This document shows positions 1-51,647 of a stretch of 51,647 nt of DNA, piece after piece. Each line of letters opens with the position of its first letter. The first letter of the stretch is position 1. The stretch comes from an uncultured Bacteroidota bacterium (GTDB lineage Bacteria > Bacteroidota > Bacteroidia > Flavobacteriales > Flavobacteriaceae). The notes under the pieces are model-generated. The model was not told the origin of the DNA. It made no database searches and saw nothing but the letters and a program-made list of their open reading frames with translations. The position numbers were made by a program, and so were the translations under genes. The stretch is from positions 1 through 51,647 of the forward strand of contig CACNGE010000008.1 in assembly GCA_902619855.1 (NCBI GenBank), read 5' to 3'.

Positions 1-82
1 GAGGATGTTAATCGATTTAAATGCAGTCGTCAGCGAGGAATAAGCAACAATAAGGTTTCAAAACGATAGGAATCAGCAGATT

Positions 83-1390
83 TTATACACGCTTGATTTC
101 AGCACCGATAGATTGTAGTCTCTCAACGATGCGTTCATAGCCACGATCGATCTGTTCTATGTTGTGAATCGTACTCTTTCCCTTTGCAGACAAAGCAGCA
201 ATTAACAGCGAAATTCCAGCACGAATATCAGGAGAGGTCATTGTTGTTCCTTTGAGGGAAGATGTGAAATCATGCCCAATAACAGTCGCTCGGTGAGGGT
301 CACAAAGGATAATTTTTGCCCCCATATCAATGAGCTTATCAACAAAAAATAAGCGACTTTCAAACATCTTTTGATGAATCAGCACACTCCCTCGAGCTTG
401 TGTAGCGACCACAAGCATAATACTTAAAAGATCGGGTGTGAAACCAGGCCAAGGCGCATCGGAAATGGTCATTATTGAGCCATCGATAAAACTCTGAACT
501 TCATAACCATCAGTATGTGTAGGGATGTAAATATCATCGTCGTGCTTTTCAATCCGAACCCCCAATTTTTGAAAAACACTTGGAATTTGACCCAAATTGT
601 CCCACGAAACGTTCTTGATTGTCAATTCACTACGTGTTAGTGCTGCCAAACCAATCCAACTGCCGATTTCAACCATATCAGGTAAAACGCGATGTGTAGT
701 TCCAGAAAGGCTGTCAACACCTTCAATCGTCAATCGATTTGATCCAACGCCAGAGATTTTGGCACCCATTCTGTTGAGCATACCACAGAGTTGTTGTAAA
801 TAGGGTTCGCAGGCAGCATTGTAGATCGTTGTAGTGCCTTCGGCAAGCACAGCTGCCATCACCAAGTTGGCTGTTCCAGTGACAGAGGCCTCGTCGAGGA
901 GTAAATAGGCTCCTTTCAGTCTATCTGTCTCAACACTGTAAAAGTGGTTTTCTCGATCATAGGTAAAATCTGCACCTAATTTTATGAGTCCATCAAAATG
1001 AGTATCGACTCGTCTTCTTCCAATTTTGTCGCCACCAGGTCGCGGAATATAGCCTTTACCAAATCGAGTCAGCAAAGGTCCAACCAACATAATTGACCCT
1101 CTGATTTTTCTTCCGTCAGACTTAAAATCATCTGACTTGAGATAGTCTAAATTGATTTGGTCAGCTTGAAAAACATAGTGATTGTCACTCTTTTTTTGGA
1201 GACGAACACCTAGAGCTTCTAAAATTTGAAGTAACTTGTTGATATCAACGATATCGGGAACATTGGTAATTTCGACTGGCTCTGCTGTGAGAAGAACTGC
1301 ACATAAAATTTGAAGTGCCTCGTTTTTTGCGCCTTGCGGCTCAATGGCGCCTGACAGCGGCCTTCCACCTTCTACAACAAATGTTCCCAT
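83..1390 (-). CDS. murA: UDP-N-acetylglucosamine 1-carboxyvinyltransferase MurA
   Basis: MurA transfers enolpyruvate from PEP to UDP-GlcNAc, the first committed cytosolic step of peptidoglycan synthesis. The 435-residue product spans the whole EPSP-synthase fold of the family, with the N-terminal motif GAKNEALQ (residues 20-27) and the catalytic-loop region around residues 116-130 (PRPGGDKIGRRRVD). The loop position that is Cys115 in E. coli MurA is Asp here (D121). That substitution is known to give a functional enzyme that fosfomycin cannot alkylate, and to my knowledge it is usual in Bacteroidota. The gene follows the DUF4290 gene with only 2 nt between them, so the two are probably co-transcribed. 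Identification is secure. Confidence 0.97.
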   Translation of the reverse strand: MGTFVVEGGRPLSGAIEPQGAKNEALQILCAVLLTAEPVEITNVPDIVDINKLLQILEALGVRLQKKSDNHYVFQADQINLDYLKSDDFKSDGRKIRGSIMLVGPLLTRFGKGYIPRPGGDKIGRRRVDTHFDGLIKLGADFTYDRENHFYSVETDRLKGAYLLLDEASVTGTANLVMAAVLAEGTTTIYNAACEPYLQQLCGMLNRMGAKISGVGSNRLTIEGVDSLSGTTHRVLPDMVEIGSWIGLAALTRSELTIKNVSWDNLGQIPSVFQKLGVRIEKHDDDIYIPTHTDGYEVQSFIDGSIMTISDAPWPGFTPDLLSIMLVVATQARGSVLIHQKMFESRLFFVDKLIDMGAKIILCDPHRATVIGHDFTSSLKGTTMTSPDIRAGISLLIAALSAKGKSTIHNIEQIDRGYERIVERLQSIGAEIKRV

Positions 1391-1392
1391 TA

Positions 1393-2040
1393 TTACTTTC
1401 GACGTTTGTGTCGATATTTTTTATTTCTGTTGGAGTGTTGCTGCTTTTGACGACCAAATCGTTTGTTGCTCAATCTAATTAGTTCCTCAGAGTTCGTTAA
1501 CATTTCGCTTGAATTTTTGAGGTTGATTGCGCCATTTGAAATCTCAAACAAGTGCTCAAAAATAACAGCATCTTCAACAGTATCTTTGTTCCAATTCAAA
1601 AAACATTTTTTCATGTGATTTGCAATCACATAAACTAACGCATCTTTCTGCTCACCCTCCGAAAAAGTAAGTGCAGCATCAATCATCCGCTTGATGTTAT
1701 TTCCATAAAAACGATACTTAGGGAAATTTTGTGGATAGCTCAATGGGTCTGGACGTGCAGTGAGAACTTCTTTTTCAGGGATTGGAAAAGGGGAATCTAC
1801 ATCGAGAGAAAAATCAGACATGATAAACAACTGATCCCATAATTTGTGCTGAAAATCAGGGACATCACGAAGGTGAGGGTTTAAATTTCCCATCACTCCT
1901 ATGATGGCATGAGCCATTTTATTTCGTTGTTCTTTTTTGGGCTCTTTCAAAGCCTGGTCTACCATCTTTTGAATATGACGACCATATTCAGGTATTCGCA
2001 AATGGCTTCGTTGGGTATTGTACTGAAGTGTTTCTTCCAA
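1393..2040 (-). CDS. DUF4290 family protein
   Basis: This 215-residue cytosolic protein has no signal peptide or membrane segment. It matches the Bacteroidota-specific DUF4290 family, which is typically encoded directly upstream of murA as here. It is alpha-helical in character (for example YNTQRSHLRIPEYGRHIQKM near the N-terminus) and ends in a very basic tail rich in Arg, Lys and Asn (residues about 190-215), which may be a nucleic-acid or ribosome contact. The function is unknown. The stop codon lies 2 nt before the murA start, so translation is probably coupled. Assignment to the family is from remembered sequence character plus context. Confidence 0.85.
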   Translation of the reverse strand: MEETLQYNTQRSHLRIPEYGRHIQKMVDQALKEPKKEQRNKMAHAIIGVMGNLNPHLRDVPDFQHKLWDQLFIMSDFSLDVDSPFPIPEKEVLTARPDPLSYPQNFPKYRFYGNNIKRMIDAALTFSEGEQKDALVYVIANHMKKCFLNWNKDTVEDAVIFEHLFEISNGAINLKNSSEMLTNSEELIRLSNKRFGRQKQQHSNRNKKYRHKRRK

Positions 2041-2079
2041 TGTTAATGATTAAATGATACTGTAAAAATACTAAAATTA

Positions 2080-2370
2080 CTACAACTGAATGATGCCTTT
2101 TATCTGTGAAACCTGTTTATATTTTGATATAATCTCATCTGGCGAATCAAATACACCCTCGATCGAGATGCTAACATAGGTGTTTTTTGAGGAATTTCTC
2201 TCTTTGATTTTGACAGGATGATTTTTAAAAATATTCTGTAAAGTCAACTTTTTTTCATCGTCAGCTGGCAAAATAAACTTAAACATATAGTTTGAAGGCC
2301 AATCTGTTGACTCTGCAAGTTGCTCACGAAGTCGGTTGTAAAAAGATGTGGTTTTATCTGCTTCAGACAT
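2080..2370 (-). CDS. DUF493 family protein (YbeD-like)
   Basis: This 96-residue protein resembles the DUF493/YbeD family, small ACT-like alpha/beta proteins of unknown function. Typical features are the N-terminal WPSNYMFKFILP strand, the central KNTYVSISIEGVF strand and the C-terminal SPDEIISKYKQVSQIKGIIQL segment. It starts at the ATG at 2370, which lies only 5 nt downstream of a TATCTTTG -7 element, so its mRNA may have no leader. It is divergent from the AAA ATPase gene and is followed after 39 nt by DUF4290 and murA, with which it may share transcripts. Confidence 0.85.
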   Translation of the reverse strand: MSEADKTTSFYNRLREQLAESTDWPSNYMFKFILPADDEKKLTLQNIFKNHPVKIKERNSSKNTYVSISIEGVFDSPDEIISKYKQVSQIKGIIQL

Positions 2371-2375
2371 CTTGA

Positions 2376-2383
2376 CAAAGATA
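2376..2383 (-). promoter_or_regulatory. -7 element TATCTTTG for the DUF493 gene
   Basis: The minus strand reads TATCTTTG, a perfect match to the Bacteroidota -7 consensus TAnnTTTG. A TTTG lies 24 nt upstream rather than the usual 19-21, so the -33 half is weak. Initiation about 6 nt downstream would fall on the ATG at 2370. Confidence 0.5.
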
Positions 2384-2432
2384 TTCTTTTTAAATAAGAA
2401 TAATATTCAAAAATTGTAAATTGGCTAATCAT

Positions 2433-2963
2433 ATGGAAAAGCACAAAAGATATGTCCTCACTGGTGCTCCTGGAAGTGGGAAAACCACCCTTTTAGAAGC
2501 ATTGCAAAGCGATCAGGTGACGTGTTTTGACGAGGTGTTTCGGAAGCTCTTTCTTGAAGCCAAGAATCGAGGTGTTGACTCTCCTTTTCAAGATGAGCCA
2601 CTGTCGCTGAGTTTGGAGATTATCAAAGGGCGTATTGCTGACTTTGAGGCTGCACCTGTATCTAAAATTCATATCTATGACAGAGGTGTTCACGATGCAA
2701 TTTCATACTTGGATAGCATTCGAGTTGATGTGCCAGCATACTTGATCGAAATATGTAAATCACATGTTTATGACAAGGTGTTTATACTACCACCATGGGA
2801 AGATATTTTTAGAAATGATAAAGAGAGAATTGAAGACTTTAGCGAAACAGAAGCAATTCATCTAGCACTTGTCAAAACTTATACTTTATATGGCATGCCG
2901 CCGATAGTTGTGCCAAAACTATCTGTCGAAGAACGTGTTTCTTTTATCAAAAATCACCTATGA
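2433..2963 (+). CDS. AAA-family ATPase/kinase (AAA_28-like)
   Basis: This P-loop protein of 176 residues has a Walker A motif GAPGSGKTT close to the N-terminus and an IYDRG motif near residue 85, which is a Walker-B/LID-like feature of small nucleotide kinases and the AAA_28 group. No membrane segment is present. The ATG at 2433 is preferred; a TTG 12 nt upstream would add four residues. The stop overlaps the recQ start (ATGA), indicating translational coupling. The substrate is not predictable from sequence. Related proteins in other Bacteroidota are annotated only as ATPases. Confidence 0.8.
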   Translation: MEKHKRYVLTGAPGSGKTTLLEALQSDQVTCFDEVFRKLFLEAKNRGVDSPFQDEPLSLSLEIIKGRIADFEAAPVSKIHIYDRGVHDAISYLDSIRVDVPAYLIEICKSHVYDKVFILPPWEDIFRNDKERIEDFSETEAIHLALVKTYTLYGMPPIVVPKLSVEERVSFIKNHL

Positions 2964-4834
2964 GCAAAGCCCACGACCTACTGAACAAATATTGGGGCTG
3001 GTCTGATTTTAGGTCAGGGCAGGAAGAAGCAATACATGCTTCACTTTCAGCAGAAAACACCCTTGTTGTATTGCCAACTGGGGGAGGAAAGTCCTTGTGT
3101 TATCAAATGAGTGCGCTTTTGCAAGAGGGGATATGTGTGGTTGTCAGTCCACTCATCGCCCTGATGATTGATCAAGTCAATTCGCTCAAGAGAAAAAACA
3201 TTCGTGCGATGTCTATTCATGGAACCATGCGCGAAAATGAATTGGTGGAAGCCTTGGATCAATGTGCTTTTGGAAACATCAAATTGTTGTACCTATCGCC
3301 TGAACGCCTACTCAATCCTATTGTAACCCAGCGTTTGAAAACATTAGATATATCTCTTTTAGCAGTGGACGAAGCGCACTGTATCTCTCAATGGGGTCAT
3401 GACTTCCGACCTGCCTATCGCAAGATTGGTGAGTTTCATAAGCTGATCAATGAACCCCCAATTATGGCTCTCACTGCCACTGCAACACCAAAAGTCAAAG
3501 AAGATATTATTGCATCACTGGAATTGAAAGACACAAAGCTGATTCAGACTTCTTTTGTTCGAGAAAATTTGTCATATAGGGTTGTTCATACTGAAAACAA
3601 ACTCGGGGCAATCAAACAGATGATCGCCAATCGCTCAGAGACCATCATCATATACTTACGTACAAGAAAGCACTGCGAAACGCTAGTCGAACAGCTTCAG
3701 TTGGAGGGTATTACTGCTCGATATTTTCATGGTGGTAGCACAAACAAACCCCAACTCATCGATGAATGGCAAAGTGGAAGATATCCAATTATGGTAGCAA
3801 CCTCGGCATTTGGGATGGGTATTGACCAGTCCAATGTACGACAGGTGATTCATCTTGCACTTCCAGAAAGCATCGAAAACTACTATCAAGAAGCTGGGCG
3901 AGCAGGACGTGATAAAAAACCCGCAACAGCTACAATTATTAAGAGTGCTCGTGATGTTGAAGTAGTGGAAAGAAAATTTATTGATTCTATTTCAGACCCT
4001 GCGTTTATTCGTCAAGTCTATTTTAAATTGTGCTCCTATTTTCAAATTGCCTATGGAGAACTGCCACAAGATCCACTTGATTTATCTTTTGAGACCTTTA
4101 CAAACTCCTATGACCTACCACCCAAAAAAACCTATGAAGCTTTCAAAGTTTTTGATCGTATTGGAAGCATTCGTTTGACAAATCTTGTCGTTGAAAGGTT
4201 TCGCTTACAAGTGCTATACAAAGGAAAAGAACTCCAAAAGCTGATTGCGAAAGAATCGTTTTTGTCGACCCTGCTGAACACGTTGGTGAGACTGTATCCA
4301 AATATCACAGAAACAGCACAGTCGGTAGATGGCAACCAACTGAGTAAACGAACTGGGATTGGAATGGAAAAGCTCAAAGAGTATTTTGCTGCATTGGAGC
4401 AAAACAAGTATGCTGATATCACATCATGGAATTGTGACACCCGATTGTATTTTCTTGAGCCACGTGAAGACGATTATATACTAAATCGTGCAGTAAATCA
4501 TGTCAAGCAAAACATACAGACTAGAAAAAATCAGTTGCAAGCTGTAAAAGACTATATCAACGATGATAAAAGCTGTAAGCAGACTTTAATCCTCGACTAT
4601 TTTGGGGAGACGAACAAAAACTCGTGTGGTCAATGCAGTAATTGTGTTACTTCACCAAGTGCTGCGCAACTTCAAAGTTCTATCTTGGATGTTTTAAAAC
4701 AACAACCAGCAACAATGAAAAAGCTTTCAAAATTGCTTGAAATAGAGGAAAAAACTATCATTGCAGTTGTAATGGAAATGCTTAACGAGGAGCTTATTTT
4801 AGAAAAAAATCAGTTATTTCATATCAACCAATGA
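2960..4834 (+). CDS. recQ: ATP-dependent DNA helicase RecQ
   Basis: RecQ is a 3'-5' superfamily 2 DNA helicase acting in recombination and repair. Visible motifs are the Q-motif region (FRSGQEEAI), Walker A (LPTGGGKSLCYQ), motif II DEAH (AVDEAHCISQWGHDFRP), motif III (ALTATAT) and motif VI (QEAGRAGRD). A zinc-binding RQC region follows near residues 535-560, with Cys residues in the SCGQCSNC cluster. At 624 residues it has a short C-terminal winged-helix-like segment and no clear HRDC domain, a common flavobacterial form. It overlaps the genes on both sides by 4 nt (ATGA), so it is the middle gene of a coupled operon with fmt. Confidence 0.95.
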   Translation: MSKAHDLLNKYWGWSDFRSGQEEAIHASLSAENTLVVLPTGGGKSLCYQMSALLQEGICVVVSPLIALMIDQVNSLKRKNIRAMSIHGTMRENELVEALDQCAFGNIKLLYLSPERLLNPIVTQRLKTLDISLLAVDEAHCISQWGHDFRPAYRKIGEFHKLINEPPIMALTATATPKVKEDIIASLELKDTKLIQTSFVRENLSYRVVHTENKLGAIKQMIANRSETIIIYLRTRKHCETLVEQLQLEGITARYFHGGSTNKPQLIDEWQSGRYPIMVATSAFGMGIDQSNVRQVIHLALPESIENYYQEAGRAGRDKKPATATIIKSARDVEVVERKFIDSISDPAFIRQVYFKLCSYFQIAYGELPQDPLDLSFETFTNSYDLPPKKTYEAFKVFDRIGSIRLTNLVVERFRLQVLYKGKELQKLIAKESFLSTLLNTLVRLYPNITETAQSVDGNQLSKRTGIGMEKLKEYFAALEQNKYADITSWNCDTRLYFLEPREDDYILNRAVNHVKQNIQTRKNQLQAVKDYINDDKSCKQTLILDYFGETNKNSCGQCSNCVTSPSAAQLQSSILDVLKQQPATMKKLSKLLEIEEKTIIAVVMEMLNEELILEKNQLFHINQ

Positions 4835-5781
4835 AACCACTTCAAATCATATATATGGGGACACCAGCTTTTGCAATATCTCCTTTGCAAAAGATTCTTG
4901 ATAGCGAGCACCAAGTGATTGCTGTTGTCACTGCACCAGACAAAAAATCTGGCAGAGGAAAACAGTTGACTGCATCCCCTATCAAGGTTTTTTGTGCTGA
5001 GAATAATCTACCCATTTTACAGCCCCCCAACTTAAAGGATGAGTCATTTGTTTCCGAGTTAAAAGAACATAATGCAGACGTGTTTGTGGTCGTTGCTTTT
5101 CGAATGCTCCCAAAAGAAGTTTGGTCTATCCCTTCAAAAGGCTCATTTAATTTGCACGCTTCTCTATTACCCAAGTATCGTGGTGCTGCTCCGATCCATT
5201 GGGCAATTATAAATGGAGAAGAAGAAACGGGTGTAACTACGTTTTTTATCAATGAACAAATCGATACAGGAGAAATCATCGCACAAAAGCAAACAACTAT
5301 TTTGCCTGACGAAAACACAGGAAGCCTTAGCAATAGGTTGGAAAGTCTGGGCGCTGATTTAGTTATTGAAACGCTTCAATCTATCGCAGCTGGGAAAGTT
5401 AATACCATTCCACAACCAAAAACTGAAGAGCATCTTGCCCCTAAATTGAAACGAGAAAACACCCGACTGCAATGGAATGAAGATGGGAAAGTGATTGAAA
5501 GGTTCGTCAGAGGATTACAGCCCTATCCTTGTGCATGGACAAGCCTTCATAACAGTGGAACATCAACCTACTGCAAAATTTATCAAGTCGAATTTTTTGA
5601 GGCGAAACAAATGCTTCAACCTGGTTGCGTTTTTATAGACAACCGAAAACTCATGGTTTCTGTACAAAATGGAAGCATTCATGTCAAAAGACTTCAACTT
5701 CAAAACAAAAAACCAATGAGCGATTTCGAACTGCTCAACGGATATGAAATGAACGACCAGGCATATTTCGAAAATCCATAA
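4831..5781 (+). CDS. fmt: methionyl-tRNA formyltransferase
   Basis: Fmt formylates initiator Met-tRNA using 10-formyl-tetrahydrofolate. The 316-residue protein begins with the typical IIYMGTPAFA strand. It contains the catalytic region FNLHASLLPKYRGAAPIHWAI (about residues 107-127) and the downstream TGVTTFFI and DTGEI motifs. The C-terminal OB-like domain follows from about residue 205. The start overlaps the recQ stop by 4 nt. Length and motifs are complete. No def gene is adjacent. Confidence 0.96.
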   Translation: MKPLQIIYMGTPAFAISPLQKILDSEHQVIAVVTAPDKKSGRGKQLTASPIKVFCAENNLPILQPPNLKDESFVSELKEHNADVFVVVAFRMLPKEVWSIPSKGSFNLHASLLPKYRGAAPIHWAIINGEEETGVTTFFINEQIDTGEIIAQKQTTILPDENTGSLSNRLESLGADLVIETLQSIAAGKVNTIPQPKTEEHLAPKLKRENTRLQWNEDGKVIERFVRGLQPYPCAWTSLHNSGTSTYCKIYQVEFFEAKQMLQPGCVFIDNRKLMVSVQNGSIHVKRLQLQNKKPMSDFELLNGYEMNDQAYFENP

Positions 5782-5803
5782 AAAAAAGTTGTACATTGTT
5801 GTT

Positions 5804-6367
5804 ATGAATACAAATCTTTCAAATGGAAAGTTGCTAGTCGCTGACCCATCGATTATTGGAGACTTTTCATTTACCCGTGCAGTCATCTTGTTGGCAGACC
5901 ACAACAATGAGGGTTCTGTTGGTTTTATTTTAAACAAGCCAATGGCACATGATTTGAGCACATTTGTTCCTGAAATTTCTCAACGCTTTTCTGTATTTGA
6001 AGGAGGCCCTGTTGACCAAGATCGGTTGTATTATATTCACAGTCGAAGTGACTGCATTCCCAACTCAAAACCCATATCCAAAAATCTTTTTTGGGGAGGT
6101 GATTTTGATGTGATTAAAAATATGATTAACGATGGTGAGTTGTCAAGTGCTGATATCAAGTTTTTTTTGGGTTACTCTGGTTGGAGTTCTAATCAACTCA
6201 AAGAGGAAGTCAAACGCAACACATGGATTGTTTTGGATGATGATGATGAAAAAAGAGTCAATATTTCTTCATCAAACGATTCAACTTTTTGGAAGTCGAA
6301 AATGATTCGGCTGGGTGGGCACTACGCTATCTGGGCCAATTCGCCCAGTCATCCACACCTAAACTAG
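5804..6367 (+). CDS. YqgE/AlgH family protein
   Basis: This 187-residue cytosolic protein belongs to the YqgE/AlgH (DUF179) family. The family N-terminal pattern is visible as GKLLVADPSIIGDFSFTRAV, followed by GSVGFILNKP, EGGPVDQDRLYYIHS and FLGYSGWSSNQLKEE. AlgH was named for alginate regulation in Pseudomonas, but no general biochemical role is established. The ATG at 5804 matches the family start; an in-frame TTG at 5789 is less likely. The gene ends convergently with the aminotransferase gene, overlapping it by 9 nt. Confidence 0.93.
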   Translation: MNTNLSNGKLLVADPSIIGDFSFTRAVILLADHNNEGSVGFILNKPMAHDLSTFVPEISQRFSVFEGGPVDQDRLYYIHSRSDCIPNSKPISKNLFWGGDFDVIKNMINDGELSSADIKFFLGYSGWSSNQLKEEVKRNTWIVLDDDDEKRVNISSSNDSTFWKSKMIRLGGHYAIWANSPSHPHLN

Positions 6368-7198
6368 TGCTTTTTCATTGAGAAGACCAAGAGCTTGCGC
6401 ATACTTTTTTGATTGATACTTTTTTCTTCTGTAATTGGTCACTGCTCGAATTCCTAGTATACTGTTTGTGAGCCAGAGTTCGTCAGCTTTTTGCAGATCG
6501 AAAGGGTTTACTGTAGTTTCTTTACAACTGAGATCTAACTCATTTGCCATACGAATGATTTGTTTTCTGATGATGCCATCCAAACAACCTGATGTTAAAG
6601 GGGGTGTATGAATTTCATTGCCAAAAAGTAAAAATATGTTTGACTGAAGTGCTTCGACAACTTCTTTGTTGTCATTCAATAAAATACAGTTATCCAAGTC
6701 ATTCTCTTTGGCAAAAATCGAAGCAAGTACATTGAGAATTTTATTGTTTGTTTTTAGATTGGATAGCATTGCTGGTTGCACATAGTGATCTTTATATAAA
6801 TCAACTCTATAATTGGGCACTTCGATCGAAAAGGTAGATTGTTCTAACGGCTCACAGGAGATAACAAATGAGACTTTATTTTCATCTGGGGTATATCGAC
6901 CAGCGCTGTCGCGATAACAAGTTAAGCGCAGACGCCATGCAGCAGAGCTAACTGATTGAAATTCGATTAAACGATTGCATTGCTCAACAAAATACTCGGG
7001 AGTGAAAGTCATTGGAATCTCCATTCGTAGCAATCGCATACTGGCCATTAGACGAAAGTAGTGATCTTCCCAAAAAATCAATTTATCGTCTACTGCTTTG
7101 ACAGTCTCAAAAACTGCATCTCCGTAGGAGAACCCACGATTAAAAAAGGGTAGTACAGATTCGAAAGTTTGTACAAGATTTCCGTTGAAGTTGACCAT
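6359..7198 (-). CDS. PLP-dependent aminotransferase class IV
   Basis: This 279-residue fold-type IV PLP enzyme is related to 4-amino-4-deoxychorismate lyase (PabC) and branched-chain or D-amino-acid aminotransferases. The N-terminus has FNRGFSYGDAVFETV, typical of PabC/IlvE-like members. The PLP lysine is probably the Lys in SNLKTNNKILNVLA, followed by CILLN and VVEALQSNIFLLFG. The sequence does not settle whether it is PabC. The ATG at 7198 overlaps the stop of the upstream START-like gene (ATGA), a pairing I recall from other flavobacteria. Confidence 0.88.
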   Translation of the reverse strand: MVNFNGNLVQTFESVLPFFNRGFSYGDAVFETVKAVDDKLIFWEDHYFRLMASMRLLRMEIPMTFTPEYFVEQCNRLIEFQSVSSAAWRLRLTCYRDSAGRYTPDENKVSFVISCEPLEQSTFSIEVPNYRVDLYKDHYVQPAMLSNLKTNNKILNVLASIFAKENDLDNCILLNDNKEVVEALQSNIFLLFGNEIHTPPLTSGCLDGIIRKQIIRMANELDLSCKETTVNPFDLQKADELWLTNSILGIRAVTNYRRKKYQSKKYAQALGLLNEKALV

Positions 7199-7584
7199 CA
7201 AGCAGAGCCCAAAACTTGTTTGAGGTTTGAAATTTGATTATCCCAAAACATTTTAGACTCTTCCAGCTCGTCTTCATCGGCAAAATCAGAAACAATAAGA
7301 GAAACATCTTTTGTGATTTCATCAACTTGAATGCGCATTTCAAAGTAGTACTTATCGTAATCGTCTTCATTAGTTAACCATTGAAAACGAACAAAATCGT
7401 TTTGTTTGTTTTTAATAAGCATGGCTTCCTCGCTAGAATCATCCCAAAAAAACTCATATTTTTCAGAGCGTGAGTTTACATTATCAGCAAACCACTCAGA
7501 TAAACCAGAGGGCGTAAGTAGGTATTGGTAAAGCAGTTGTGGTGATGACTTAATTACGAATTCAATCTCAAAATGATCTTTCAC
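7198..7584 (-). CDS. START-like/AHSA1-type domain protein
   Basis: This small acidic protein has the helix-grip START/Bet v1-like pattern: FEIEFVIKSSPQLLYQYLLTP, then SGLSEWFADNVNS, WDDSSEEA and FEMRIQVDEITKDVSLIVSDF. Family members usually begin a few residues before the FEIEF strand, so the GTG at 7584 is chosen. A GTG at 7635 would add 17 residues. The ligand is unknown. It is translationally coupled to the downstream class IV aminotransferase through an ATGA overlap. No ATG is available near the N-terminus, so the start is uncertain. Confidence 0.8.
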   Translation of the reverse strand: MKDHFEIEFVIKSSPQLLYQYLLTPSGLSEWFADNVNSRSEKYEFFWDDSSEEAMLIKNKQNDFVRFQWLTNEDDYDKYYFEMRIQVDEITKDVSLIVSDFADEDELEESKMFWDNQISNLKQVLGSA

Positions 7585-7659
7585 AGATATTGTTTTTATA
7601 TCAAAAAACCAATATAATATCTTTTTTGGATGCACAAAAATTTATTCGTAAAAATATAG

Positions 7660-7691
7660 TTTGACATCTGAGACAAAACCCTCTATATTTG
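7660..7691 (+). promoter_or_regulatory. promoter of tRNA-Met (and galE)
   Basis: TTTG at 7660-7663 is followed after exactly 20 nt by TATATTTG at 7684-7691, a full match to the Bacteroidota housekeeping promoter. The expected start is around 7697, just before the mature tRNA 5' end at 7703. Confidence 0.85.
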
Positions 7692-7702
7692 CAGTCGAAT
7701 AT

Positions 7703-7776
7703 GGCGAGGTAGCTCAGGTGGTTAGAGCGTCGGATTCATAACCCGGAGGTCGGGAGTTCAAGTCTCCCCCTCGCTA
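7703..7776 (+). tRNA. tRNA-Met (CAT)
   Basis: The cloverleaf can be folded by eye: acceptor GGCGAGG with CCTCGCT (G1-U72 wobble), D arm GCTC/GAGC, anticodon loop TTCATAA giving CAT, and T arm GGGAG-TTCAAGT-CTCCC. The discriminator is A and CCA is not encoded. The G1-U72 pair and the TTCAAGT loop argue for elongator Met. A lysidine-modified Ile2 tRNA also has a CAT anticodon and cannot be fully excluded by reading. Confidence 0.93.
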
Positions 7777-7790
7777 CACTTTTTTTTTTC

Positions 7791-8816
7791 ATGATTTTAG
7801 TAACAGGCGGTCTCGGATACATTGGTGCGCATACAGCCTTATCAATGTTGGAGAACAATTACACAGTGGTGATTGTTGATGACTTGTCCAACACCACAAT
7901 TGATGTACTCGATGGTATTGAAAAAGCATGTGGAAAACGACCGATTTTTGAACAAGTTGACTTAAAAAACAAAGCAAAAGTTCAGAAAGTTTTTGACAAT
8001 CATGAAATCAATGGCATCATCCACTTCGCTGCTTTTAAAGCAGTGGGAGACAGTGTTGATAAACCACTCTACTATTATGACAACAACCTCACTTCCTTAA
8101 TCAACCTGTTGAGTGTTGCAAAAGATCAAAAACGTAAGATTCCCTTTATTTTTAGCTCATCTTGTACAGTGTATGGCGAGCCAAAAACACTTCCGATTAC
8201 TGAGAATGAGCCTAGTAAACCTGCCTTGTCACCCTACGGAAACACCAAACAAATTTGTGAAGAAATATTGTCAGATCTTGCAAAGGTAAATGCCCTAATA
8301 CCTGTGATTGCTTTACGCTACTTCAATCCCATAGGTGCACATTCATCGATGGAAATTGGAGAACTCCCGCTAGGTGTTCCACAAAATCTTGTTCCATTTA
8401 TCACTCAGTCAGCTGCAGGAATTCGAGGGCCAATTACTGTTTTTGGAAATGATTACCCAACCAAAGACGGTACATGCGTTCGCGACTACATACATGTTGA
8501 GGACTTGGCTGAAGCTCATGTGAGTGCCCTGGAATATCTCAAAAACATCAAAAAAACCAACGTTTTTGATGTATTTAATATTGGTACTGGAAATGGAAAT
8601 TCGGTATTGGATGTTATCACTACATTTGAACGTGTCACAGGTGTGACTTTGCAATACTCGATTGGTGAACGAAGAAAAGGTGATGTTGCTATTACCTATG
8701 CAGATACGTCAAAAGCAAATCATATACTTGACTGGAAACCTTCAAAAATACTTGAAGAAGCTTTATTCTCAGCATGGCAGTGGGAAAAAAAGCTTAGGGG
8801 AGGGATAGACCCTTAA
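7791..8816 (+). CDS. galE: UDP-glucose 4-epimerase
   Basis: GalE interconverts UDP-glucose and UDP-galactose (possibly also the N-acetyl forms), supplying surface polysaccharide synthesis. This short-chain dehydrogenase has the NAD-binding motif VTGGLGYIGAHTA at residues 4-16, FSSSCTVYG near 121-129 and the catalytic YxxxK at Y149/K153. GDVAITYADTSKA lies near the C-terminus. The 341-residue length is normal. It starts only 14 nt after the tRNA-Met 3' end, across a T10 run, with no separate promoter visible. It is therefore probably expressed from the tRNA promoter and released by tRNA processing. Confidence 0.95.
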   Translation: MILVTGGLGYIGAHTALSMLENNYTVVIVDDLSNTTIDVLDGIEKACGKRPIFEQVDLKNKAKVQKVFDNHEINGIIHFAAFKAVGDSVDKPLYYYDNNLTSLINLLSVAKDQKRKIPFIFSSSCTVYGEPKTLPITENEPSKPALSPYGNTKQICEEILSDLAKVNALIPVIALRYFNPIGAHSSMEIGELPLGVPQNLVPFITQSAAGIRGPITVFGNDYPTKDGTCVRDYIHVEDLAEAHVSALEYLKNIKKTNVFDVFNIGTGNGNSVLDVITTFERVTGVTLQYSIGERRKGDVAITYADTSKANHILDWKPSKILEEALFSAWQWEKKLRGGIDP

Positions 8817-8923
8817 TACTAAATCATTTAAAAGACTTTATTATTTACTGACAAATTATTTTGTTTTTAATTTAAAAATAAAATGATGAAATAATTTGTA
8901 TGTAAGTTTTTAAAAAAACAAAT

Positions 8924-9218
8924 ATGGCATCAGATATACATAATAGAATTGAGCACATAGTTGACTCCTAACGACTCTCTATTTCAGCATTTGAGCGACA
9001 AATTGGTGTGGGCAGAATTTCCATTTCTACTTCTTTGCGGAAAAAATCAACTATTTCTCATGAAGTTATTAGGAAAATTCACATTCACTTCCTAACTACT
9101 CTTTGGACTGGATTATTTTTGAAATGAAAATGAATCGGAAGTTGAAATAAAAAAATTAGCTGTAGAGCTTAAGGGAATTTTTAAACGATGGAAAAACAAA
9201 AACGATAAGAGTTCTTAA
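8924..9218 (+). pseudogene. decayed helix-turn-helix (XRE-like) regulator gene
   Basis: Three reading frames joined end to end give one coherent protein of about 95 residues. The ATG at 8924 opens 15 codons (ending EHIVDS) and then TAA at 8969-8971, where CAA would restore an open frame. The same frame continues as RLSISAFERQIGVGR and SLRKKSTISHEVIRKI. Near 9089-9091 the frame shifts into NYSLDWIIF. Near 9115-9121 it shifts again into ENESEVEIKKLAVELKGIFK, ending with TAA at 9216-9218. The order matches small flavobacterial phage-repressor-like HTH proteins. One nonsense change and two apparent single-base deletions indicate a dead gene. This accounts for most of the galE-hisS gap; the remaining 100 nt show nothing I recognise. 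Confidence 0.72.
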
Positions 9219-10585
9219 CAACTCTGAATAATATCCCAATTTAAACTTTTTAATTGAACTTCTTTTTGGCTACCAGTATCTAGATTTTTAACGACACAAT
9301 TTTCTTTCTTCCATTCATCCTCACCCATAATTAGCGCAAATGGTATTTTTAGCTGATTTGCCATGCCCAATTGCTTTTTTAAACGAGTTTCAGTTGGATA
9401 CACAAACACTCGCTTGCCACTTCTTCTCAAATCATTTATAAAGGGCAGCAGAGCTGTCATCATTTCAATATTGAAATGCACAACGAATAAGTCAATCGAA
9501 GTATGAATTTCAGCTGGAAACAAATCGAGTTCGGAAAGAACCAATTCGATGCGATCTAAGCCAAATGAAATACCAATACCGCTCGTACCTCTCATTCCAA
9601 ATAAACCTGTCAAGTTATCATATCGACCCCCCGCCCCAATCGATCCATAGGATACAGTTTTTGGTGCTGAAATTTCAAATATTGTACCTGTATAATAATC
9701 CAATCCTCTGGCAAGTGTCCAATCAAAAACAACATCTAGGGAAGACATTTTCCCCATGTTTGAAAACAAAAATTCTAGGTCATCGAATGGGGTGCTATCA
9801 GAAGATTCATCTGCTATCAAGTGCTGTAGGATTTCTAATTGGTCTATAATCGATTTACCTTGCAATGCTTCCTGAATTGTGTTGATTATTTGGTTGTCAA
9901 AACCAGATTTTGCAAGCAACTGCATAACCTCATCCCAACCCACTTTATCAAGCTTATCAAGTGTTGTAAGGAAGGTTGTTGTTTTTTTCTCAGCTCTAGA
10001 TTTTCTTGAAATGGCCTCAAGCACTTTTCGATGATTGACGCGCAAGGTGCAGCCTTTAAGTTTCAAATCTGAAAAAACTGCATCAATCATTTGTATAAAC
10101 TCTAGTTCGAGAAGAATGCTATCAGAACCAATGGAATCGGCATCACACTGAATAAACTCTTGAAAACGTCCGTGTTGGGGACGATCAGCACGCCAAACTG
10201 GCTGCATTTGATATCGCTTAAAAGGAAAACTTAATTCGTTTTGGTGTTGAACAACAAACCGAGCAAGTGGAACAGTAAGGTCATAACGCATAGCCTTCTC
10301 AGCAATGGAATTGCCAAAACGAGATAGCTCTCCCTTTTTCAAAGCATCCAAATCTGCTTTTTTTACTTTTTCGCCAGAGTTAAGAACCTTAAATACCAAT
10401 CGGTCTCCCTCATCGCCATACTTGCCAAGCAAGAGGTCTCGGCGCTCCATAGATGGTGTCTCGATTGGTAAAAATCCAAAGCGTTCAAATTGTGTTTTAA
10501 TCACATCCATGATATAGTTGCGACGTATCACTTCATGCGGTAAGAAATCCCGCATACCCTTGGGTGTGTTGGGCTTATTTGACAT
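9215..10585 (-). CDS. hisS: histidyl-tRNA synthetase
   Basis: HisRS charges tRNA-His. The 456-residue class II synthetase shows KPNTPKGMRDFLP at the N-terminus, motif 2 (FKRYQMQPVWRADRPQHGRFQEF), the histidine motifs GLDYYTGTIFE and GGRYDNL, and motif 3 GISFGLDRI. The C-terminal anticodon-binding domain follows from about residue 360. Length is typical for Bacteroidota. A TACCTTTA sequence 5 nt upstream of the ATG resembles a degenerate -7 element, without a good -33 match. The 3' end overlaps the remnant HTH gene by a few bases on opposite strands. Confidence 0.97.
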   Translation of the reverse strand: MSNKPNTPKGMRDFLPHEVIRRNYIMDVIKTQFERFGFLPIETPSMERRDLLLGKYGDEGDRLVFKVLNSGEKVKKADLDALKKGELSRFGNSIAEKAMRYDLTVPLARFVVQHQNELSFPFKRYQMQPVWRADRPQHGRFQEFIQCDADSIGSDSILLELEFIQMIDAVFSDLKLKGCTLRVNHRKVLEAISRKSRAEKKTTTFLTTLDKLDKVGWDEVMQLLAKSGFDNQIINTIQEALQGKSIIDQLEILQHLIADESSDSTPFDDLEFLFSNMGKMSSLDVVFDWTLARGLDYYTGTIFEISAPKTVSYGSIGAGGRYDNLTGLFGMRGTSGIGISFGLDRIELVLSELDLFPAEIHTSIDLFVVHFNIEMMTALLPFINDLRRSGKRVFVYPTETRLKKQLGMANQLKIPFALIMGEDEWKKENCVVKNLDTGSQKEVQLKSLNWDIIQSC

Positions 10586-10663
10586 GTGTATAAAGGTACA
10601 GTAAAATTAAGAAGTAAAAAAAGGAGTCAAATGCTTTTGTTACATGCAAACCATCACCATCGT

Positions 10664-11971
10664 CTAGCGTTCGATTGGTTTTGCATAAAGGTCAAAATCC
10701 TCTGCTTGTTTAATGATTACATCAGTAAAATCCCCAATTCGCAAATAATATTCCTTTGCATCAATACGTATTTCGTTATCCACATCTGGCGAATCATACT
10801 CCGAACGACCAATATAATAATCCCCTTCTTTTCTATCAATCAAACAACGAAGTGTTTTTCCAATCAGATTTTGATTTTTTTCCCAAGATATTTGAGACTG
10901 TATTGCCATAATTTCATTGGCACGTTGCTGCTTGATTTCAGCAGGCACATCATCGACATACTTATAAGCATGGGTATTTTCCTCATGACTGTAAGTGAAA
11001 CAACCCAATCGATCAAAGCGTGTTTCTAAAACCCATTGTTTGAGTAGTTCAAAGTCTTCTTGCGTTTCGCCAGGGTAACCTACAATCAAGGTAGTTCTTA
11101 AGGCCATATTGGGTACACGCTCTTTACATGTACTCAATAAGTCATTGGTTTTTTCAAAGGTTGTTCCACGACGCATTGATTTTAAAATTTTATCAGAAAT
11201 ATGCTGTAAAGGCATATCGATATACTGACAGACTTTGGGTTCGTCTCGAATCACGTCGAGCACATCTTCAGGGAAACCAGTTGGAAAGGCGTAGTGCAAG
11301 CGAATCCATTCGATACCGTCTACTTTGACAAGATGACGCAACAAATCAGCAAGTCGTCGCCTTTTATACAAATCAAGTCCATAATAGGTCAGGTCTTGTG
11401 CAATCAAAATTAACTCTTTCACGCCATCTGCTGCAAGTTTTTTGGCTTCTTTAAGCAAGTCTTCAATTGGAGTTGAACGATGTTTACCCCTCATCAGTGG
11501 AATGGCACAAAATGAGCAAGGACGATCACAACCCTCCGAAATTTTGAGATAGGCATAATGCTTGGGTGTCGTTGTGAGGCGTTCACCGATCAATTCGTGT
11601 TTGTAATTTGCGCCTAATGCTTTGAGTAGAATAGGAAGGTCTGTTGTGCCAAAAAATTGATCGACTTCTGGAATTTCTTGTTCCAAATCGTCTTTATAAC
11701 GTTCACTCAAGCAGCCTGTTACAAATAATTTATCGATTGATCCTTCTTCTTTTTTTTTGACAAAATTGAGAATGGTTTGCACCGATTCTTCTTTGGCATT
11801 GTCGATAAACCCACAAGTATTGACCACTACGATATTCCCCTCTTTTTCATGAACGACTTGTTTGTCGTTGGCTTGGAGCTGACCCATCAAGACTTCAGAG
11901 TCATAGATGTTCTTTGAGCAGCCCAAAGTCACTACGTTGATGGTGTTTTTTTTAAGAGATTTTGTTCGCAT
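10664..11971 (-). CDS. rimO: ribosomal protein S12 methylthiotransferase RimO
   Basis: RimO methylthiolates the conserved aspartate of ribosomal protein S12. The protein has the N-terminal methylthiotransferase domain (VTLGCSKNIYDSEVLMGQL, with VVNTCGFIDNAKEES), the radical-SAM CxxxCxxC motif in SEGCDRPCSFCAIP near residue 150, and a C-terminal TRAM domain (from about residue 365). Cysteines for both Fe-S clusters are present. At 435 residues it is complete. SPDVDNEIRI in the TRAM region is typical of RimO rather than MiaB. It lies 5 nt downstream of the amidase gene. Confidence 0.96.
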   Translation of the reverse strand: MRTKSLKKNTINVVTLGCSKNIYDSEVLMGQLQANDKQVVHEKEGNIVVVNTCGFIDNAKEESVQTILNFVKKKEEGSIDKLFVTGCLSERYKDDLEQEIPEVDQFFGTTDLPILLKALGANYKHELIGERLTTTPKHYAYLKISEGCDRPCSFCAIPLMRGKHRSTPIEDLLKEAKKLAADGVKELILIAQDLTYYGLDLYKRRRLADLLRHLVKVDGIEWIRLHYAFPTGFPEDVLDVIRDEPKVCQYIDMPLQHISDKILKSMRRGTTFEKTNDLLSTCKERVPNMALRTTLIVGYPGETQEDFELLKQWVLETRFDRLGCFTYSHEENTHAYKYVDDVPAEIKQQRANEIMAIQSQISWEKNQNLIGKTLRCLIDRKEGDYYIGRSEYDSPDVDNEIRIDAKEYYLRIGDFTDVIIKQAEDFDLYAKPIER

Positions 11972-11976
11972 TGGTC

Positions 11977-13623
11977 TTATTCATATCCTTTTGGCAACTG
12001 TCTGTGATGGGTTAGATTTTCGTATGCCGCACCCAGGGCATAGAGTTTAGGTTCAGTAAAACTTTCAGCTACAAAAGTTAAGTTTTTTGGCTCTCCTTGA
12101 TCAGTATATCCCATTGGCACAGTGAGACAGGGATAAAATGCCACTGCTGCATAGGCCGCATGATAATTATTGATGGTCAATACAGCATCCAAATTGAATG
12201 CCATCATAGGGTTTCTGAAATAGGAAACACCTGATTTATGAAGTTTATCGATAACTGTTTGCAGTTCGTCATCTGTGATATCTTCTTCAATAACACCCAT
12301 AAGTCGGCCCTGGCCATATGGCATTCTAATCAAGGAATCTTGCTGATTGAATGCAACAACCGACTGCACATTATCATCAGCAAAATTTTGATTTGATTGG
12401 GTGGAGAAGTAGTTTGACAAATCGTTTTTCATCTCCTTATTAAGCAAGGACAAAAAGCCTTTAAGTTCAATATTTGGGGGGTCAAACTCAACAACACTTG
12501 CCCCATTGCTACGTAAAGTGTTTATGGCTTTTCGATATAAAGAATCTGTTTTTACAAGGGATTTGATTGCCCCAAGTCGATACGCTGAAATACTTCGATT
12601 TTGACTCGCAACAATATAATCCCCAATTTGATCAGGTGCTTTGGTCGTCGAAGGGTCTGAAGTATCTTTACCTTGCATTGCATCGAGCAAAATCGCATTA
12701 TCGATTACATTTTTTGTCATTGGTCCTGCAGTGTCAAGGGTACTTGAAATAGGAACGATCCCTGTTCGACTGACCAATCCGATGGTTGGTTTGCAACCAA
12801 CCACTGCATTATGACCCGAGGGTGATAAAATTGATCCAGAGGTTTCAGAACCAACAGCAGCTACAGCATAATTGGCAGCAACAGCAACACCACTTCCAGA
12901 ACTCGAACCTCCTGATTCAAAGACTTTTCTACCATAAGGGTTTAAGGTCTGTCCTCCAACAGCACTATAACCCAATGGGCAGCCATCACAAAAATAATAT
13001 GCCCATTCACTTAGATTAACCTTCCCCAAAATTAAAGCACCCTTGGCTTGTAATTGAGAAACAATATAGGCATCGTTATCTGGCAAATGAGACTGTAAGA
13101 AGGCAGCGCCAGCAGTCGTTGGCATATCTTGGGTATTGATATTATCTTTCAGTAATATGGGCATTCCAAAAATGGGGTGATGTTGGGTGTTTTTTTGTCG
13201 ATCTTTGGCTTTGGCTTGTTCGATTACCATAGGGTTCAGCGCTAAGATGGCATGAAGGGTTGTGTTGGGATCACTTTCCAATTTTCGAATGCGGTACAAA
13301 TAAAATAGTGTCAATTTCTCATAACTGAGCAACCCAGACTTTATATGTGACTGTAAAGTGGGTATGTCTTGTTCAATAATTAGAGGTTGTAGAGCCTTAT
13401 ATTGATTTTCTCCAAAACGATTTAAAGCTTTTTCATAAGTTGACCACAGTTCATTTTTGTCCAATAATTTAGATTGAATGAGTTGAAACTGCATCCTCGG
13501 ATTTTCATGTGTCTGATTGTCTTGAAGTTCTGCTGTTTCATCATAAGGCTTCCAATATTTTGAAGATTGATTTGTGCATGCTACTAGGCAAATGATCATT
13601 ACAATAAAAGGATATATACGCAT
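11977..13623 (-). CDS. lipoprotein amidase (amidase signature family)
   Basis: This amide hydrolase of the amidase-signature family is predicted to be lipid-anchored outside the cytoplasm. The start at 13623 gives a lipoprotein signal peptide with lipobox LVAC (Cys16). The Ser-cisSer-Lys triad is visible: Lys159 in MPILLKDNINT, the cis-Ser in ESGGSSSGSGVAV (about 241) and the nucleophile in GSETSGSI (about 262). At 548 residues it is a stand-alone enzyme, not GatA. The frame stays open upstream to 13770, but that part overlaps ftsY and would bury the signal peptide. The substrate is unknown. Confidence 0.9.
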   Translation of the reverse strand: MRIYPFIVMIICLVACTNQSSKYWKPYDETAELQDNQTHENPRMQFQLIQSKLLDKNELWSTYEKALNRFGENQYKALQPLIIEQDIPTLQSHIKSGLLSYEKLTLFYLYRIRKLESDPNTTLHAILALNPMVIEQAKAKDRQKNTQHHPIFGMPILLKDNINTQDMPTTAGAAFLQSHLPDNDAYIVSQLQAKGALILGKVNLSEWAYYFCDGCPLGYSAVGGQTLNPYGRKVFESGGSSSGSGVAVAANYAVAAVGSETSGSILSPSGHNAVVGCKPTIGLVSRTGIVPISSTLDTAGPMTKNVIDNAILLDAMQGKDTSDPSTTKAPDQIGDYIVASQNRSISAYRLGAIKSLVKTDSLYRKAINTLRSNGASVVEFDPPNIELKGFLSLLNKEMKNDLSNYFSTQSNQNFADDNVQSVVAFNQQDSLIRMPYGQGRLMGVIEEDITDDELQTVIDKLHKSGVSYFRNPMMAFNLDAVLTINNYHAAYAAVAFYPCLTVPMGYTDQGEPKNLTFVAESFTEPKLYALGAAYENLTHHRQLPKGYE

Positions 13624-13633
13624 ATTTATTAAA

Positions 13634-14554
13634 TTAGAATAAAGAATCAACAAATTCTTTTGGGTTAAACTCTTGTAAGTCCTCCATTCCCTCGCCAACC
13701 CCAATATACTTGACAGGGACTTGCATTTGGTCAGAAATACCCAACACCACACCTCCTTTGGCAGTGCCATCGAGTTTTGTAATTGCTAGTGCTGTGATCT
13801 CTGTTGCCTGTGCAAATTGACGTGCTTGTTCGAAGGCGTTTTGTCCTGTAGAGCCATCGAGAACCAATAAAACTTCATGTGGTGCTTCGAGAATCGACTT
13901 TTGAATGACTCTTTTTATTTTTGCCAATTCATTCATCAAATTCACCTTGTTGTGCAGTCGTCCAGCAGTATCGATTATCACGTGATCAACTCCTTGTGAA
14001 AGTCCAGACTGGACTGCATCATAGGCCACCGAAGCAGGGTCGCTACCCATCTTTTGCTTTACGATTTGAACACCAACACGATCAGACCACATACTCAACT
14101 GCTCAACTGCTGCTGCACGAAAGGTGTCTGCCGCACCTAAAAGTACTTGCAAACCAGTGGATTTATAGAGATGAGCAAGCTTTCCAATCGTAGTGGTTTT
14201 ACCAACGCCATTGACACCCACAACCAAGGTGACTTTAGGCTTCACATCTGTTTGGGTTTCGACATGTAGCTCTAACAAGCTGGTGATTTCTTCTCGCAGA
14301 ATACTTTGAAGCTCTTTGGCGTTCATGTATTTATCCCTGGCTACTCTTTTCTCGAGTAAATCAATAATCTTTAGAGTAGTATCAACGCCAATATCTGCAC
14401 TGATAAGGGCTTCTTCAAGTTGATCCAATACACTTGCGTCGACAGTACTTTTGCCAGCAACAGCTTTACCAATTTTATGTAAAATCGACTTCTTTGATGG
14501 TTCGAGCCCTTTATCTAATTTCTCCTTGGAAAAAAAACGTTTAAAAATTCCCAT
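13634..14554 (-). CDS. ftsY: signal recognition particle receptor FtsY
   Basis: FtsY docks SRP-ribosome complexes at the membrane. The NG domain is complete: a helical N domain (residues about 15-95), P-loop GVNGVGKTTTIGKLA, DTFRAAAVEQL, DTAGRLHNK and TKLDGTAKGG. The acidic A domain of E. coli FtsY is absent, as in many Bacteroidota, giving 306 residues. A strong intrinsic terminator lies 24 nt upstream of its ATG, so it depends on readthrough or on a promoter I could not identify with confidence. Confidence 0.96.
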   Translation of the reverse strand: MGIFKRFFSKEKLDKGLEPSKKSILHKIGKAVAGKSTVDASVLDQLEEALISADIGVDTTLKIIDLLEKRVARDKYMNAKELQSILREEITSLLELHVETQTDVKPKVTLVVGVNGVGKTTTIGKLAHLYKSTGLQVLLGAADTFRAAAVEQLSMWSDRVGVQIVKQKMGSDPASVAYDAVQSGLSQGVDHVIIDTAGRLHNKVNLMNELAKIKRVIQKSILEAPHEVLLVLDGSTGQNAFEQARQFAQATEITALAITKLDGTAKGGVVLGISDQMQVPVKYIGVGEGMEDLQEFNPKEFVDSLF

Positions 14555-14577
14555 TTATGTTTTTTGTAAATGTAAGA

Positions 14578-14602
14578 AATAAAAAAAGCCACATAAAGTG
14601 GC
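14578..14602 (-). terminator. intrinsic terminator of the rpmB-rpmG-DUF4295 operon
   Basis: On the minus strand AGCCAC, a 5-nt loop and GTGGCT form a hairpin followed by a run of T. It sits 25 nt after the DUF4295 stop codon and just before ftsY. Confidence 0.8.
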
Positions 14603-14626
14603 TATTCAATTCATTTGTGATTAAGG

Positions 14627-14779
14627 CTATTTTTTAGACAGCCATTCGTTCACTTGTTCGGGAAGCATCGTTGACTCGACGAAAGTGTATGACCCAGTTT
14701 TTTCACTTTTCACCATTTTAATGGCTTTGGTCAATCGCTTCGATGAAGTCTGTAAAGTTGCTACTGTTTTCTTTGCCAT
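14627..14779 (-). CDS. DUF4295 family small protein
   Basis: This very basic 50-residue protein begins MAKKTVATLQTSSKRLTKAI and ends NEWLSKK. It matches DUF4295, a Bacteroidota-specific family always seen directly downstream of rpmG. Its size, charge and position in a ribosomal-protein operon suggest a ribosome-associated role, which is inference. It starts 2 nt after the rpmG stop and is followed by an intrinsic terminator. Confidence 0.9.
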   Translation of the reverse strand: MAKKTVATLQTSSKRLTKAIKMVKSEKTGSYTFVESTMLPEQVNEWLSKK

Positions 14780-14781
14780 GT

Positions 14782-14964
14782 CTATTTAATTTCTTTGTGG
14801 ACAGTCATTTTCTTCAAAATCGGGTTGAATTTTTTCAACTCAATACGATCAGGTGAATTTTTTTTATTCTTGGTTGTAACATATCGAGAAGTACCTGCAA
14901 GACCCGAGTCTTTGTGCTCTGTACATTCTAGTATTACTTGAACTCTGTTACCTTTCTTCGCCAT
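14782..14964 (-). CDS. rpmG: 50S ribosomal protein L33
   Basis: This 60-residue L33 begins [20 protein letters not shown] and continues with [11 protein letters not shown] and [16 protein letters not shown]. It keeps one of the positions used for zinc (Cys14) but lacks the second CxxC pair, so it is the zinc-independent form. It is the second gene of the rpmB-rpmG-DUF4295 operon, 9 nt after rpmB. Confidence 0.96.
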
Positions 14965-14973
14965 AACAATAAA

Positions 14974-15207
14974 TTATAATACGCCTTGCGCTTTTGCCTC
15001 TTTCAGTACAGCAGAAAGCCCTTTTCTGTTGATGGTTTTTAAAGCTGAAGTTGAGAGCTTGAGCGTGATCCATTTCTCTTGATCAGTCAAGTAAAATCGC
15101 TTCTTGATAAGATTCACTTCAAAGCGTCTCTTTGTTTTATTCATAGCGTGTGAAACATTGTTTCCAACCAACGCTTTTTTACCAGTGATTTGACAAACTT
15201 TTGACAT
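14974..15207 (-). CDS. rpmB: 50S ribosomal protein L28
   Basis: This 77-residue L28 has the usual N-terminus ([28 protein letters not shown]) and C-terminus ([18 protein letters not shown]). It is the first gene of the small ribosomal operon with rpmG and the DUF4295 gene. A complete TTTG-20-TTTATTTG promoter precedes it with a predicted leader of about 25 nt. Confidence 0.96.
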
Positions 15208-15238
15208 TGCAAAAAATTGAATTTTTGTAATCGGAATG

Positions 15239-15270
15239 CAAATAAACGATATTTTTAGCGTACAAACAAA
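15239..15270 (-). promoter_or_regulatory. promoter of rpmB-rpmG-DUF4295
   Basis: On the minus strand TTTG (15270-15267) is followed after 20 nt by TTTATTTG (15246-15239), matching the consensus except for one base in TAnnTTTG. Confidence 0.7.
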
Positions 15271-15283
15271 TGTTATTTACTGT

Positions 15284-16525
15284 CTACATCAGCATTTTTC
15301 TTGCCAGCTCAAGTGCCTTATTGACTGCCTTTTTGACTGTTTTTTCTCTGTTTTTTCCAAAATTAAAAGGTTCTACCCTTTCATAATCTGGGCCGACTAG
15401 GGCTATCCAAACAGTTCCAACCTCAGCATCAGAATCGCCTTTGGTAGGACCAGCATTGCCAGTAGTTGCGATAGCATAATCGCTTTTCATCTGTTTTCGA
15501 ACACCTTTGGCCATTGCCAATGCAACCTCCTCACTCACGACAGAGTGACTCGTAATCAGTTCCTCTGACACCCCCAAAACTTTGCTCTTAACTGATGTTT
15601 TGTAAGCAACAATACCCCCAAAAAAATAGGCAGATGCACCAGGGATAGACGATAGCAAGGCTGCGATACGACCACCAGTACAGCTTTCAGCTACTGCAAT
15701 TGACAACTGTTTTTCAGTCAATATTCTTCCAATTTGTGCCTCAATTGGGCGATCTTCCTCAAAGCCAGTGATGACATCACCAATCAATGGATAAAGGGCA
15801 TCAAACTGCTGGTCGATCTCTTTTTGGAGATGGTCTTCATTTTCTCCTCTCGCAGTTAAGCGCAATCTCACCCGACCCAAATTGGGAAGATATGCGAGTT
15901 TGATATGAGATGGTAGGGCTGCATCCCAATCATGAATCACCTCTGCAATGCGACTCTCACCCCATCCATAAGTCATCATGGTTTTGTGAATCAACACAGG
16001 TCGTTTAAAATGAGTTTTAAGCTTGGGAATGAGTTGAGCGTCAGTAATGCTCTTCATTTCGTAGGGAACGCCAGGCAAAGCAACAAAAACAGTTTTATTT
16101 TTTTTCATCCACATACCAACTGCTGTGCCAAATCGATTCTCCAAAATTACAGCCTTAGAAGGCAGCATTGCTTGCGCTCGATTGAGATCGTTGACTGGGA
16201 CATTCACATATTGCGCAAAAAGTTTTTCAATATGATCCAAAACATCTTGGTTGTGTACTAAATGGTCATCAAAAAATTTACAAAAAGAAGTTTTTGTAAT
16301 ATCGTCTTTGGTAGGACCTAAACCCCCTGTAAGCAACACAAGTGAAACACGTTTTTGGGCAGTTTCCATCGCACTGATAATCGCCTGTTCCTGATCAGAA
16401 ACTGAAGTGATCTGAGAAACCTCAATACCAATTTTGTTAAGTGATTTGGCAAGAAATGCAGAGTTTGAGTCAACAATCTGACCAATCAAAATTTCATCGC
16501 CAATTGTGATAATTTCTGCTTGCAT
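15284..16525 (-). CDS. cinA: CinA-like competence/damage-inducible protein
   Basis: This two-domain protein of 413 residues has an N-terminal molybdopterin-binding-like domain (IITIGDEILIGQIVDSNSAF, LTGGLGPTKDD, ALPGVPYEMK). Its C-terminal CinA domain shows AVAESCTGGRIAALLSSIPG, YFFGGIVAYKTSVK and ATTGNAGPTKGD (residues about 255-413). In other bacteria the C-terminal domain deamidates nicotinamide mononucleotide (PncC activity) and the N-terminal domain has pyrophosphatase activity, so a role in NAD recycling is likely. It begins on the last base of the upstream FAH-family gene. Confidence 0.94.
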   Translation of the reverse strand: MQAEIITIGDEILIGQIVDSNSAFLAKSLNKIGIEVSQITSVSDQEQAIISAMETAQKRVSLVLLTGGLGPTKDDITKTSFCKFFDDHLVHNQDVLDHIEKLFAQYVNVPVNDLNRAQAMLPSKAVILENRFGTAVGMWMKKNKTVFVALPGVPYEMKSITDAQLIPKLKTHFKRPVLIHKTMMTYGWGESRIAEVIHDWDAALPSHIKLAYLPNLGRVRLRLTARGENEDHLQKEIDQQFDALYPLIGDVITGFEEDRPIEAQIGRILTEKQLSIAVAESCTGGRIAALLSSIPGASAYFFGGIVAYKTSVKSKVLGVSEELITSHSVVSEEVALAMAKGVRKQMKSDYAIATTGNAGPTKGDSDAEVGTVWIALVGPDYERVEPFNFGKNREKTVKKAVNKALELARKMLM

Positions 16526-17136
16526 TATTTGATATTGAGCATAAATGCTTGTTCTCCTTCTAAATGTCCTGTAAGTATGTCTCCCCTCTCAATACGACCT
16601 ACTCCCGCAGGTGTTCCTGTGAACAATATATCTCCAATTTTTAGGGTAAAATAACGTGAAACATAACTTATGATTTCATCTATTTTCCACATCATATTGG
16701 CAGTTGTGTCTTTTTGCACAACATCATCGTTTTTGGTCAACTGAAAGCTAAGGTTGTTCAGGTCTGAAAATTGAGATTTATCATACCAATTGCCAATGTA
16801 TGAGGCACCATCAAAAGACTTTGCCTTCTCCCAGGGAAGTCCTTTGCTCTTGAGATCGAGCTGCACATCTCGCGCAGTGAAGTCCAACCCCAACCCTATT
16901 TCGCTGTAGTACTTGTGTGCAAATTTGGTTTGTATATGCTTACCAATTCTGTTGATTTTCACAAGAACCTCCACTTCGTGATGAATTTCGTTGGAGAAGT
17001 CAGGCATGAAAAATGGCTGCCCTTTTTGGCCCAAACATGAATCAGGCTTCATAAAAATGACTGGCGCATCAGGCCGATCGTTGTTAAGCTCTTCTATATG
17101 TTTAGCGTAGTTACGTCCAACACATATAAGTTTCAT
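16525..17136 (-). CDS. fumarylacetoacetate hydrolase (FAH) family protein
   Basis: This 203-residue single-domain FAH-fold protein has the metal-binding pattern HHEVEVLVKI (E-x-E) near residue 45, the N-terminal MKLICVGRNYAKHIEE, GLDFTARDVQ and the terminal FTGTPAGVGRIERGD. Such short members act as acylpyruvate hydrolases or oxaloacetate decarboxylase/tautomerases; sequence alone does not decide. It overlaps the exonuclease gene by 4 nt upstream and touches cinA downstream, forming a tight operon. Confidence 0.9.
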   Translation of the reverse strand: MKLICVGRNYAKHIEELNNDRPDAPVIFMKPDSCLGQKGQPFFMPDFSNEIHHEVEVLVKINRIGKHIQTKFAHKYYSEIGLGLDFTARDVQLDLKSKGLPWEKAKSFDGASYIGNWYDKSQFSDLNNLSFQLTKNDDVVQKDTTANMMWKIDEIISYVSRYFTLKIGDILFTGTPAGVGRIERGDILTGHLEGEQAFMLNIK

Positions 17137-17906
17137 GACTCACTGTTTAAAGTATTGAGACGAATCGCAGTGAGAACCTTTTTGGTATATAAGGGAAAAT
17201 CTGCTTCCATTAACCAGCCAAAATATCCAGGCTCACGCTGAAGAACTTCAACAACTGTTTTTCCTTTGTGCTTTCCAAAACCAAAAATAGGCTCGTTTTC
17301 TTTATTCTTTCGAATATACCCTGCAAAATCTACGCTGGAGTGTCGAGTGGTAAAATGGCTTAGCATGTCCACGTCATTCTCCAAGTCTTTATAATGATCA
17401 ATTTGCGCTTTGAGCACCTCAAAAGTCGCTTTGGTATCTGCGCTAGCACTGTGTGCATTTTCAAGGTCTTTTGCACAATAAAATTTATATGCAGCAGTAA
17501 GAGTTCGCTGCTCCATTTTGTGAAAAATCGTTTGTACATCAATTGATTTATGCTTTTTAAAATCAACATCAATTTCGGCACGAAGCATTTCCTCAGCAAG
17601 CAAGGGAATATCAAACCTATCAGAGTTATAACCTGCTAGGTCTGAGCCTTTAAACCAACTGTATATTTCAGCTGAAACTTCTTTAAATTTTGGCGCATCA
17701 GCTACCTTTTCGTTAGTAATGCTATGCACTGCTATAGCCTCTGCTGGGATAGGAATTTCTGGATTGATCAACCAAGTCTTTTCTTTCTCAGACCCATCTG
17801 GAAAGGCCTTTAGGATAGAGATTTCAACAATTCGGTCTTTGGCGATGTTGACACCAGTCGTTTCAAGATCAAAGAAACAAATTGGTCGTTTTAATTGCAG
17901 TTGCAT
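17133..17906 (-). CDS. DEDDh 3'-5' exonuclease with C-terminal DUF3820-type domain
   Basis: This DnaQ-like exonuclease of 257 residues has ExoI (FFDLETTGVN, D13/E15), ExoII (LAGYNSDRFDIPLL) and ExoIII (AHSASADTKATFEVL with His and Asp). After about residue 200 a small domain FGFGKHKGKTVVEVL...GYFGWLM follows, typical of DUF3820. It may be the proofreading epsilon subunit or a separate repair exonuclease; no polymerase gene is nearby. The ATG at 17906 gives MQLQLKRPICFFD, a normal family start, and fits the 1-nt gap to the E2 stop. An in-frame start at 17939 would overlap E2. Confidence 0.9.
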   Translation of the reverse strand: MQLQLKRPICFFDLETTGVNIAKDRIVEISILKAFPDGSEKEKTWLINPEIPIPAEAIAVHSITNEKVADAPKFKEVSAEIYSWFKGSDLAGYNSDRFDIPLLAEEMLRAEIDVDFKKHKSIDVQTIFHKMEQRTLTAAYKFYCAKDLENAHSASADTKATFEVLKAQIDHYKDLENDVDMLSHFTTRHSSVDFAGYIRKNKENEPIFGFGKHKGKTVVEVLQREPGYFGWLMEADFPLYTKKVLTAIRLNTLNSES

Positions 17907-17907
17907 A

Positions 17908-19200
17908 CTATACTTGTTGTGAGATGTCCCAGTTCTCAATTTTGTTTTTTAAGTCTTTGATAAATAGACCGCCCATGGCTCCATTAACTATGCGATGATC
18001 ATAACTGTGAGAGAGAATCATTTTTCGACGAATGCCAATGAAGTCTCCTTTGTCTGTTTCGACCACAGCTGGTACTTTTCGAATAGCTCCCAAGGCAAGG
18101 ATTCCAACTTGTGGCTGATTGATAATAGGCGTTCCCATCAAGCTATCAAACATGCCTACGTTGGTCACTGTGTATGTTCCATCAGTAATATCATCAGGAG
18201 AGAGGGTTCCTGTTCTGGCACGTTTGGCTAAGTCATTTACTCTTTTGGTGAATCCAACCAAACTCAATTGATCTGCATTTTTTATAACTGGAACAATAAG
18301 ATTTCCACCGGCGAGCGCAGTTGCCATACCCAAGTTGATTTCCCTTTTTTGAATAATTTTATTTCCACTCAAAGACGAATTTAGCACAGGAAAATCACGA
18401 AGCAATTGAGCAGTAAGCATCATGAAAATCGGCGTAAATGTGATTTTTTCCCCTTCTCTTTGGAGAAAAGATTGCTTGATGCCCTCACGCCAATCCCACA
18501 AATCAGTAACATCAACTTCGATAAAAGATTGTACATGCGCAGACGTTTGTATGCTTTTGTGCATATGCTCGGCAATCAGTTGCTCCATTCGAGACATTTT
18601 TCTCACTTCACCTTTTTCATTGTTGCTTGAGATTGTCGTCTTAGTAAGAGGTGGGGTTGGCGATTGCTTGGGTTGCGATTGACGAGACTTGAGGTGGTTG
18701 AGTATATCCTTTTTGGTTACTCGACCATTTTTCCCAGTGCCCTTTATTTGATATAACTCGGCAACTGAAATCCCTTCTTCTTTAGCGATGCTTTTGACCA
18801 GTGGAGAAAAGTAAATATCCCCAGTTTGTGACTGTTCGACTGATGGGGGTGGGGCTAGGATTTCTTTTGCTTTGCTTTCTAAAAAATCTTCTTTAACCTC
18901 TACATCTTTTACAACCTCAGTTGAGGCTTTATCTTGTCCTAATTCTTCTGGAACATCTTCATCTGTTTCGATAATTGCCAATGGCTCTCCAACACGAACA
19001 ACTTGGTTTTCTTCAACAAGTTTTTGGAGAAGTTTACCAGAGATTTCAGAAGGGACTTCAGAGTCAACTTTATCTGTAGCAATTTCTACAACAGCATCAT
19101 CTGCTGCGATGACATCACCTTCGTTTTTGAGCCATTGGGTAATTGTTGCCTCATCGACACTTTCTCCCATTGCAGGTAGTAACAATTTGTACTCAGCCAT
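17908..19200 (-). CDS. 2-oxoacid dehydrogenase E2 (dihydrolipoyllysine-residue acyltransferase)
   Basis: This E2 component of 430 residues carries one lipoyl domain (lipoyl Lys44 in ATDKVDSEVPSE), an acidic linker, a peripheral-subunit-binding domain (about residues 130-168, YFSPLVKSIAKEEG...GRVTKKDIL) and the catalytic core ending in SHSYDHRIVNGAMG, with the active-site His and Asp. The lipoyl motif DKVDSEV and the catalytic region resemble the branched-chain 2-oxoacid type (BkdB) more than E. coli-type OGDH or PDH. No E1 or E3 gene is beside it, so its complex is uncertain. A TAATTTTG element lies 4 nt before the ATG. Confidence 0.9.
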   Translation of the reverse strand: MAEYKLLLPAMGESVDEATITQWLKNEGDVIAADDAVVEIATDKVDSEVPSEISGKLLQKLVEENQVVRVGEPLAIIETDEDVPEELGQDKASTEVVKDVEVKEDFLESKAKEILAPPPSVEQSQTGDIYFSPLVKSIAKEEGISVAELYQIKGTGKNGRVTKKDILNHLKSRQSQPKQSPTPPLTKTTISSNNEKGEVRKMSRMEQLIAEHMHKSIQTSAHVQSFIEVDVTDLWDWREGIKQSFLQREGEKITFTPIFMMLTAQLLRDFPVLNSSLSGNKIIQKREINLGMATALAGGNLIVPVIKNADQLSLVGFTKRVNDLAKRARTGTLSPDDITDGTYTVTNVGMFDSLMGTPIINQPQVGILALGAIRKVPAVVETDKGDFIGIRRKMILSHSYDHRIVNGAMGGLFIKDLKNKIENWDISQQV

Positions 19201-19204
19201 GCTG

Positions 19205-19212
19205 CAAAATTA
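19205..19212 (-). promoter_or_regulatory. -7 element TAATTTTG abutting the E2 start codon
   Basis: TAATTTTG is a perfect TAnnTTTG match on the minus strand, with 4 nt to the ATG at 19200. No -33 TTTG is found at the expected distance. Confidence 0.45.
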
Positions 19213-19217
19213 CGAAT

Positions 19218-20423
19218 TTAAACAATGCTTGTTTTCGATTTCTTTTTAGTATTTGGAATGACTGCTCCACTCCCTCTTGACAACACATCACTGCTGCCAA
19301 TAATTCGCTTGTTATCAACTGAAATAAACTTATAAACAAAGCGTGTTTGATGAACCTGCATAAAGTTGATTACCTCACTCCATTGCATGGTGCGCATGTC
19401 AAATATAATTCCCATCAATTTTTTGGGCTTAACTTGAAGGACCTCTAGAAAATTTTTACAGTATTTGATGCCAGGAAACATATTCTTTTTTACATTTTTG
19501 AAGAGCTTGGGATTTTTGGATACCAATGTCCAATCATTTACAAGAATAGGTGAGGTTTTATCTCGTCTAGATGACACAACCCTCTTAAACTTACTAAACA
19601 AATAAGACCCTGTGATAAATATCGAATTTAAAAGCCAATTGTGAGAGAAGTTTTTGTTGTAGTAATATGACATCGCATTGAAAAATCGCTTTTCATAGGC
19701 TTTGTTTTTTGGGGTACTCTCTCCCTTAAAATGAATCACTTTGGATTGAGAAAAATAAAAGTTGGTGTATCCTAACTTCAAACTTCGATGTGAGATGTCA
19801 ATATCTTCACCATACATGAAGAAGTTTTCATCGAACCCCTCAAGCTGATCATACAAACGCTTGCGCATAAACATAAATGCCCCTGCAAGCACATCGGTCT
19901 TTCCATTTTGATTTTGAGGAAGGTTTAAATTGTAATACTGCCCAAAAAACCAAGTAGACAACCTGAAAAGCCCCAATGATTTGAATACTGCCACCTTTAT
20001 TGTTGGCAACCCTCGTTTGGACTCCAACAAAAATTGTCCTGTTCCATCAATCATTTGAGGACCTGAAATTCCAATTGTAGGGTTTGCCTCATGGAGTTGT
20101 ATAAATTTCTCAAAGGCTTTTTGAGAAACAATGGTATCTGGATTTAGGAAACATACATAGCGACCTTTGGCAAGTTTTGCAGCTTTGTTGTTTGCCTTTC
20201 CAAATCCCAGATTATCAACGTTGGAAATCACACGTGTAAAAGGGAATTTTTTTCGCATCATTTCAACGCTGTTGTCAGCAGATGCATTGTCGATAACGAT
20301 GATCTCAGCATTGATGTTATTAATAGAAGCATAAACACTTTCCAAACACAGATGTAAAAAGTGCTCTACATTGTAACTTACAATGATGACTGAAAGGTCG
20401 ATTGATTTAGATTGTTCCATCAA
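19218..20423 (-). CDS. glycosyltransferase family 2 with C-terminal extension
   Basis: The N-terminal 240 residues are a GT2 domain: [54 protein letters not shown] (DxD-type), [13 protein letters not shown] and [16 protein letters not shown]. It belongs to the rhamnosyltransferase-like group making surface glycans. Residues about 315-401 form an extra alpha/beta tail ([36 protein letters not shown]) of unknown role. No transmembrane segment is obvious. The gene starts within the last codons of recR (17-nt overlap), so the two are translationally linked. Sugar and acceptor are unknown. Confidence 0.9.
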
Positions 20424-21018
20424 ATGGGATTCTTTTTACGATACTTCTTCCTAATGATACTTCATCTGTATATTCCAACTCATCACCTACAGAAACGCCT
20501 CTTGCAAGTACAGTTATTTCAACATCATATGAGCTGATCTGCTTGTAAATATAATAGTTGGTGGTGTCACCTTCAACTGTACTACTCAACGCCAAAATGA
20601 CCTCCTTAATTGTACCTTCTTTCACCTTTTTGACCAGGCTATCGATTCTCAATTCTTGAGGGCCAATTCCATCAAGTGGTGAAATTTTACCCCCCAACAC
20701 ATGGTAGAGGCCAGTAAATTGAGCTGTACTTTCGATCGCAATCACATCACGAATATCTTCGACAACACAAACCAATTGGCGATCTCTTTTGGGATTCGCG
20801 CATAGACTACAAGTTGGCTGATCCGAAACATTAAAACATGATTGACAGTATTGGATTTCTGTTCTCAAAAGTCGAATTGCTTCTGACAAATCCAAGCTAA
20901 TTGATTCAGGCTGACGAAGTAAATGCAAAACGAGTCGCATTGCGGTACGTCTTCCAATCCCAGGTAGCTGTGAAATTTCATCAACAGCTTGCTGCAATAA
21001 CTTTGATGCATATTCCAT
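20407..21018 (-). CDS. recR: recombination mediator protein RecR
   Basis: RecR works with RecO and RecF to load RecA on gapped DNA. The 203-residue protein has the helix-hairpin-helix [20 protein letters not shown], a C4 zinc motif ([17 protein letters not shown]), and a Toprim domain ([15 protein letters not shown]) followed by [16 protein letters not shown]. The ATG at 21018 is chosen because it gives the standard MEYASKLL start and lies 5 nt after a promoter -7 element. The next upstream ATG (21036) would be inside that promoter. The 3' end overlaps the glycosyltransferase gene. Confidence 0.95.
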
Positions 21019-21023
21019 CGCGG

Positions 21024-21054
21024 CAAAGGTAAACATTTGAAAGTATGAGGCAAT
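21024..21054 (-). promoter_or_regulatory. promoter of recR
   Basis: On the minus strand ATTG (21054-21051), 19 nt, then TACCTTTG (21031-21024). Initiation about 6 nt further falls on the ATG at 21018, predicting a leaderless recR mRNA. It overlaps the opposite-strand symporter promoter. Confidence 0.65.
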
Positions 21055-21067
21055 CCAAGTATCTTTG
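21036..21067 (+). promoter_or_regulatory. promoter of the sodium:solute symporter gene
   Basis: TTTG (21036-21039), exactly 20 nt, then TATCTTTG (21060-21067), a full consensus match. Only 4 nt separate the -7 element from the ATG at 21072, predicting a leaderless transcript. Confidence 0.8.
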
Positions 21068-21071
21068 AAAA

Positions 21072-22520
21072 ATGTGCAGTTATCTTCTTTTATCCATTCT
21101 TACAGGATATTTCATCGTGTTAATGGTCATTGCTCGTTTGACGAAAGGCAAAGAAGACAACCAAACGTTTTTTATCGCAAATCGATCTGCTCCATGGTAT
21201 CTAGTGGCTTTTGGAATGATTGGTGCTTCCCTTTCTGGTGTTTCCTTTATCTCTGTTCCTGGATGGGTTGAAGACACAGAGTTTAGTTATTTCCAAATGG
21301 TCTTGGGCTATATCGTTGGGTACTTTGTCATTGGCACTGTCCTTTTGCCTATTTATTATAAATACAAACTCACTTCCATCTACACCTATCTATCTACACG
21401 ATTTGGCGCAAAGACCTACAAAACCGGGGCATCCTTTTTTGTTTTATCACGAATTGTTGGTGCTAGCTTTCGTCTGTATCTAGTTGCAAGTGTACTCCAG
21501 TGGGTTATTTTCGAACAAATGGGGATTCCTTTTTGGTGTACTGTCATTGTAACCATATCCCTGATTTGGCTTTATACACACAAGTCTGGCATCAAAACAA
21601 TTATTTGGACAGATGTATTGCAAACACTTTTTATGTTGATTGCACTATGCCTTGCATTATACTACATTACAGCTTCTCTAGAAATTGAGCATCTGTTTGG
21701 ATGGCTTGGTCAACAAGACAATACACAAATATTTTTCTTCGATGATTATAAAAGTCCTTATTTCTTTTGGAAACAATTTTTGTCTGGTGCATTAATTGCC
21801 ATTGTTATGACAGGTCTTGATCAGGACATGATGCAAAAGAATCTTGCGTGTAGAAGTCTGTCTGATGCGCAAAAAAATATGTTTTGGTTTACCATCATAT
21901 TGACAATCGTGAATCTTGTATTTCTGATATTGGGGACTTTACTCACTGCCTATGCATTGACAAATGGGATTGATGCACAAGGAGACAGACTCTTTCCTGT
22001 CGTCGCCACCCAATCCGAGCTCGGTCTTGGGCTATCAATTGTTTTTCTTCTTGGGCTCATTGCAGCTGCTTATAGCAGTGCTGACAGTGCCTTGACATCC
22101 CTCACAACAAGTGTAAGCATCGATTTACTCGAAATCGAAAAAAGACTTCAACTAGATCATCAAGAATACACACGCAAACGAGTTCATCTACTCGTATCAC
22201 TATTGTTGATTCTTGTAATTCTCGCATTTAATTATTTGATAACTGATAAAAGCGTGATTGCAAAATTATTTGAGTTCGCAGGCTACACCTATGGGCCCCT
22301 ACTTGGGTTATATGCTTTAGGAGTGTTGACAAAGGTTCAAGTGCGCGATCGATGGGTGCCATGGGTCGCTGTTTGCACGCCTATCATAGGATATCTAATC
22401 AGTCAATGGACTTTAACAAACCATGATTTTGACTTTGGATTCTTCATACTAGCCCTTAATGGGGCATTGTGCTTTTTGGGTTTGCTATTAATTCGCAGCA
22501 ATCTGGCTACACCCACTTAA
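21072..22520 (+). CDS. sodium:solute symporter (SSS family)
   Basis: This 482-residue multi-span inner-membrane protein of the SSS family couples solute uptake to sodium. The family core is visible: [29 protein letters not shown] after TM1, then [34 protein letters not shown] and [23 protein letters not shown]. About 13 hydrophobic segments are evident. The substrate (sugar, sialic acid, amino acid and so on) cannot be read from the sequence. The first membrane segment begins right at the ATG, so no shorter start is plausible although the promoter abuts it. It ends convergently with the fabH-like gene, overlapping by 14 nt. Confidence 0.92.
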
Positions 22521-23526
22521 TGAGTGAGCTACCCCATGTAAACCCACTTCCAAAAGCAGCAAGCATTACATGATCACCTGAGTTGATTTTCCCTTCTTCC
22601 CACGCCTCACAAAGTGCAATCGGTATCGAGGCAGCAGTCGTATTACCATAGCGCATGATGTTATTGTAAACTTGATCGTCTTGTAAGCCAAACTTCTTTT
22701 GCACAAACTGGGCAATTCTCAAATTGGCTTGATGAGGGATAAGCATATCGATATCACTTGGCTCCAGATTGTTTTTTGCAAGTGCTTCACCAATCACTTC
22801 CGAAAACCTTACAACAGCATTTTTAAAAACCAATTGCCCATTCATATATGGGTGATAATCAGGATCATTTGGATCATAATTTTCAAACACTTCATGCACC
22901 CATTTTTTGGTGCTTGGACCAATTAAAGAAAGTTCCTTGGCATGCTTACCCTCAGAGTGAAGATGCGTGGAGAGTACCCCCTCCTCTGGGTTTTCATGAC
23001 GGCTGACAACAGCTGCACCAGCACCATCGCCAAAAATAACAGAAACTGTACGTCCACGAGTGGTAAGGTCCAGACCTCCCGAGTGATGCTCAGATCCAAT
23101 GACTAAGACATTTTTATAAGTTCCCGTACGTATATATTGATCTGCAACAGAGAGGGCATAAATAAATCCAGAACATTGATTTCGGACATCAAGTGCAGGA
23201 CAAGTACCAATTCCCATTATGTCTTGCACCAAAACTCCAGAGCCAGGAAAATAATAATCAGGACTCAAGGTAGCAAAGACAATCAAGTCGATGTAATCTT
23301 TGCTAATTCCAGCACGATCGATTGCCTGTTGGGCAGCCATAACACCCATGGATGCTGTTCCTTCAGCAGAATCTTTTGCAATAAATCGGCGTTCTTCAAT
23401 ACCAGTTCGTTCTGCAATCCAGTCATGACTCGTGTCCATCATCGTCGATAGATCATCATTTGTAACTTTATTTTCAGGCAAGTATTTACCAAGACCTATA
23501 ATTTTTGAGCTATAGTGTTTTAACAT
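22507..23526 (-). CDS. 3-oxoacyl-ACP synthase III (FabH-like)
   Basis: This 339-residue thiolase-fold condensing enzyme starts fatty-acid or related chains by condensing acyl-CoA with malonyl-ACP. The Cys-His-Asn triad is present: Cys118 in DVRNQCSGFIYAL, His in LIPHQANLRI and Asn in RYGNTTAAS. It is slightly longer than E. coli FabH, with an insertion around residues 215-230 (YDPNDPDYHPYMNG). It may be a paralogue rather than the main FabH. No other fab genes are adjacent. A probable short RNA or attenuator unit lies upstream, and the start is 35 nt after its hairpin. Confidence 0.92.
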   Translation of the reverse strand: MLKHYSSKIIGLGKYLPENKVTNDDLSTMMDTSHDWIAERTGIEERRFIAKDSAEGTASMGVMAAQQAIDRAGISKDYIDLIVFATLSPDYYFPGSGVLVQDIMGIGTCPALDVRNQCSGFIYALSVADQYIRTGTYKNVLVIGSEHHSGGLDLTTRGRTVSVIFGDGAGAAVVSRHENPEEGVLSTHLHSEGKHAKELSLIGPSTKKWVHEVFENYDPNDPDYHPYMNGQLVFKNAVVRFSEVIGEALAKNNLEPSDIDMLIPHQANLRIAQFVQKKFGLQDDQVYNNIMRYGNTTAASIPIALCEAWEEGKINSGDHVMLAAFGSGFTWGSSLIKWV

Positions 23527-23554
23527 GTGATAAATTTAGTCAATTATTGTACTA

Positions 23555-23689
23555 AAAGTAAAAGGTGTGCAATAGCACACCTTAAACAACTTAACCAAAA
23601 AAACAAACAAACCAAGAATTTGTCGAAAAGAAGCTATCTAATTTTCATAGCAATAATTCCCAATTAAGAGTAGTATAGCATACTTTTCT
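23555..23689 (-). ncRNA. candidate small RNA or transcription attenuator upstream of the fabH-like gene
   Basis: A complete minus-strand promoter (TTTG-20-TATATTTG) is followed after about 110 nt by a perfect 9-bp hairpin and a T-rich tail, defining a transcript of about 135 nt. Inside are two short hairpins: AGTAT-AGC-ATACT at 23672-23684 near the 5' end, and GCTAT...ATAGC at 23633-23651. The latter encloses a four-codon frame (ATG AAA ATT AGA TAG) starting at 23648. No longer open frame is present. It may be a stand-alone small RNA or a terminated leader of the downstream gene. I do not recognise it as a known family. Confidence 0.5.
23562..23583 (-). terminator. intrinsic terminator of the small transcription unit
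   Basis: AAGGTGTGC and GCACACCTT form a perfect 9-bp stem with a 4-nt loop. On the minus strand it is followed by TTTTACTTTT. It lies 36 nt upstream of the fabH-like start codon. Confidence 0.65.
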
Positions 23690-23693
23690 TTTA

Positions 23694-23725
23694 CAAATAT
23701 ATATTGTGTTTAACTTTTTTGCAAA
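23694..23725 (-). promoter_or_regulatory. promoter of the small transcription unit upstream of the fabH-like gene
   Basis: On the minus strand TTTG (23725-23722), 20 nt, TATATTTG (23701-23694): a full consensus match. The expected start is near 23688. Confidence 0.75.
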
Positions 23726-23813
23726 TTAATTAAACAAAAAATACTAGAGTGTCATCTTGTCAGAGAGCAAACAATGGTATTTTTTTTGCTAATACACATG
23801 TAAATTTTAAAAA

Positions 23814-25691
23814 ATGAGTACAGGAAAAATTAATGTTGCAGTTGAAAATATCTTTCCACTAATCAAAAAATTTCTATACAGCGATCATGAAATCTTTTTG
23901 AGAGAGTTGGTTTCAAATGCAACAGACGCGACACTAAAACTAAAGCATCTTACCCAAATCGGAGAAGCGAAGGTTGAGTATGGCAACCCACTGATTGAAG
24001 TCAAGGTTGACAAAAAAGGAAAAAAACTCCACATTATTGATCAGGGCGTTGGGATGACATCTGATGAAGTCAATAAATATATCAATGAAGTTGCCTTTTC
24101 TGGTGCTGAAGAGTTTTTGGAGCAGTACAAGGACAGTGCGAAAGACAGTGGCATTATCGGACACTTTGGTCTTGGTTTTTACTCGGCTTTTATGGTTGCC
24201 AAAAAAGTTGAGATCATCACAAAGTCATACAAAGATGAGCCAGCAGCGCATTGGACTTGTGATGGGTCTCCAGAATTCACCTTGAAAAAACATGATAAAA
24301 AAGAAAGAGGTACAGAAATCATTTTGCACATCGACAAAGATTCGAAAGAGTTTTTGGAAGAGACTCAGATTCGTTCTTTACTCACTAAATACAACAAGTT
24401 TATGCCCATTCCTATCAAGATGGGCACAAAAGAAATTACGAAGACTGAGGGGGATGGTGATGATGCCAAAGAAGTGAAAGAAGTTGTTGATGATATCATC
24501 AATAACCCCTCACCTGCTTGGATTCAAAAACCAACAGATCTTAAGGATGAAGATTACAATCATTTTTATCGAGAGCTATATCCGACACAATTTGAAGAAC
24601 CTTTATTTCAAATACATCTCAATGTTGACTACCCTTTTCACCTCACCGGAATTCTCTATTTCCCAAAAATCTCTAACGATTTAAATCTGCAAAAGGATCG
24701 TATTCAACTCTATCAGAATCAAGTGTTTGTCACTGATAATGTAGAAGGGATTGTGCCAGAATTTTTGACCATGCTTCGTGGTGTTATCGACTCTCCAGAC
24801 ATTCCTTTAAACGTGTCTAGAAGTTATTTGCAAGCAGATGGAAATGTCAAAAAAATTAGCAATTATATCACTCGAAAAGTAGCAGACAAGCTCAAATCAC
24901 TCTTCAAAAAAGAAAGAGAGGCTTTCCAAGAAAAATGGAATGATATAAAAGTTGTGATAGAGTACGGCATGCTTTCAGAAGACAAGTTCTTTGAAAAGGC
25001 AAAGGATTTTGCACTGTTTCCAACCACAACAGGCGACTATTTCACTTTTGAAGAGTTAAAAGAGCATACAAAAGATGCGCAAACCGATAAAGACGGAAAG
25101 CTTGTGCAACTTTACGCATCCAATGTAGATGAGCAACATGCATATATCGATGCTGCAAAAGCAAAAAGATACACTGTCTTATTGCTTGATTCGCCAATTG
25201 TGAGTCATCTTCTTCAAAAATTAGAAACAAATGAAGAAAATATCACCTTTACAAGGGTGGATGCAGATCAAATCGATAAGCTTATCGTAAAAGAAGATGC
25301 AACGCCATCAAAATTGAGTGAAGAAAGTCAAGATCAACTCAAAACACTTGTTGAGGGTATCGTGCCTAAAGCAACCTATACTGTACAACTCGAACCGATG
25401 GACAGTAAAGCCTTGCCGTTTTTGATTACGCAACCAGAGTTTATGCGAAGAATGAAAGAGATGCAGCAGACAGGCGGTGGCGGCATGTTTGGTGGAAATA
25501 TGCCAGAAATGTACAACCTGATTGTAAACATGAACCATCCATTAGTCAGTCAGATTTTAGAAACAAAAACGAAAAAGAAACAAGAACGATTGATCAAACA
25601 GTCTGTCGATCTTGCACGACTAAGCCAAAACCTTTTGAAAGGAGAAGAGCTTACTTCATTTATCAATCGAAGTTTTGACATGATCAAATAA
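23814..25691 (+). CDS. htpG: molecular chaperone HtpG (Hsp90)
   Basis: HtpG is the cytosolic Hsp90 homologue. The GHKL ATP-binding motifs are visible: LRELVSNATDATLKL, DQGVGMTSDEV, GHFGLGFYSAFMVAKKV and GTEIILHI. The middle domain (about residues 230-430, with DLPLNVSRSYLQ-type sequence seen here as DIPLNVSRSYLQ) and a C-terminal dimerisation domain follow. The 625-residue length is normal. No classical heat-shock operator (CIRCE) is seen upstream. The 88 nt before the start hold only AT-rich sequence without a convincing promoter. It ends in a strong intrinsic terminator. Confidence 0.97.
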   Translation: MSTGKINVAVENIFPLIKKFLYSDHEIFLRELVSNATDATLKLKHLTQIGEAKVEYGNPLIEVKVDKKGKKLHIIDQGVGMTSDEVNKYINEVAFSGAEEFLEQYKDSAKDSGIIGHFGLGFYSAFMVAKKVEIITKSYKDEPAAHWTCDGSPEFTLKKHDKKERGTEIILHIDKDSKEFLEETQIRSLLTKYNKFMPIPIKMGTKEITKTEGDGDDAKEVKEVVDDIINNPSPAWIQKPTDLKDEDYNHFYRELYPTQFEEPLFQIHLNVDYPFHLTGILYFPKISNDLNLQKDRIQLYQNQVFVTDNVEGIVPEFLTMLRGVIDSPDIPLNVSRSYLQADGNVKKISNYITRKVADKLKSLFKKEREAFQEKWNDIKVVIEYGMLSEDKFFEKAKDFALFPTTTGDYFTFEELKEHTKDAQTDKDGKLVQLYASNVDEQHAYIDAAKAKRYTVLLLDSPIVSHLLQKLETNEENITFTRVDADQIDKLIVKEDATPSKLSEESQDQLKTLVEGIVPKATYTVQLEPMDSKALPFLITQPEFMRRMKEMQQTGGGGMFGGNMPEMYNLIVNMNHPLVSQILETKTKKKQERLIKQSVDLARLSQNLLKGEELTSFINRSFDMIK

Positions 25692-25712
25692 TAATCTATC
25701 TAAACTCCAACC

Positions 25713-25752
25713 AATCCCTTAACTTTTTTATTCAGTTAAGGGATTTTTTTTA
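25713..25752 (+). terminator. intrinsic terminator of htpG
   Basis: AATCCCTTAACT (25713-25724) and AGTTAAGGGATT (25734-25745) form a perfect 12-bp stem, followed by a T run, 22 nt after the htpG stop codon. Confidence 0.92.
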
Positions 25753-25783
25753 ACTTAGGTTGCTTCAATCTAGATCTTTAACT

Positions 25784-26077
25784 ATGTTCATTTTCACAGG
25801 CATCATTTCTTTTTTAAAAGACAAATCCTACAGAAATTCATTATTTACAACGAATTTTTTTATTGTTCTTGGCACAATCGTTTATCACTATATTGAGGGC
25901 TGGTCATGGCTAGATACTCTTTATTTTTCATTGATTACACTGACCACGATTGGCTATGGTGATTTTTCGCCACAAACAGATTTTGGGAAAATTTTTACCC
26001 TACTCTATATTGTTATTGGAGTCGCTTTGATATTAGGGTTTTTTAATTCCTTGATGCTACATTTCAATAAGAAATAA
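25784..26077 (+). CDS. small two-TM potassium channel family protein
   Basis: This 97-residue inner-membrane protein has two membrane helices flanking a pore loop with the K+ selectivity filter TIGYGDFSP (about residue 63). This is the minimal Ion_trans_2 architecture, and a tetramer would be needed to form a channel. No RCK or other cytosolic regulatory domain is attached, which is unusual compared with the 250-residue or longer bacterial Kch types but is known in small flavobacterial proteins. An earlier non-ATG start at 25760 is possible but the ATG at 25784 is preferred. It lies between the htpG terminator and alkB. Confidence 0.85.
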   Translation: MFIFTGIISFLKDKSYRNSLFTTNFFIVLGTIVYHYIEGWSWLDTLYFSLITLTTIGYGDFSPQTDFGKIFTLLYIVIGVALILGFFNSLMLHFNKK

Positions 26078-26090
26078 ACTACATCCAACA

Positions 26091-26696
26091 GTGAATATCA
26101 TCCAGCATACTGATTTAAAACAACTCCCCAATGCAGAGATTAGCTATGTGCCTGATTTTTTGAGTAAGCCTGTAGCCGATGCCTTTTTTGAAAACCTATA
26201 TCACAACATCCCATGGCAGCAGGATCCCATTACTGTTTTTGGAAAGACCTATCCCCAGCCACGACTGACATCACTTCATGCGAACACCTCTGATTCATAC
26301 ACCTACTCGGGGGTAACAATGACGCCAAAGCCGATGACAGAAACACTAAAACAGATCGAGAAAAGAATACAAAAATACTCCGATGCTTCATTTACCTCAG
26401 TCCTACTAAACTTGTATCGCGATGGAAAAGATAGCAATGGTTGGCATGCCGACGATGAGCCAGAGCTAGGGGTCAATCCAATCATTGCATCAGTGAGTTT
26501 GGGAGCTCCCCGGTTTTTTCACCTTCGGCACAATCACGATCGTGAAAAACGTTATAAAATATTACTTGAGCATGGCAGCTTGTTGCTCATGGGTGGTGAG
26601 ACACAACACTTTTGGAAACACCAAGTTGCCAAGACAGCAAAAAAAATAAATCCACGTATAAATTTGACCTTTAGAAAAATCAATCATTCAAACTAA
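26091..26696 (+). CDS. alkB: AlkB-like 2-oxoglutarate-dependent DNA repair dioxygenase
   Basis: This 201-residue Fe(II)/2-oxoglutarate oxygenase of the AlkB family reverses alkyl lesions on DNA or RNA bases. The metal ligands are readable as HxD in WHADDE and the distal His in TQHFWKHQV. The 2-oxoglutarate-binding Arg is in RINLTFR, and LLNLYRDGKDSNGWH is the usual preceding strand. It resembles the ALKBH2/3-like short bacterial group. The start is GTG at 26091, 13 nt after the channel gene. Confidence 0.93.
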   Translation: MNIIQHTDLKQLPNAEISYVPDFLSKPVADAFFENLYHNIPWQQDPITVFGKTYPQPRLTSLHANTSDSYTYSGVTMTPKPMTETLKQIEKRIQKYSDASFTSVLLNLYRDGKDSNGWHADDEPELGVNPIIASVSLGAPRFFHLRHNHDREKRYKILLEHGSLLLMGGETQHFWKHQVAKTAKKINPRINLTFRKINHSN

Positions 26697-26711
26697 TTAC
26701 TCATATTTGCA

Positions 26712-27413
26712 GTGATGAAAAAAAACATAATCAAGTTATTATTAGTCCTTTTTTTGGTTAGCTGCTCAGCACCCAAAAAAAACATGCAAGTCGAAGTTTT
26801 TGTAAAGGACTTAAAAAAGGGAATACTTCACCTCGAACGAGTGCAAGACAGCATTTTGGTTGCAGTCGATTCGGTACAAATCACCAAAGAAAAACCCATT
26901 ATTTTGGAAGCCGACTTGAATCATCCTGAACTGTTTTATATTCTTTTGGATCGAAACAAAGCTGATGACTTTGACAATCGTATACCATTTTTTGGAGAAG
27001 CTGGTAACATATCAATCTATACAACTTTGGATGGTTATGTCACAAAAGCTGAGGTTGTTGGTTCGCCAACACAAGATATTTTCAATTCATACAACAAAGT
27101 TATCAGTCAGTTTAACAATGAGGAACTCGATCTGTTAGCAGCCTATTTGCAAGCGCAAATAAGCCAAAATAATGACAGTTTGGCATTACTTGAAAAGCAA
27201 TCTGCTAATCTAGCTAAGAGAAAAATTTTATTTACTGCAAATTTTGCAGTAAACAACAACAACAGTGTTATTGCTCCTTATTTGGCTTTATATAACTTAA
27301 CGTCTGGTTCCATAAGTCTTCTCGACACAATCGCTGCCTCGATGTCCGATGATGTTCGAAACTCCAGTTATGGAAAACAGTTGAGGGATTATTTGGCAGA
27401 TGCTGAAAAATAA
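26712..27413 (+). CDS. DUF4369-domain lipoprotein
   Basis: This exported lipoprotein of 233 residues has a signal peptide ending in the lipobox LVSC, followed by SAPKKN. The body matches the DUF4369 beta-domain (ILHLERVQDSILVAVDSVQI, FGEAGNISIYTTLDGYVTKAEVVGSPTQDIFN). In Bacteroidota this domain is often the N-terminal half of TlpA-like thiol-disulfide oxidoreductases. Here the thioredoxin domain is absent and only a helical tail follows, so redox activity is not expected. It is the last gene of the plus-strand run, ending 11 nt from the convergent manA stop. Confidence 0.85.
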   Translation: MMKKNIIKLLLVLFLVSCSAPKKNMQVEVFVKDLKKGILHLERVQDSILVAVDSVQITKEKPIILEADLNHPELFYILLDRNKADDFDNRIPFFGEAGNISIYTTLDGYVTKAEVVGSPTQDIFNSYNKVISQFNNEELDLLAAYLQAQISQNNDSLALLEKQSANLAKRKILFTANFAVNNNNSVIAPYLALYNLTSGSISLLDTIAASMSDDVRNSSYGKQLRDYLADAEK

Positions 27414-27424
27414 AATGATGCTAG

Positions 27425-28390
27425 CTAAATGGTAATCATCAATACTTTTGAATGGTTTGCCTGAATCGTAAATGAACTCAAACAGGCAGGTAGTAAAACG
27501 GTTGATCCAAATGGAAGTTGATAGGTATTGTTGTCCACAATGATTTCGTTGTCTCCATCCACAGCCATCAAAACAACAAACGAGTCCAACTCATCCATAT
27601 TGATACTCACTTCCCCCTCCAAGGGGATAATGTCTGTTTTGAAGTAAGAAGAATTCACCATGGCATTTCTTTGATTGGGCTTTTGATCATATTTCACTTT
27701 ATGATCATCACGCTTCGAGAAATCGATTGCATCAAGGGCGAGGGATGTGTGCAACTCTCTCGTGTTCCCATATTTGTCCTTTCGATTCCAATCAAAAATG
27801 CGATATGTTACATCTGAGGTTTGTTGAATTTCTGCAAGTAAAATTCCAGCGCCAATAGCATGAACAGTTCCTGTTCGAATAAAAAATGTATCTCCACTGT
27901 TTACATTTTCGTAGTGAAGTAAGCTTTCGATCTGATCATTTTTGAGATATTGTTGATATTCATTCTGGTCAGTGTTTTGAGAAAATCCAGTGATGAGTTT
28001 TGATCCTGCATCAGCATACATAATGTACCACATCTCATTCTTACCAAACGAATTGTGACGCTCTTTGGCGAGCTGGTCACTGGGATGTAATTGAACAGAC
28101 AAGTCTTTTTGTGCGTCGATATACTTGATGAGGATGGGGAAATCGTTGCCAAAACGATCGTAAACAGACTTTCCTACAAGATCGGCTTTATAAGTTTCTA
28201 TGAGCTCTTTTAGTTGTTTGCCTTCAAGAACACCATTTGAGACAACTGACTCATCACCCGAAACAACTGACAATTCCCAGCTCTCCCCAATGCCTTCGCC
28301 TTTAAAAGATTTTTTTAGATAGCTGATCAATTTCTCCCCACCCCAAAGTCTTTCTTTGGAAATTGGTTTAAAAAAAAGTGGATATAACAT
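27425..28390 (-). CDS. manA: mannose-6-phosphate isomerase, class I
   Basis: ManA interconverts mannose-6-phosphate and fructose-6-phosphate, feeding GDP-sugar synthesis. The zinc ligands are visible in VQLHPSD and in KNEMWYIM (Glu), with HAIGAGILLAEIQQTSDVTYRIFDW further on, the class I cupin signature. At 321 residues it is the short Bacteroidota/Firmicutes-type enzyme. It is the last gene of a compact idi-queD-manA run, 2 nt after queD. Confidence 0.95.
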   Translation of the reverse strand: MLYPLFFKPISKERLWGGEKLISYLKKSFKGEGIGESWELSVVSGDESVVSNGVLEGKQLKELIETYKADLVGKSVYDRFGNDFPILIKYIDAQKDLSVQLHPSDQLAKERHNSFGKNEMWYIMYADAGSKLITGFSQNTDQNEYQQYLKNDQIESLLHYENVNSGDTFFIRTGTVHAIGAGILLAEIQQTSDVTYRIFDWNRKDKYGNTRELHTSLALDAIDFSKRDDHKVKYDQKPNQRNAMVNSSYFKTDIIPLEGEVSINMDELDSFVVLMAVDGDNEIIVDNNTYQLPFGSTVLLPACLSSFTIQANHSKVLMITI

Positions 28391-28392
28391 TA

Positions 28393-28800
28393 CTACCCTT
28401 TGTAGTTTACGTAATTTCTTGGTGTCTCATAAAGGGTCACTTCCAATTGCTTGTCAGAAGAAATGTGAGGACGAAGCTTATCCCAAATCACAACAGCAAT
28501 GTTTTCAGCAGTCGGATTCAGATTCTTAAACTCTGGCACTTGCTCATTTAGGTTTTTATGATCGAAAGCGTCCTCAATCTCTGCTTTGATAAGGTCTTTC
28601 AGTACTTTCATATCCATAACATAGCCTGTTGATTTGTCGATTTCGCCTGTGATATGCACGATCAGCTCGTAGTTGTGGCCATGGTATAAGGGGTTGTTGC
28701 ACTTGCCAAAAATCTTTTCATTTTTAGCATTATCCCAATCAGGCCTGAAGAGGCGATGAGCAGCGTTGAAATGTGCCTTACGGCTGATGGTTACAATCAT
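28393..28800 (-). CDS. queD: 6-carboxy-5,6,7,8-tetrahydropterin synthase (QueD/PTPS family)
   Basis: QueD makes 6-carboxytetrahydropterin, a queuosine precursor, from dihydroneopterin triphosphate. The 135-residue protein has the three zinc histidines in HFNAAHR and HGHNYEL, the catalytic Cys in FGKCNNP, and the conserved Glu in VTLYETPRNY. The preceding idi gene overlaps its start by 4 nt. Confidence 0.93.
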   Translation of the reverse strand: MIVTISRKAHFNAAHRLFRPDWDNAKNEKIFGKCNNPLYHGHNYELIVHITGEIDKSTGYVMDMKVLKDLIKAEIEDAFDHKNLNEQVPEFKNLNPTAENIAVVIWDKLRPHISSDKQLEVTLYETPRNYVNYKG

Positions 28801-29318
28801 AAATTCTTTTTTAAATAATCATAAAACTTTGTAAAAATAATCACAAACCAAACAGTGTAATGTTCAGGGTGAGTGTCAATATCATTTTTGACGTCTTCTA
28901 AAGGCGTCCACTTCCAATCTGCAACTTCATCATGATTGATGTTTGGGCTATCTTCATAATACCCTATGAGTACATGATCAAACTCATGTTCGGTCAATCC
29001 ATTGTCAAAAGGTGCTTTGTAGATAAAGGAGATGATTTCTTTCAAGTCTGTTGTAAAGCCCATTTCTTCTTGCAAACGTCTAATACCTGCCTGAATATTC
29101 GTCTCTCCCTGTCGCTGATGACTACAGCAAGTGTTTGTCCAAAGCCCAGGGGAGTGATACTTGTGCCTGGCACGCTGTTGTAGCATCAATTCTCCTTTTT
29201 CGTTGAGGATAAAAACAGAAAATGCACGGTGGAGCACTGCCTTTTGATGTGCCTCTAATTTAGGCATCAACCCGATGGGATTGTCTTGCTCATCAACCAA
29301 TATAACTTGTTCCTCCAT
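28797..29318 (-). CDS. idi: isopentenyl-diphosphate delta-isomerase, type I
   Basis: Idi interconverts IPP and DMAPP for isoprenoid (quinone, carotenoid, undecaprenol) synthesis. The Nudix-fold enzyme of 173 residues has HRAFSVFILNEKGELMLQQR, the active-site Cys in WTNTCCSHQ, RRLQEEMG and the Glu-bearing GLTEHEFDHVLIG. The ATG at 29318 gives the normal N-terminus (MEEQVILVDEQDNPIG). The frame stays open upstream to 29426 but that stretch runs under the prfC promoter and start. Its stop overlaps the queD start by 4 nt. Confidence 0.94.
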   Translation of the reverse strand: MEEQVILVDEQDNPIGLMPKLEAHQKAVLHRAFSVFILNEKGELMLQQRARHKYHSPGLWTNTCCSHQRQGETNIQAGIRRLQEEMGFTTDLKEIISFIYKAPFDNGLTEHEFDHVLIGYYEDSPNINHDEVADWKWTPLEDVKNDIDTHPEHYTVWFVIIFTKFYDYLKKNL

Positions 29319-29386
29319 ACAGACACAATCAATAAACAAAAATACAAATAATCGCTTTGAGAAAATGGAAATACCAAAAAAGCAAA

Positions 29387-29394
29387 TACTTTTG
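29387..29394 (+). promoter_or_regulatory. -7 element TACTTTTG of prfC
   Basis: TACTTTTG is a perfect TAnnTTTG match with 7 nt to the prfC ATG. The nearest upstream TTTG is 27 nt away, too far for the normal -33, so only half the promoter is convincing. Confidence 0.45.
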
Positions 29395-29401
29395 CATTCG
29401 A

Positions 29402-30988
29402 ATGAATTTTGAAACTGAAATCTCAAGACGACGTACCTTTGGCATCATCTCTCACCCAGATGCTGGAAAAACCACCTTGACTGAAAAGCTTCTACTCTTT
29501 GGTGGAGCGATTCAAGAGGCAGGTGCTGTAAAGTCCAATAAGATAAAAAAAACAGCAACAAGCGACTTTATGGAAATTGAACGTCAGCGTGGTATTTCTG
29601 TCGCAACATCGGTTTTGGCATTTCACTACAAAGACAAAAAAATCAATATACTAGACACCCCTGGTCATAAAGATTTTGCGGAAGATACCTTTCGAACCTT
29701 AACTGCAGTTGATAGTGTAATTGTGGTGATTGATGTTGCCAAAGGAGTTGAGGAACAAACAGAAAAGCTCGTTGAGGTCTGTCGGATGCGAAACATTCCT
29801 ATCATAGTCTTCATCAATAAACTCGATCGAGAAGGAAAAGATGCTTTTGATTTGCTGGATGAAGTAGAACAGAAACTCGGATTTAAGGTCGTTCCCTTGA
29901 GTTTTCCTATTGGTATGGGCTACGATTTTCAAGGGATTTACAATTTGTGGGAAAAGAGATTGCGTTTGTTTAATGAAGGGAATAAAACCCAAATTTCAGA
30001 CAGTATCGACTTTGACAACATCAATGACGCCAGTTTATCCGATCACATAGGTGAACAAGCAGCTGGCCAGTTGACAGAGGATATTGAATTGGTTACAGAG
30101 GTATATCCTTCTTTTGATCCTAGTGCCTATCTTAATGGTGAGCAACAACCTGTTTTCTTCGGTTCTGCTTTAAATAACTTTGGTGTACAAGAACTGTTAA
30201 ATACCTTTATTGAGATTGCTCCTCCTCCAATGGCCAAAAAAAGTGAGGAGCGATTGGTTAATCCCGATGAAAAAAATTTTAGTGGTTTTGTCTTTAAAAT
30301 TCATGCCAATATGGATCCAAAACACAGAGATAGGCTGGCATTTATCAAGATTGTTTCTGGCACATTTTTACGCAACACGCCCTACTTGCACGTTCGGCTT
30401 GATAAAAAATTGAAATTCAGTAGTCCAAATGCTTTTTTTGCAGACAGAAAAGAAGTTGTCTCCACCTCATTTCCAGGTGATATTGTGGGGATACATGACA
30501 CTGGAAACTTCAAGATTGGAGATACCCTAACCTCAGGAGAGGTGTTGCAATTTAAAGGCATTCCAAGCTTTTCGCCTGAGCACTTTAGGTATATCAATAA
30601 TGCCGATCCGATGAAGGCCAAGCAGCTTGCCAAGGGGATTGATCAATTGATGGACGAAGGAGTTGCCCAACTTTTCACCCTCGATCTCAATGGACGCAAA
30701 GTGATTGGGACTGTCGGAGCCCTTCAGTTTGAGGTTATTCAATATCGATTGGAGCATGAATATGGTGCAAAATGTAGTTACGAAAACCTCAATATTTATA
30801 AAGCCTGTTGGGTAGAGACTCCCGAAACCAACCACCCTGAATATATAGACTTTGCGCGTGTGAAATCAAAATTCTTGGCCAAAGACAAGCAAGAACAACA
30901 GGTGTTTTTGGCCGACTCGGCTTTTTCACTTCAAATGACAAAAGAAAAATACCCCGCCTTAGAGTTCCACGCGACTTCTGAGTTTTAA
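29402..30988 (+). CDS. prfC: peptide chain release factor 3
   Basis: RF3 is the GTPase that recycles RF1/RF2 from the ribosome. The 528-residue protein starts [20 protein letters not shown] with P-loop [13 protein letters not shown]. It continues with the switch region [16 protein letters not shown] and NKLD, then domains II and III typical of PrfC rather than EF-G ([20 protein letters not shown]). The ATG at 29402 matches the family; 15 extra in-frame codons upstream (from 29357) cover the promoter. It is divergent from idi. Confidence 0.96.
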
Positions 30989-31016
30989 ACTTTCAGAAGA
31001 TTTTTCAAAGTAGTTT

Positions 31017-31042
31017 AAAAAAATCCCGTCATTCGGTGGGAT
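31017..31042 (-). terminator. probable terminator of the rpoC-DUF3467 operon
   Basis: On the minus strand ATCCC...GGGAT forms a short stem followed by seven T, 9 nt after the DUF3467 stop codon. On the plus strand the same hairpin gains G-U pairs and could also stop prfC transcripts. Confidence 0.55.
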
Positions 31043-31050
31043 AATTTGAT

Positions 31051-31359
31051 TTATGCCTCTCCAGGGGGACCAAAATTTAATGGAATTGGAGGCTGTTCGT
31101 AATCCTTGATCTCACCATGCGCATTTTCAAAGCGATGAACATTATCATTCAGTGCCTTTAAAAAACGCTTGGCGTGCTGTGGCGTAAGAATAATGCGTGA
31201 GCGAACCTTGGCTTTTGGGGAGCCAGGCATGATATTGATAAAATCAACAACAAACTCAGAAACAGAATGATTGATGATTGCCAAGTTCGAGTAGGTCCCC
31301 TGTGCGGTTTCCTGATCTAACTCAATGTTAATCTCCTTTTTCTTCTTTGAATCACTCAT
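31051..31359 (-). CDS. DUF3467 family protein
   Basis: This 102-residue protein has the DUF3467 pattern: [36 protein letters not shown], then [20 protein letters not shown] and a Pro/Gly-rich tail. The family is small, of unknown function, and in Bacteroidota is found directly downstream of rpoC as here. The start overlaps the rpoC stop by 8 nt, so expression is coupled to RNA polymerase. Its conserved position suggests a link to transcription, which is inference. Confidence 0.88.
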
Positions 31360-34300
31360 TGCTACTCAAATTAAACTCCTTTTTGGCTAAAAGCTCTTCG
31401 TACTCATCAGTATAACCAACAATAATATCATTGTAGGCGCGGTTTCCTGTACCAGCTGGAATTTTATGTCCAACGATCACATTCTCTTTCAAACCCTCAA
31501 GAGTATCGACCTTACCACTCACAGCAGCTTCGTTCAATACTTTTGTTGTTTCTTGGAAAGATGCCGCAGAGATAAACGACTTTGTTTGAAGAGAAGCACG
31601 TGTAATACCTTGCAAAATAGGCGTCGCTGTTGCATTTACAGCATCACGAGCTTGAACAAGTGCCTTGTCATCACGTCTCAATATTGAGTTTTCGTCACGC
31701 AGTTCACGAGCAGTAACGATTTGACCTGCTTTGAAGTTTTCAGAATCACCGACTTCAGTAACAACTTTACAACCAAATAGTTGATCATTTTCAGTGATAA
31801 AGTCATACTTGTGAACAAGTTGATTTTCGAGGAAAGTTGTATCTCCCGAATCCTCAATTCGAACCTTACGCATCATCTGACGCACAACAACTTCAAAGTG
31901 TTTGTCGTTGATCTTAACCCCTTGTAAGCGATATACTTCTTGTACTTCATTCACGAGGTACTGCTGAACCGCCGATGGCCCTTTGATGTTCAGTATGTCA
32001 TTTGGTGTAATTGCACCATCTGAAATAGACATCCCTGCTTTAACAAAGTCATTCTCTTGAACCAAAATCTGATTGGAAAGTTTTACCAAATACTTTTTGA
32101 TTTCGCCAGTCTTAGACTCTACGATAATCTCGCGATTACCTCGCTTGATTTTACCAAATGAAACAACTCCATCAATCTCTGAAACAACAGCAGGATTTGA
32201 AGGGTTTCGAGCCTCAAACAACTCGGTAACTCTTGGAAGACCCCCTGTAATATCACCAGATTTAGCAGACTTGCGTGGGATTTTAACAAGGATTTTACCA
32301 CCCTTTATCGCTTCTCCATCATCAACCATGATGTGTGCTCCCACAGGTAGATTGTATGACTGAAGTGTGTTCTCTTTGTTGTCTTGAATCAATAGGGTTG
32401 GAATCATTTTCTTATCCCTTGTCTCAGTGATTACCTTTTCTTGGAAACCAGTTTGTTCATCAATTTCAACCTGGAAAGTCACACCTTGTTGGATGTTTTC
32501 ATATCCAATCTTACCAGAAAACTCTGAAACAATGACTCCATTATATGGATCCCATCGGCAAATCTCATCACCTTTTTTGATCTTTTTAGCATTCTTTACA
32601 GAAATGAAAGACCCATAAGGAATGATATTATTACTCAAAGTAATACCAGTGTTGCTGTCAACCAACTTGAATTCGGTTGTACGAGAAATAACAACATCAG
32701 CATCGTTACCGTCAGCATCTTTACCAGGGACTGTCTTCAGGTCTTCTAATTCAACCTTACCATCAAACTTCGCAATGAGTTTGTTTTCCTCTGAGACATT
32801 CCCAGCAATACCTCCTACGTGGAAGGTACGTAGTGTAAGTTGCGTTCCTGGTTCACCAATAGATTGTGCAGCAATCACACCAACAGACTCACCTATCTGA
32901 ACCATTTTACCATTGGCCAAGTTTCTTCCATAGCATTTGGCACAGATTCCTTTTTTAGCCTCACAGGTCAATGGAGAACGAACTTCAATCTTATCAATTG
33001 GTGAGTTTTCGATTTGTTTAACATGATTATCCAGAATTTCTTGACCAGCTTCGATGATCACTTTTCCGTCATTTGGATTAATAACATCAAATAAAGCAAC
33101 TCGACCAATTACACGATCCCCAAGTTTTTCAACAACTTCTTCGTTTTTCTTCAGTGATTCTACTGTGATTCCACGAAGTGTGCCACAATCCTCTGTGTTT
33201 ACAATAACGTCTTGCGCAACATCGTGAAGGCGACGTGTGAGGTATCCAGCATCAGCAGTTTTAAGTGCTGTATCTGCAAGACCTTTACGAGCACCGTGAG
33301 TGGAAATAAAATACTCAAGAATCGAAAGTCCTTCTTTAAAGTTTGATAGGATTGGGTTTTCAATAATCTCACCCCCTCCTGCAGTTGATTTCTTTGGCTT
33401 GGCCATTAAACCACGCATTCCTGTGAGCTGACGAATTTGCTCTTTTGATCCTCTCGCACCAGAGTCAAGCATCATATATACTGAATTGAAGCCTTGCTGG
33501 TCTTCACTGATCCGCTTCATTGCCAACTCTGTGAGAGTTGCATTGGTTGACGTCCAAACATCAATAACTTGGTTGTAACGCTCATTGTTGGTAATAAGAC
33601 CCATGTTGTAGTTAGTCATAATACCATCAACAAGACTGTTGGCTTCGTCAATTAATTTTTGTTTATCTGCAGGAATGATAATATCCCCAAGACTAAACGA
33701 AAGACCACCTTTGAAAGCAAAGGAGTATCCCATTTCTTTAATTTCATCTAAGAAAGCAGCAGTTTCAGGAACAGAAGTCACTTTTAAAATGTCACCAATA
33801 ATATCACGAAGTGATTTTTTTGTGAGAACTTCATTAATAAAACCTGCCTTTTCAGGAACAACTTGATTAAATAATACTCGACCAACTGTTGTTTCTATCA
33901 ATTGATTTGTCAACTCGCCATCCTCGTTAAAGTCTTTTGCTCTGACTTTTACGATCGCATTCAAATCAACAATCTTTTCATTAAAAGCAATGTTGACCTC
34001 CTCAGCGCTGTAAAAAGTTAAACCCTCTCCCTTAACAGGGTGGTCTTTGGTTGACTTTCTGGCTTTGGTCATATAATATAAACCCAATACCATATCTTGA
34101 GAAGGTACAGTGATTGGTGATCCATTTGCTGGATTCAAGATGTTATGCGATGCAAGCATCAGTAGCTGTGACTCTAAGATTGCCTCAGGACCTAGTGGAA
34201 GATGTACTGCCATTTGATCCCCATCAAAGTCAGCATTAAATGCAGTACACGCCAATGGGTGAAGCTGAATCGCTTTTCCTTCAATGAGTTTTGGCTGGAA

Positions 34301-35659
34301 TGCCTGAATCCCCAAACGGTGAAGTGTGGGAGCTCGGTTCAAAAGGACAGGATGCCCTTTAATTACATTCTCCAAAATATCCCATACAACTGGCTCGCGC
34401 TTGTCAATAATCTTTTTGGCAGATTTTACTGTCTTAACAATTCCCCTTTCAATTAATTTACGAATGACAAAAGGCTTGTATAGCTCGGCAGCCATATTTT
34501 TAGGCAACCCACACTCGAAAAGTCTAAGCTCAGGTCCAACGACGATAACTGATCGAGCTGAGTAATCTACACGCTTACCAAGTAGATTTTGACGAAAACG
34601 TCCCTGCTTTCCTTTTAATGAATCTGAAAGAGATTTTAAAGGACGATTGGCGTCAGATTTTACAGCTGATGACTTTCTTGTATTGTCGAAAAGTGAGTCT
34701 ACAGACTCTTGCAGCATACGCTTTTCATTTCGTAGAATTACTTCAGGTGCTTTGATCTCTACCAAACGCTTCAAACGATTGTTTCGAATGATAACTCTTC
34801 GATATAAATCATTTAAGTCAGAAGTCGCAAAACGACCTCCATCAAGTGGCACCAATGGGCGAAGCTCAGGTGGAATGACAGGAATAGTTTTCAAAATCAT
34901 CCACTCTGGTCGGTTCTCACGATTTTTGTTGGCTTCCCGAAAAGCTTCAACAACCTGAAGACGCTTTAAAGCCTCTGTTTTTCGTTGTTTAGATGTTTCG
35001 TTATTGGCTTTGTCGCGCAACTCGTATGAAAGTTCATCTAAATCAATTCGGCTCAATAGTTCGATGAGACACTCTGCACCCATTTTGGCAATGAATTTTT
35101 CAGGGTCTGTGTCTTCAAGATATTGATTGTCGGTTGGTAATTTTTCAAGAATATTGAGATACTCTTCCTCGGTAAGGAAGTCCATTTTTTGTACTGGCTC
35201 TCCTTCTTCATTGGTCGCTCCTCCTGGTTGAATCACCACATAACGCTCGTAATATATGATCATATCGAGCTTTTTGGACGGAAGTCCAAGAAGATATCCA
35301 AGCTTATTTGGAAGCGAACGGAAATACCAAATGTGTGCTACAGGTACAGTAAGGCTAATATGCCCTACACGATCTCTTCGCACTTTTTTCTCAGTTACTT
35401 CAACTCCACAGCGATCACAAACGATACCCTTGTATCGAATTCGCTTATATTTTCCACAAGCACATTCAAAATCCTTTACAGGACCAAAAATACGTTCACA
35501 AAACAGACCATCACGCTCTGGTTTGTGGGTACGATAATTAATCGTTTCGGGCTTTAATACTTCACCTCTCGACTCTGCAAGAATCGTTTCTGGTGATGAA
35601 AGACCAATAGAAATTTTGTTAAAACTGATGGGTTGCTTATTGTCATTAAATCTTGCCAT
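31352..35659 (-). CDS. rpoC: DNA-directed RNA polymerase subunit beta'
   Basis: This is the catalytic large subunit of RNA polymerase, 1435 residues. The N-terminal zinc finger ([20 protein letters not shown]), the bridging [15 protein letters not shown], the active-site Mg motif NADFDGDQM and the second zinc site ([13 protein letters not shown]) are all intact. The trigger-loop region follows at [23 protein letters not shown]. Length fits Bacteroidota, which carry extra lineage-specific inserts in the C-terminal half. It is 19 nt downstream of rpoB. Confidence 0.99.
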
Positions 35660-35678
35660 TATTCCTAAGCGAATTAAA

Positions 35679-38600
35679 TTATTCTTCTAAACGTATATCG
35701 AGTCCAAGACCCTTGAGCTCGTGCATCAAAACATTGAAAGACTCTGGTAGTCCAGGTTTAGGCATTGCTTCACCCTTGACTATCGTTTCGTATGTTTTTG
35801 CTCGTCCGACCACATCATCCGATTTGACCGTCAGTATTTCTTGTAATGTACTGGAAGCCCCATAGGCCTCAAGTGCCCAAACTTCCATTTCACCAAATCG
35901 CTGTCCACCAAACTGGGCTTTACCACCAAGTGGCTGCTGTGTAATAAGTGAGTATGGACCAATTGATCTTGAGTGCATTTTATCATCTACCATGTGTCCA
36001 AGTTTAAGCATATAAATCACCCCAACAGTTGCTGGTTGATCGAATCGTTCACCTGTTCCACCATCATAAAGATACGTATGTCCATATTGTGGAATACCAG
36101 CTTCATCAGATATTTTGTCAACCTGTTGGCTAGATGCGCCATCAAAAATTGGCGTGGCAAAACTTTTGCCTAGCTTTTGTCCTGCCCAGCCCAACACTGT
36201 TTCATAAATCTGACCAATGTTCATCCGGGAAGGCACCCCAAGAGGGTTGAGTACAATATCAACTGGTGTACCATCTTCCAAGAATGGCATATCTTCTTGA
36301 CGTACAATTCTTGCAACAATTCCTTTGTTTCCGTGACGACCAGCCATCTTATCTCCGACTTTTAGCTTACGCTTTTTAGCGATATATACTTTAGCAAGTT
36401 TTAAAATTCCCGCAGGTAGTTCATCACCAACAGAAATCGTAAACTTTTCACGTCGCAGTGCTCCTTGCAAATCGTTTTCTTTGATTTTATAGTTGTGCAT
36501 CAAGTTGTTGACAAGACCATCAATGTGATTATCAACAGTCCAAGTGCCACTTAACAAGTGTGCATAATCATCTACTGCATTTAACATTTTAAGCGTAAAC
36601 TTTTTACCTTTTGGTAAAACTTCTTCACCCAAATCATTGAATACGCCTTGACAAGTTTTTCCACTTAGTAGAGAGAATAACTTTTCAACAAGTAGCGATT
36701 TGAGTTCTTTGAATTTCACCTCAAATTGCTCTTCAAGCTCAAGTAACTCTTGCTTGTCTTGCGTTCGACGTCTTTTGTCTTTAACAATTCTAGTAAAGAG
36801 CTTTTTGTCTATAACAACTCCGTTGAGAGATGGTGGTGCTTTTAGAGAAGCATCTTTTACATCACCTGCTTTGTCACCAAAAATGGCGCGCAAGAGCTTT
36901 TCCTCTGGTGTTGGATCTGACTCTCCTTTCGGAGTGATCTTACCAATGAGTATATCACCCGCTTGAACCTCAGCACCGATACGGATCATTCCATTTTCGT
37001 CCAAATCCTTTGTTGCTTCTTCACTGACATTGGGAATATCATTGGTCAACTCCTCTTTACCTAGTTTGGTATCGCGAACTTCCATCGCATATTCGTCAAT
37101 GTGAATCGATGTGAAGATGTCATCTCTAACTACTTTTTCAGAGATTACAATCGCATCCTCAAAGTTGTATCCTTTCCAAGGCATAAATGCAACTTTCATG
37201 TTGCGTCCTAATGCTAGCTCACCTTTTTGTGTGGCATAGCCTTCACACAAGACCTGACCTTTTTCAACACGATCACCAACTTTTACAATTGGCTTAAGGT
37301 TGATGGTAGAACCTTGATTGGTTTTTCTAAACTTCACCAAAGGATATTCTTTTTCATCAGATTCAAAGCTGATCAGACGATCTTCTTCGGTAGAGTTGTA
37401 TTTGATTTTGATAACGTTTGCGTCAACATATGTGACCACACCATCATCCTCTGCATTGATCAATACCCTAGAGTCTTTTGCAACTTGACGCTCGAGTCCT
37501 GTTCCAACAATAGGTGCTTCTGGACGTAGTAGAGGCACTGCTTGGCGCATCATATTTGATCCCATCAAAGCCCTGTTCGCATCATCATGTTCCAAAAATG
37601 GAATAAGGGAAGCTGATATCGATGCAATCTGGTTTGGTGCAACATCCATGTAATCGACTTGTGATGGTTCGACGACTGGGTAGTCTGCCTCAGATCGAGC
37701 AATTAATTTATCGACGTTAATTTTTCCGTCTTTATCTTTTGGCACGTGTGCTTGTGCAAACAGTTTTTCTTCCTCTTCCTCAGCTGTTAGATATTTCATA
37801 TCAATGAAGTTAACAACACCATTTTTTACTTCACGATAAGGTGTCTCAATAAATCCTAAGTTATTCACCTTGGCGAAGACACTTAAGGATGATATCAAAC
37901 CAATGTTTGGTCCTTCAGGGGTTTCAATTGGACACATACGACCATAGTGGGTGTAGTGCACATCACGCACCTCAAATCCAGCACGTTCTCTTGAAAGACC
38001 CCCAGGGCCTAAGGCAGATAGTCGACGTTTGTGTGTAATCTCAGCAAGTGGATTTGTTTGATCCATAAACTGAGAAAGCTGATTGGTGCCAAAGAATGAG
38101 TTAATGACTGAAGATAATGTCTTAGCATTAATCAGATCAATTGGAGTAAACACTTCATTATCACGTACATTCATTCGCTCACGGATGGTACGTGCCATTC
38201 TTGATAGCCCAACACCAAATTGGGATGAGAGTTGCTCCCCTACCGTGCGAACACGGCGATTTGACAAGTGATCAATATCATCGATCTCCGACTTGGAATT
38301 GATTAACTCAATAAGATATTTGATAATAGTAATGATATCGTCTTTGGTTAAGACCTGCTTATCCATTTCAATATCAAGACAAAGTTTTTTGTTCATTCGA
38401 TAACGACCAACTTCACCGAGATTGTATCTCTGATCAGAGAAGAACAGCTTGTCAATAATCCCACGAGCAGTTTCTTCATCTGGTGGTTCAGCGTTACGCA
38501 GCTGCCGATAGATATGTTCAACAGCTTCTTTTTCTGAGTTTGTAGGGTCTTTTTGAAGTGTGTTATGAATGATTGCGTAGTCAGCAGATGCTAAATCTTC

Positions 38601-39491
38601 TTTATGGAGAAGAACAGTTTTTGCGTTTGCTTCAACAATCTGATCAATATGTTCTTTTTCAAGTATGGTATCTCTGTCAAGAACAATCTCATTTCTTTCA
38701 ATTGAAACAACCTCACCAGTATCCTCATCCACGAAGTCCTCAAACCATGTGTTCAAAACACGTGCGGCCAGTTTTCTACCCAAGACTTTTTTCAAGCCAG
38801 TTTTGGTGACTTTTACTTCCTCAGCTAGGTCGAAAATTTCTAAAATATCTTTATCTCTTTCAAAACCAATCGCACGAAAAAGAGTCGTGACAGGTAACTT
38901 CTTTTTTCGATCGATGTATGCATACATCACACTGTTGATGTCAGTTGCAAATTCAATCCATGACCCTTTAAAAGGAATCACTCTAGCAGAGTAGAGTTTT
39001 GTTCCATTTGCATGAAATGACTGTCCAAAGAAGACACCTGGAGATCTGTGCAATTGAGAAACAACAATACGCTCAGCACCATTAATCACAAAGGTTCCAC
39101 TTGGAGTCATGTAAGGGATTGTACCCAAAAACACATCTTGAACAATAGTTTCAAAGTCCTCATGTTCAGGATCAGTACAGTACAATTTCAAACGAGCTTT
39201 TAGAGGCACACTATAGGTCAGACCACGTTCGATACACTCAATAATGGAGTATCGTGGAGGATCGACGAAATAGTCGAGAAACTCTAAAACAAACTGATTC
39301 CGAGTATCGGAAATAGGAAAGTTTTCTTTAAAAGTGTTAAAGAGACCTTCGTTGTCACGTTCGTTTGATTTTGTTTCAAGTTGAAAAAAGTCTTGAAAAG
39401 ATTTGATTTGTATGTCCAGGAAGTCAGGATATTTAGGCGTGTTGATCGCCGATGAAAAATTGAGTCTTTCGGATGTTGTAGACATGAACAA
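35679..39491 (-). CDS. rpoB: DNA-directed RNA polymerase subunit beta
   Basis: This is the beta subunit of RNA polymerase, 1270 residues. Conserved blocks include [24 protein letters not shown], the rifampicin pocket ([33 protein letters not shown]) and [12 protein letters not shown] near the C-terminus. The rifampicin-pocket residues corresponding to E. coli Asp516, His526 and Ser531 are the sensitive type. An alternative ATG two codons later (39485) is equally possible. The gene follows rplL across a 110-nt spacer holding a large hairpin. Confidence 0.99.
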
Positions 39492-39550
39492 AAATGTATT
39501 TTTTACAAAATTAATACAGCATTGCTGCTAACGTTTATTTAAAAACGCAG

Positions 39551-39581
39551 CTAAGGCCAACGGCAAAAGCCGTGGCCTTAG
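39551..39581 (-). terminator. hairpin (attenuator or processing site) between rplL and rpoB
   Basis: CTAAGGCCA and TGGCCTTAG plus CGGC/GCCG form a 13-bp stem with one bulged base and a 4-nt loop. On the minus strand it is followed, after 5 nt, by TTTTT. It starts 20 nt after the rplL stop codon. Its place corresponds to the known partial terminator between rplL and rpoB in E. coli. Confidence 0.7.
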
Positions 39582-39601
39582 TTATGTTTGATGAACAGTG
39601 G

Positions 39602-39979
39602 TTATTTAAGCTCTACCTCTGCTCCAGCTTCTTCTAAAGAAGTTTTTAGGCCTTCTGCCTCGTCTTTAGCTACACCCTCTTTGATTGGGCTTGGTGCGTT
39701 ATCAACCAGTTCTTTAGCTTCTTTCAAACCAAGACCAGTCAATTCCTTAACCAATTTCACCACAGCAAGTTTAGAACCACCTGCGGATTTGAGGATCACG
39801 TCAAATTCTGACTTTTCCTCACCACCAGCGTCACCACCTGCAGCAGGGCCACCAGCAACTGCAACTGCAGCAGCGGCAGGCTCAATGCCATATTCTTCTT
39901 TTAAAATTTCTGCCAACTCATTCACTTCTTTTACAGTGAGGTTGACCAACTGTTCTGCAAAATCTTTTAAATCTGCCAT
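39602..39979 (-). CDS. rplL: 50S ribosomal protein L7/L12
   Basis: This is the stalk protein that recruits translation factors, 125 residues. The N-terminal dimerisation helix pair ([26 protein letters not shown]) is followed by an Ala/Gly-rich hinge (residues about 34-52), then the globular domain [13 protein letters not shown]...[24 protein letters not shown]. The sequence is complete. It lies 36 nt after rplJ. Confidence 0.98.
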
Positions 39980-40015
39980 TTTGAACGTATTTATTATAAA
40001 TTTATGTTAACAATT

Positions 40016-40537
40016 TTATGCTTCCTTTTTAGCAAGCGTTTTTATAATTCCAGCGAGGGCTCCACCACTTGATTGAAGTGCAGAAACCACATTTTTTGCA
40101 GGCGATTGAAGCAGGGTAATAATTTCCCCAATCAATTCATCCTTAGACTTAATGTTGACAAGTGCGTCTATTTGGTCATCGCCCAAATAAACAGCTTCCT
40201 CGATATAAGCACCTTTCAAAATTGGGCGTTCCGATTTCTTGCGAAAGTCTTTGATTAACTTGGCAGGTCCATTTCCTGATTCAGAAAACATCATTGCTGT
40301 GTTTCCTTTGAGGACACCTGTTAGGTCACCAAAATCTTTATCTGAAGCTTCCATGGCTTTTGCCAACAATGTATTCTTAACAACTATCAGCTTTACACCC
40401 GCCTTAAAACATGCGCGACGCAAGTTTGAAGTCGTGAGGGCATCCAAATCAGAAACATCTGTTAAATAGATGTTTTGGCTTTCTGCCAACTGTGCTGTTA
40501 GGTCTTCGATAGCTTTTACTTTATCTTGTTTTGTCAT
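40016..40537 (-). CDS. rplJ: 50S ribosomal protein L10
   Basis: This stalk base protein binds 23S rRNA and L7/L12 dimers; 173 residues. It starts MTKQDKVKAIEDLTAQLAES and carries VVKNTLLAKAM and GGALAGIIKTLAKKE at the C-terminal L12-binding helix. Only 20 nt separate it from rplA, leaving no room for the long L10 leader that regulates this operon in E. coli. Confidence 0.98.
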   Translation of the reverse strand: MTKQDKVKAIEDLTAQLAESQNIYLTDVSDLDALTTSNLRRACFKAGVKLIVVKNTLLAKAMEASDKDFGDLTGVLKGNTAMMFSESGNGPAKLIKDFRKKSERPILKGAYIEEAVYLGDDQIDALVNIKSKDELIGEIITLLQSPAKNVVSALQSSGGALAGIIKTLAKKEA

Positions 40538-40557
40538 AATATCAAATTCGCTATCAG

Positions 40558-41247
40558 TTAAAAATCTTTAAATTCCACAGGGATGCCTGGACTCATTGTA
40601 CTCGACAAGGATACACTTTTGATGTACACTCCTTTTGCGCTTGAAGGTTTGAGTTTGACCAATGTCTGCAAGAGTTCATTAGCGTTGCCCAAGATTTTAT
40701 CAGCATCAAAAGAAACTTTTCCTATCGAGGCATGTACGATGCCTGTTTTGTCGACTTTAAAATCAATCTTACCACCTTTCACGTCGCTAACGGCCTTGCC
40801 CACATCCATCGTAACGGTTCCCGTTTTTGGATTAGGCATCAAACCGCGAGGACCAAGCACACGACCCAAAGGCCCTAGCTTACCCATGACACTTGGCATG
40901 GTAACGATAACATCAACGTCTGTCCATCCATCTTTGATTTTCTGCAAATATTCATCTAGTCCCACATAATCGGCTCCAGCTTCTTTTGCTTCGGCTTCCT
41001 TATCGGGTGTGACAAGGGCTAATACCGAAACAGTTTTACCAGTTCCGTGTGGAAGAGTAACTACACCACGTACCATTTGGTCAGCTTTTCGAGGGTCTAC
41101 ACCCAAGCGAACAGCCAAGTCAACAGACGCGTCAAACTTTGTGGTCGTTATCTCTTTAACCAACGAAGCAGCATCTGACAAGGAATACAAGCTCGCACGA
41201 TCTATTTTAGATAGTGCCTCTTTTCTTTTTTTGGAAATTTTTGCCAT
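40558..41247 (-). CDS. rplA: 50S ribosomal protein L1
   Basis: L1 forms the mobile stalk near the E site; 229 residues. Conserved segments are [32 protein letters not shown], the [14 protein letters not shown] block and the terminal [17 protein letters not shown]. In other bacteria L1 represses its own operon; no obvious target stem was identified here. It lies 17 nt after rplK. Confidence 0.98.
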
Positions 41248-41264
41248 TGTATTTCAATTGATGG

Positions 41265-41702
41265 TTAAAAAGGAACTTGACCTTTTACTGTTAGCCCCAT
41301 TGATCTAGCGGTTCCTGCAACCATTTTCATGGCTGATTCAACCGTAAATGCATTTAAATCCTGCATTTTGTCTTCAGCAATGTTGCGCACTTGATCCCAA
41401 GTCACGCTTGCTACTTTGCTTCGGTTGGGTTCGCCTGATCCTTTTTTAACCTTAGCGGCTTCCAATAGTTGAACGGCTGCAGGTGGTGTCTTTACTACAA
41501 ACTCAAATGATTTGTCTGCATAGACGGAGATCACGACTGGCAGTACTTTTCCAGCTTTTTCTTGGGTTCTTGCATTAAACTGTTTGCAGAACTCCATTAT
41601 GTTCACTCCTGCGGCACCTAAAGCGGGTCCAACCGGTGGCGATGGATTCGCTGCACCTCCCCTGACTTGTAGCTTTACTACTTTACTTACTTCTTTTGCC
41701 AT
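41265..41702 (-). CDS. rplK: 50S ribosomal protein L11
   Basis: L11 is part of the GTPase-associated centre; 145 residues. The N-terminal proline-rich block ([28 protein letters not shown]) and the C-terminal RNA-binding domain ([25 protein letters not shown]) are both complete. It lies 62 nt after nusG. Confidence 0.98.
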
Positions 41703-41764
41703 TATTTAAATGTTTTGACCTCGCCGCATGGAAGCTGCTTTGAAATCGGATAATTGTAACACTT

Positions 41765-42316
41765 TTATATCTTCTCAACTTGCATGTAGGATAGTTCAAG
41801 TGGTGTTTTTCGTCCAAAAATTTTCACCATCACTTCCAACTTGCGTTTTTCTTCATTAATTTTTTCTATTGTTCCATTAAATCCATTAAAAGGACCATCG
41901 ATCACTTTGACAGTTTCTGAAAGCGTGAACGGAATCGCAACGTTGTCTGACTGAACAGCCAATTCATCTACTTTTCCGAGCATCCTGTTGACCTCCGATT
42001 CGCGAAGGGGAACAGGTTCACCTCCTTTGGTTTCTCCCAAAAATCCAATCACATTTGTAATTGAACGAATCACGTGTGGAACTTCTCCTGCCAAGTTGGC
42101 TTTCACCATTATGTATCCAGGGAAAAACACACGCTCCTTATTAATTTTTTTTCCTTTACGGATTTGTATTACTTTTTCTGTGGGAACCAAAACATCAGCG
42201 ACAAAACTCGAGAGACCGTGTCTGTCGATTTCAGACTCTATATAGGTCTTAATTTTGTTTTCTTGGCCACTAACTGTCCGAACAACATACCACTTTTTTA
42301 CATCTGTATCAGTCAT
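41765..42316 (-). CDS. nusG: transcription termination/antitermination protein NusG
   Basis: NusG joins the transcribing polymerase to Rho or to the leading ribosome. The 183-residue protein has the NGN domain (KKWYVVRTVSGQENKIKTYIE, ERVFFPGYIMVKANL, FLGETKGGEPVPL) and a C-terminal KOW domain (VIDGPFNGFNGTIEKINEE). It follows secE after 9 nt in the usual order. Confidence 0.98.
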   Translation of the reverse strand: MTDTDVKKWYVVRTVSGQENKIKTYIESEIDRHGLSSFVADVLVPTEKVIQIRKGKKINKERVFFPGYIMVKANLAGEVPHVIRSITNVIGFLGETKGGEPVPLRESEVNRMLGKVDELAVQSDNVAIPFTLSETVKVIDGPFNGFNGTIEKINEEKRKLEVMVKIFGRKTPLELSYMQVEKI

Positions 42317-42325
42317 TGTTTCGGA

Positions 42326-42511
42326 TTATGAAATGAGTTCAAAATAAAATTTAACCACTCGTGAAAGAACAGAATCAGCACCCCATATGGCAAGGGAAAA
42401 GAGAATGGAAAACACAATTACGACAGTCGTCAATCGTTGCAACTCGGACCAGGACGTCCAAGTCACATGTTTTTTTAGTTCCTCAAAAGAGTCTTTCACA
42501 TATTGTATCAT
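42326..42511 (-). CDS. secE: preprotein translocase subunit SecE
   Basis: SecE is the small essential clamp subunit of the SecYEG channel; 61 residues. It has one C-terminal transmembrane helix (TTVVIVFSILFSLAIWGADSVL) after an amphipathic segment (VKDSFEELKKHVTWTSWSELQ). The ATG at 42511 is the right start; the open frame continues upstream only through the tRNA-Trp gene. It sits between tRNA-Trp and nusG. Confidence 0.95.
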   Translation of the reverse strand: MIQYVKDSFEELKKHVTWTSWSELQRLTTVVIVFSILFSLAIWGADSVLSRVVKFYFELIS

Positions 42512-42528
42512 AGCAATACTAACTTTTG

Positions 42529-42601
42529 CACGGGTTGAGAGGCTCGAACTCCCGACACCTGGTTTTGGAGACCAGTGCTCTACCAACTGAGCTAAACCCG
42601 T
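42529..42601 (-). tRNA. tRNA-Trp (CCA)
   Basis: On the minus strand, acceptor ACGGGTT/AACCCGT, D arm GCTC/GAGC, anticodon loop CTCCAAA (CCA) and T loop TTCGAGC fold into a standard tRNA with discriminator G, as expected for Trp. It lies between tuf and secE, the conserved flavobacterial position, 17 nt before secE. Confidence 0.97.
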
Positions 42602-42670
42602 CTCTGTTGGTGTTCGCGCTCCTGTACCTAACTTTCGAAGTTCGATACACCTAATCAAAATTTGGTACAA

Positions 42671-42698
42671 AAGGTGTCATGCTGATGCATGACACCTT
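42671..42698 (-). terminator. hairpin terminator between tuf and tRNA-Trp
   Basis: AAGGTGTCATGC and GCATGACACCTT form a perfect 12-bp stem with a 4-nt loop. On the minus strand it is followed by TTTTGT, 23 nt after the tuf stop codon. The short T tract suggests partial readthrough, since no clear promoter for tRNA-Trp-secE is visible. Confidence 0.75.
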
Positions 42699-42721
42699 AT
42701 ATAATGAACGTATAAAATAAT

Positions 42722-43909
42722 TTAGTCTAGGATTTCTGTAACCTGACCAGCTCCTACTGTACGACCTCCCTCACGAATAGCAAATCGCAAACCAACGTTT
42801 AATGCAATTGGTTGGATCAAATCTACCTCGATTGTAAGGTTGTCACCAGGCATTACCATTTCAACTCCACTTGGAAGGTTGATGTTTCCAGTAACGTCTG
42901 TTGTACGGACATAAAACTGAGGACGATAATTGTTATGGAATGGCGTGTGACGTCCACCCTCTTCCTTTTTAAGGATATAAACCTCAGCTTTAAACTTGGC
43001 GTGAGGAGTAACAGAGCCTGGCTTACAAATTACCATACCTCTTTTGATATCAGTTTTCTCGATACCACGTAGAAGAATACCTACGTTGTCACCCGCTTCA
43101 CCACGATCTAATATTTTACGGAACATCTCAACACCAGTAATGGTAGAGTCTAATTTCTCAGCTCCCATACCAATAATGTCTACAGCATCACCAGAGTTAG
43201 CAACACCAGTTTCAATACGACCTGTTGCAACCGTTCCACGACCTGTAATCGAAAATACATCTTCGATTGGCATTAAGAAATCTTTATCGACATCACGCTT
43301 TGGCAATTCGATCCAGTTGTCAACTTCTTCCATGAGCTTCATGACAGATTCAACCCACTTTTGCTCACCATTTAAAGCGCCAAGAGCAGATCCAAGGACC
43401 ACAGGTCCATTGTCTCCATCATAGTCATAAAAGCTAAGCAATTCACGAACTTCCATTTCAACGAGTTCTAAAAGTTCCTCGTCGTCCACCATGTCAGCTT
43501 TGTTTAGGAATACGACAATACGTGGCACCCCAACCTGACGTCCAAGTAGAATGTGCTCACGAGTTTGTGGCATCGGACCATCAGTAGCAGCAACCACAAG
43601 AATTGCTCCGTCCATTTGCGCAGCACCAGTAACCATGTTTTTCACATAGTCGGCGTGACCAGGACAGTCAACGTGTGCATAGTGACGATTAGATGTTTGA
43701 TATTCGACGTGTGAGGTATTGATTGTAATTCCTCTTTCTTTTTCCTCAGGTGCGTTATCAATTTGATCAAAGCTTTTAGCTTCTGAAAATCCAGCGTCAG
43801 CTAGTACTTTGGTGATCGCAGCTGTTAGGGTTGTTTTACCATGGTCAACGTGCCCAATTGTGCCTATGTTTAGGTGGGGTTTCGACCGATCAAAGGTTTC
43901 CTTTGCCAT
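42722..43909 (-). CDS. tuf: elongation factor Tu
   Basis: EF-Tu delivers aminoacyl-tRNA to the ribosome; 395 residues. All G motifs are intact: [36 protein letters not shown] and SALGA. The C-terminal domains end [13 protein letters not shown]. It normally lies immediately after the tRNA-Thr-Tyr-Gly-Thr cluster, but here about 1.8 kb of accessory DNA lies between and tuf has a -7 element of its own. Confidence 0.99.
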
Positions 43910-43941
43910 AATGTTATACGTTTATGCTTTTAAAATGAGCG

Positions 43942-43949
43942 CAAATATA
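43942..43949 (-). promoter_or_regulatory. -7 element TATATTTG of tuf
   Basis: TATATTTG on the minus strand lies 32 nt upstream of the tuf ATG. The -33 position lacks a good TTTG, so only the -7 half is convincing. Confidence 0.5.
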
Positions 43950-44005
43950 ATTATTTATTCTTAACAATCCTTGTTGAGATGTTAAAAATTTTTCTTTTAA
44001 AAACA

Positions 44006-44130
44006 AAGGGCATTCGTGCGACTTTGCTCACGATCAAAATCGGCAAATCACATCAAATGCCCCATGCAGTTTGACATAAGGCCAATGTCAATCAATTTCC
44101 ATTTACAAAGCAAATGGGGTGTATGCCCTT
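44006..44130. repeat. 125-nt imperfect inverted-repeat element
   Basis: Outer arms AAGGGCAT (44006-44013) and ATGCCCTT (44123-44130) are perfect complements. TTTGC and GCAAA pair further in, and TTGACAT/ATGTCAA forms a 7-bp inner hairpin around a 7-nt loop. The piece could fold into one long stem as RNA, or be a small repeat element. No flanking direct repeats were recognised. Confidence 0.4.
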
Positions 44131-44136
44131 ACGTCA

Positions 44137-44400
44137 TTATTGGTTTAAGGATTTTTTATGTTTTTCGGTCAGTTTTTCCACTTCCTTTTCGAATGAAAAG
44201 AAGGGGTTGAAAACAGGGACATAATGAGAGATCAAACCAATGCCCTATCCCATTAGCGATAAAAAGGCCCAGTTGATAAGCTCATTGTCATACAGATCAA
44301 CGCCAAATAAAAAGATGTTGACCAAAATATAAACTAGAAGATGTGAATTGAAGCTGACAATGTTTTCAGCTTTTTCAAGGATTTTTTGTTAATTCACGAT
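44137..44400 (-). pseudogene. decayed 2TM-domain membrane protein gene
   Basis: The minus strand encodes KILEKAENIVSFNSHLLVY, then ILVNIFLFGVDLYDN, NWAFLSLMG, an in-frame TAG (44245-44247, where TGG would give the expected Trp), GIGLISHYVPVFNPFF and a charged tail ending SLNQ (stop 44137-44139). This is the order of the Bacteroidota 2TM domain: charged helix, two membrane helices, then a family-like NPFF and basic tail. Upstream the frame is closed by TAA, which a single extra A in the A run at 44382-44387 would bypass, giving SQYRELTKK. Nonsense plus frameshift argue for a dead gene. A further hydrophobic fragment (ITVIVIILWFYIS, about 44394-44440) may be another remnant. Confidence 0.6.
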
Positions 44401-44493
44401 ATTGAGATATAGAACCACAAGATAATAACTATCACAGTGATTTAAAATACCCAAAAGAAAGTTACCGTGTAAGCTGAGGGAATGATGGCTTCT

Positions 44494-44669
44494 TTATGTC
44501 TTCTTCTTAAAAAATTTAATCTTACCATTTATACCTATGTTAAAGCCCAACCCCATCATAAGCAAACCTTGAAAATAACTGCTATCATATACAGCAATGT
44601 AGAGCCCAAACACAAATAATGCATGAGATACCATGATGTTGGCATAAAATAAAATCTGACTTTATTCAT
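44494..44669 (-). pseudogene. small membrane protein gene with single-base frameshift
   Basis: From the ATG at 44669, which follows a leader shared with the two neighbouring genes, the frame reads MNK and then goes out of phase. Adding one A to the AAA run at 44661-44663 joins it to SQILFYANIMVSHALFVFGL and IAVYDSSYFQGLLMMGLGFN, ending KIKFFKKKT at 44494. The restored protein has 58 residues with one or two membrane helices. Without repair the ATG at 44634 could still give a 46-residue protein. I do not recognise the family. This is either a recent mutation or a sequence error in a homopolymer. Confidence 0.5.
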
Positions 44670-44697
44670 CGTATTGTTTTTAGTGGTACTAATTTAA
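44670..44697 (-). repeat. repeated leader sequence, copy 1
   Basis: Directly upstream of the frameshifted small gene. The minus strand reads TTAAATTAGTACCACTAAAA then ACAATACG before ATG. It matches copy 3 across its length and copy 2 over the last 18 nt. Confidence 0.55.
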
Positions 44698-44708
44698 AAT
44701 TTTTGGAA

Positions 44709-45242
44709 TTACTGTAATGAAAAAAGAAATACTAACCCCATTGATAATACAGCCAAAATACCATACAAGACCCCATCTATAGCTTTTGAAATAGACTTTT
44801 GTCTTGCCCCCTTTTTATATCCTTTTAAATAATCCAAATCATCAATAATTAATTTATTCCTATTGGTAATTCCCATATTATGTGGTTTTTGGTTTGATGT
44901 TACGTATATAAGAAGTATTGGTGCGCCCATAAGGGGAATTGAGGGGATTCCTAAAATTAAATTGCCCATTTGATTTCTTGCGTATCTTTTACCATCTAAA
45001 AATCCAAGACTATATTTTTCTTTTGATGTTAATTCTTGGTCAAAAGTAAGATTCAATATGTCTTTATTTTTAATGGTTTTGATATCTACGCCTACATTCA
45101 TTTTTATTTTATTCCTTCCAATATCTACAACTTGCCCTTGAATATATTTTCCATTTTGTAGAACTACGTAATCGTAGCTAATCTCGTTTGCAAATGTTAA
45201 GCTGCTTATAAATACAGTGATGCATATTATTAATTTTTTCAT
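44709..45242 (-). CDS. hypothetical exported membrane-associated protein
   Basis: This 177-residue protein has a cleavable signal peptide (MKKLIICITVFISSLTFANE). A beta-rich segment (VLQNGKYIQGQVVDIGRNKI, then DIKTIKNKDILNLTF) follows, then two similar motifs each leading into a hydrophobic helix: YSLGFLDGKRYARNQ before residues about 100-118, and YLKGYKKGARQKS before 155-175. The first pattern resembles a widespread Bacteroidota group of exported proteins with an NGxxxxGxV beta-domain. No function is known. It starts after a leader repeated at its two neighbours and lies in the insertion between tuf and the tRNA cluster. Confidence 0.7.
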   Translation of the reverse strand: MKKLIICITVFISSLTFANEISYDYVVLQNGKYIQGQVVDIGRNKIKMNVGVDIKTIKNKDILNLTFDQELTSKEKYSLGFLDGKRYARNQMGNLILGIPSIPLMGAPILLIYVTSNQKPHNMGITNRNKLIIDDLDYLKGYKKGARQKSISKAIDGVLYGILAVLSMGLVFLFSLQ

Positions 45243-45263
45243 CGTATTGTTTTTAATTCACTA
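45243..45263 (-). repeat. repeated leader sequence, copy 2
   Basis: Directly upstream of the 177-residue protein gene. The minus strand reads TAGTGAATTAAAAACAATAC then G before ATG. The last 18 nt match copy 1 with one difference. Confidence 0.5.
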
Positions 45264-45605
45264 AAAGTCTTTAATATAATCTACAATTAAAATCAAAGCA
45301 TAAATTCCAACAATTGGAAGAGATATAAGCACACTTGTTTTTAAATATGAAAGCTTTTGAACTTGTACTTCATAAATCCCCTTTTGAGGTATCTTTAGGG
45401 TTTTTCCATCTCGCGTTGATATATATAGATTTTGTTCATCTTTTTTGACGAAACTACCATCGTATTTCGTTCCATCAATCATAACAACCCTGATTTTTTT
45501 ATATTCATCAGCTTTAACATAATCGTAATGAATGTATTTATATGAAGAACAGCTCTGAAATAAAAAAGAGAAGAAAATTAAACCAAGCGCCAATAGTTTC
45601 TTCAC
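45261..45605 (-). CDS. hypothetical lipoprotein with C-terminal membrane helix
   Basis: This 114-residue protein has a lipoprotein signal peptide (lipobox FQSC, then SSYKYIHYDYV). A short beta-rich domain (IRVVMIDGTKYDGSFVKKDE, then LYISTRDGKTLKIPQKGIYEV) and a C-terminal hydrophobic helix (SVLISLPIVGIYALILIVDYI) follow. The beta-domain has the same [ND]GxKYxG pattern and spacing as the neighbouring 177-residue protein, suggesting distant paralogy. The start is GTG at 45605, in the position where the two other copies of the leader have ATG. Function unknown. Confidence 0.7.
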   Translation of the reverse strand: MKKLLALGLIFFSFLFQSCSSYKYIHYDYVKADEYKKIRVVMIDGTKYDGSFVKKDEQNLYISTRDGKTLKIPQKGIYEVQVQKLSYLKTSVLISLPIVGIYALILIVDYIKDF

Positions 45606-45633
45606 CGTATTTTTTTTATTAGTACTAATTTAA
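45606..45633 (-). repeat. repeated leader sequence, copy 3
   Basis: Directly upstream of the small lipoprotein gene. The minus strand reads TTAAATTAGTACTAATAAAA then AAAATACG before GTG. It differs from copy 1 at only a few positions. Confidence 0.55.
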
Positions 45634-45754
45634 GAAAAAATATAAGTGGTAAAAAACAGGAAAAACTAAAGAATCAAAACAAAGAGTTCACTTTTAGTTC
45701 ACATTGAAGTTTTAAAAAATGACTTTGAATTACGTAACTCTCTGATAATCAATG

Positions 45755-45826
45755 AGCCAATGACGAGATTTGAACTCGTGACCTCTTCCTTACCAAGGAA
45801 ACGCTCTACCCCTGAGCTACATCGGC
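45755..45826 (-). tRNA. tRNA-Thr (GGT)
   Basis: Acceptor GCCGATG/CATTGGC (one G-U), D arm GCTC/GAGC, anticodon loop CTTGGTA (GGT), T loop TTCAAAT. CCA is not encoded. It is the last of four tRNAs transcribed together on the minus strand. Confidence 0.96.
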
Positions 45827-45855
45827 AGTGCAAGTCTTTTGGCTTGACCTTGTAG

Positions 45856-45928
45856 AGCGGGAGACCGGGTTCGAACCGGCGACATTCAGCTTGGAAGGCT
45901 GACGCTCTACCAACTGAGCTACTCCCGC
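45856..45928 (-). tRNA. tRNA-Gly (TCC)
   Basis: Acceptor GCGGGAG/CTCCCGC, anticodon loop CTTCCAA (TCC), T arm GCCGG-TTCGAAC-CCGGT region. It is the third tRNA of the cluster. Confidence 0.96.
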
Positions 45929-45948
45929 ATTATCATAATATTTAGGTG

Positions 45949-46031
45949 TGGGGAGAGCAGGATTCGAACCTGCGAAGGTAAAAACCAACAGATTTACAGT
46001 CTGTCCTCGTTGGCCGCTTGAGTATCTCCCC
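45949..46031 (-). tRNA. tRNA-Tyr (GTA)
   Basis: This class II tRNA of 83 nt has acceptor GGGGAGA/TCTCCCC, anticodon loop CTGTAAA (GTA), a long variable arm as usual for bacterial Tyr, T loop TTCGAAT and discriminator A. Confidence 0.97.
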
Positions 46032-46056
46032 AAAATGTCAATGATCCAAATAGTTG

Positions 46057-46130
46057 AGCCGATGGAGGGACTCGAACCCACGACCTGCTGATTACAAATC
46101 AGCTGCTCTAGCCAGCTGAGCTACATCGGC
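46057..46130 (-). tRNA. tRNA-Thr (TGT)
   Basis: Acceptor GCCGATG/CATCGGC, anticodon loop TTTGTAA (TGT), T loop TTCGAGT. It is the first tRNA of the cluster, just downstream of the promoter. Its 5' sequence is nearly identical to that of the GGT isoacceptor, pointing to local duplication. Confidence 0.97.
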
Positions 46131-46154
46131 AACTGCCGCCCTAAAAGCGGTTTG

Positions 46155-46186
46155 CAAATGTATCTAATTATTTTTTTTTTTTCAAA
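46155..46186 (-). promoter_or_regulatory. promoter of the tRNA-Thr-Tyr-Gly-Thr cluster
   Basis: On the minus strand TTTG (46186-46183), 20 nt (mostly an A run), then TACATTTG (46162-46155). Full consensus match; the expected start is near 46148, about 18 nt before the first tRNA. Confidence 0.85.
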
Positions 46187-46208
46187 GCATTTTTAAATCA
46201 AAAATCTT

Positions 46209-46508
46209 TTACGAAATCCGCAATTTTTCTTTTCGACGTTTCAGCATGCGTTGTGCACTCGACGCAGCCATGTCTAGCGACTTCTCGAACGATTCGCTTT
46301 TTTTGCCAACAACCACATCATCTCCAGGGATGTTGACACGCAATTCAACCGACTTGTTGGTCTGATCATTATGATTGTCGAGATTTAAATACAAGTCAAT
46401 ACTCACAATGCGATCGTAATATAAATTGAGCTTTGACAATCGTTTTTCAATATATTTTTGAAGATTTGAATACATGGAAAAGTGAACAGTTTGAATATTT
46501 ATTTTCAT
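46209..46508 (-). CDS. hpf: ribosome hibernation promoting factor, short HPF/RaiA family
   Basis: This 99-residue protein of the HPF/RaiA family binds the 30S decoding region in resting cells. The pattern is KINIQTVHFSMYSNLQKYIEKRLSKL, then DLYLNLDNHNDQTNKSVELRVNIPGDDVVV and SFEKSLDMAASSAQRMLKRRKEKL. It has only the N-terminal domain (short form). It lies 24 nt after xerC and directly upstream of the tRNA cluster promoter, a standard flavobacterial order. Confidence 0.94.
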   Translation of the reverse strand: MKINIQTVHFSMYSNLQKYIEKRLSKLNLYYDRIVSIDLYLNLDNHNDQTNKSVELRVNIPGDDVVVGKKSESFEKSLDMAASSAQRMLKRRKEKLRIS

Positions 46509-46532
46509 AACTCTCTTGTTTATGCCCCGCGA

Positions 46533-47414
46533 TTAGGCGCGTGGATGGGCGGTTAAATAATCCTTTTTCATTTTGGGGAGTTGAACTTTGGCATAGATTT
46601 GAGTCGAAGACAAGCTTTTATGGCCCAAAATTTCTTTAATACTATTGATGTCAGCACCTCGATTGAGCAAGTGCGTTGCAAATGTGTGTCGCAATACATG
46701 AGGACTGATTTTCTCTTTTGTCGATACTTTGGAGAGGTAGTTCGTCACACACTTATATATGTCTGTTGGCTTCAGTACATTGCCTTTGGCGTTGATGAGC
46801 AACCAATCTCTCGGCTTATCTTGATCGATACGATTGCGATAAGACAAATAGATATCGATTTGAGAAATAACTTTGGCCAACAGTGGTATAATTCTCGTTT
46901 TGTTTCGCTTACCAACCACTTTTAATTGTTGTTTGTTTCTGTCGATGGCATCTAGTGTGAGTGAGATTAACTCTGCACGTCGCATGCCAGTGGTGTACAG
47001 CAATTCTAAAATGAGCGCATCACGAGCACCTTCAAAATGAGAGTTGTCATACATTTCAATCACCATGCGAAATTCTGATTCAGTCAAAGGAACAACCAGT
47101 TTTGGTGATGCTTTTAATTGACGATGAAACTGCATGGGGTTCTGATCGATTTCTCCCAATTTTTGTAAAAAATTAAAATAGCTTTTTAGAGATGAGCATT
47201 TTCTATTGATGCTTTGATTTTTTAGACCTGAGGATGATAAGTGTACAATCCATTCCCTAATCACAACATACGCAACAGAAGAGAGACTGTTGAGTTGATA
47301 ATAGGACTTGCAATAGTTGGAAAATTCTTCTAAATCTTTTTTATATGCATTTTGGGTGTGTGAGGAATATCGTTTTTCCGATGAAATATATTCGATAAAA
47401 TTTGGAATAGACAT
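46533..47414 (-). CDS. xerC: tyrosine recombinase XerC
   Basis: XerC resolves chromosome dimers at dif together with XerD. The 293-residue protein has an N-terminal SAM-like core-binding domain (FIEYISSEKRYSSHTQNAYKKDLEEF) and a catalytic domain with Arg in TTGMRRAELISL, Lys in VVGKRNKTRIIP, HVLRHTFATHLLNRGA, GHKSLSSTQIYAK and the Tyr nucleophile. The ATG at 47414 is preferred over a TTG two codons earlier. Its position between rpsU and hpf is the conserved one, which argues for the chromosomal XerC and not a mobile integrase. Confidence 0.93.
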   Translation of the reverse strand: MSIPNFIEYISSEKRYSSHTQNAYKKDLEEFSNYCKSYYQLNSLSSVAYVVIREWIVHLSSSGLKNQSINRKCSSLKSYFNFLQKLGEIDQNPMQFHRQLKASPKLVVPLTESEFRMVIEMYDNSHFEGARDALILELLYTTGMRRAELISLTLDAIDRNKQQLKVVGKRNKTRIIPLLAKVISQIDIYLSYRNRIDQDKPRDWLLINAKGNVLKPTDIYKCVTNYLSKVSTKEKISPHVLRHTFATHLLNRGADINSIKEILGHKSLSSTQIYAKVQLPKMKKDYLTAHPRA

Positions 47415-47492
47415 AGGCAAAAACTAAGACACCGAACACAAGTTAGTAAAAACTAATGTTCGGCGCAATGTTTTTGTGCTTTAGTTGGAAGT

Positions 47493-47687
47493 TTATATTT
47501 CCTCTTTATCACGAATCTTTTGAATGTATTGTGCTTTTTGAATCACAGCACGACGAGCAACAGAAGGCTTCGTAAAAGTCTTGCGTTCACGTAGTTGGCG
47601 CATCTTTCCTGTACGATCAAATTTTCTTTTGAAACGCTTAAGCGCGCGGTCGATATTTTCTCCGTCTTTGATTGGTATTATTAACAT
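47493..47687 (-). CDS. rpsU: 30S ribosomal protein S21
   Basis: This basic 64-residue bS21 begins MLIIPIKDGENIDRALKRFK and continues KFDRTGKMRQLRERKTFTKPS. In Flavobacteriia bS21 helps to sequester the anti-Shine-Dalgarno end of 16S rRNA. The gene carries a strong AAGGAGG 9 nt before its ATG, unlike the other genes here, which fits published autoregulation in which ribosomes lacking bS21 translate rpsU. It has a promoter with a leader of about 27 nt. Confidence 0.96.
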   Translation of the reverse strand: MLIIPIKDGENIDRALKRFKRKFDRTGKMRQLRERKTFTKPSVARRAVIQKAQYIQKIRDKEEI

Positions 47688-47696
47688 AAGCTACGA

Positions 47697-47703
47697 CCTC
47701 CTT
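47697..47703 (-). promoter_or_regulatory. strong Shine-Dalgarno sequence of rpsU
   Basis: On the minus strand AAGGAGG, with 9 nt before the ATG at 47687, within GGAAGGAGGTCG. It is the only strong, well-placed Shine-Dalgarno sequence I noticed in the window. Confidence 0.9.
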
Positions 47704-47719
47704 CCTTTAATGTTGGCTA

Positions 47720-47750
47720 CAAATATAAGTTTAATTTGCAAGTTGACAAC
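47720..47750 (-). promoter_or_regulatory. promoter of rpsU
   Basis: On the minus strand GTTG (47750-47747), 19 nt, then TATATTTG (47727-47720). It is one mismatch from consensus in the -33 box. Confidence 0.65.
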
Positions 47751-47753
47751 GGT

Positions 47754-48920
47754 TTATTTTAAAATTTGCTTTGCAATCACAACTTTCTGAATCTCAGATG
47801 TTCCCTCTCCGATTGTACAGAGTTTTGAATCGCGATAAAATTTCTCGACTGGAAATTCTTTGGAGTAACCATATCCTCCAAAAATCTGCACTGCTTCATT
47901 GGCAATGCTCACACAGGCTTCAGATGCAAATAGCTTACAAATGGCGCTTTCTTTGGTCATCTTCTTGCCTTGATTGATCAGTTGACTTGCGTTTTGGGTT
48001 AGCAGTTCAGCTGCCTCGATTTGTGTTGCCATTTCAGCGAGTTTGAAAGAAATGCCTTGAAAACTGCTGATCGGTTTGCCAAACTGAACACGCTCTTTTG
48101 AGTATTGAAGAGCAGCTTCATAAGCACCCCGAGCTATCCCAAGCGAAAGAGCAGCAATTGAAATTCGCCCTCCATCAAGTATTTTCATTGACTGGATAAA
48201 ACCTTCTCCCAATTCTCCAAGTCGGTTTTCATCAGGAACCCTGCACTGATCAAAAATCAGCTCAGCAGTTTCTGACGCACGCATACCGAGTTTGTCTTCT
48301 TTCTTACCAGATGAAAATCCAGGCGTTCCACGTTCAATCACAAAGGCAGTCATGCCATGACTATCACCTTTTTCACCTGTTCTAAAAATCACTACGGCCA
48401 CATCAGCAGAGATGCCATGTGTTATAAAGTTTTTTGTACCATTCAACACCCAATGATTTTTATCCTGAACTGCAGTTGAGTTCATTCCACCAGCATCAGA
48501 ACCTGTATTGTGCTCTGTCAAACCCCAAGCGCCAATCCACTCACCAGATGCCAATTTGGGCAACCAACGAGATTTTTGAGACTCTGATCCAAATTTTAAA
48601 ATATGATTTGTACACAATGAATTGTGTGCTGCAATAGACAATCCAATCGATGGGTCAACTTTGGAAATTTCTTGCACCATTACCACGTATTCGTGGTATC
48701 CAAGTCCTGATCCACCATACTCTTCTGGAACAAGCATTCCGAGAAAACCATATGAACCAGCTTGCTTCATCACCTCGACAGGAAAGTGCTGGGCTTCATC
48801 CCAATCCATGACATGAGGTTTTATAAATTGATATGCAAAATCGCGTGCCGAATCTGCGACAAGTTGTTTTGTTTCTGTAGTCTGTACGATCATATCATGA
48901 GGTGAAACAGATGTATCCAT
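47754..48920 (-). CDS. acyl-CoA dehydrogenase
   Basis: This FAD-dependent acyl-CoA dehydrogenase has 388 residues. The family order is intact: [73 protein letters not shown] and the C-terminal [20 protein letters not shown] with IGEGTSEIQ. The catalytic Glu is expected in this last region (GEGTSEI). It resembles the short/branched-chain group used in fatty-acid or branched-chain amino-acid breakdown, without proof of chain length. It lies 12 nt after the helix-hairpin-helix gene, with a TATATTTG sequence at 48939-48946 that could serve as its -7 element. Confidence 0.92.
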
Positions 48921-48932
48921 TCAAGCAAATTT

Positions 48933-49734
48933 TTATTTCAAATATAACGCAATTCTTGCAATGTGTATCGAATCTAATTCAAATTTATTGGCAATGACAC
49001 CCCAGTTGATTTCGTTTTCACTATTGGTGCGATAAGCCACAATCCTACTCGCCAAGCTATAACTGATATAATGATTAGCTGCCAACTCTGAAATTGTAAC
49101 TATATTGATATCGATTGAATGATTGGGTATAGAGTCAAGGGCAAATGACTTCCAAAGGTTTGTCAATGTACTATAATCGATGCCCCAAATATCTCCGACT
49201 TGGTCTTTGACCAAAAATCCTTGTAGAGATTGGCGAGTCGTAAGTATTCTATCTGCCAATGTAGGACTAACACTAAGAACCAATTCGAGGTCGTCTGCTG
49301 TGGCAGTATTGAGTTGCTTATTTTGACATTTATGAGCAGTTGACTTTGATTGTATTTGGTGACTTGGGAATTGAATTAGATGCTTGATTTTTTGAAATTT
49401 CTCATCTTCCATACTGACATATTCTTTAAATTCTTTTGCTGTTTGAAAATAGATGCGAATCCTCACACGGGATTGTACAGAGTCAACAATTGATTTTAGT
49501 AATTCCAAACGATAGGCCAACCACGATGACAGACGATTGGGGTTGAAGGAGTAGATGGTATCATTAGTTTTGCAGTTGCGCTAAAATAGAGTCACGCTTG
49601 GTAATCAAGTGATCTGGGAATGGGCGAATAGCTGTAGAATGTTGTTGGTTTTGATTGGCAAAAAAAGTATCAGGTGTCCGACAATAAACAGCAGTGTCAA
49701 AAAGAGAAGTCCACGTATTTGTGGACGAGTCCAT
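48933..49734 (-). pseudogene. ComEA-like helix-hairpin-helix protein gene, frameshifted and N-terminally shortened
   Basis: The downstream frame (48933 to about 49560) encodes SFNPNRLSSWLAYRLELLKS, then LNTATADDLELVLSVSPTLADRI and a second HhH-like repeat (ISELAANHYISYSLASRIVAYR). This matches the flavobacterial HhH protein usually found beside an acyl-CoA dehydrogenase gene. It has no ATG before the conserved region (only TTG at 49520). Upstream, another frame (ATG 49734, stop 49564-49566) ends ITKRDSILAQLQN, which is where the DSL-like segment should precede the FNPN motif. Removing one base near 49564 would join them. The usual N-terminal membrane helix is missing, and a terminator-like hairpin lies in the first frame. 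Confidence 0.6.
49709..49726 (-). terminator. probable terminator of the AGCS symporter gene
   Basis: GTCCAC and GTGGAC form a 6-bp stem with a 6-nt loop, followed on the minus strand by TTCTCTTTTTG, 44 nt after the symporter stop codon. Confidence 0.5.
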
Positions 49735-49769
49735 TACGAAAATTGGGGCATAGGATAAGTAATCTATGT

Positions 49770-51359
49770 TTAAGCACGAACAGCTTTGAGGTATCTCTGT
49801 AATTCCACTTTGACTTTTGGAAATAGGAAAAACAAACCAATCATATTTGGAAAAACAAGCGCAAGAATCATGGCATCGGAGAAAGTCCAAACGGCAGACA
49901 TGTCACCAGCGGCTCCAATAACGATAAACAAAAGAAATAATATCTTATAAGTGTAATCTGAAATTTTACTTTTTCCAAACACAAACATCCAAGATTGTAG
50001 ACCATAATATGACCACGAAATCATGGTTGAGATTGCAAACAATACGACTGCAATTGTTAAAAATGGGCCAGAAAAAGAAATGTAATTTGCAAATGCAGCG
50101 GCAGTAATTGCAGCGCCTTCAGCGGCAACCCCATCGATCATTACAATACCATTTTCACCTCCATAATTAAATATGGTTTGGTCGCCATTAAATATAATAA
50201 TGACCAATGCAGTCATTGTACAAATCACAACTGTATCAATAAAAGGTTCGAGCAAGGCAACCAGCCCTTCAGATGCTGCGTATTTGGTTTTCACAGCAGA
50301 GTGTGCAATTGATGCTGAACCAGCACCTGCTTCATTAGAAAATGCAGCTCTTCTAAATCCAGTGATCAGCACTCCCAAAAGCCCTCCCAAACCTGCTTGG
50401 GGATTGAAAGCTTGTGTGAAAATCATAGCAAAGGCATTGTCGACAAATGAAAGGTTTGTGAATATAATATATATACAAGCCCCAACGTAAAGCAATGCCA
50501 TGAAAGGAACTATTTTTTCAGTGACAGAGGCAATTCTTCTAATCCCACCAATAATGATGATCCCAACAAAAATCATCATGATAAATCCTATGATTGTACG
50601 CGCACTTCCACCTTCCATTCCAAACGAACTTACAAGTTGCATTGCAGCTTGGTTGGATTGAGCAGCATTTCCACCTCCAAAAGATGCACCAATACAAAGC
50701 AAAGCGAAAGTAACTGCAAGAAATCGACCCATGCGAGCAAAGCCTCTCTCTTTTAACCCCTTGGTAAGGTAATACATTGGACCCCCATAAACCGTTCCAT
50801 CTTCTCCCACATCTCGGTATTTGACACCCAAGGTACACTCAACAAACTTTGTTGACATTCCTATCAGTCCACAAAAAATCATCCAGAATGTAGCGCCAGG
50901 ACCTCCAATGGCAATGGCAAGTGCAACCCCTGCAATATTTCCATTTCCGACTGTTCCAGAGACAGCAGTGGCAAGAGCCTGAAAATGGCTAACCTCTCCA
51001 TCTTGACTCTCATCTTTAATCGTATCCACAGCATCCCCATCGACGACATTCACACCTACTTTTTTATCGACTTCGTGATGATCGACATGATCAAATTTTC
51101 CACGTACAACGTTGATAGCTAAAGGAAAACGACGGACGTTGATAAATCCAAAATAAATCGTGAAAAATAAAGCTCCCCCAACAAGCAAGAAAATAATCGT
51201 AGGAATAGATGTACCTGGGAAATTATGCAAAACAACAGCACCCCACCAATCTGCTACAGGTGTAAATGCCTCATTGATTCGGTCATCAAGACCAGCATCT
51301 TGTGCAAAGGAAAAACTAGATACAAATAGGAAAATGAGAGTTAAAATGATGCGTTTCAT
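49770..51359 (-). CDS. alanine/glycine:cation symporter (AGCS family)
   Basis: This 529-residue inner-membrane sodium:amino-acid symporter has the family signatures GGPGATFWMIFCGLIGMSTKFVECTLGVKYRD, GPMYYLTKGLKERG, GFRRAAFSNEAGAGSASIAHSA and about 11 hydrophobic segments. The N-terminus carries a cleavable-looking signal (MKRIILTLIFLFVSSFSFAQ) before the first span, common in Bacteroidota members. An acidic/His-rich loop (residues about 85-120, KFDHVDHHEVDKK) precedes SHFQALATAVSGTVGNGNIAGVA. The substrate is probably alanine or glycine. It lies 8 nt after the PspC-like gene. Confidence 0.94.
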   Translation of the reverse strand: MKRIILTLIFLFVSSFSFAQDAGLDDRINEAFTPVADWWGAVVLHNFPGTSIPTIIFLLVGGALFFTIYFGFINVRRFPLAINVVRGKFDHVDHHEVDKKVGVNVVDGDAVDTIKDESQDGEVSHFQALATAVSGTVGNGNIAGVALAIAIGGPGATFWMIFCGLIGMSTKFVECTLGVKYRDVGEDGTVYGGPMYYLTKGLKERGFARMGRFLAVTFALLCIGASFGGGNAAQSNQAAMQLVSSFGMEGGSARTIIGFIMMIFVGIIIIGGIRRIASVTEKIVPFMALLYVGACIYIIFTNLSFVDNAFAMIFTQAFNPQAGLGGLLGVLITGFRRAAFSNEAGAGSASIAHSAVKTKYAASEGLVALLEPFIDTVVICTMTALVIIIFNGDQTIFNYGGENGIVMIDGVAAEGAAITAAAFANYISFSGPFLTIAVVLFAISTMISWSYYGLQSWMFVFGKSKISDYTYKILFLLFIVIGAAGDMSAVWTFSDAMILALVFPNMIGLFFLFPKVKVELQRYLKAVRA

Positions 51360-51367
51360 GGGAATGG

Positions 51368-51595
51368 TTATAAATCAAAAACTGAAGTTCTTTTGGTGTA
51401 AATTAAATCTTTGAGACGAAGCCAAAAAGCAAGGACCAAATAAACTGCAAATCCAAATCCCAGAGAGAAAAAGCTAATATATATAAAAAATAAACGTACT
51501 GGTCTTGCGCGCATTCCCAATCGATCTGCAAGTCGAGAACAGACTTCAAAACCATTACGTTCGAGTTGATGGCGAAGTCGATGTGCTAGCTTCAT
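51368..51595 (-). CDS. PspC-domain membrane protein
   Basis: This 75-residue protein resembles the PspC domain (phage-shock protein C). It has an N-terminal segment FEVCSRLADRLGMRARPVRLFFIYISF in which the ADRLGM...VR pattern is typical, then a membrane helix (FSLGFGFAVYLVLAFWLRL) and a short basic tail. PspC proteins sense or respond to membrane stress, but no other psp genes are in view. It appears to head the operon with the AGCS symporter and has a TATATTTG element 4 nt before its ATG. Confidence 0.82.
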   Translation of the reverse strand: MKLAHRLRHQLERNGFEVCSRLADRLGMRARPVRLFFIYISFFSLGFGFAVYLVLAFWLRLKDLIYTKRTSVFDL

Positions 51596-51599
51596 TTCA

Positions 51600-51607
51600 C
51601 AAATATA
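51600..51607 (-). promoter_or_regulatory. -7 element TATATTTG abutting the PspC-like start codon
   Basis: TATATTTG on the minus strand with 4 nt to the ATG at 51595. No -33 TTTG at the normal distance is seen in the 40 nt available before the window ends. Confidence 0.45.
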
Positions 51608-51647
51608 TCAAGTTTGTATAAAACCATATCCGAACGAGCATGATAGA

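Follow-up and report, generated by a model that had tools for sequence, protein, structure and literature searches.

A family-wide small RNA of the Flavobacteriaceae with a candidate LitR/CarH-type operator and complementarity to a second small RNA

Between the divergent genes fabH and htpG, the minus strand of the window (51,647 nucleotides of contig CACNGE010000008.1, from an uncultured member of the Flavobacteriaceae) carries a promoter and a terminator around a stretch with no ordinary gene. The question is what this unit makes: an RNA that acts on its own, a leader for the gene that follows, or a very short peptide. The initial annotation had wavered between a new small RNA and an attenuator coupling a fatty-acid gene to a leader signal, and had pointed to a four-codon frame inside the unit.

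A small RNA conserved across the family

The promoter proposed in the initial annotation, TTTG followed after 20 nt by TATATTTG, was present on the minus strand, as was the perfect 9-bp hairpin with its T-rich tail (Table 1). Read from htpG towards fabH, the elements lie in the order palindrome, TATATTTG, RNA body, 9-bp hairpin, T-rich tail and fabH ATG. The hairpin was one of eight found by a generic terminator scan that was expected to yield 5.8 by chance, so that the scan match alone is weak evidence. Conservation of the unit, here called sRNA-A, went far beyond chance. It could be aligned in 11 congeners, and a covariance model (R1) built from 13 sequences found it in 87 of 397 family genomes, in 59 genera and nearly always as a single copy; this count includes a handful of the weakest matches, which lack palindrome and loop, and misses some members, as a later model (R2) added a genome (G013) that was absent from the R1 matches. 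Named carriers include Maribacter, Pricia, Robiginitalea, Aequorivita and Eudoraea. The R1 matches without palindrome and loop (L143, L157, L172, L188 and L190) were excluded from the curated counts, which refer to 91 copies. Matches to R2 that fell outside the family or lacked palindrome and loop (L349-L360 among them) were judged to be chance matches or 3′-end elements.

Table 1. Features of the sRNA-A locus, with the sRNA-B locus of the source genome
Feature	Position	Strand	Basis and remarks
sRNA-A gene, ~135 nt	23692..23554	minus	R1 covariance-model match, 145.5 bits; 5′ end approximate, 3′ end is the T tail
Operator-like palindrome TGTTTAA-N16-TTAAACA, TGTTTAATTAATTTGCAAAAAAGTTAAACA	23736-23707	minus	predicted LitR/CarH site; overlaps promoter
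Promoter TTTG-N20-TATATTTG, Bacteroidota-type	23725..23694	minus	sequence
TTTG promoter element	23725-23722	minus	followed by 20 nt, then TATATTTG at 23701-23694
Stem 1, 5′ arm	23688-23674	minus	covariation: 15/15 pairs with two-sided changes
Apical loop TTGCTATGAAAA	23653..23642	minus	column counts; complements invariant unpaired segment of sRNA-B
Four-codon frame ATG AAA ATT AGA TAG	23648-23634	minus	length and frame not conserved
Stem 1, 3′ arm	23640-23625	minus	covariation
G/U-rich conserved unpaired element TTCTTGGTTTGTTTGTTTTTTTGGTTAAGTTGTTT	23618..23584	minus	near-invariant in family as GTTTGTTTATTTATTGGTTAGGTTGTTTG
Intrinsic terminator hairpin, perfect 9 bp, AAGGTGTGC-TATT-GCACACCTT	23583..23562	minus	sequence, folding, covariation
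T-rich tail TTTTACTTTT	23561..23554	minus	sequence
fabH-like gene (ACP_syn_III + ACP_syn_III_C)	23526..22507	minus	Pfam; downstream neighbour of sRNA-A in the genus; ATG at 23526
htpG	23814..25691	plus	divergent upstream neighbour of sRNA-A in 75 loci
sRNA-B	G000:C19:7566-7655	plus	just after dnaJ in source genome; L407/L429

The region 23690..23555 folded with a z score of -3.46, beating all 200 dinucleotide shuffles. Among the 91 curated copies, all 24 pairs showed two-sided changes (354 cells), including the nine pairs of the terminator, where 99.1% of cells were paired. The covariation score was 0.334 against 0.121 in shuffled alignments (0/500), and slid controls reached at most 0.110; this alignment was fitted to the covariance model, and an independent MAFFT alignment of 13 sequences gave 0.213 against 0.147 (0/500). 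Two small hairpins had been proposed inside the unit. The first is the covarying stem 1; the second (23623-23607) is broken in L007, L008 and L012 and was discarded. Conservation of primary sequence was confined to the loop, TTGCTATGAAAAAG, and to the unpaired GTTTGTTTATTTATTGGTTAGGTTGTTTG on the 5′ side of the terminator. No Rfam family matched sRNA-A, or the second RNA described below, at either gathering or permissive thresholds, the sole Flavo-1 match (L125) lying away from both.

The unit is therefore a real small-RNA gene found across a large and mostly marine family, predicted to yield a discrete transcript, and has the marks of a stand-alone sRNA gene: its own promoter and terminator, a conserved structure and no ordinary gene inside. 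The suggestion of a new small RNA, which was to be checked by homology and covariance models in relatives, is supported by compensatory changes across the family and by the lack of an Rfam match.

Related G/U-rich elements also precede other terminators. Elements resembling TTTATTGGTTAGGTTG were seen between stop codons and terminators in L172, L188, L195, L236, L352, L353 and L356, and in the Flavobacteriaceae they are perhaps a general 3′-end or RNA-chaperone site. On the other side of the locus, the htpG promoter region (23750-23789, plus strand) contains TGTCA-N3-TTGTCA and TGGTATTTTTTTTGC (TGG-N10-GC), which resembles a sigma-54 -24/-12 site and is largely conserved in the family; in Flavobacterium psychrophilum, htpG depends on sigma-54 (PMC9723704).

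The palindrome over the promoter and a LitR/CarH-like regulator

The sRNA-A promoter is overlapped by a palindrome, TGTTTAA-N16-TTAAACA, that the initial annotation had missed. Although it lay outside the covariance model, it was found 5′ of 87 of the 91 curated copies, exactly in 64, with one mismatch in 22 and with two in one. In 84 of these 87 a TAnnTT[T/G] box followed 3-9 nt past the palindrome, the distance being 5 nt in 50. The source genome contains three exact copies (control 0): at sRNA-A, immediately 5′ of msrA-folE, and ahead of a gene that has PRAI-domain relatives in congeners. Across 60 relatives the palindrome was common and a reversed-pattern control nearly absent. There it precedes phytoene desaturase (crtI), DNA photolyase and folE, and also genes for fasciclin lipoproteins, SRPBCC-like proteins and a TetR-like protein. 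In one locus (L035, G049) it is followed by an ECF-sigma-like gene, with a LitR-like gene ~700 bp away.

The palindrome was also found at the start codon of a LitR/CarH-like gene in nearly all of 30 litR loci; it was exact in five, in most of the others the right arm lay inside the ATG, and in the source genome the spacer at this site is 17. The gene product has MerR and B12-binding_2 domains, its best solved relatives are the Thermus thermophilus CarH/LitR structures 3whp and 5c8d, and it keeps the W-x9-EH and ExHxxG motifs. In the source genome litR precedes crtB and crtZ. All 87 sRNA-A genomes had LitR, as did 233 of the remaining 310 (P=7e-10), and the palindrome was present in 21 of 30 LitR-positive and 1 of 17 LitR-negative genomes (P=1.7e-5); both P values treat related genomes as independent and so overstate the independent evidence. 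In other families, LitR occurred without an exact palindrome in 7 of 12.

One operator-like palindrome is thus shared by litR, carotenoid and photoprotection genes and an sRNA, as in a regulon. From its position at the litR start, the content of this regulon and its co-occurrence with LitR, we infer that LitR is the regulator, and the palindrome is a well-supported candidate operator of a LitR/CarH-type MerR-B12 repressor. LitR would then bind at the sRNA-A promoter, which would respond to light.

In six loci of genomes without detected sRNA-A (L038, L079, L081, L088, L091 and L092) the palindrome stands directly before a TetR-like gene, the same one that follows sRNA-A elsewhere. sRNA-A may therefore have begun as a leader of the TetR operon.

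A second small RNA complementary to the loop

The sRNA-A loop UUGCUAUGAAAAAG is nearly invariant across the family, being absent in L151 and L185 and carrying GTG in place of ATG in G078, G263 and G270. A search with its exact complement in 60 carriers led, besides sRNA-A itself, to a second recurrent non-coding place. Read on the matching strand, the RNA encoded there, sRNA-B, is ~90 nt long and has a TAnnTTTG box, a variable 5′ hairpin, an unpaired TTTTCTTTTTCATAGCAATTTTTTT and a terminator of the form CCCAYCC...GGRTGGG-TTTT. The locus type recurs in L377-L476, and all 39 distinct sequences have the TAnnTTTG -10 box and the terminator. The sRNA-B model matched 342 of 397 family genomes, and sRNA-B occurred in 86 of 87 sRNA-A genomes against 256 of 310 others (P=1.3e-5, related genomes being treated as independent). 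sRNA-B is a second undescribed small RNA, near-universal in the family.

All 50 copies checked had the same unpaired segment CTTTTTCATAGCAA, and 32 of these copies came from genomes in which sRNA-A was not detected; in the first sRNA-B set invariance arises by construction, because the loci were collected by an exact 14-mer, and the set found by covariance model is a fairer test, with a model that was trained on the 14-mer loci. As sRNA-B is present with an invariant segment where sRNA-A was not detected, its partners must include others besides sRNA-A, which is no more than one among them.

The unpaired CUUUUUCAUAGCAA of sRNA-B, likewise the same in all 50 copies, complements the sRNA-A loop, and the GTG-bearing loops keep a G-U pair with it. 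In 32 of 38 genomes the longest uninterrupted Watson-Crick match between the two RNAs was 10 or more, and at the loop site it typically ran to 12-17; in shuffled controls the longest match was typically 7, and 26 of 760 reached 10. RNAduplex gave -44.5 for the pair in the source genome (G000) against -24.9 ± 4.1 for shuffled sequences. Some genomes have a longer match, in which GGGAAAAAATTGCTATGAAA lies opposite the 5′ arm of the sRNA-B terminator (20 bp in G178). sRNA-A thus has extended complementarity to an unpaired segment of another sRNA, as a sponge has, and the two RNAs would be expected to bind in the cell. The four-codon frame noted earlier makes more sense as a conserved RNA loop with complementarity to the second sRNA.

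Targets of sRNA-B among mRNAs were also sought. The one conserved candidate tested, the ABC1 kinase gene, was rejected, as GCTATGAA was present at only 3 of 118 starts, and no conserved mRNA target was found. In 2 Mb of loci, GCT before ATGAAAA starts showed no overall enrichment (10 of 341, of which three were antisense of sRNA-B). Single matches were seen elsewhere. A fasciclin lipoprotein gene with a palindrome (L043) starts with AATTGCTATGAAAAAGAA, of which 18 nt are complementary to sRNA-B, a single anecdotal match; in G199 (L391) an ORF starting TTGCTATGAAAAAG has the palindrome about 40 nt upstream. Further copies of TTGCTATGAAAAAG lie directly 5′ of terminator hairpins in L389 (G249) and L390 (G211), and are possibly additional sRNA-B partners.

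Proposed role and comparison with known systems

The best reading of these results, which we consider probable, is that sRNA-A is a stand-alone RNA under light and B12 control that sponges the core RNA sRNA-B, or is its antisense partner. In the dark with B12, a LitR/CarH-type repressor would block the sRNA-A promoter at the palindrome; light, or the absence of B12, would free the promoter, and sRNA-A would be made. Its stem would display the loop, followed by the G/U-rich single strand and the terminator, and the loop would pair with the unpaired segment of sRNA-B, which would be sponged when light is sensed. sRNA-B itself might base-pair with mRNA starts such as GCUAUGAAAAA, of which the sRNA-A loop would be an imitation, and such targets would show as translation starts with conserved complementarity to AUUUUUCUUUUUCAUAGCAAUUUUUUUCCC. 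A sponge is the simplest reading because sRNA-B is the broader, core RNA, and sRNA-A has a promoter predicted to depend on the signal, and a displayed loop; its direction, with sRNA-B rather than sRNA-A as the target, its light response and the regulatory targets of sRNA-B are predictions. More tentatively, and with slightly less than even confidence, a B12 photoreceptor might in this way control a sponge RNA with a loop that mimics an mRNA start (GCUAUGAAAAAG); by titrating a family-wide core sRNA, the sponge would let light reset a post-transcriptional network in marine flavobacteria.

sRNA-A might instead be a LitR-controlled trans-acting sRNA that reaches its main mRNA targets through the G/U-rich element (UUAUUGGUUAGGUUGUUUG), with the sRNA-B match secondary, or sRNA-B might act on sRNA-A. 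The element is conserved as strongly as the loop, and sRNA-B, the older and broader RNA (342 against 87 genomes), might be the one that regulates sRNA-A. However, relatives of the element precede the terminators of ordinary genes, which suggests a general 3′-end or protein-binding role, and the counterpart of the invariant segment elsewhere in the genome is the loop, not this element; we regard this alternative as unlikely. It is distinctly doubtful that the palindrome is the site of a different regulator in place of LitR, such as another light- or oxidative-stress regulator, which would make sRNA-A a stress sRNA without B12 or light sensing. With centres 23 bp apart the palindrome is unlike the Pseudomonas LitR consensus, T(G/A)TACA-N12-TGTA(C/T)A (PMC9758184), but its placement at litR, the genes that share it and its co-occurrence with LitR argue for LitR.

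Control of read-through, by sRNA-A and its terminator, into a TetR-ABC1 kinase operon, or into fabH in the source genome, is improbable. In 40 loci a TetR-like gene lies 50-160 nt downstream, and in 29 the next gene is fabH, which starts 25-39 nt past the T tail in the source genus, where read-through into it may occur; where sRNA-A is absent, the palindrome stands before the TetR gene itself. Against this, sRNA-A is kept in about 20 loci with a convergent next gene, the downstream genes are unrelated to each other, and the GC hairpin is strong, with no conserved alternative pairing seen. Because the downstream gene varies, with no conserved tie to any one, sRNA-A is not in general a fabH attenuator, and the coupling to a fatty-acid gene proposed earlier is not supported as a conserved role. 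Translation of ATGAAAAAG into a micro-peptide is very improbable. Where the A of the loop ATG varies it is G in 3 of 3 cases, and stops within four codons numbered 30 against 12.9 in shuffles; such immediate stops nevertheless argue against a peptide product. The frame is present in the source genome, yet neither frame nor length is conserved in the family: variants read MKIR, MKK, MKNE or MKKILIA before the stop, stops come after 2 to 28 codons or the frame is open, the conserved nucleotides downstream are read in different frames, and the stem sequence varies freely with pairing kept. The micro-ORF was therefore rejected.

Flavobacteriaceae are among the main marine heterotrophs, many of them light-responsive, and the route from light to expression and the roles of their sRNAs are poorly known. 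The gain is two very conserved undescribed sRNA families that apparently pair, a candidate flavobacterial LitR/CarH operator, and a proposed chain, open to test, that links a photoreceptor through a sponge RNA to a core sRNA, for which cultured species of Maribacter, Robiginitalea, Aequorivita and Pricia are among the sRNA-A carriers.

Bacterial sponge RNAs include SroC and ChiX-chbBC. sRNA-A is like them in having an exposed stretch complementary to an unpaired segment that is invariant in a core sRNA; unlike them it comes from another phylum, has other sequences and is predicted to be under photoreceptor control, the pairing being read from sequence alone. With the LitR/CarH regulons of Thermus (CarH) and Pseudomonas (PplR/PmlR; PMC9758184) the present system shares a MerR and B12-binding regulator, an autoregulatory site, and photolyase, folE and carotenoid genes. 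The candidate operator differs from that of Pseudomonas in sequence and spacing, and the Pseudomonas consensus is not family-defining. No regulatory RNA in a LitR/CarH regulon, and neither the sRNA-A nor the sRNA-B sequence, was found in the open-licence papers searched. sRNA-A is the first member of an apparently undescribed sRNA family in the Flavobacteriaceae; Rfp18, tied to metalloproteases through its third stem-loop, and other sRNAs of F. psychrophilum (PMC9723704), compared by description only, are likewise structured and cross-species. Flavo-1 RNA (RF01705) is also a flavobacterial sRNA family. Photoreceptor repressors are known, and so are sponge RNAs; what appears to be new is the combination of the two, along with both RNA families.

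Follow-up and report, generated by a model that had tools for sequence, protein, structure and literature searches.

The interval between tRNA-Thr(ggt) and tuf in the flavobacterial contig examined here is, we think quite probably, one of the docking sites for small-gene cassettes from a pool that spans the genus and is exchanged at short sequence joints. The stretch analysed (the window, 51,647 nucleotides) is the whole of contig C8 of genome G000, a draft of 1.53 Mb that is 72.7% complete and whose relatives show it to be marine and flavobacterial. Two joints recur in its genus. The first is a 36-bp leader, TTAAATTAGTACCACTAAAAACAATACGATGAAGAA, which holds a stop codon, a spacer and a start codon, and the second, which we call J, consists of the 3'-terminal ~55 bp of a tyrosine-recombinase gene, ends in ATGCCTATGGTTTAA and is repeated between small genes. 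The joints, a reciprocal switch of sequence at them, and different genes at one and the same locus were all observed in our sequence comparisons, as were element genes common to different genera and an element seated in a split tRNA gene.

In the mechanism we propose, the cassettes would be mostly single small genes, many of which appear by eye to encode signal peptides or membrane segments. The leader could give a preceding gene its stop codon and would give the following gene its start, other cassettes would have J at their 3' end and could draw their stop codons from it, and small elements that integrate at tRNA genes would carry the cassettes, with recombination at the joints exchanging them between loci and genera. 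The block in the window would have come by such an exchange and afterwards lost its element genes, and the exchange is presumably still under way. As to the enzyme responsible, we would place about half of our belief in short-homology recombination of a host or phage type, somewhat less in the element's tyrosine recombinase acting at J, and little in anything else.

A sequence-only reading of the window had described an accessory insertion of about 1.8 kb at the tRNA-Thr border, made up of two small exported or membrane proteins, two decayed membrane-protein genes and an inverted-repeat element, with no integrase in view. These observations are confirmed. The interval measures 1,844 bp (Table 1), ORF114 and ORF177 are both present, the 2TM-domain gene and the short membrane-protein gene are interrupted by two stops and a frameshift, respectively, and the inverted-repeat element has a folding energy of -52.4 kcal/mol (z -5.2), which none of 200 shuffles reached. 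The base composition, for which a comparison had been suggested, also sets the interval apart, with G+C of 27-31% in 500-base windows from 44250 to 45749 versus 34-46% in windows either side. Neither ORF114 nor ORF177 reaches a curated family cut-off or has a PHROGs match. At the end of the tRNA-to-leader flank stands TATATTTTTT, which we take to be promoter-like. The hairpins, similar in G004 and G007, were considered as a possible mobile repeat, but they are single copy in their own genome.

Table 1. Features of the interval, in order from the tRNA to tuf (positions in the window)
Feature	Position	Strand	Basis
tRNA-Thr(ggt), left border of the variable interval	45754..45826	-	ARAGORN; Rfam
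tRNA-to-leader flank (120 bp), resembles G004, G007, G012 and G003	45634..45753	-	alignment
Leader joint 1, 4 mismatches in 36, contains the ORF114 start codon (GTG)	45598..45633	-	pattern search
ORF114, 114 aa, small lipoprotein-like cassette gene, GTG start	45261..45605	-	ORF list, comparison
Half-leader, right half alone (TAAAAACAATACGATGAA), starts ORF177; unrelated left side	45238..45255	-	
ORF177, 177 aa, signal-peptide-like start, hydrophobic end	44709..45242	-	ORF list
Leader joint 2, 1 mismatch in 36	44662..44697	-	pattern search
Short membrane-protein gene, frameshift near start	44494..44669	-	read from alignment
2TM-domain gene with two in-frame stops	44137..44397	-	read from alignment
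Two strong hairpins (inverted-repeat element)	43985..44140	-	folding
Promoter-like sequence of tuf, TTG...TATATTTGC	43941..43967	-	alignment
tuf (EF-Tu), right border	42722..43909	-	

The integrase-tail joint and its elements

The fetched loci contain 46 copies of J, with none for the reversed control, and at <=3 mismatches J occurs in 37 copies in 11 of the 13 genus genomes and in 20 of 397 family genomes, distributed over 14 of 237 genera. Its two sides have been reassorted, with 15 and 52 same-side pairs and a single pair alike on both, among the 72 of 82 copies that have enough sequence on both sides; 45 of the 52 belong to a single cluster made up of ten integrase copies. At 26 of the 82 copies an antisense gene stops exactly at J +1 (18) or +8 (8), and seven of the eight proteins that stop at +8 end Lys-Pro. 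A random-position control gave no such peak (141 of 514 positions with any such stop in the 130-base range, and 14 of 514 with stops in the ten bases containing +1 and +8). Different proteins therefore end in stop codons encoded by J. The J pattern had no match in the viral collections, and no Rfam match was obtained in five loci at E<=0.1 (Rfam may hold no attC model).

The element integrase itself, of 348-357 aa, matches Pfam Phage_integrase and PHROG 1 (phrog_1), and relatives at E<=1e-20 were present in 10 of the 60 genomes searched. There was no match among 50,697 phage records, one weak plasmid match, and in the viral collections nine pattern matches, none of them a relative. This first integrase family was not found at E<=1e-20 in the window's own draft, 72.7% complete as it is; contig C21 of the same genome does have, next to leaders, an integrase of a second type. 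In flank group 0, the sequence upstream of nine leaders is the end of a tyrosine-recombinase gene, in seven cases a remnant gene. Whole tRNAs lie beside integrases at loci L159 and L160, and pieces of tRNA genes, judged by eye, at L155, L156 and L157.

An apparently complete element of ~3.9 kb is found in a split tRNA-Asn on contig C17 of G392, a genome of another genus. Its ends are marked by a 49-bp repeat (88% identity, with 22 bp exact) whose two copies start 3,877 bp apart and include the tRNA-Asn anticodon stem-loop, and 22-base arm-like repeats lie near both ends; the content comprises a 446-aa protein, a 117-aa protein, a T9SS-tail cassette, a leader and the integrase. Compared with G000, the 446-aa gene of G392 is 97.2%, the 117-aa gene 90.4% and a 170-aa cassette 94.5% identical, versus 66.5-74.9% for four core genes, a disparity which argues for recent transfer between the genera for some of these genes. 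The T9SS cassette common to G392 and G009, again two genera, is only 80.3% identical, which counts against our explanation. Transfer between genera is supported, as far as comparison of sequences goes. The 446-aa protein matches no Pfam, PHROGs or NCBIfam family and is 27-30% alike over about 40% to three megaphage records; its relative in L124 had no PDB sequence match and gave an AlphaFold model that is useless (pLDDT 34). That the protein is a polymerase is only a motif guess.

It is conceivable, although on balance we doubt it, that J is itself an insertion site, at which the tyrosine recombinase of the element captures circular cassettes composed of a gene and J. Such a capture would be analogous to that of IntI at attI and attC, and the arrays without an integrase would be relics. 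The pile-up of unrelated genes' stops at two J positions speaks for this explanation, as do the sharp 3' edge of J and its single orientation per locus (35 of 35 copies in nine multi-copy loci). The same is true of the arrangement in G003:C18 (L157), where a tRNA-His piece, recognised by eye, is followed by an integrase gene ending in J and then by three antisense genes each beside J, the first two of which stop in J and the third about 60 bases away. However, the 5' edge of J fades, neither strand of its consensus folds stably (134 and 200 of the 200 shuffles did as well), the complete element has its tRNA site at the other end of the integrase gene, and no excised circle was observed; furthermore, the leader joint is left unexplained. 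An allied and similarly uncertain proposal is that the system is a second, independent kind of integron, in which the integrase gene end, J, would be both docking site and cassette joint, with the stop codon supplied from the integrase tail, and in which a further joint on the start side would, in one lineage, hand the cassettes a ready translation start. We continue to favour exchange of cassettes at both joints, and turn to the leader.

The leader joint and reassortment at it

Searched as a 30-bp core with <=3 mismatches, the leader occurs in 44 copies in 13 of 13 genus genomes (reversed-pattern control 0) and in 4 of 397 family genomes, three of them of the window's genus and the other G392. 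An exact 28-bp search of an 84,980-species collection returned 14 stretches, of which 13 are labelled Flavobacteriaceae or Bacteroidetes and one Euryarchaeota; in viral collections the exact leader had 0 matches. The stretch with the archaeal label (PBDU01000020.1, L124) was considered as a case of archaeal spread and rejected, misbinning being likelier because the printed start of its integrase equals, by eye, that of the integrase on G000:C21. In all, 66 leaders were collected, from the fetched loci only and at <=9 mismatches in 36, a threshold that by itself raises conservation inside the pattern; column counts were taken from 61 leaders with <=7 mismatches each. The leaders precede different genes, many with signal peptides of two types (by eye). 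In 19 of 64, the TAA at leader +1 closes a frame that runs open over 84 bases or more upstream, a count which has no random control and includes at least one non-gene flank (that of G003 behind the tRNA). The leader folds slightly better than shuffles (9 of 200 as good). Its centre was considered as a recombinase spacer between short arms (TTAG...CTAA), which we do not claim, permutation support being weak.

To examine reassortment, upstream flanks and downstream genes were clustered separately. Among 65 of the 66 leaders (L124 was dropped from the pair counts and the identity profile and kept in the clusters), 91 pairs have a common flank, 41 a common gene and 2 both, and these pairs are not independent of one another. 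In the leader-aligned identity profile, same-flank pairs resemble each other up to the leader and have dropped to background by about +60; same-gene pairs show no more than background similarity up to it and jump to 0.82 at +1. ORF114 and its relatives stand behind four flanks in four genomes, those in G002, G001 and G011 following leaders with three flanks other than that of the window. Several flank clusters represent the ends of genes present in many copies (integrase, S74 protein, T9SS tail) and not orthologous loci, and the strict same-locus evidence is smaller: four genomes with four genes in flank group 2 (tRNA-Thr), three genomes with three downstream sequences, one a 15-codon stub, in flank group 5, and three genomes with two genes in flank group 6. 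Inside the leader, the sequence at positions 31-40 goes with the downstream gene (permutation fraction 0.003) and that at positions 1-15 weakly with the flank (about P 0.08), and mapping of a crossover there is accordingly weak. Taken at the level of sequence, reassortment at the joints is supported.

The leader may also have a role in translation. Its right half, TAAAAACAATACGATG, is the most conserved part and also occurs alone, broken between positions 15 and 16 (e.g. at ORF177), and relative to the start codon A stands at -3 in 61, at -6 in 60 and at -12 in 59 of 61 leaders. In Flavobacterium johnsoniae, A at these positions is reported to favour initiation (PMC6847099), and the half of the leader that is rich in A most likely doubles as a strong start region. 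These properties would also suit a leader kept by selection as a conserved translational or regulatory start before unrelated secreted-protein genes, without any recombination. We consider this improbable, since one flank precedes different genes and one gene follows different flanks, with the switch at the joint, and since a leader without a usable ATG has been retained before one cassette in two genomes (G000C40:2697, G002C16:8045).

The tRNA-Thr/tuf locus in the window and in relatives

The close order of tRNA and tuf that had been assumed to be normal in flavobacteria is indeed seen in most loci outside the window's genus: of 21 loci retrieved there, 18 have the two genes 49-169 bp apart (retrieval covered 30 of the 60 genomes in the relatives search). 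In G032, G016 and G075, ARAGORN saw no such tRNA within the 891-1,500 bases at hand. In G016, of another genus, ~0.8 kb extends from a tRNA piece at the contig start to tuf and holds a 79-aa lipoprotein-like ORF and two tiny ORFs, without a leader of the window type. Within the genus, the interval takes values of 177 (G010), 289 (G002), 436 (G005), 532 (G009), 1,275 (G007), 1,399 (G003), 1,526 (G012) and, in the window, 1,844 bp; the G004 contig begins inside the tRNA and that of G006 ends inside the interval.

By alignment, the tRNA-to-leader flank is common to G000, G003, G004, G007 and G012, the leader of G007 at this locus being degenerate (9 mismatches in 33). Behind this one flank, four of these genomes carry four different genes, namely ORF114 with ORF177 in the window, a 163-aa lipoprotein-like gene in G003, a gene of 191 codons with a T9SS-type end and a changed start codon in G004, and a gene for a 205-aa T9SS-type protein in G012 (Por_Secre_tail was confirmed in the G005 copy of the latter). 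ORF177 adjoins ORF114 in G002 and G006 as well (85% and 84% protein identity). G009 is without a cassette, its 2TM gene lying within about 45 bp of the tRNA, and G010, with the shortest interval, is without a leader there. The short membrane-protein gene is an open frame in G004 and G007. The two stops in the 2TM gene of the window are absent from the aligned relatives; the copy in G003 has an in-frame TGA of its own, that in G004 a one-base gap near its end, and that in G005 is open (83 aa) and matches Pfam 2TM.

The sequence-only reading had interpreted the interval as one insertion, with tRNA-Thr as its possible point of entry and direct repeats to be sought at its borders. An accessory insertion at the border of tRNA-Thr is supported; a single insertion with flanking direct repeats is not. 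A second copy of any part of tRNA-Thr was sought in the interval, and the best matches (14-16 identities) fall within the shuffle range. The lack of an attachment duplication at tRNA-Thr is a point against our own explanation as well, and so is the window block itself, in which no integrase, J or element gene was detected at the thresholds used. A connection with an integrase is to be found not in the window, but in the tRNA-integrated element of a relative, which carries the same leader, and in relics in sister intervals. Of the latter, orf87, an antisense element-gene relic, occurs in the tuf interval of G012, of G003 and of the second tuf contig of G005 (79-84% protein identity), and a copy of J occurs in that of G007 (L054:3498). 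The J of G007 runs opposite in direction to the leader there, which sits uneasily with our explanation. Given the J and orf87 relics, we read the interval as a cassette site at tRNA-Thr that an element would first have opened and that would later have been refilled and have partly decayed.

A single accessory insertion at tRNA-Thr that is now decaying, with no wider system behind it, would account for the low G+C, the decayed genes and the close spacing in most loci outside the genus. It is nonetheless slightly less credible than a leader kept by selection and is contradicted by the alignments, as sister genomes differ in the cassettes behind one conserved leader position and the leader joint recurs in 13 of 13 genus genomes. 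The locus is filled differently from genome to genome, and the informative borders are not two outer ones, but the internal joints; the single-insertion interpretation, in part supported, is as such replaced by a system of cassette exchange. Least credible of all is an artefact in which assembly or binning joined unrelated contig pieces through short repeats: the genus genomes are all drafts, G005 has two tuf contigs, and its contig C122, possibly chimeric, joins two loci through an integrase-leader, but ordinary short reads should span joints of 36-60 bp, the arrays occur in contigs that appear to be those of AG-349-I20 and AG-908-E14, by their names presumably single-cell genomes, as well as in MAGs, and the stops sit at fixed joint positions.

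It had further been suggested that the insertion uncouples tuf from the promoter of the tRNAs. The motif TATATTTGC, which we take to be promoter-like, stands just upstream of tuf in all eight aligned genus members, with single-base differences, and also before tuf in G002, in the other contig of G005 and in G010; it could not be seen within 75 bases upstream of tuf at 18 loci of other genera. Hence tuf probably has a promoter of its own, G010 included, and the link to the tRNA promoter may have been lost and replaced.

Relation to known systems

If marine flavobacteria with small genomes do exchange small exported-protein genes at these joints, this would show how streamlined ocean bacteria vary their surface; it would also provide a simple sequence tag by which a mobile gene pool could be found in metagenomes, and a testable example of how an integron-like platform could develop out of an ordinary tRNA integrase. 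Among the entries listed for the chosen terms in one open-access library, none describes a leader of this type or an integrase-tail array. In its working the system resembles integrons and pdif arrays, but it lacks features that define them.

Integrons are the textbook cassette system and seem to be rare in Bacteroidetes. The likeness to them lies in arrays of small genes, many with a repeated 3' joint in one orientation, and in cassettes common to different genera; some arrays adjoin a tyrosine-recombinase gene and others do not, and sedentary chromosomal integrons and CALIN are included in the comparison. The repeated 3' joint in one orientation is a feature of only part of the J copies, however. 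The integrase found here scores 22.6 bits with the integron-integrase model (NCBIfam TIGR02249) versus a cut-off of 265 and is not of the IntI type, and in G003:C18 it converges with the cassette genes. Furthermore, attC sites are imperfect palindromes that fold as single strands, whereas J is without a fold, is the integrase gene's own 3' end and is accompanied by a second joint on the start side. For Bacteroidetes proper, one complete integron is reported, in Salinibacter ruber (PMC9024848).

The pdif modules of Acinetobacter plasmids are likewise small gene modules bounded by short common sites and shuffled. According to a published account, pdif sites are 28-bp XerC/XerD sites of alternating orientation (PMC13141974). 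When compared by orientation, J differs in running one way within each multi-copy locus, and it is the end of a coding gene. An integrase together with a duplicated tRNA part at both ends, by which tRNA-integrating elements are recognised, is present in G392:C17 and not in the window. Among such elements, tycheposons are small, have a tyrosine recombinase next to a piece of tRNA that is duplicated, and carry variable cargo, and the elements described here share each of these properties with tycheposons and satellites of marine bacteria. They differ in that their cargo genes are linked through a stop/start leader and through the integrase tail, and in that cargo genes also occur as arrays outside the elements. 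Last, lambdoid phages have boundary or linker sequences, short and conserved, which lie between genes and are thought to allow modules to be swapped. The joints described here are similarly short conserved sequences between swappable modules, but unlike those linkers they reside in bacterial chromosomes, contain start and stop codons and connect small cassettes.

Sequences directly upstream of tuf

The promoter-like sequence that alignment assigns to tuf of the window's genus was not seen in other genera, where the last 75 bases before tuf were inspected at 18 loci; at the loci without a visible motif, the tRNAs closely precede tuf. The hairpins between the 2TM-domain gene (broken by two in-frame stops) and tuf are similar in genomes G004 and G007 and not so in the G012 group; possibly they provide tuf with a terminator or a structured leader. 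In the G005 draft, tuf lies on two contigs (C122, locus L059; C125, locus L058), and on C122 a DoxX locus is linked to tuf via an integrase and a leader, the shared 36-bp joint, a junction that could be either a true rearrangement or a chimera.

Features located in the window and fetched loci (L numbers)
Feature	Location	Basis
Promoter-like sequence, TTG...TATATTTGC	window 43941-43967	alignment
Two strong hairpins	window 43985-44140	
Second integrase type, 505 aa	L106:5185-6702; L124:7173-8000	phrog_1 match
Element protein, 446-453 aa	L140:420-1760; L105:3002-4342; L124:3921-5282	
Large YadA-head protein, Peptidase_S74 end	L105:198-1877, plus relatives	
Four tandem ORF177 paralogues	L065:5795-8121 (G047:C11)	

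Neighbors of leaders and cassettes

Large YadA-head/Peptidase_S74 proteins precede leaders, and the leader's TAA is the stop codon of several of them. The second integrase type accompanies leader cassettes on contig C21 of the window's own draft genome and on L124 (PBDU01000020.1), a contig from a MAG labelled Euryarchaeota; L124 bears the flavobacterial leader, a cassette and this integrase, and is probably misbinned. The tandem paralogues of ORF177, the 177-aa cassette gene, lie in another genus and have about 29-34% identity.

A protein of the tRNA-integrating elements

The 446-aa form of the element protein matched no known family in Pfam, PHROGs or NCBIfam, and phage records of 634-735 kb gave a weak match to the protein. 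It contains the motifs DMSAAQPTL and IIHDS, which we take to be reminiscent of family A polymerase.
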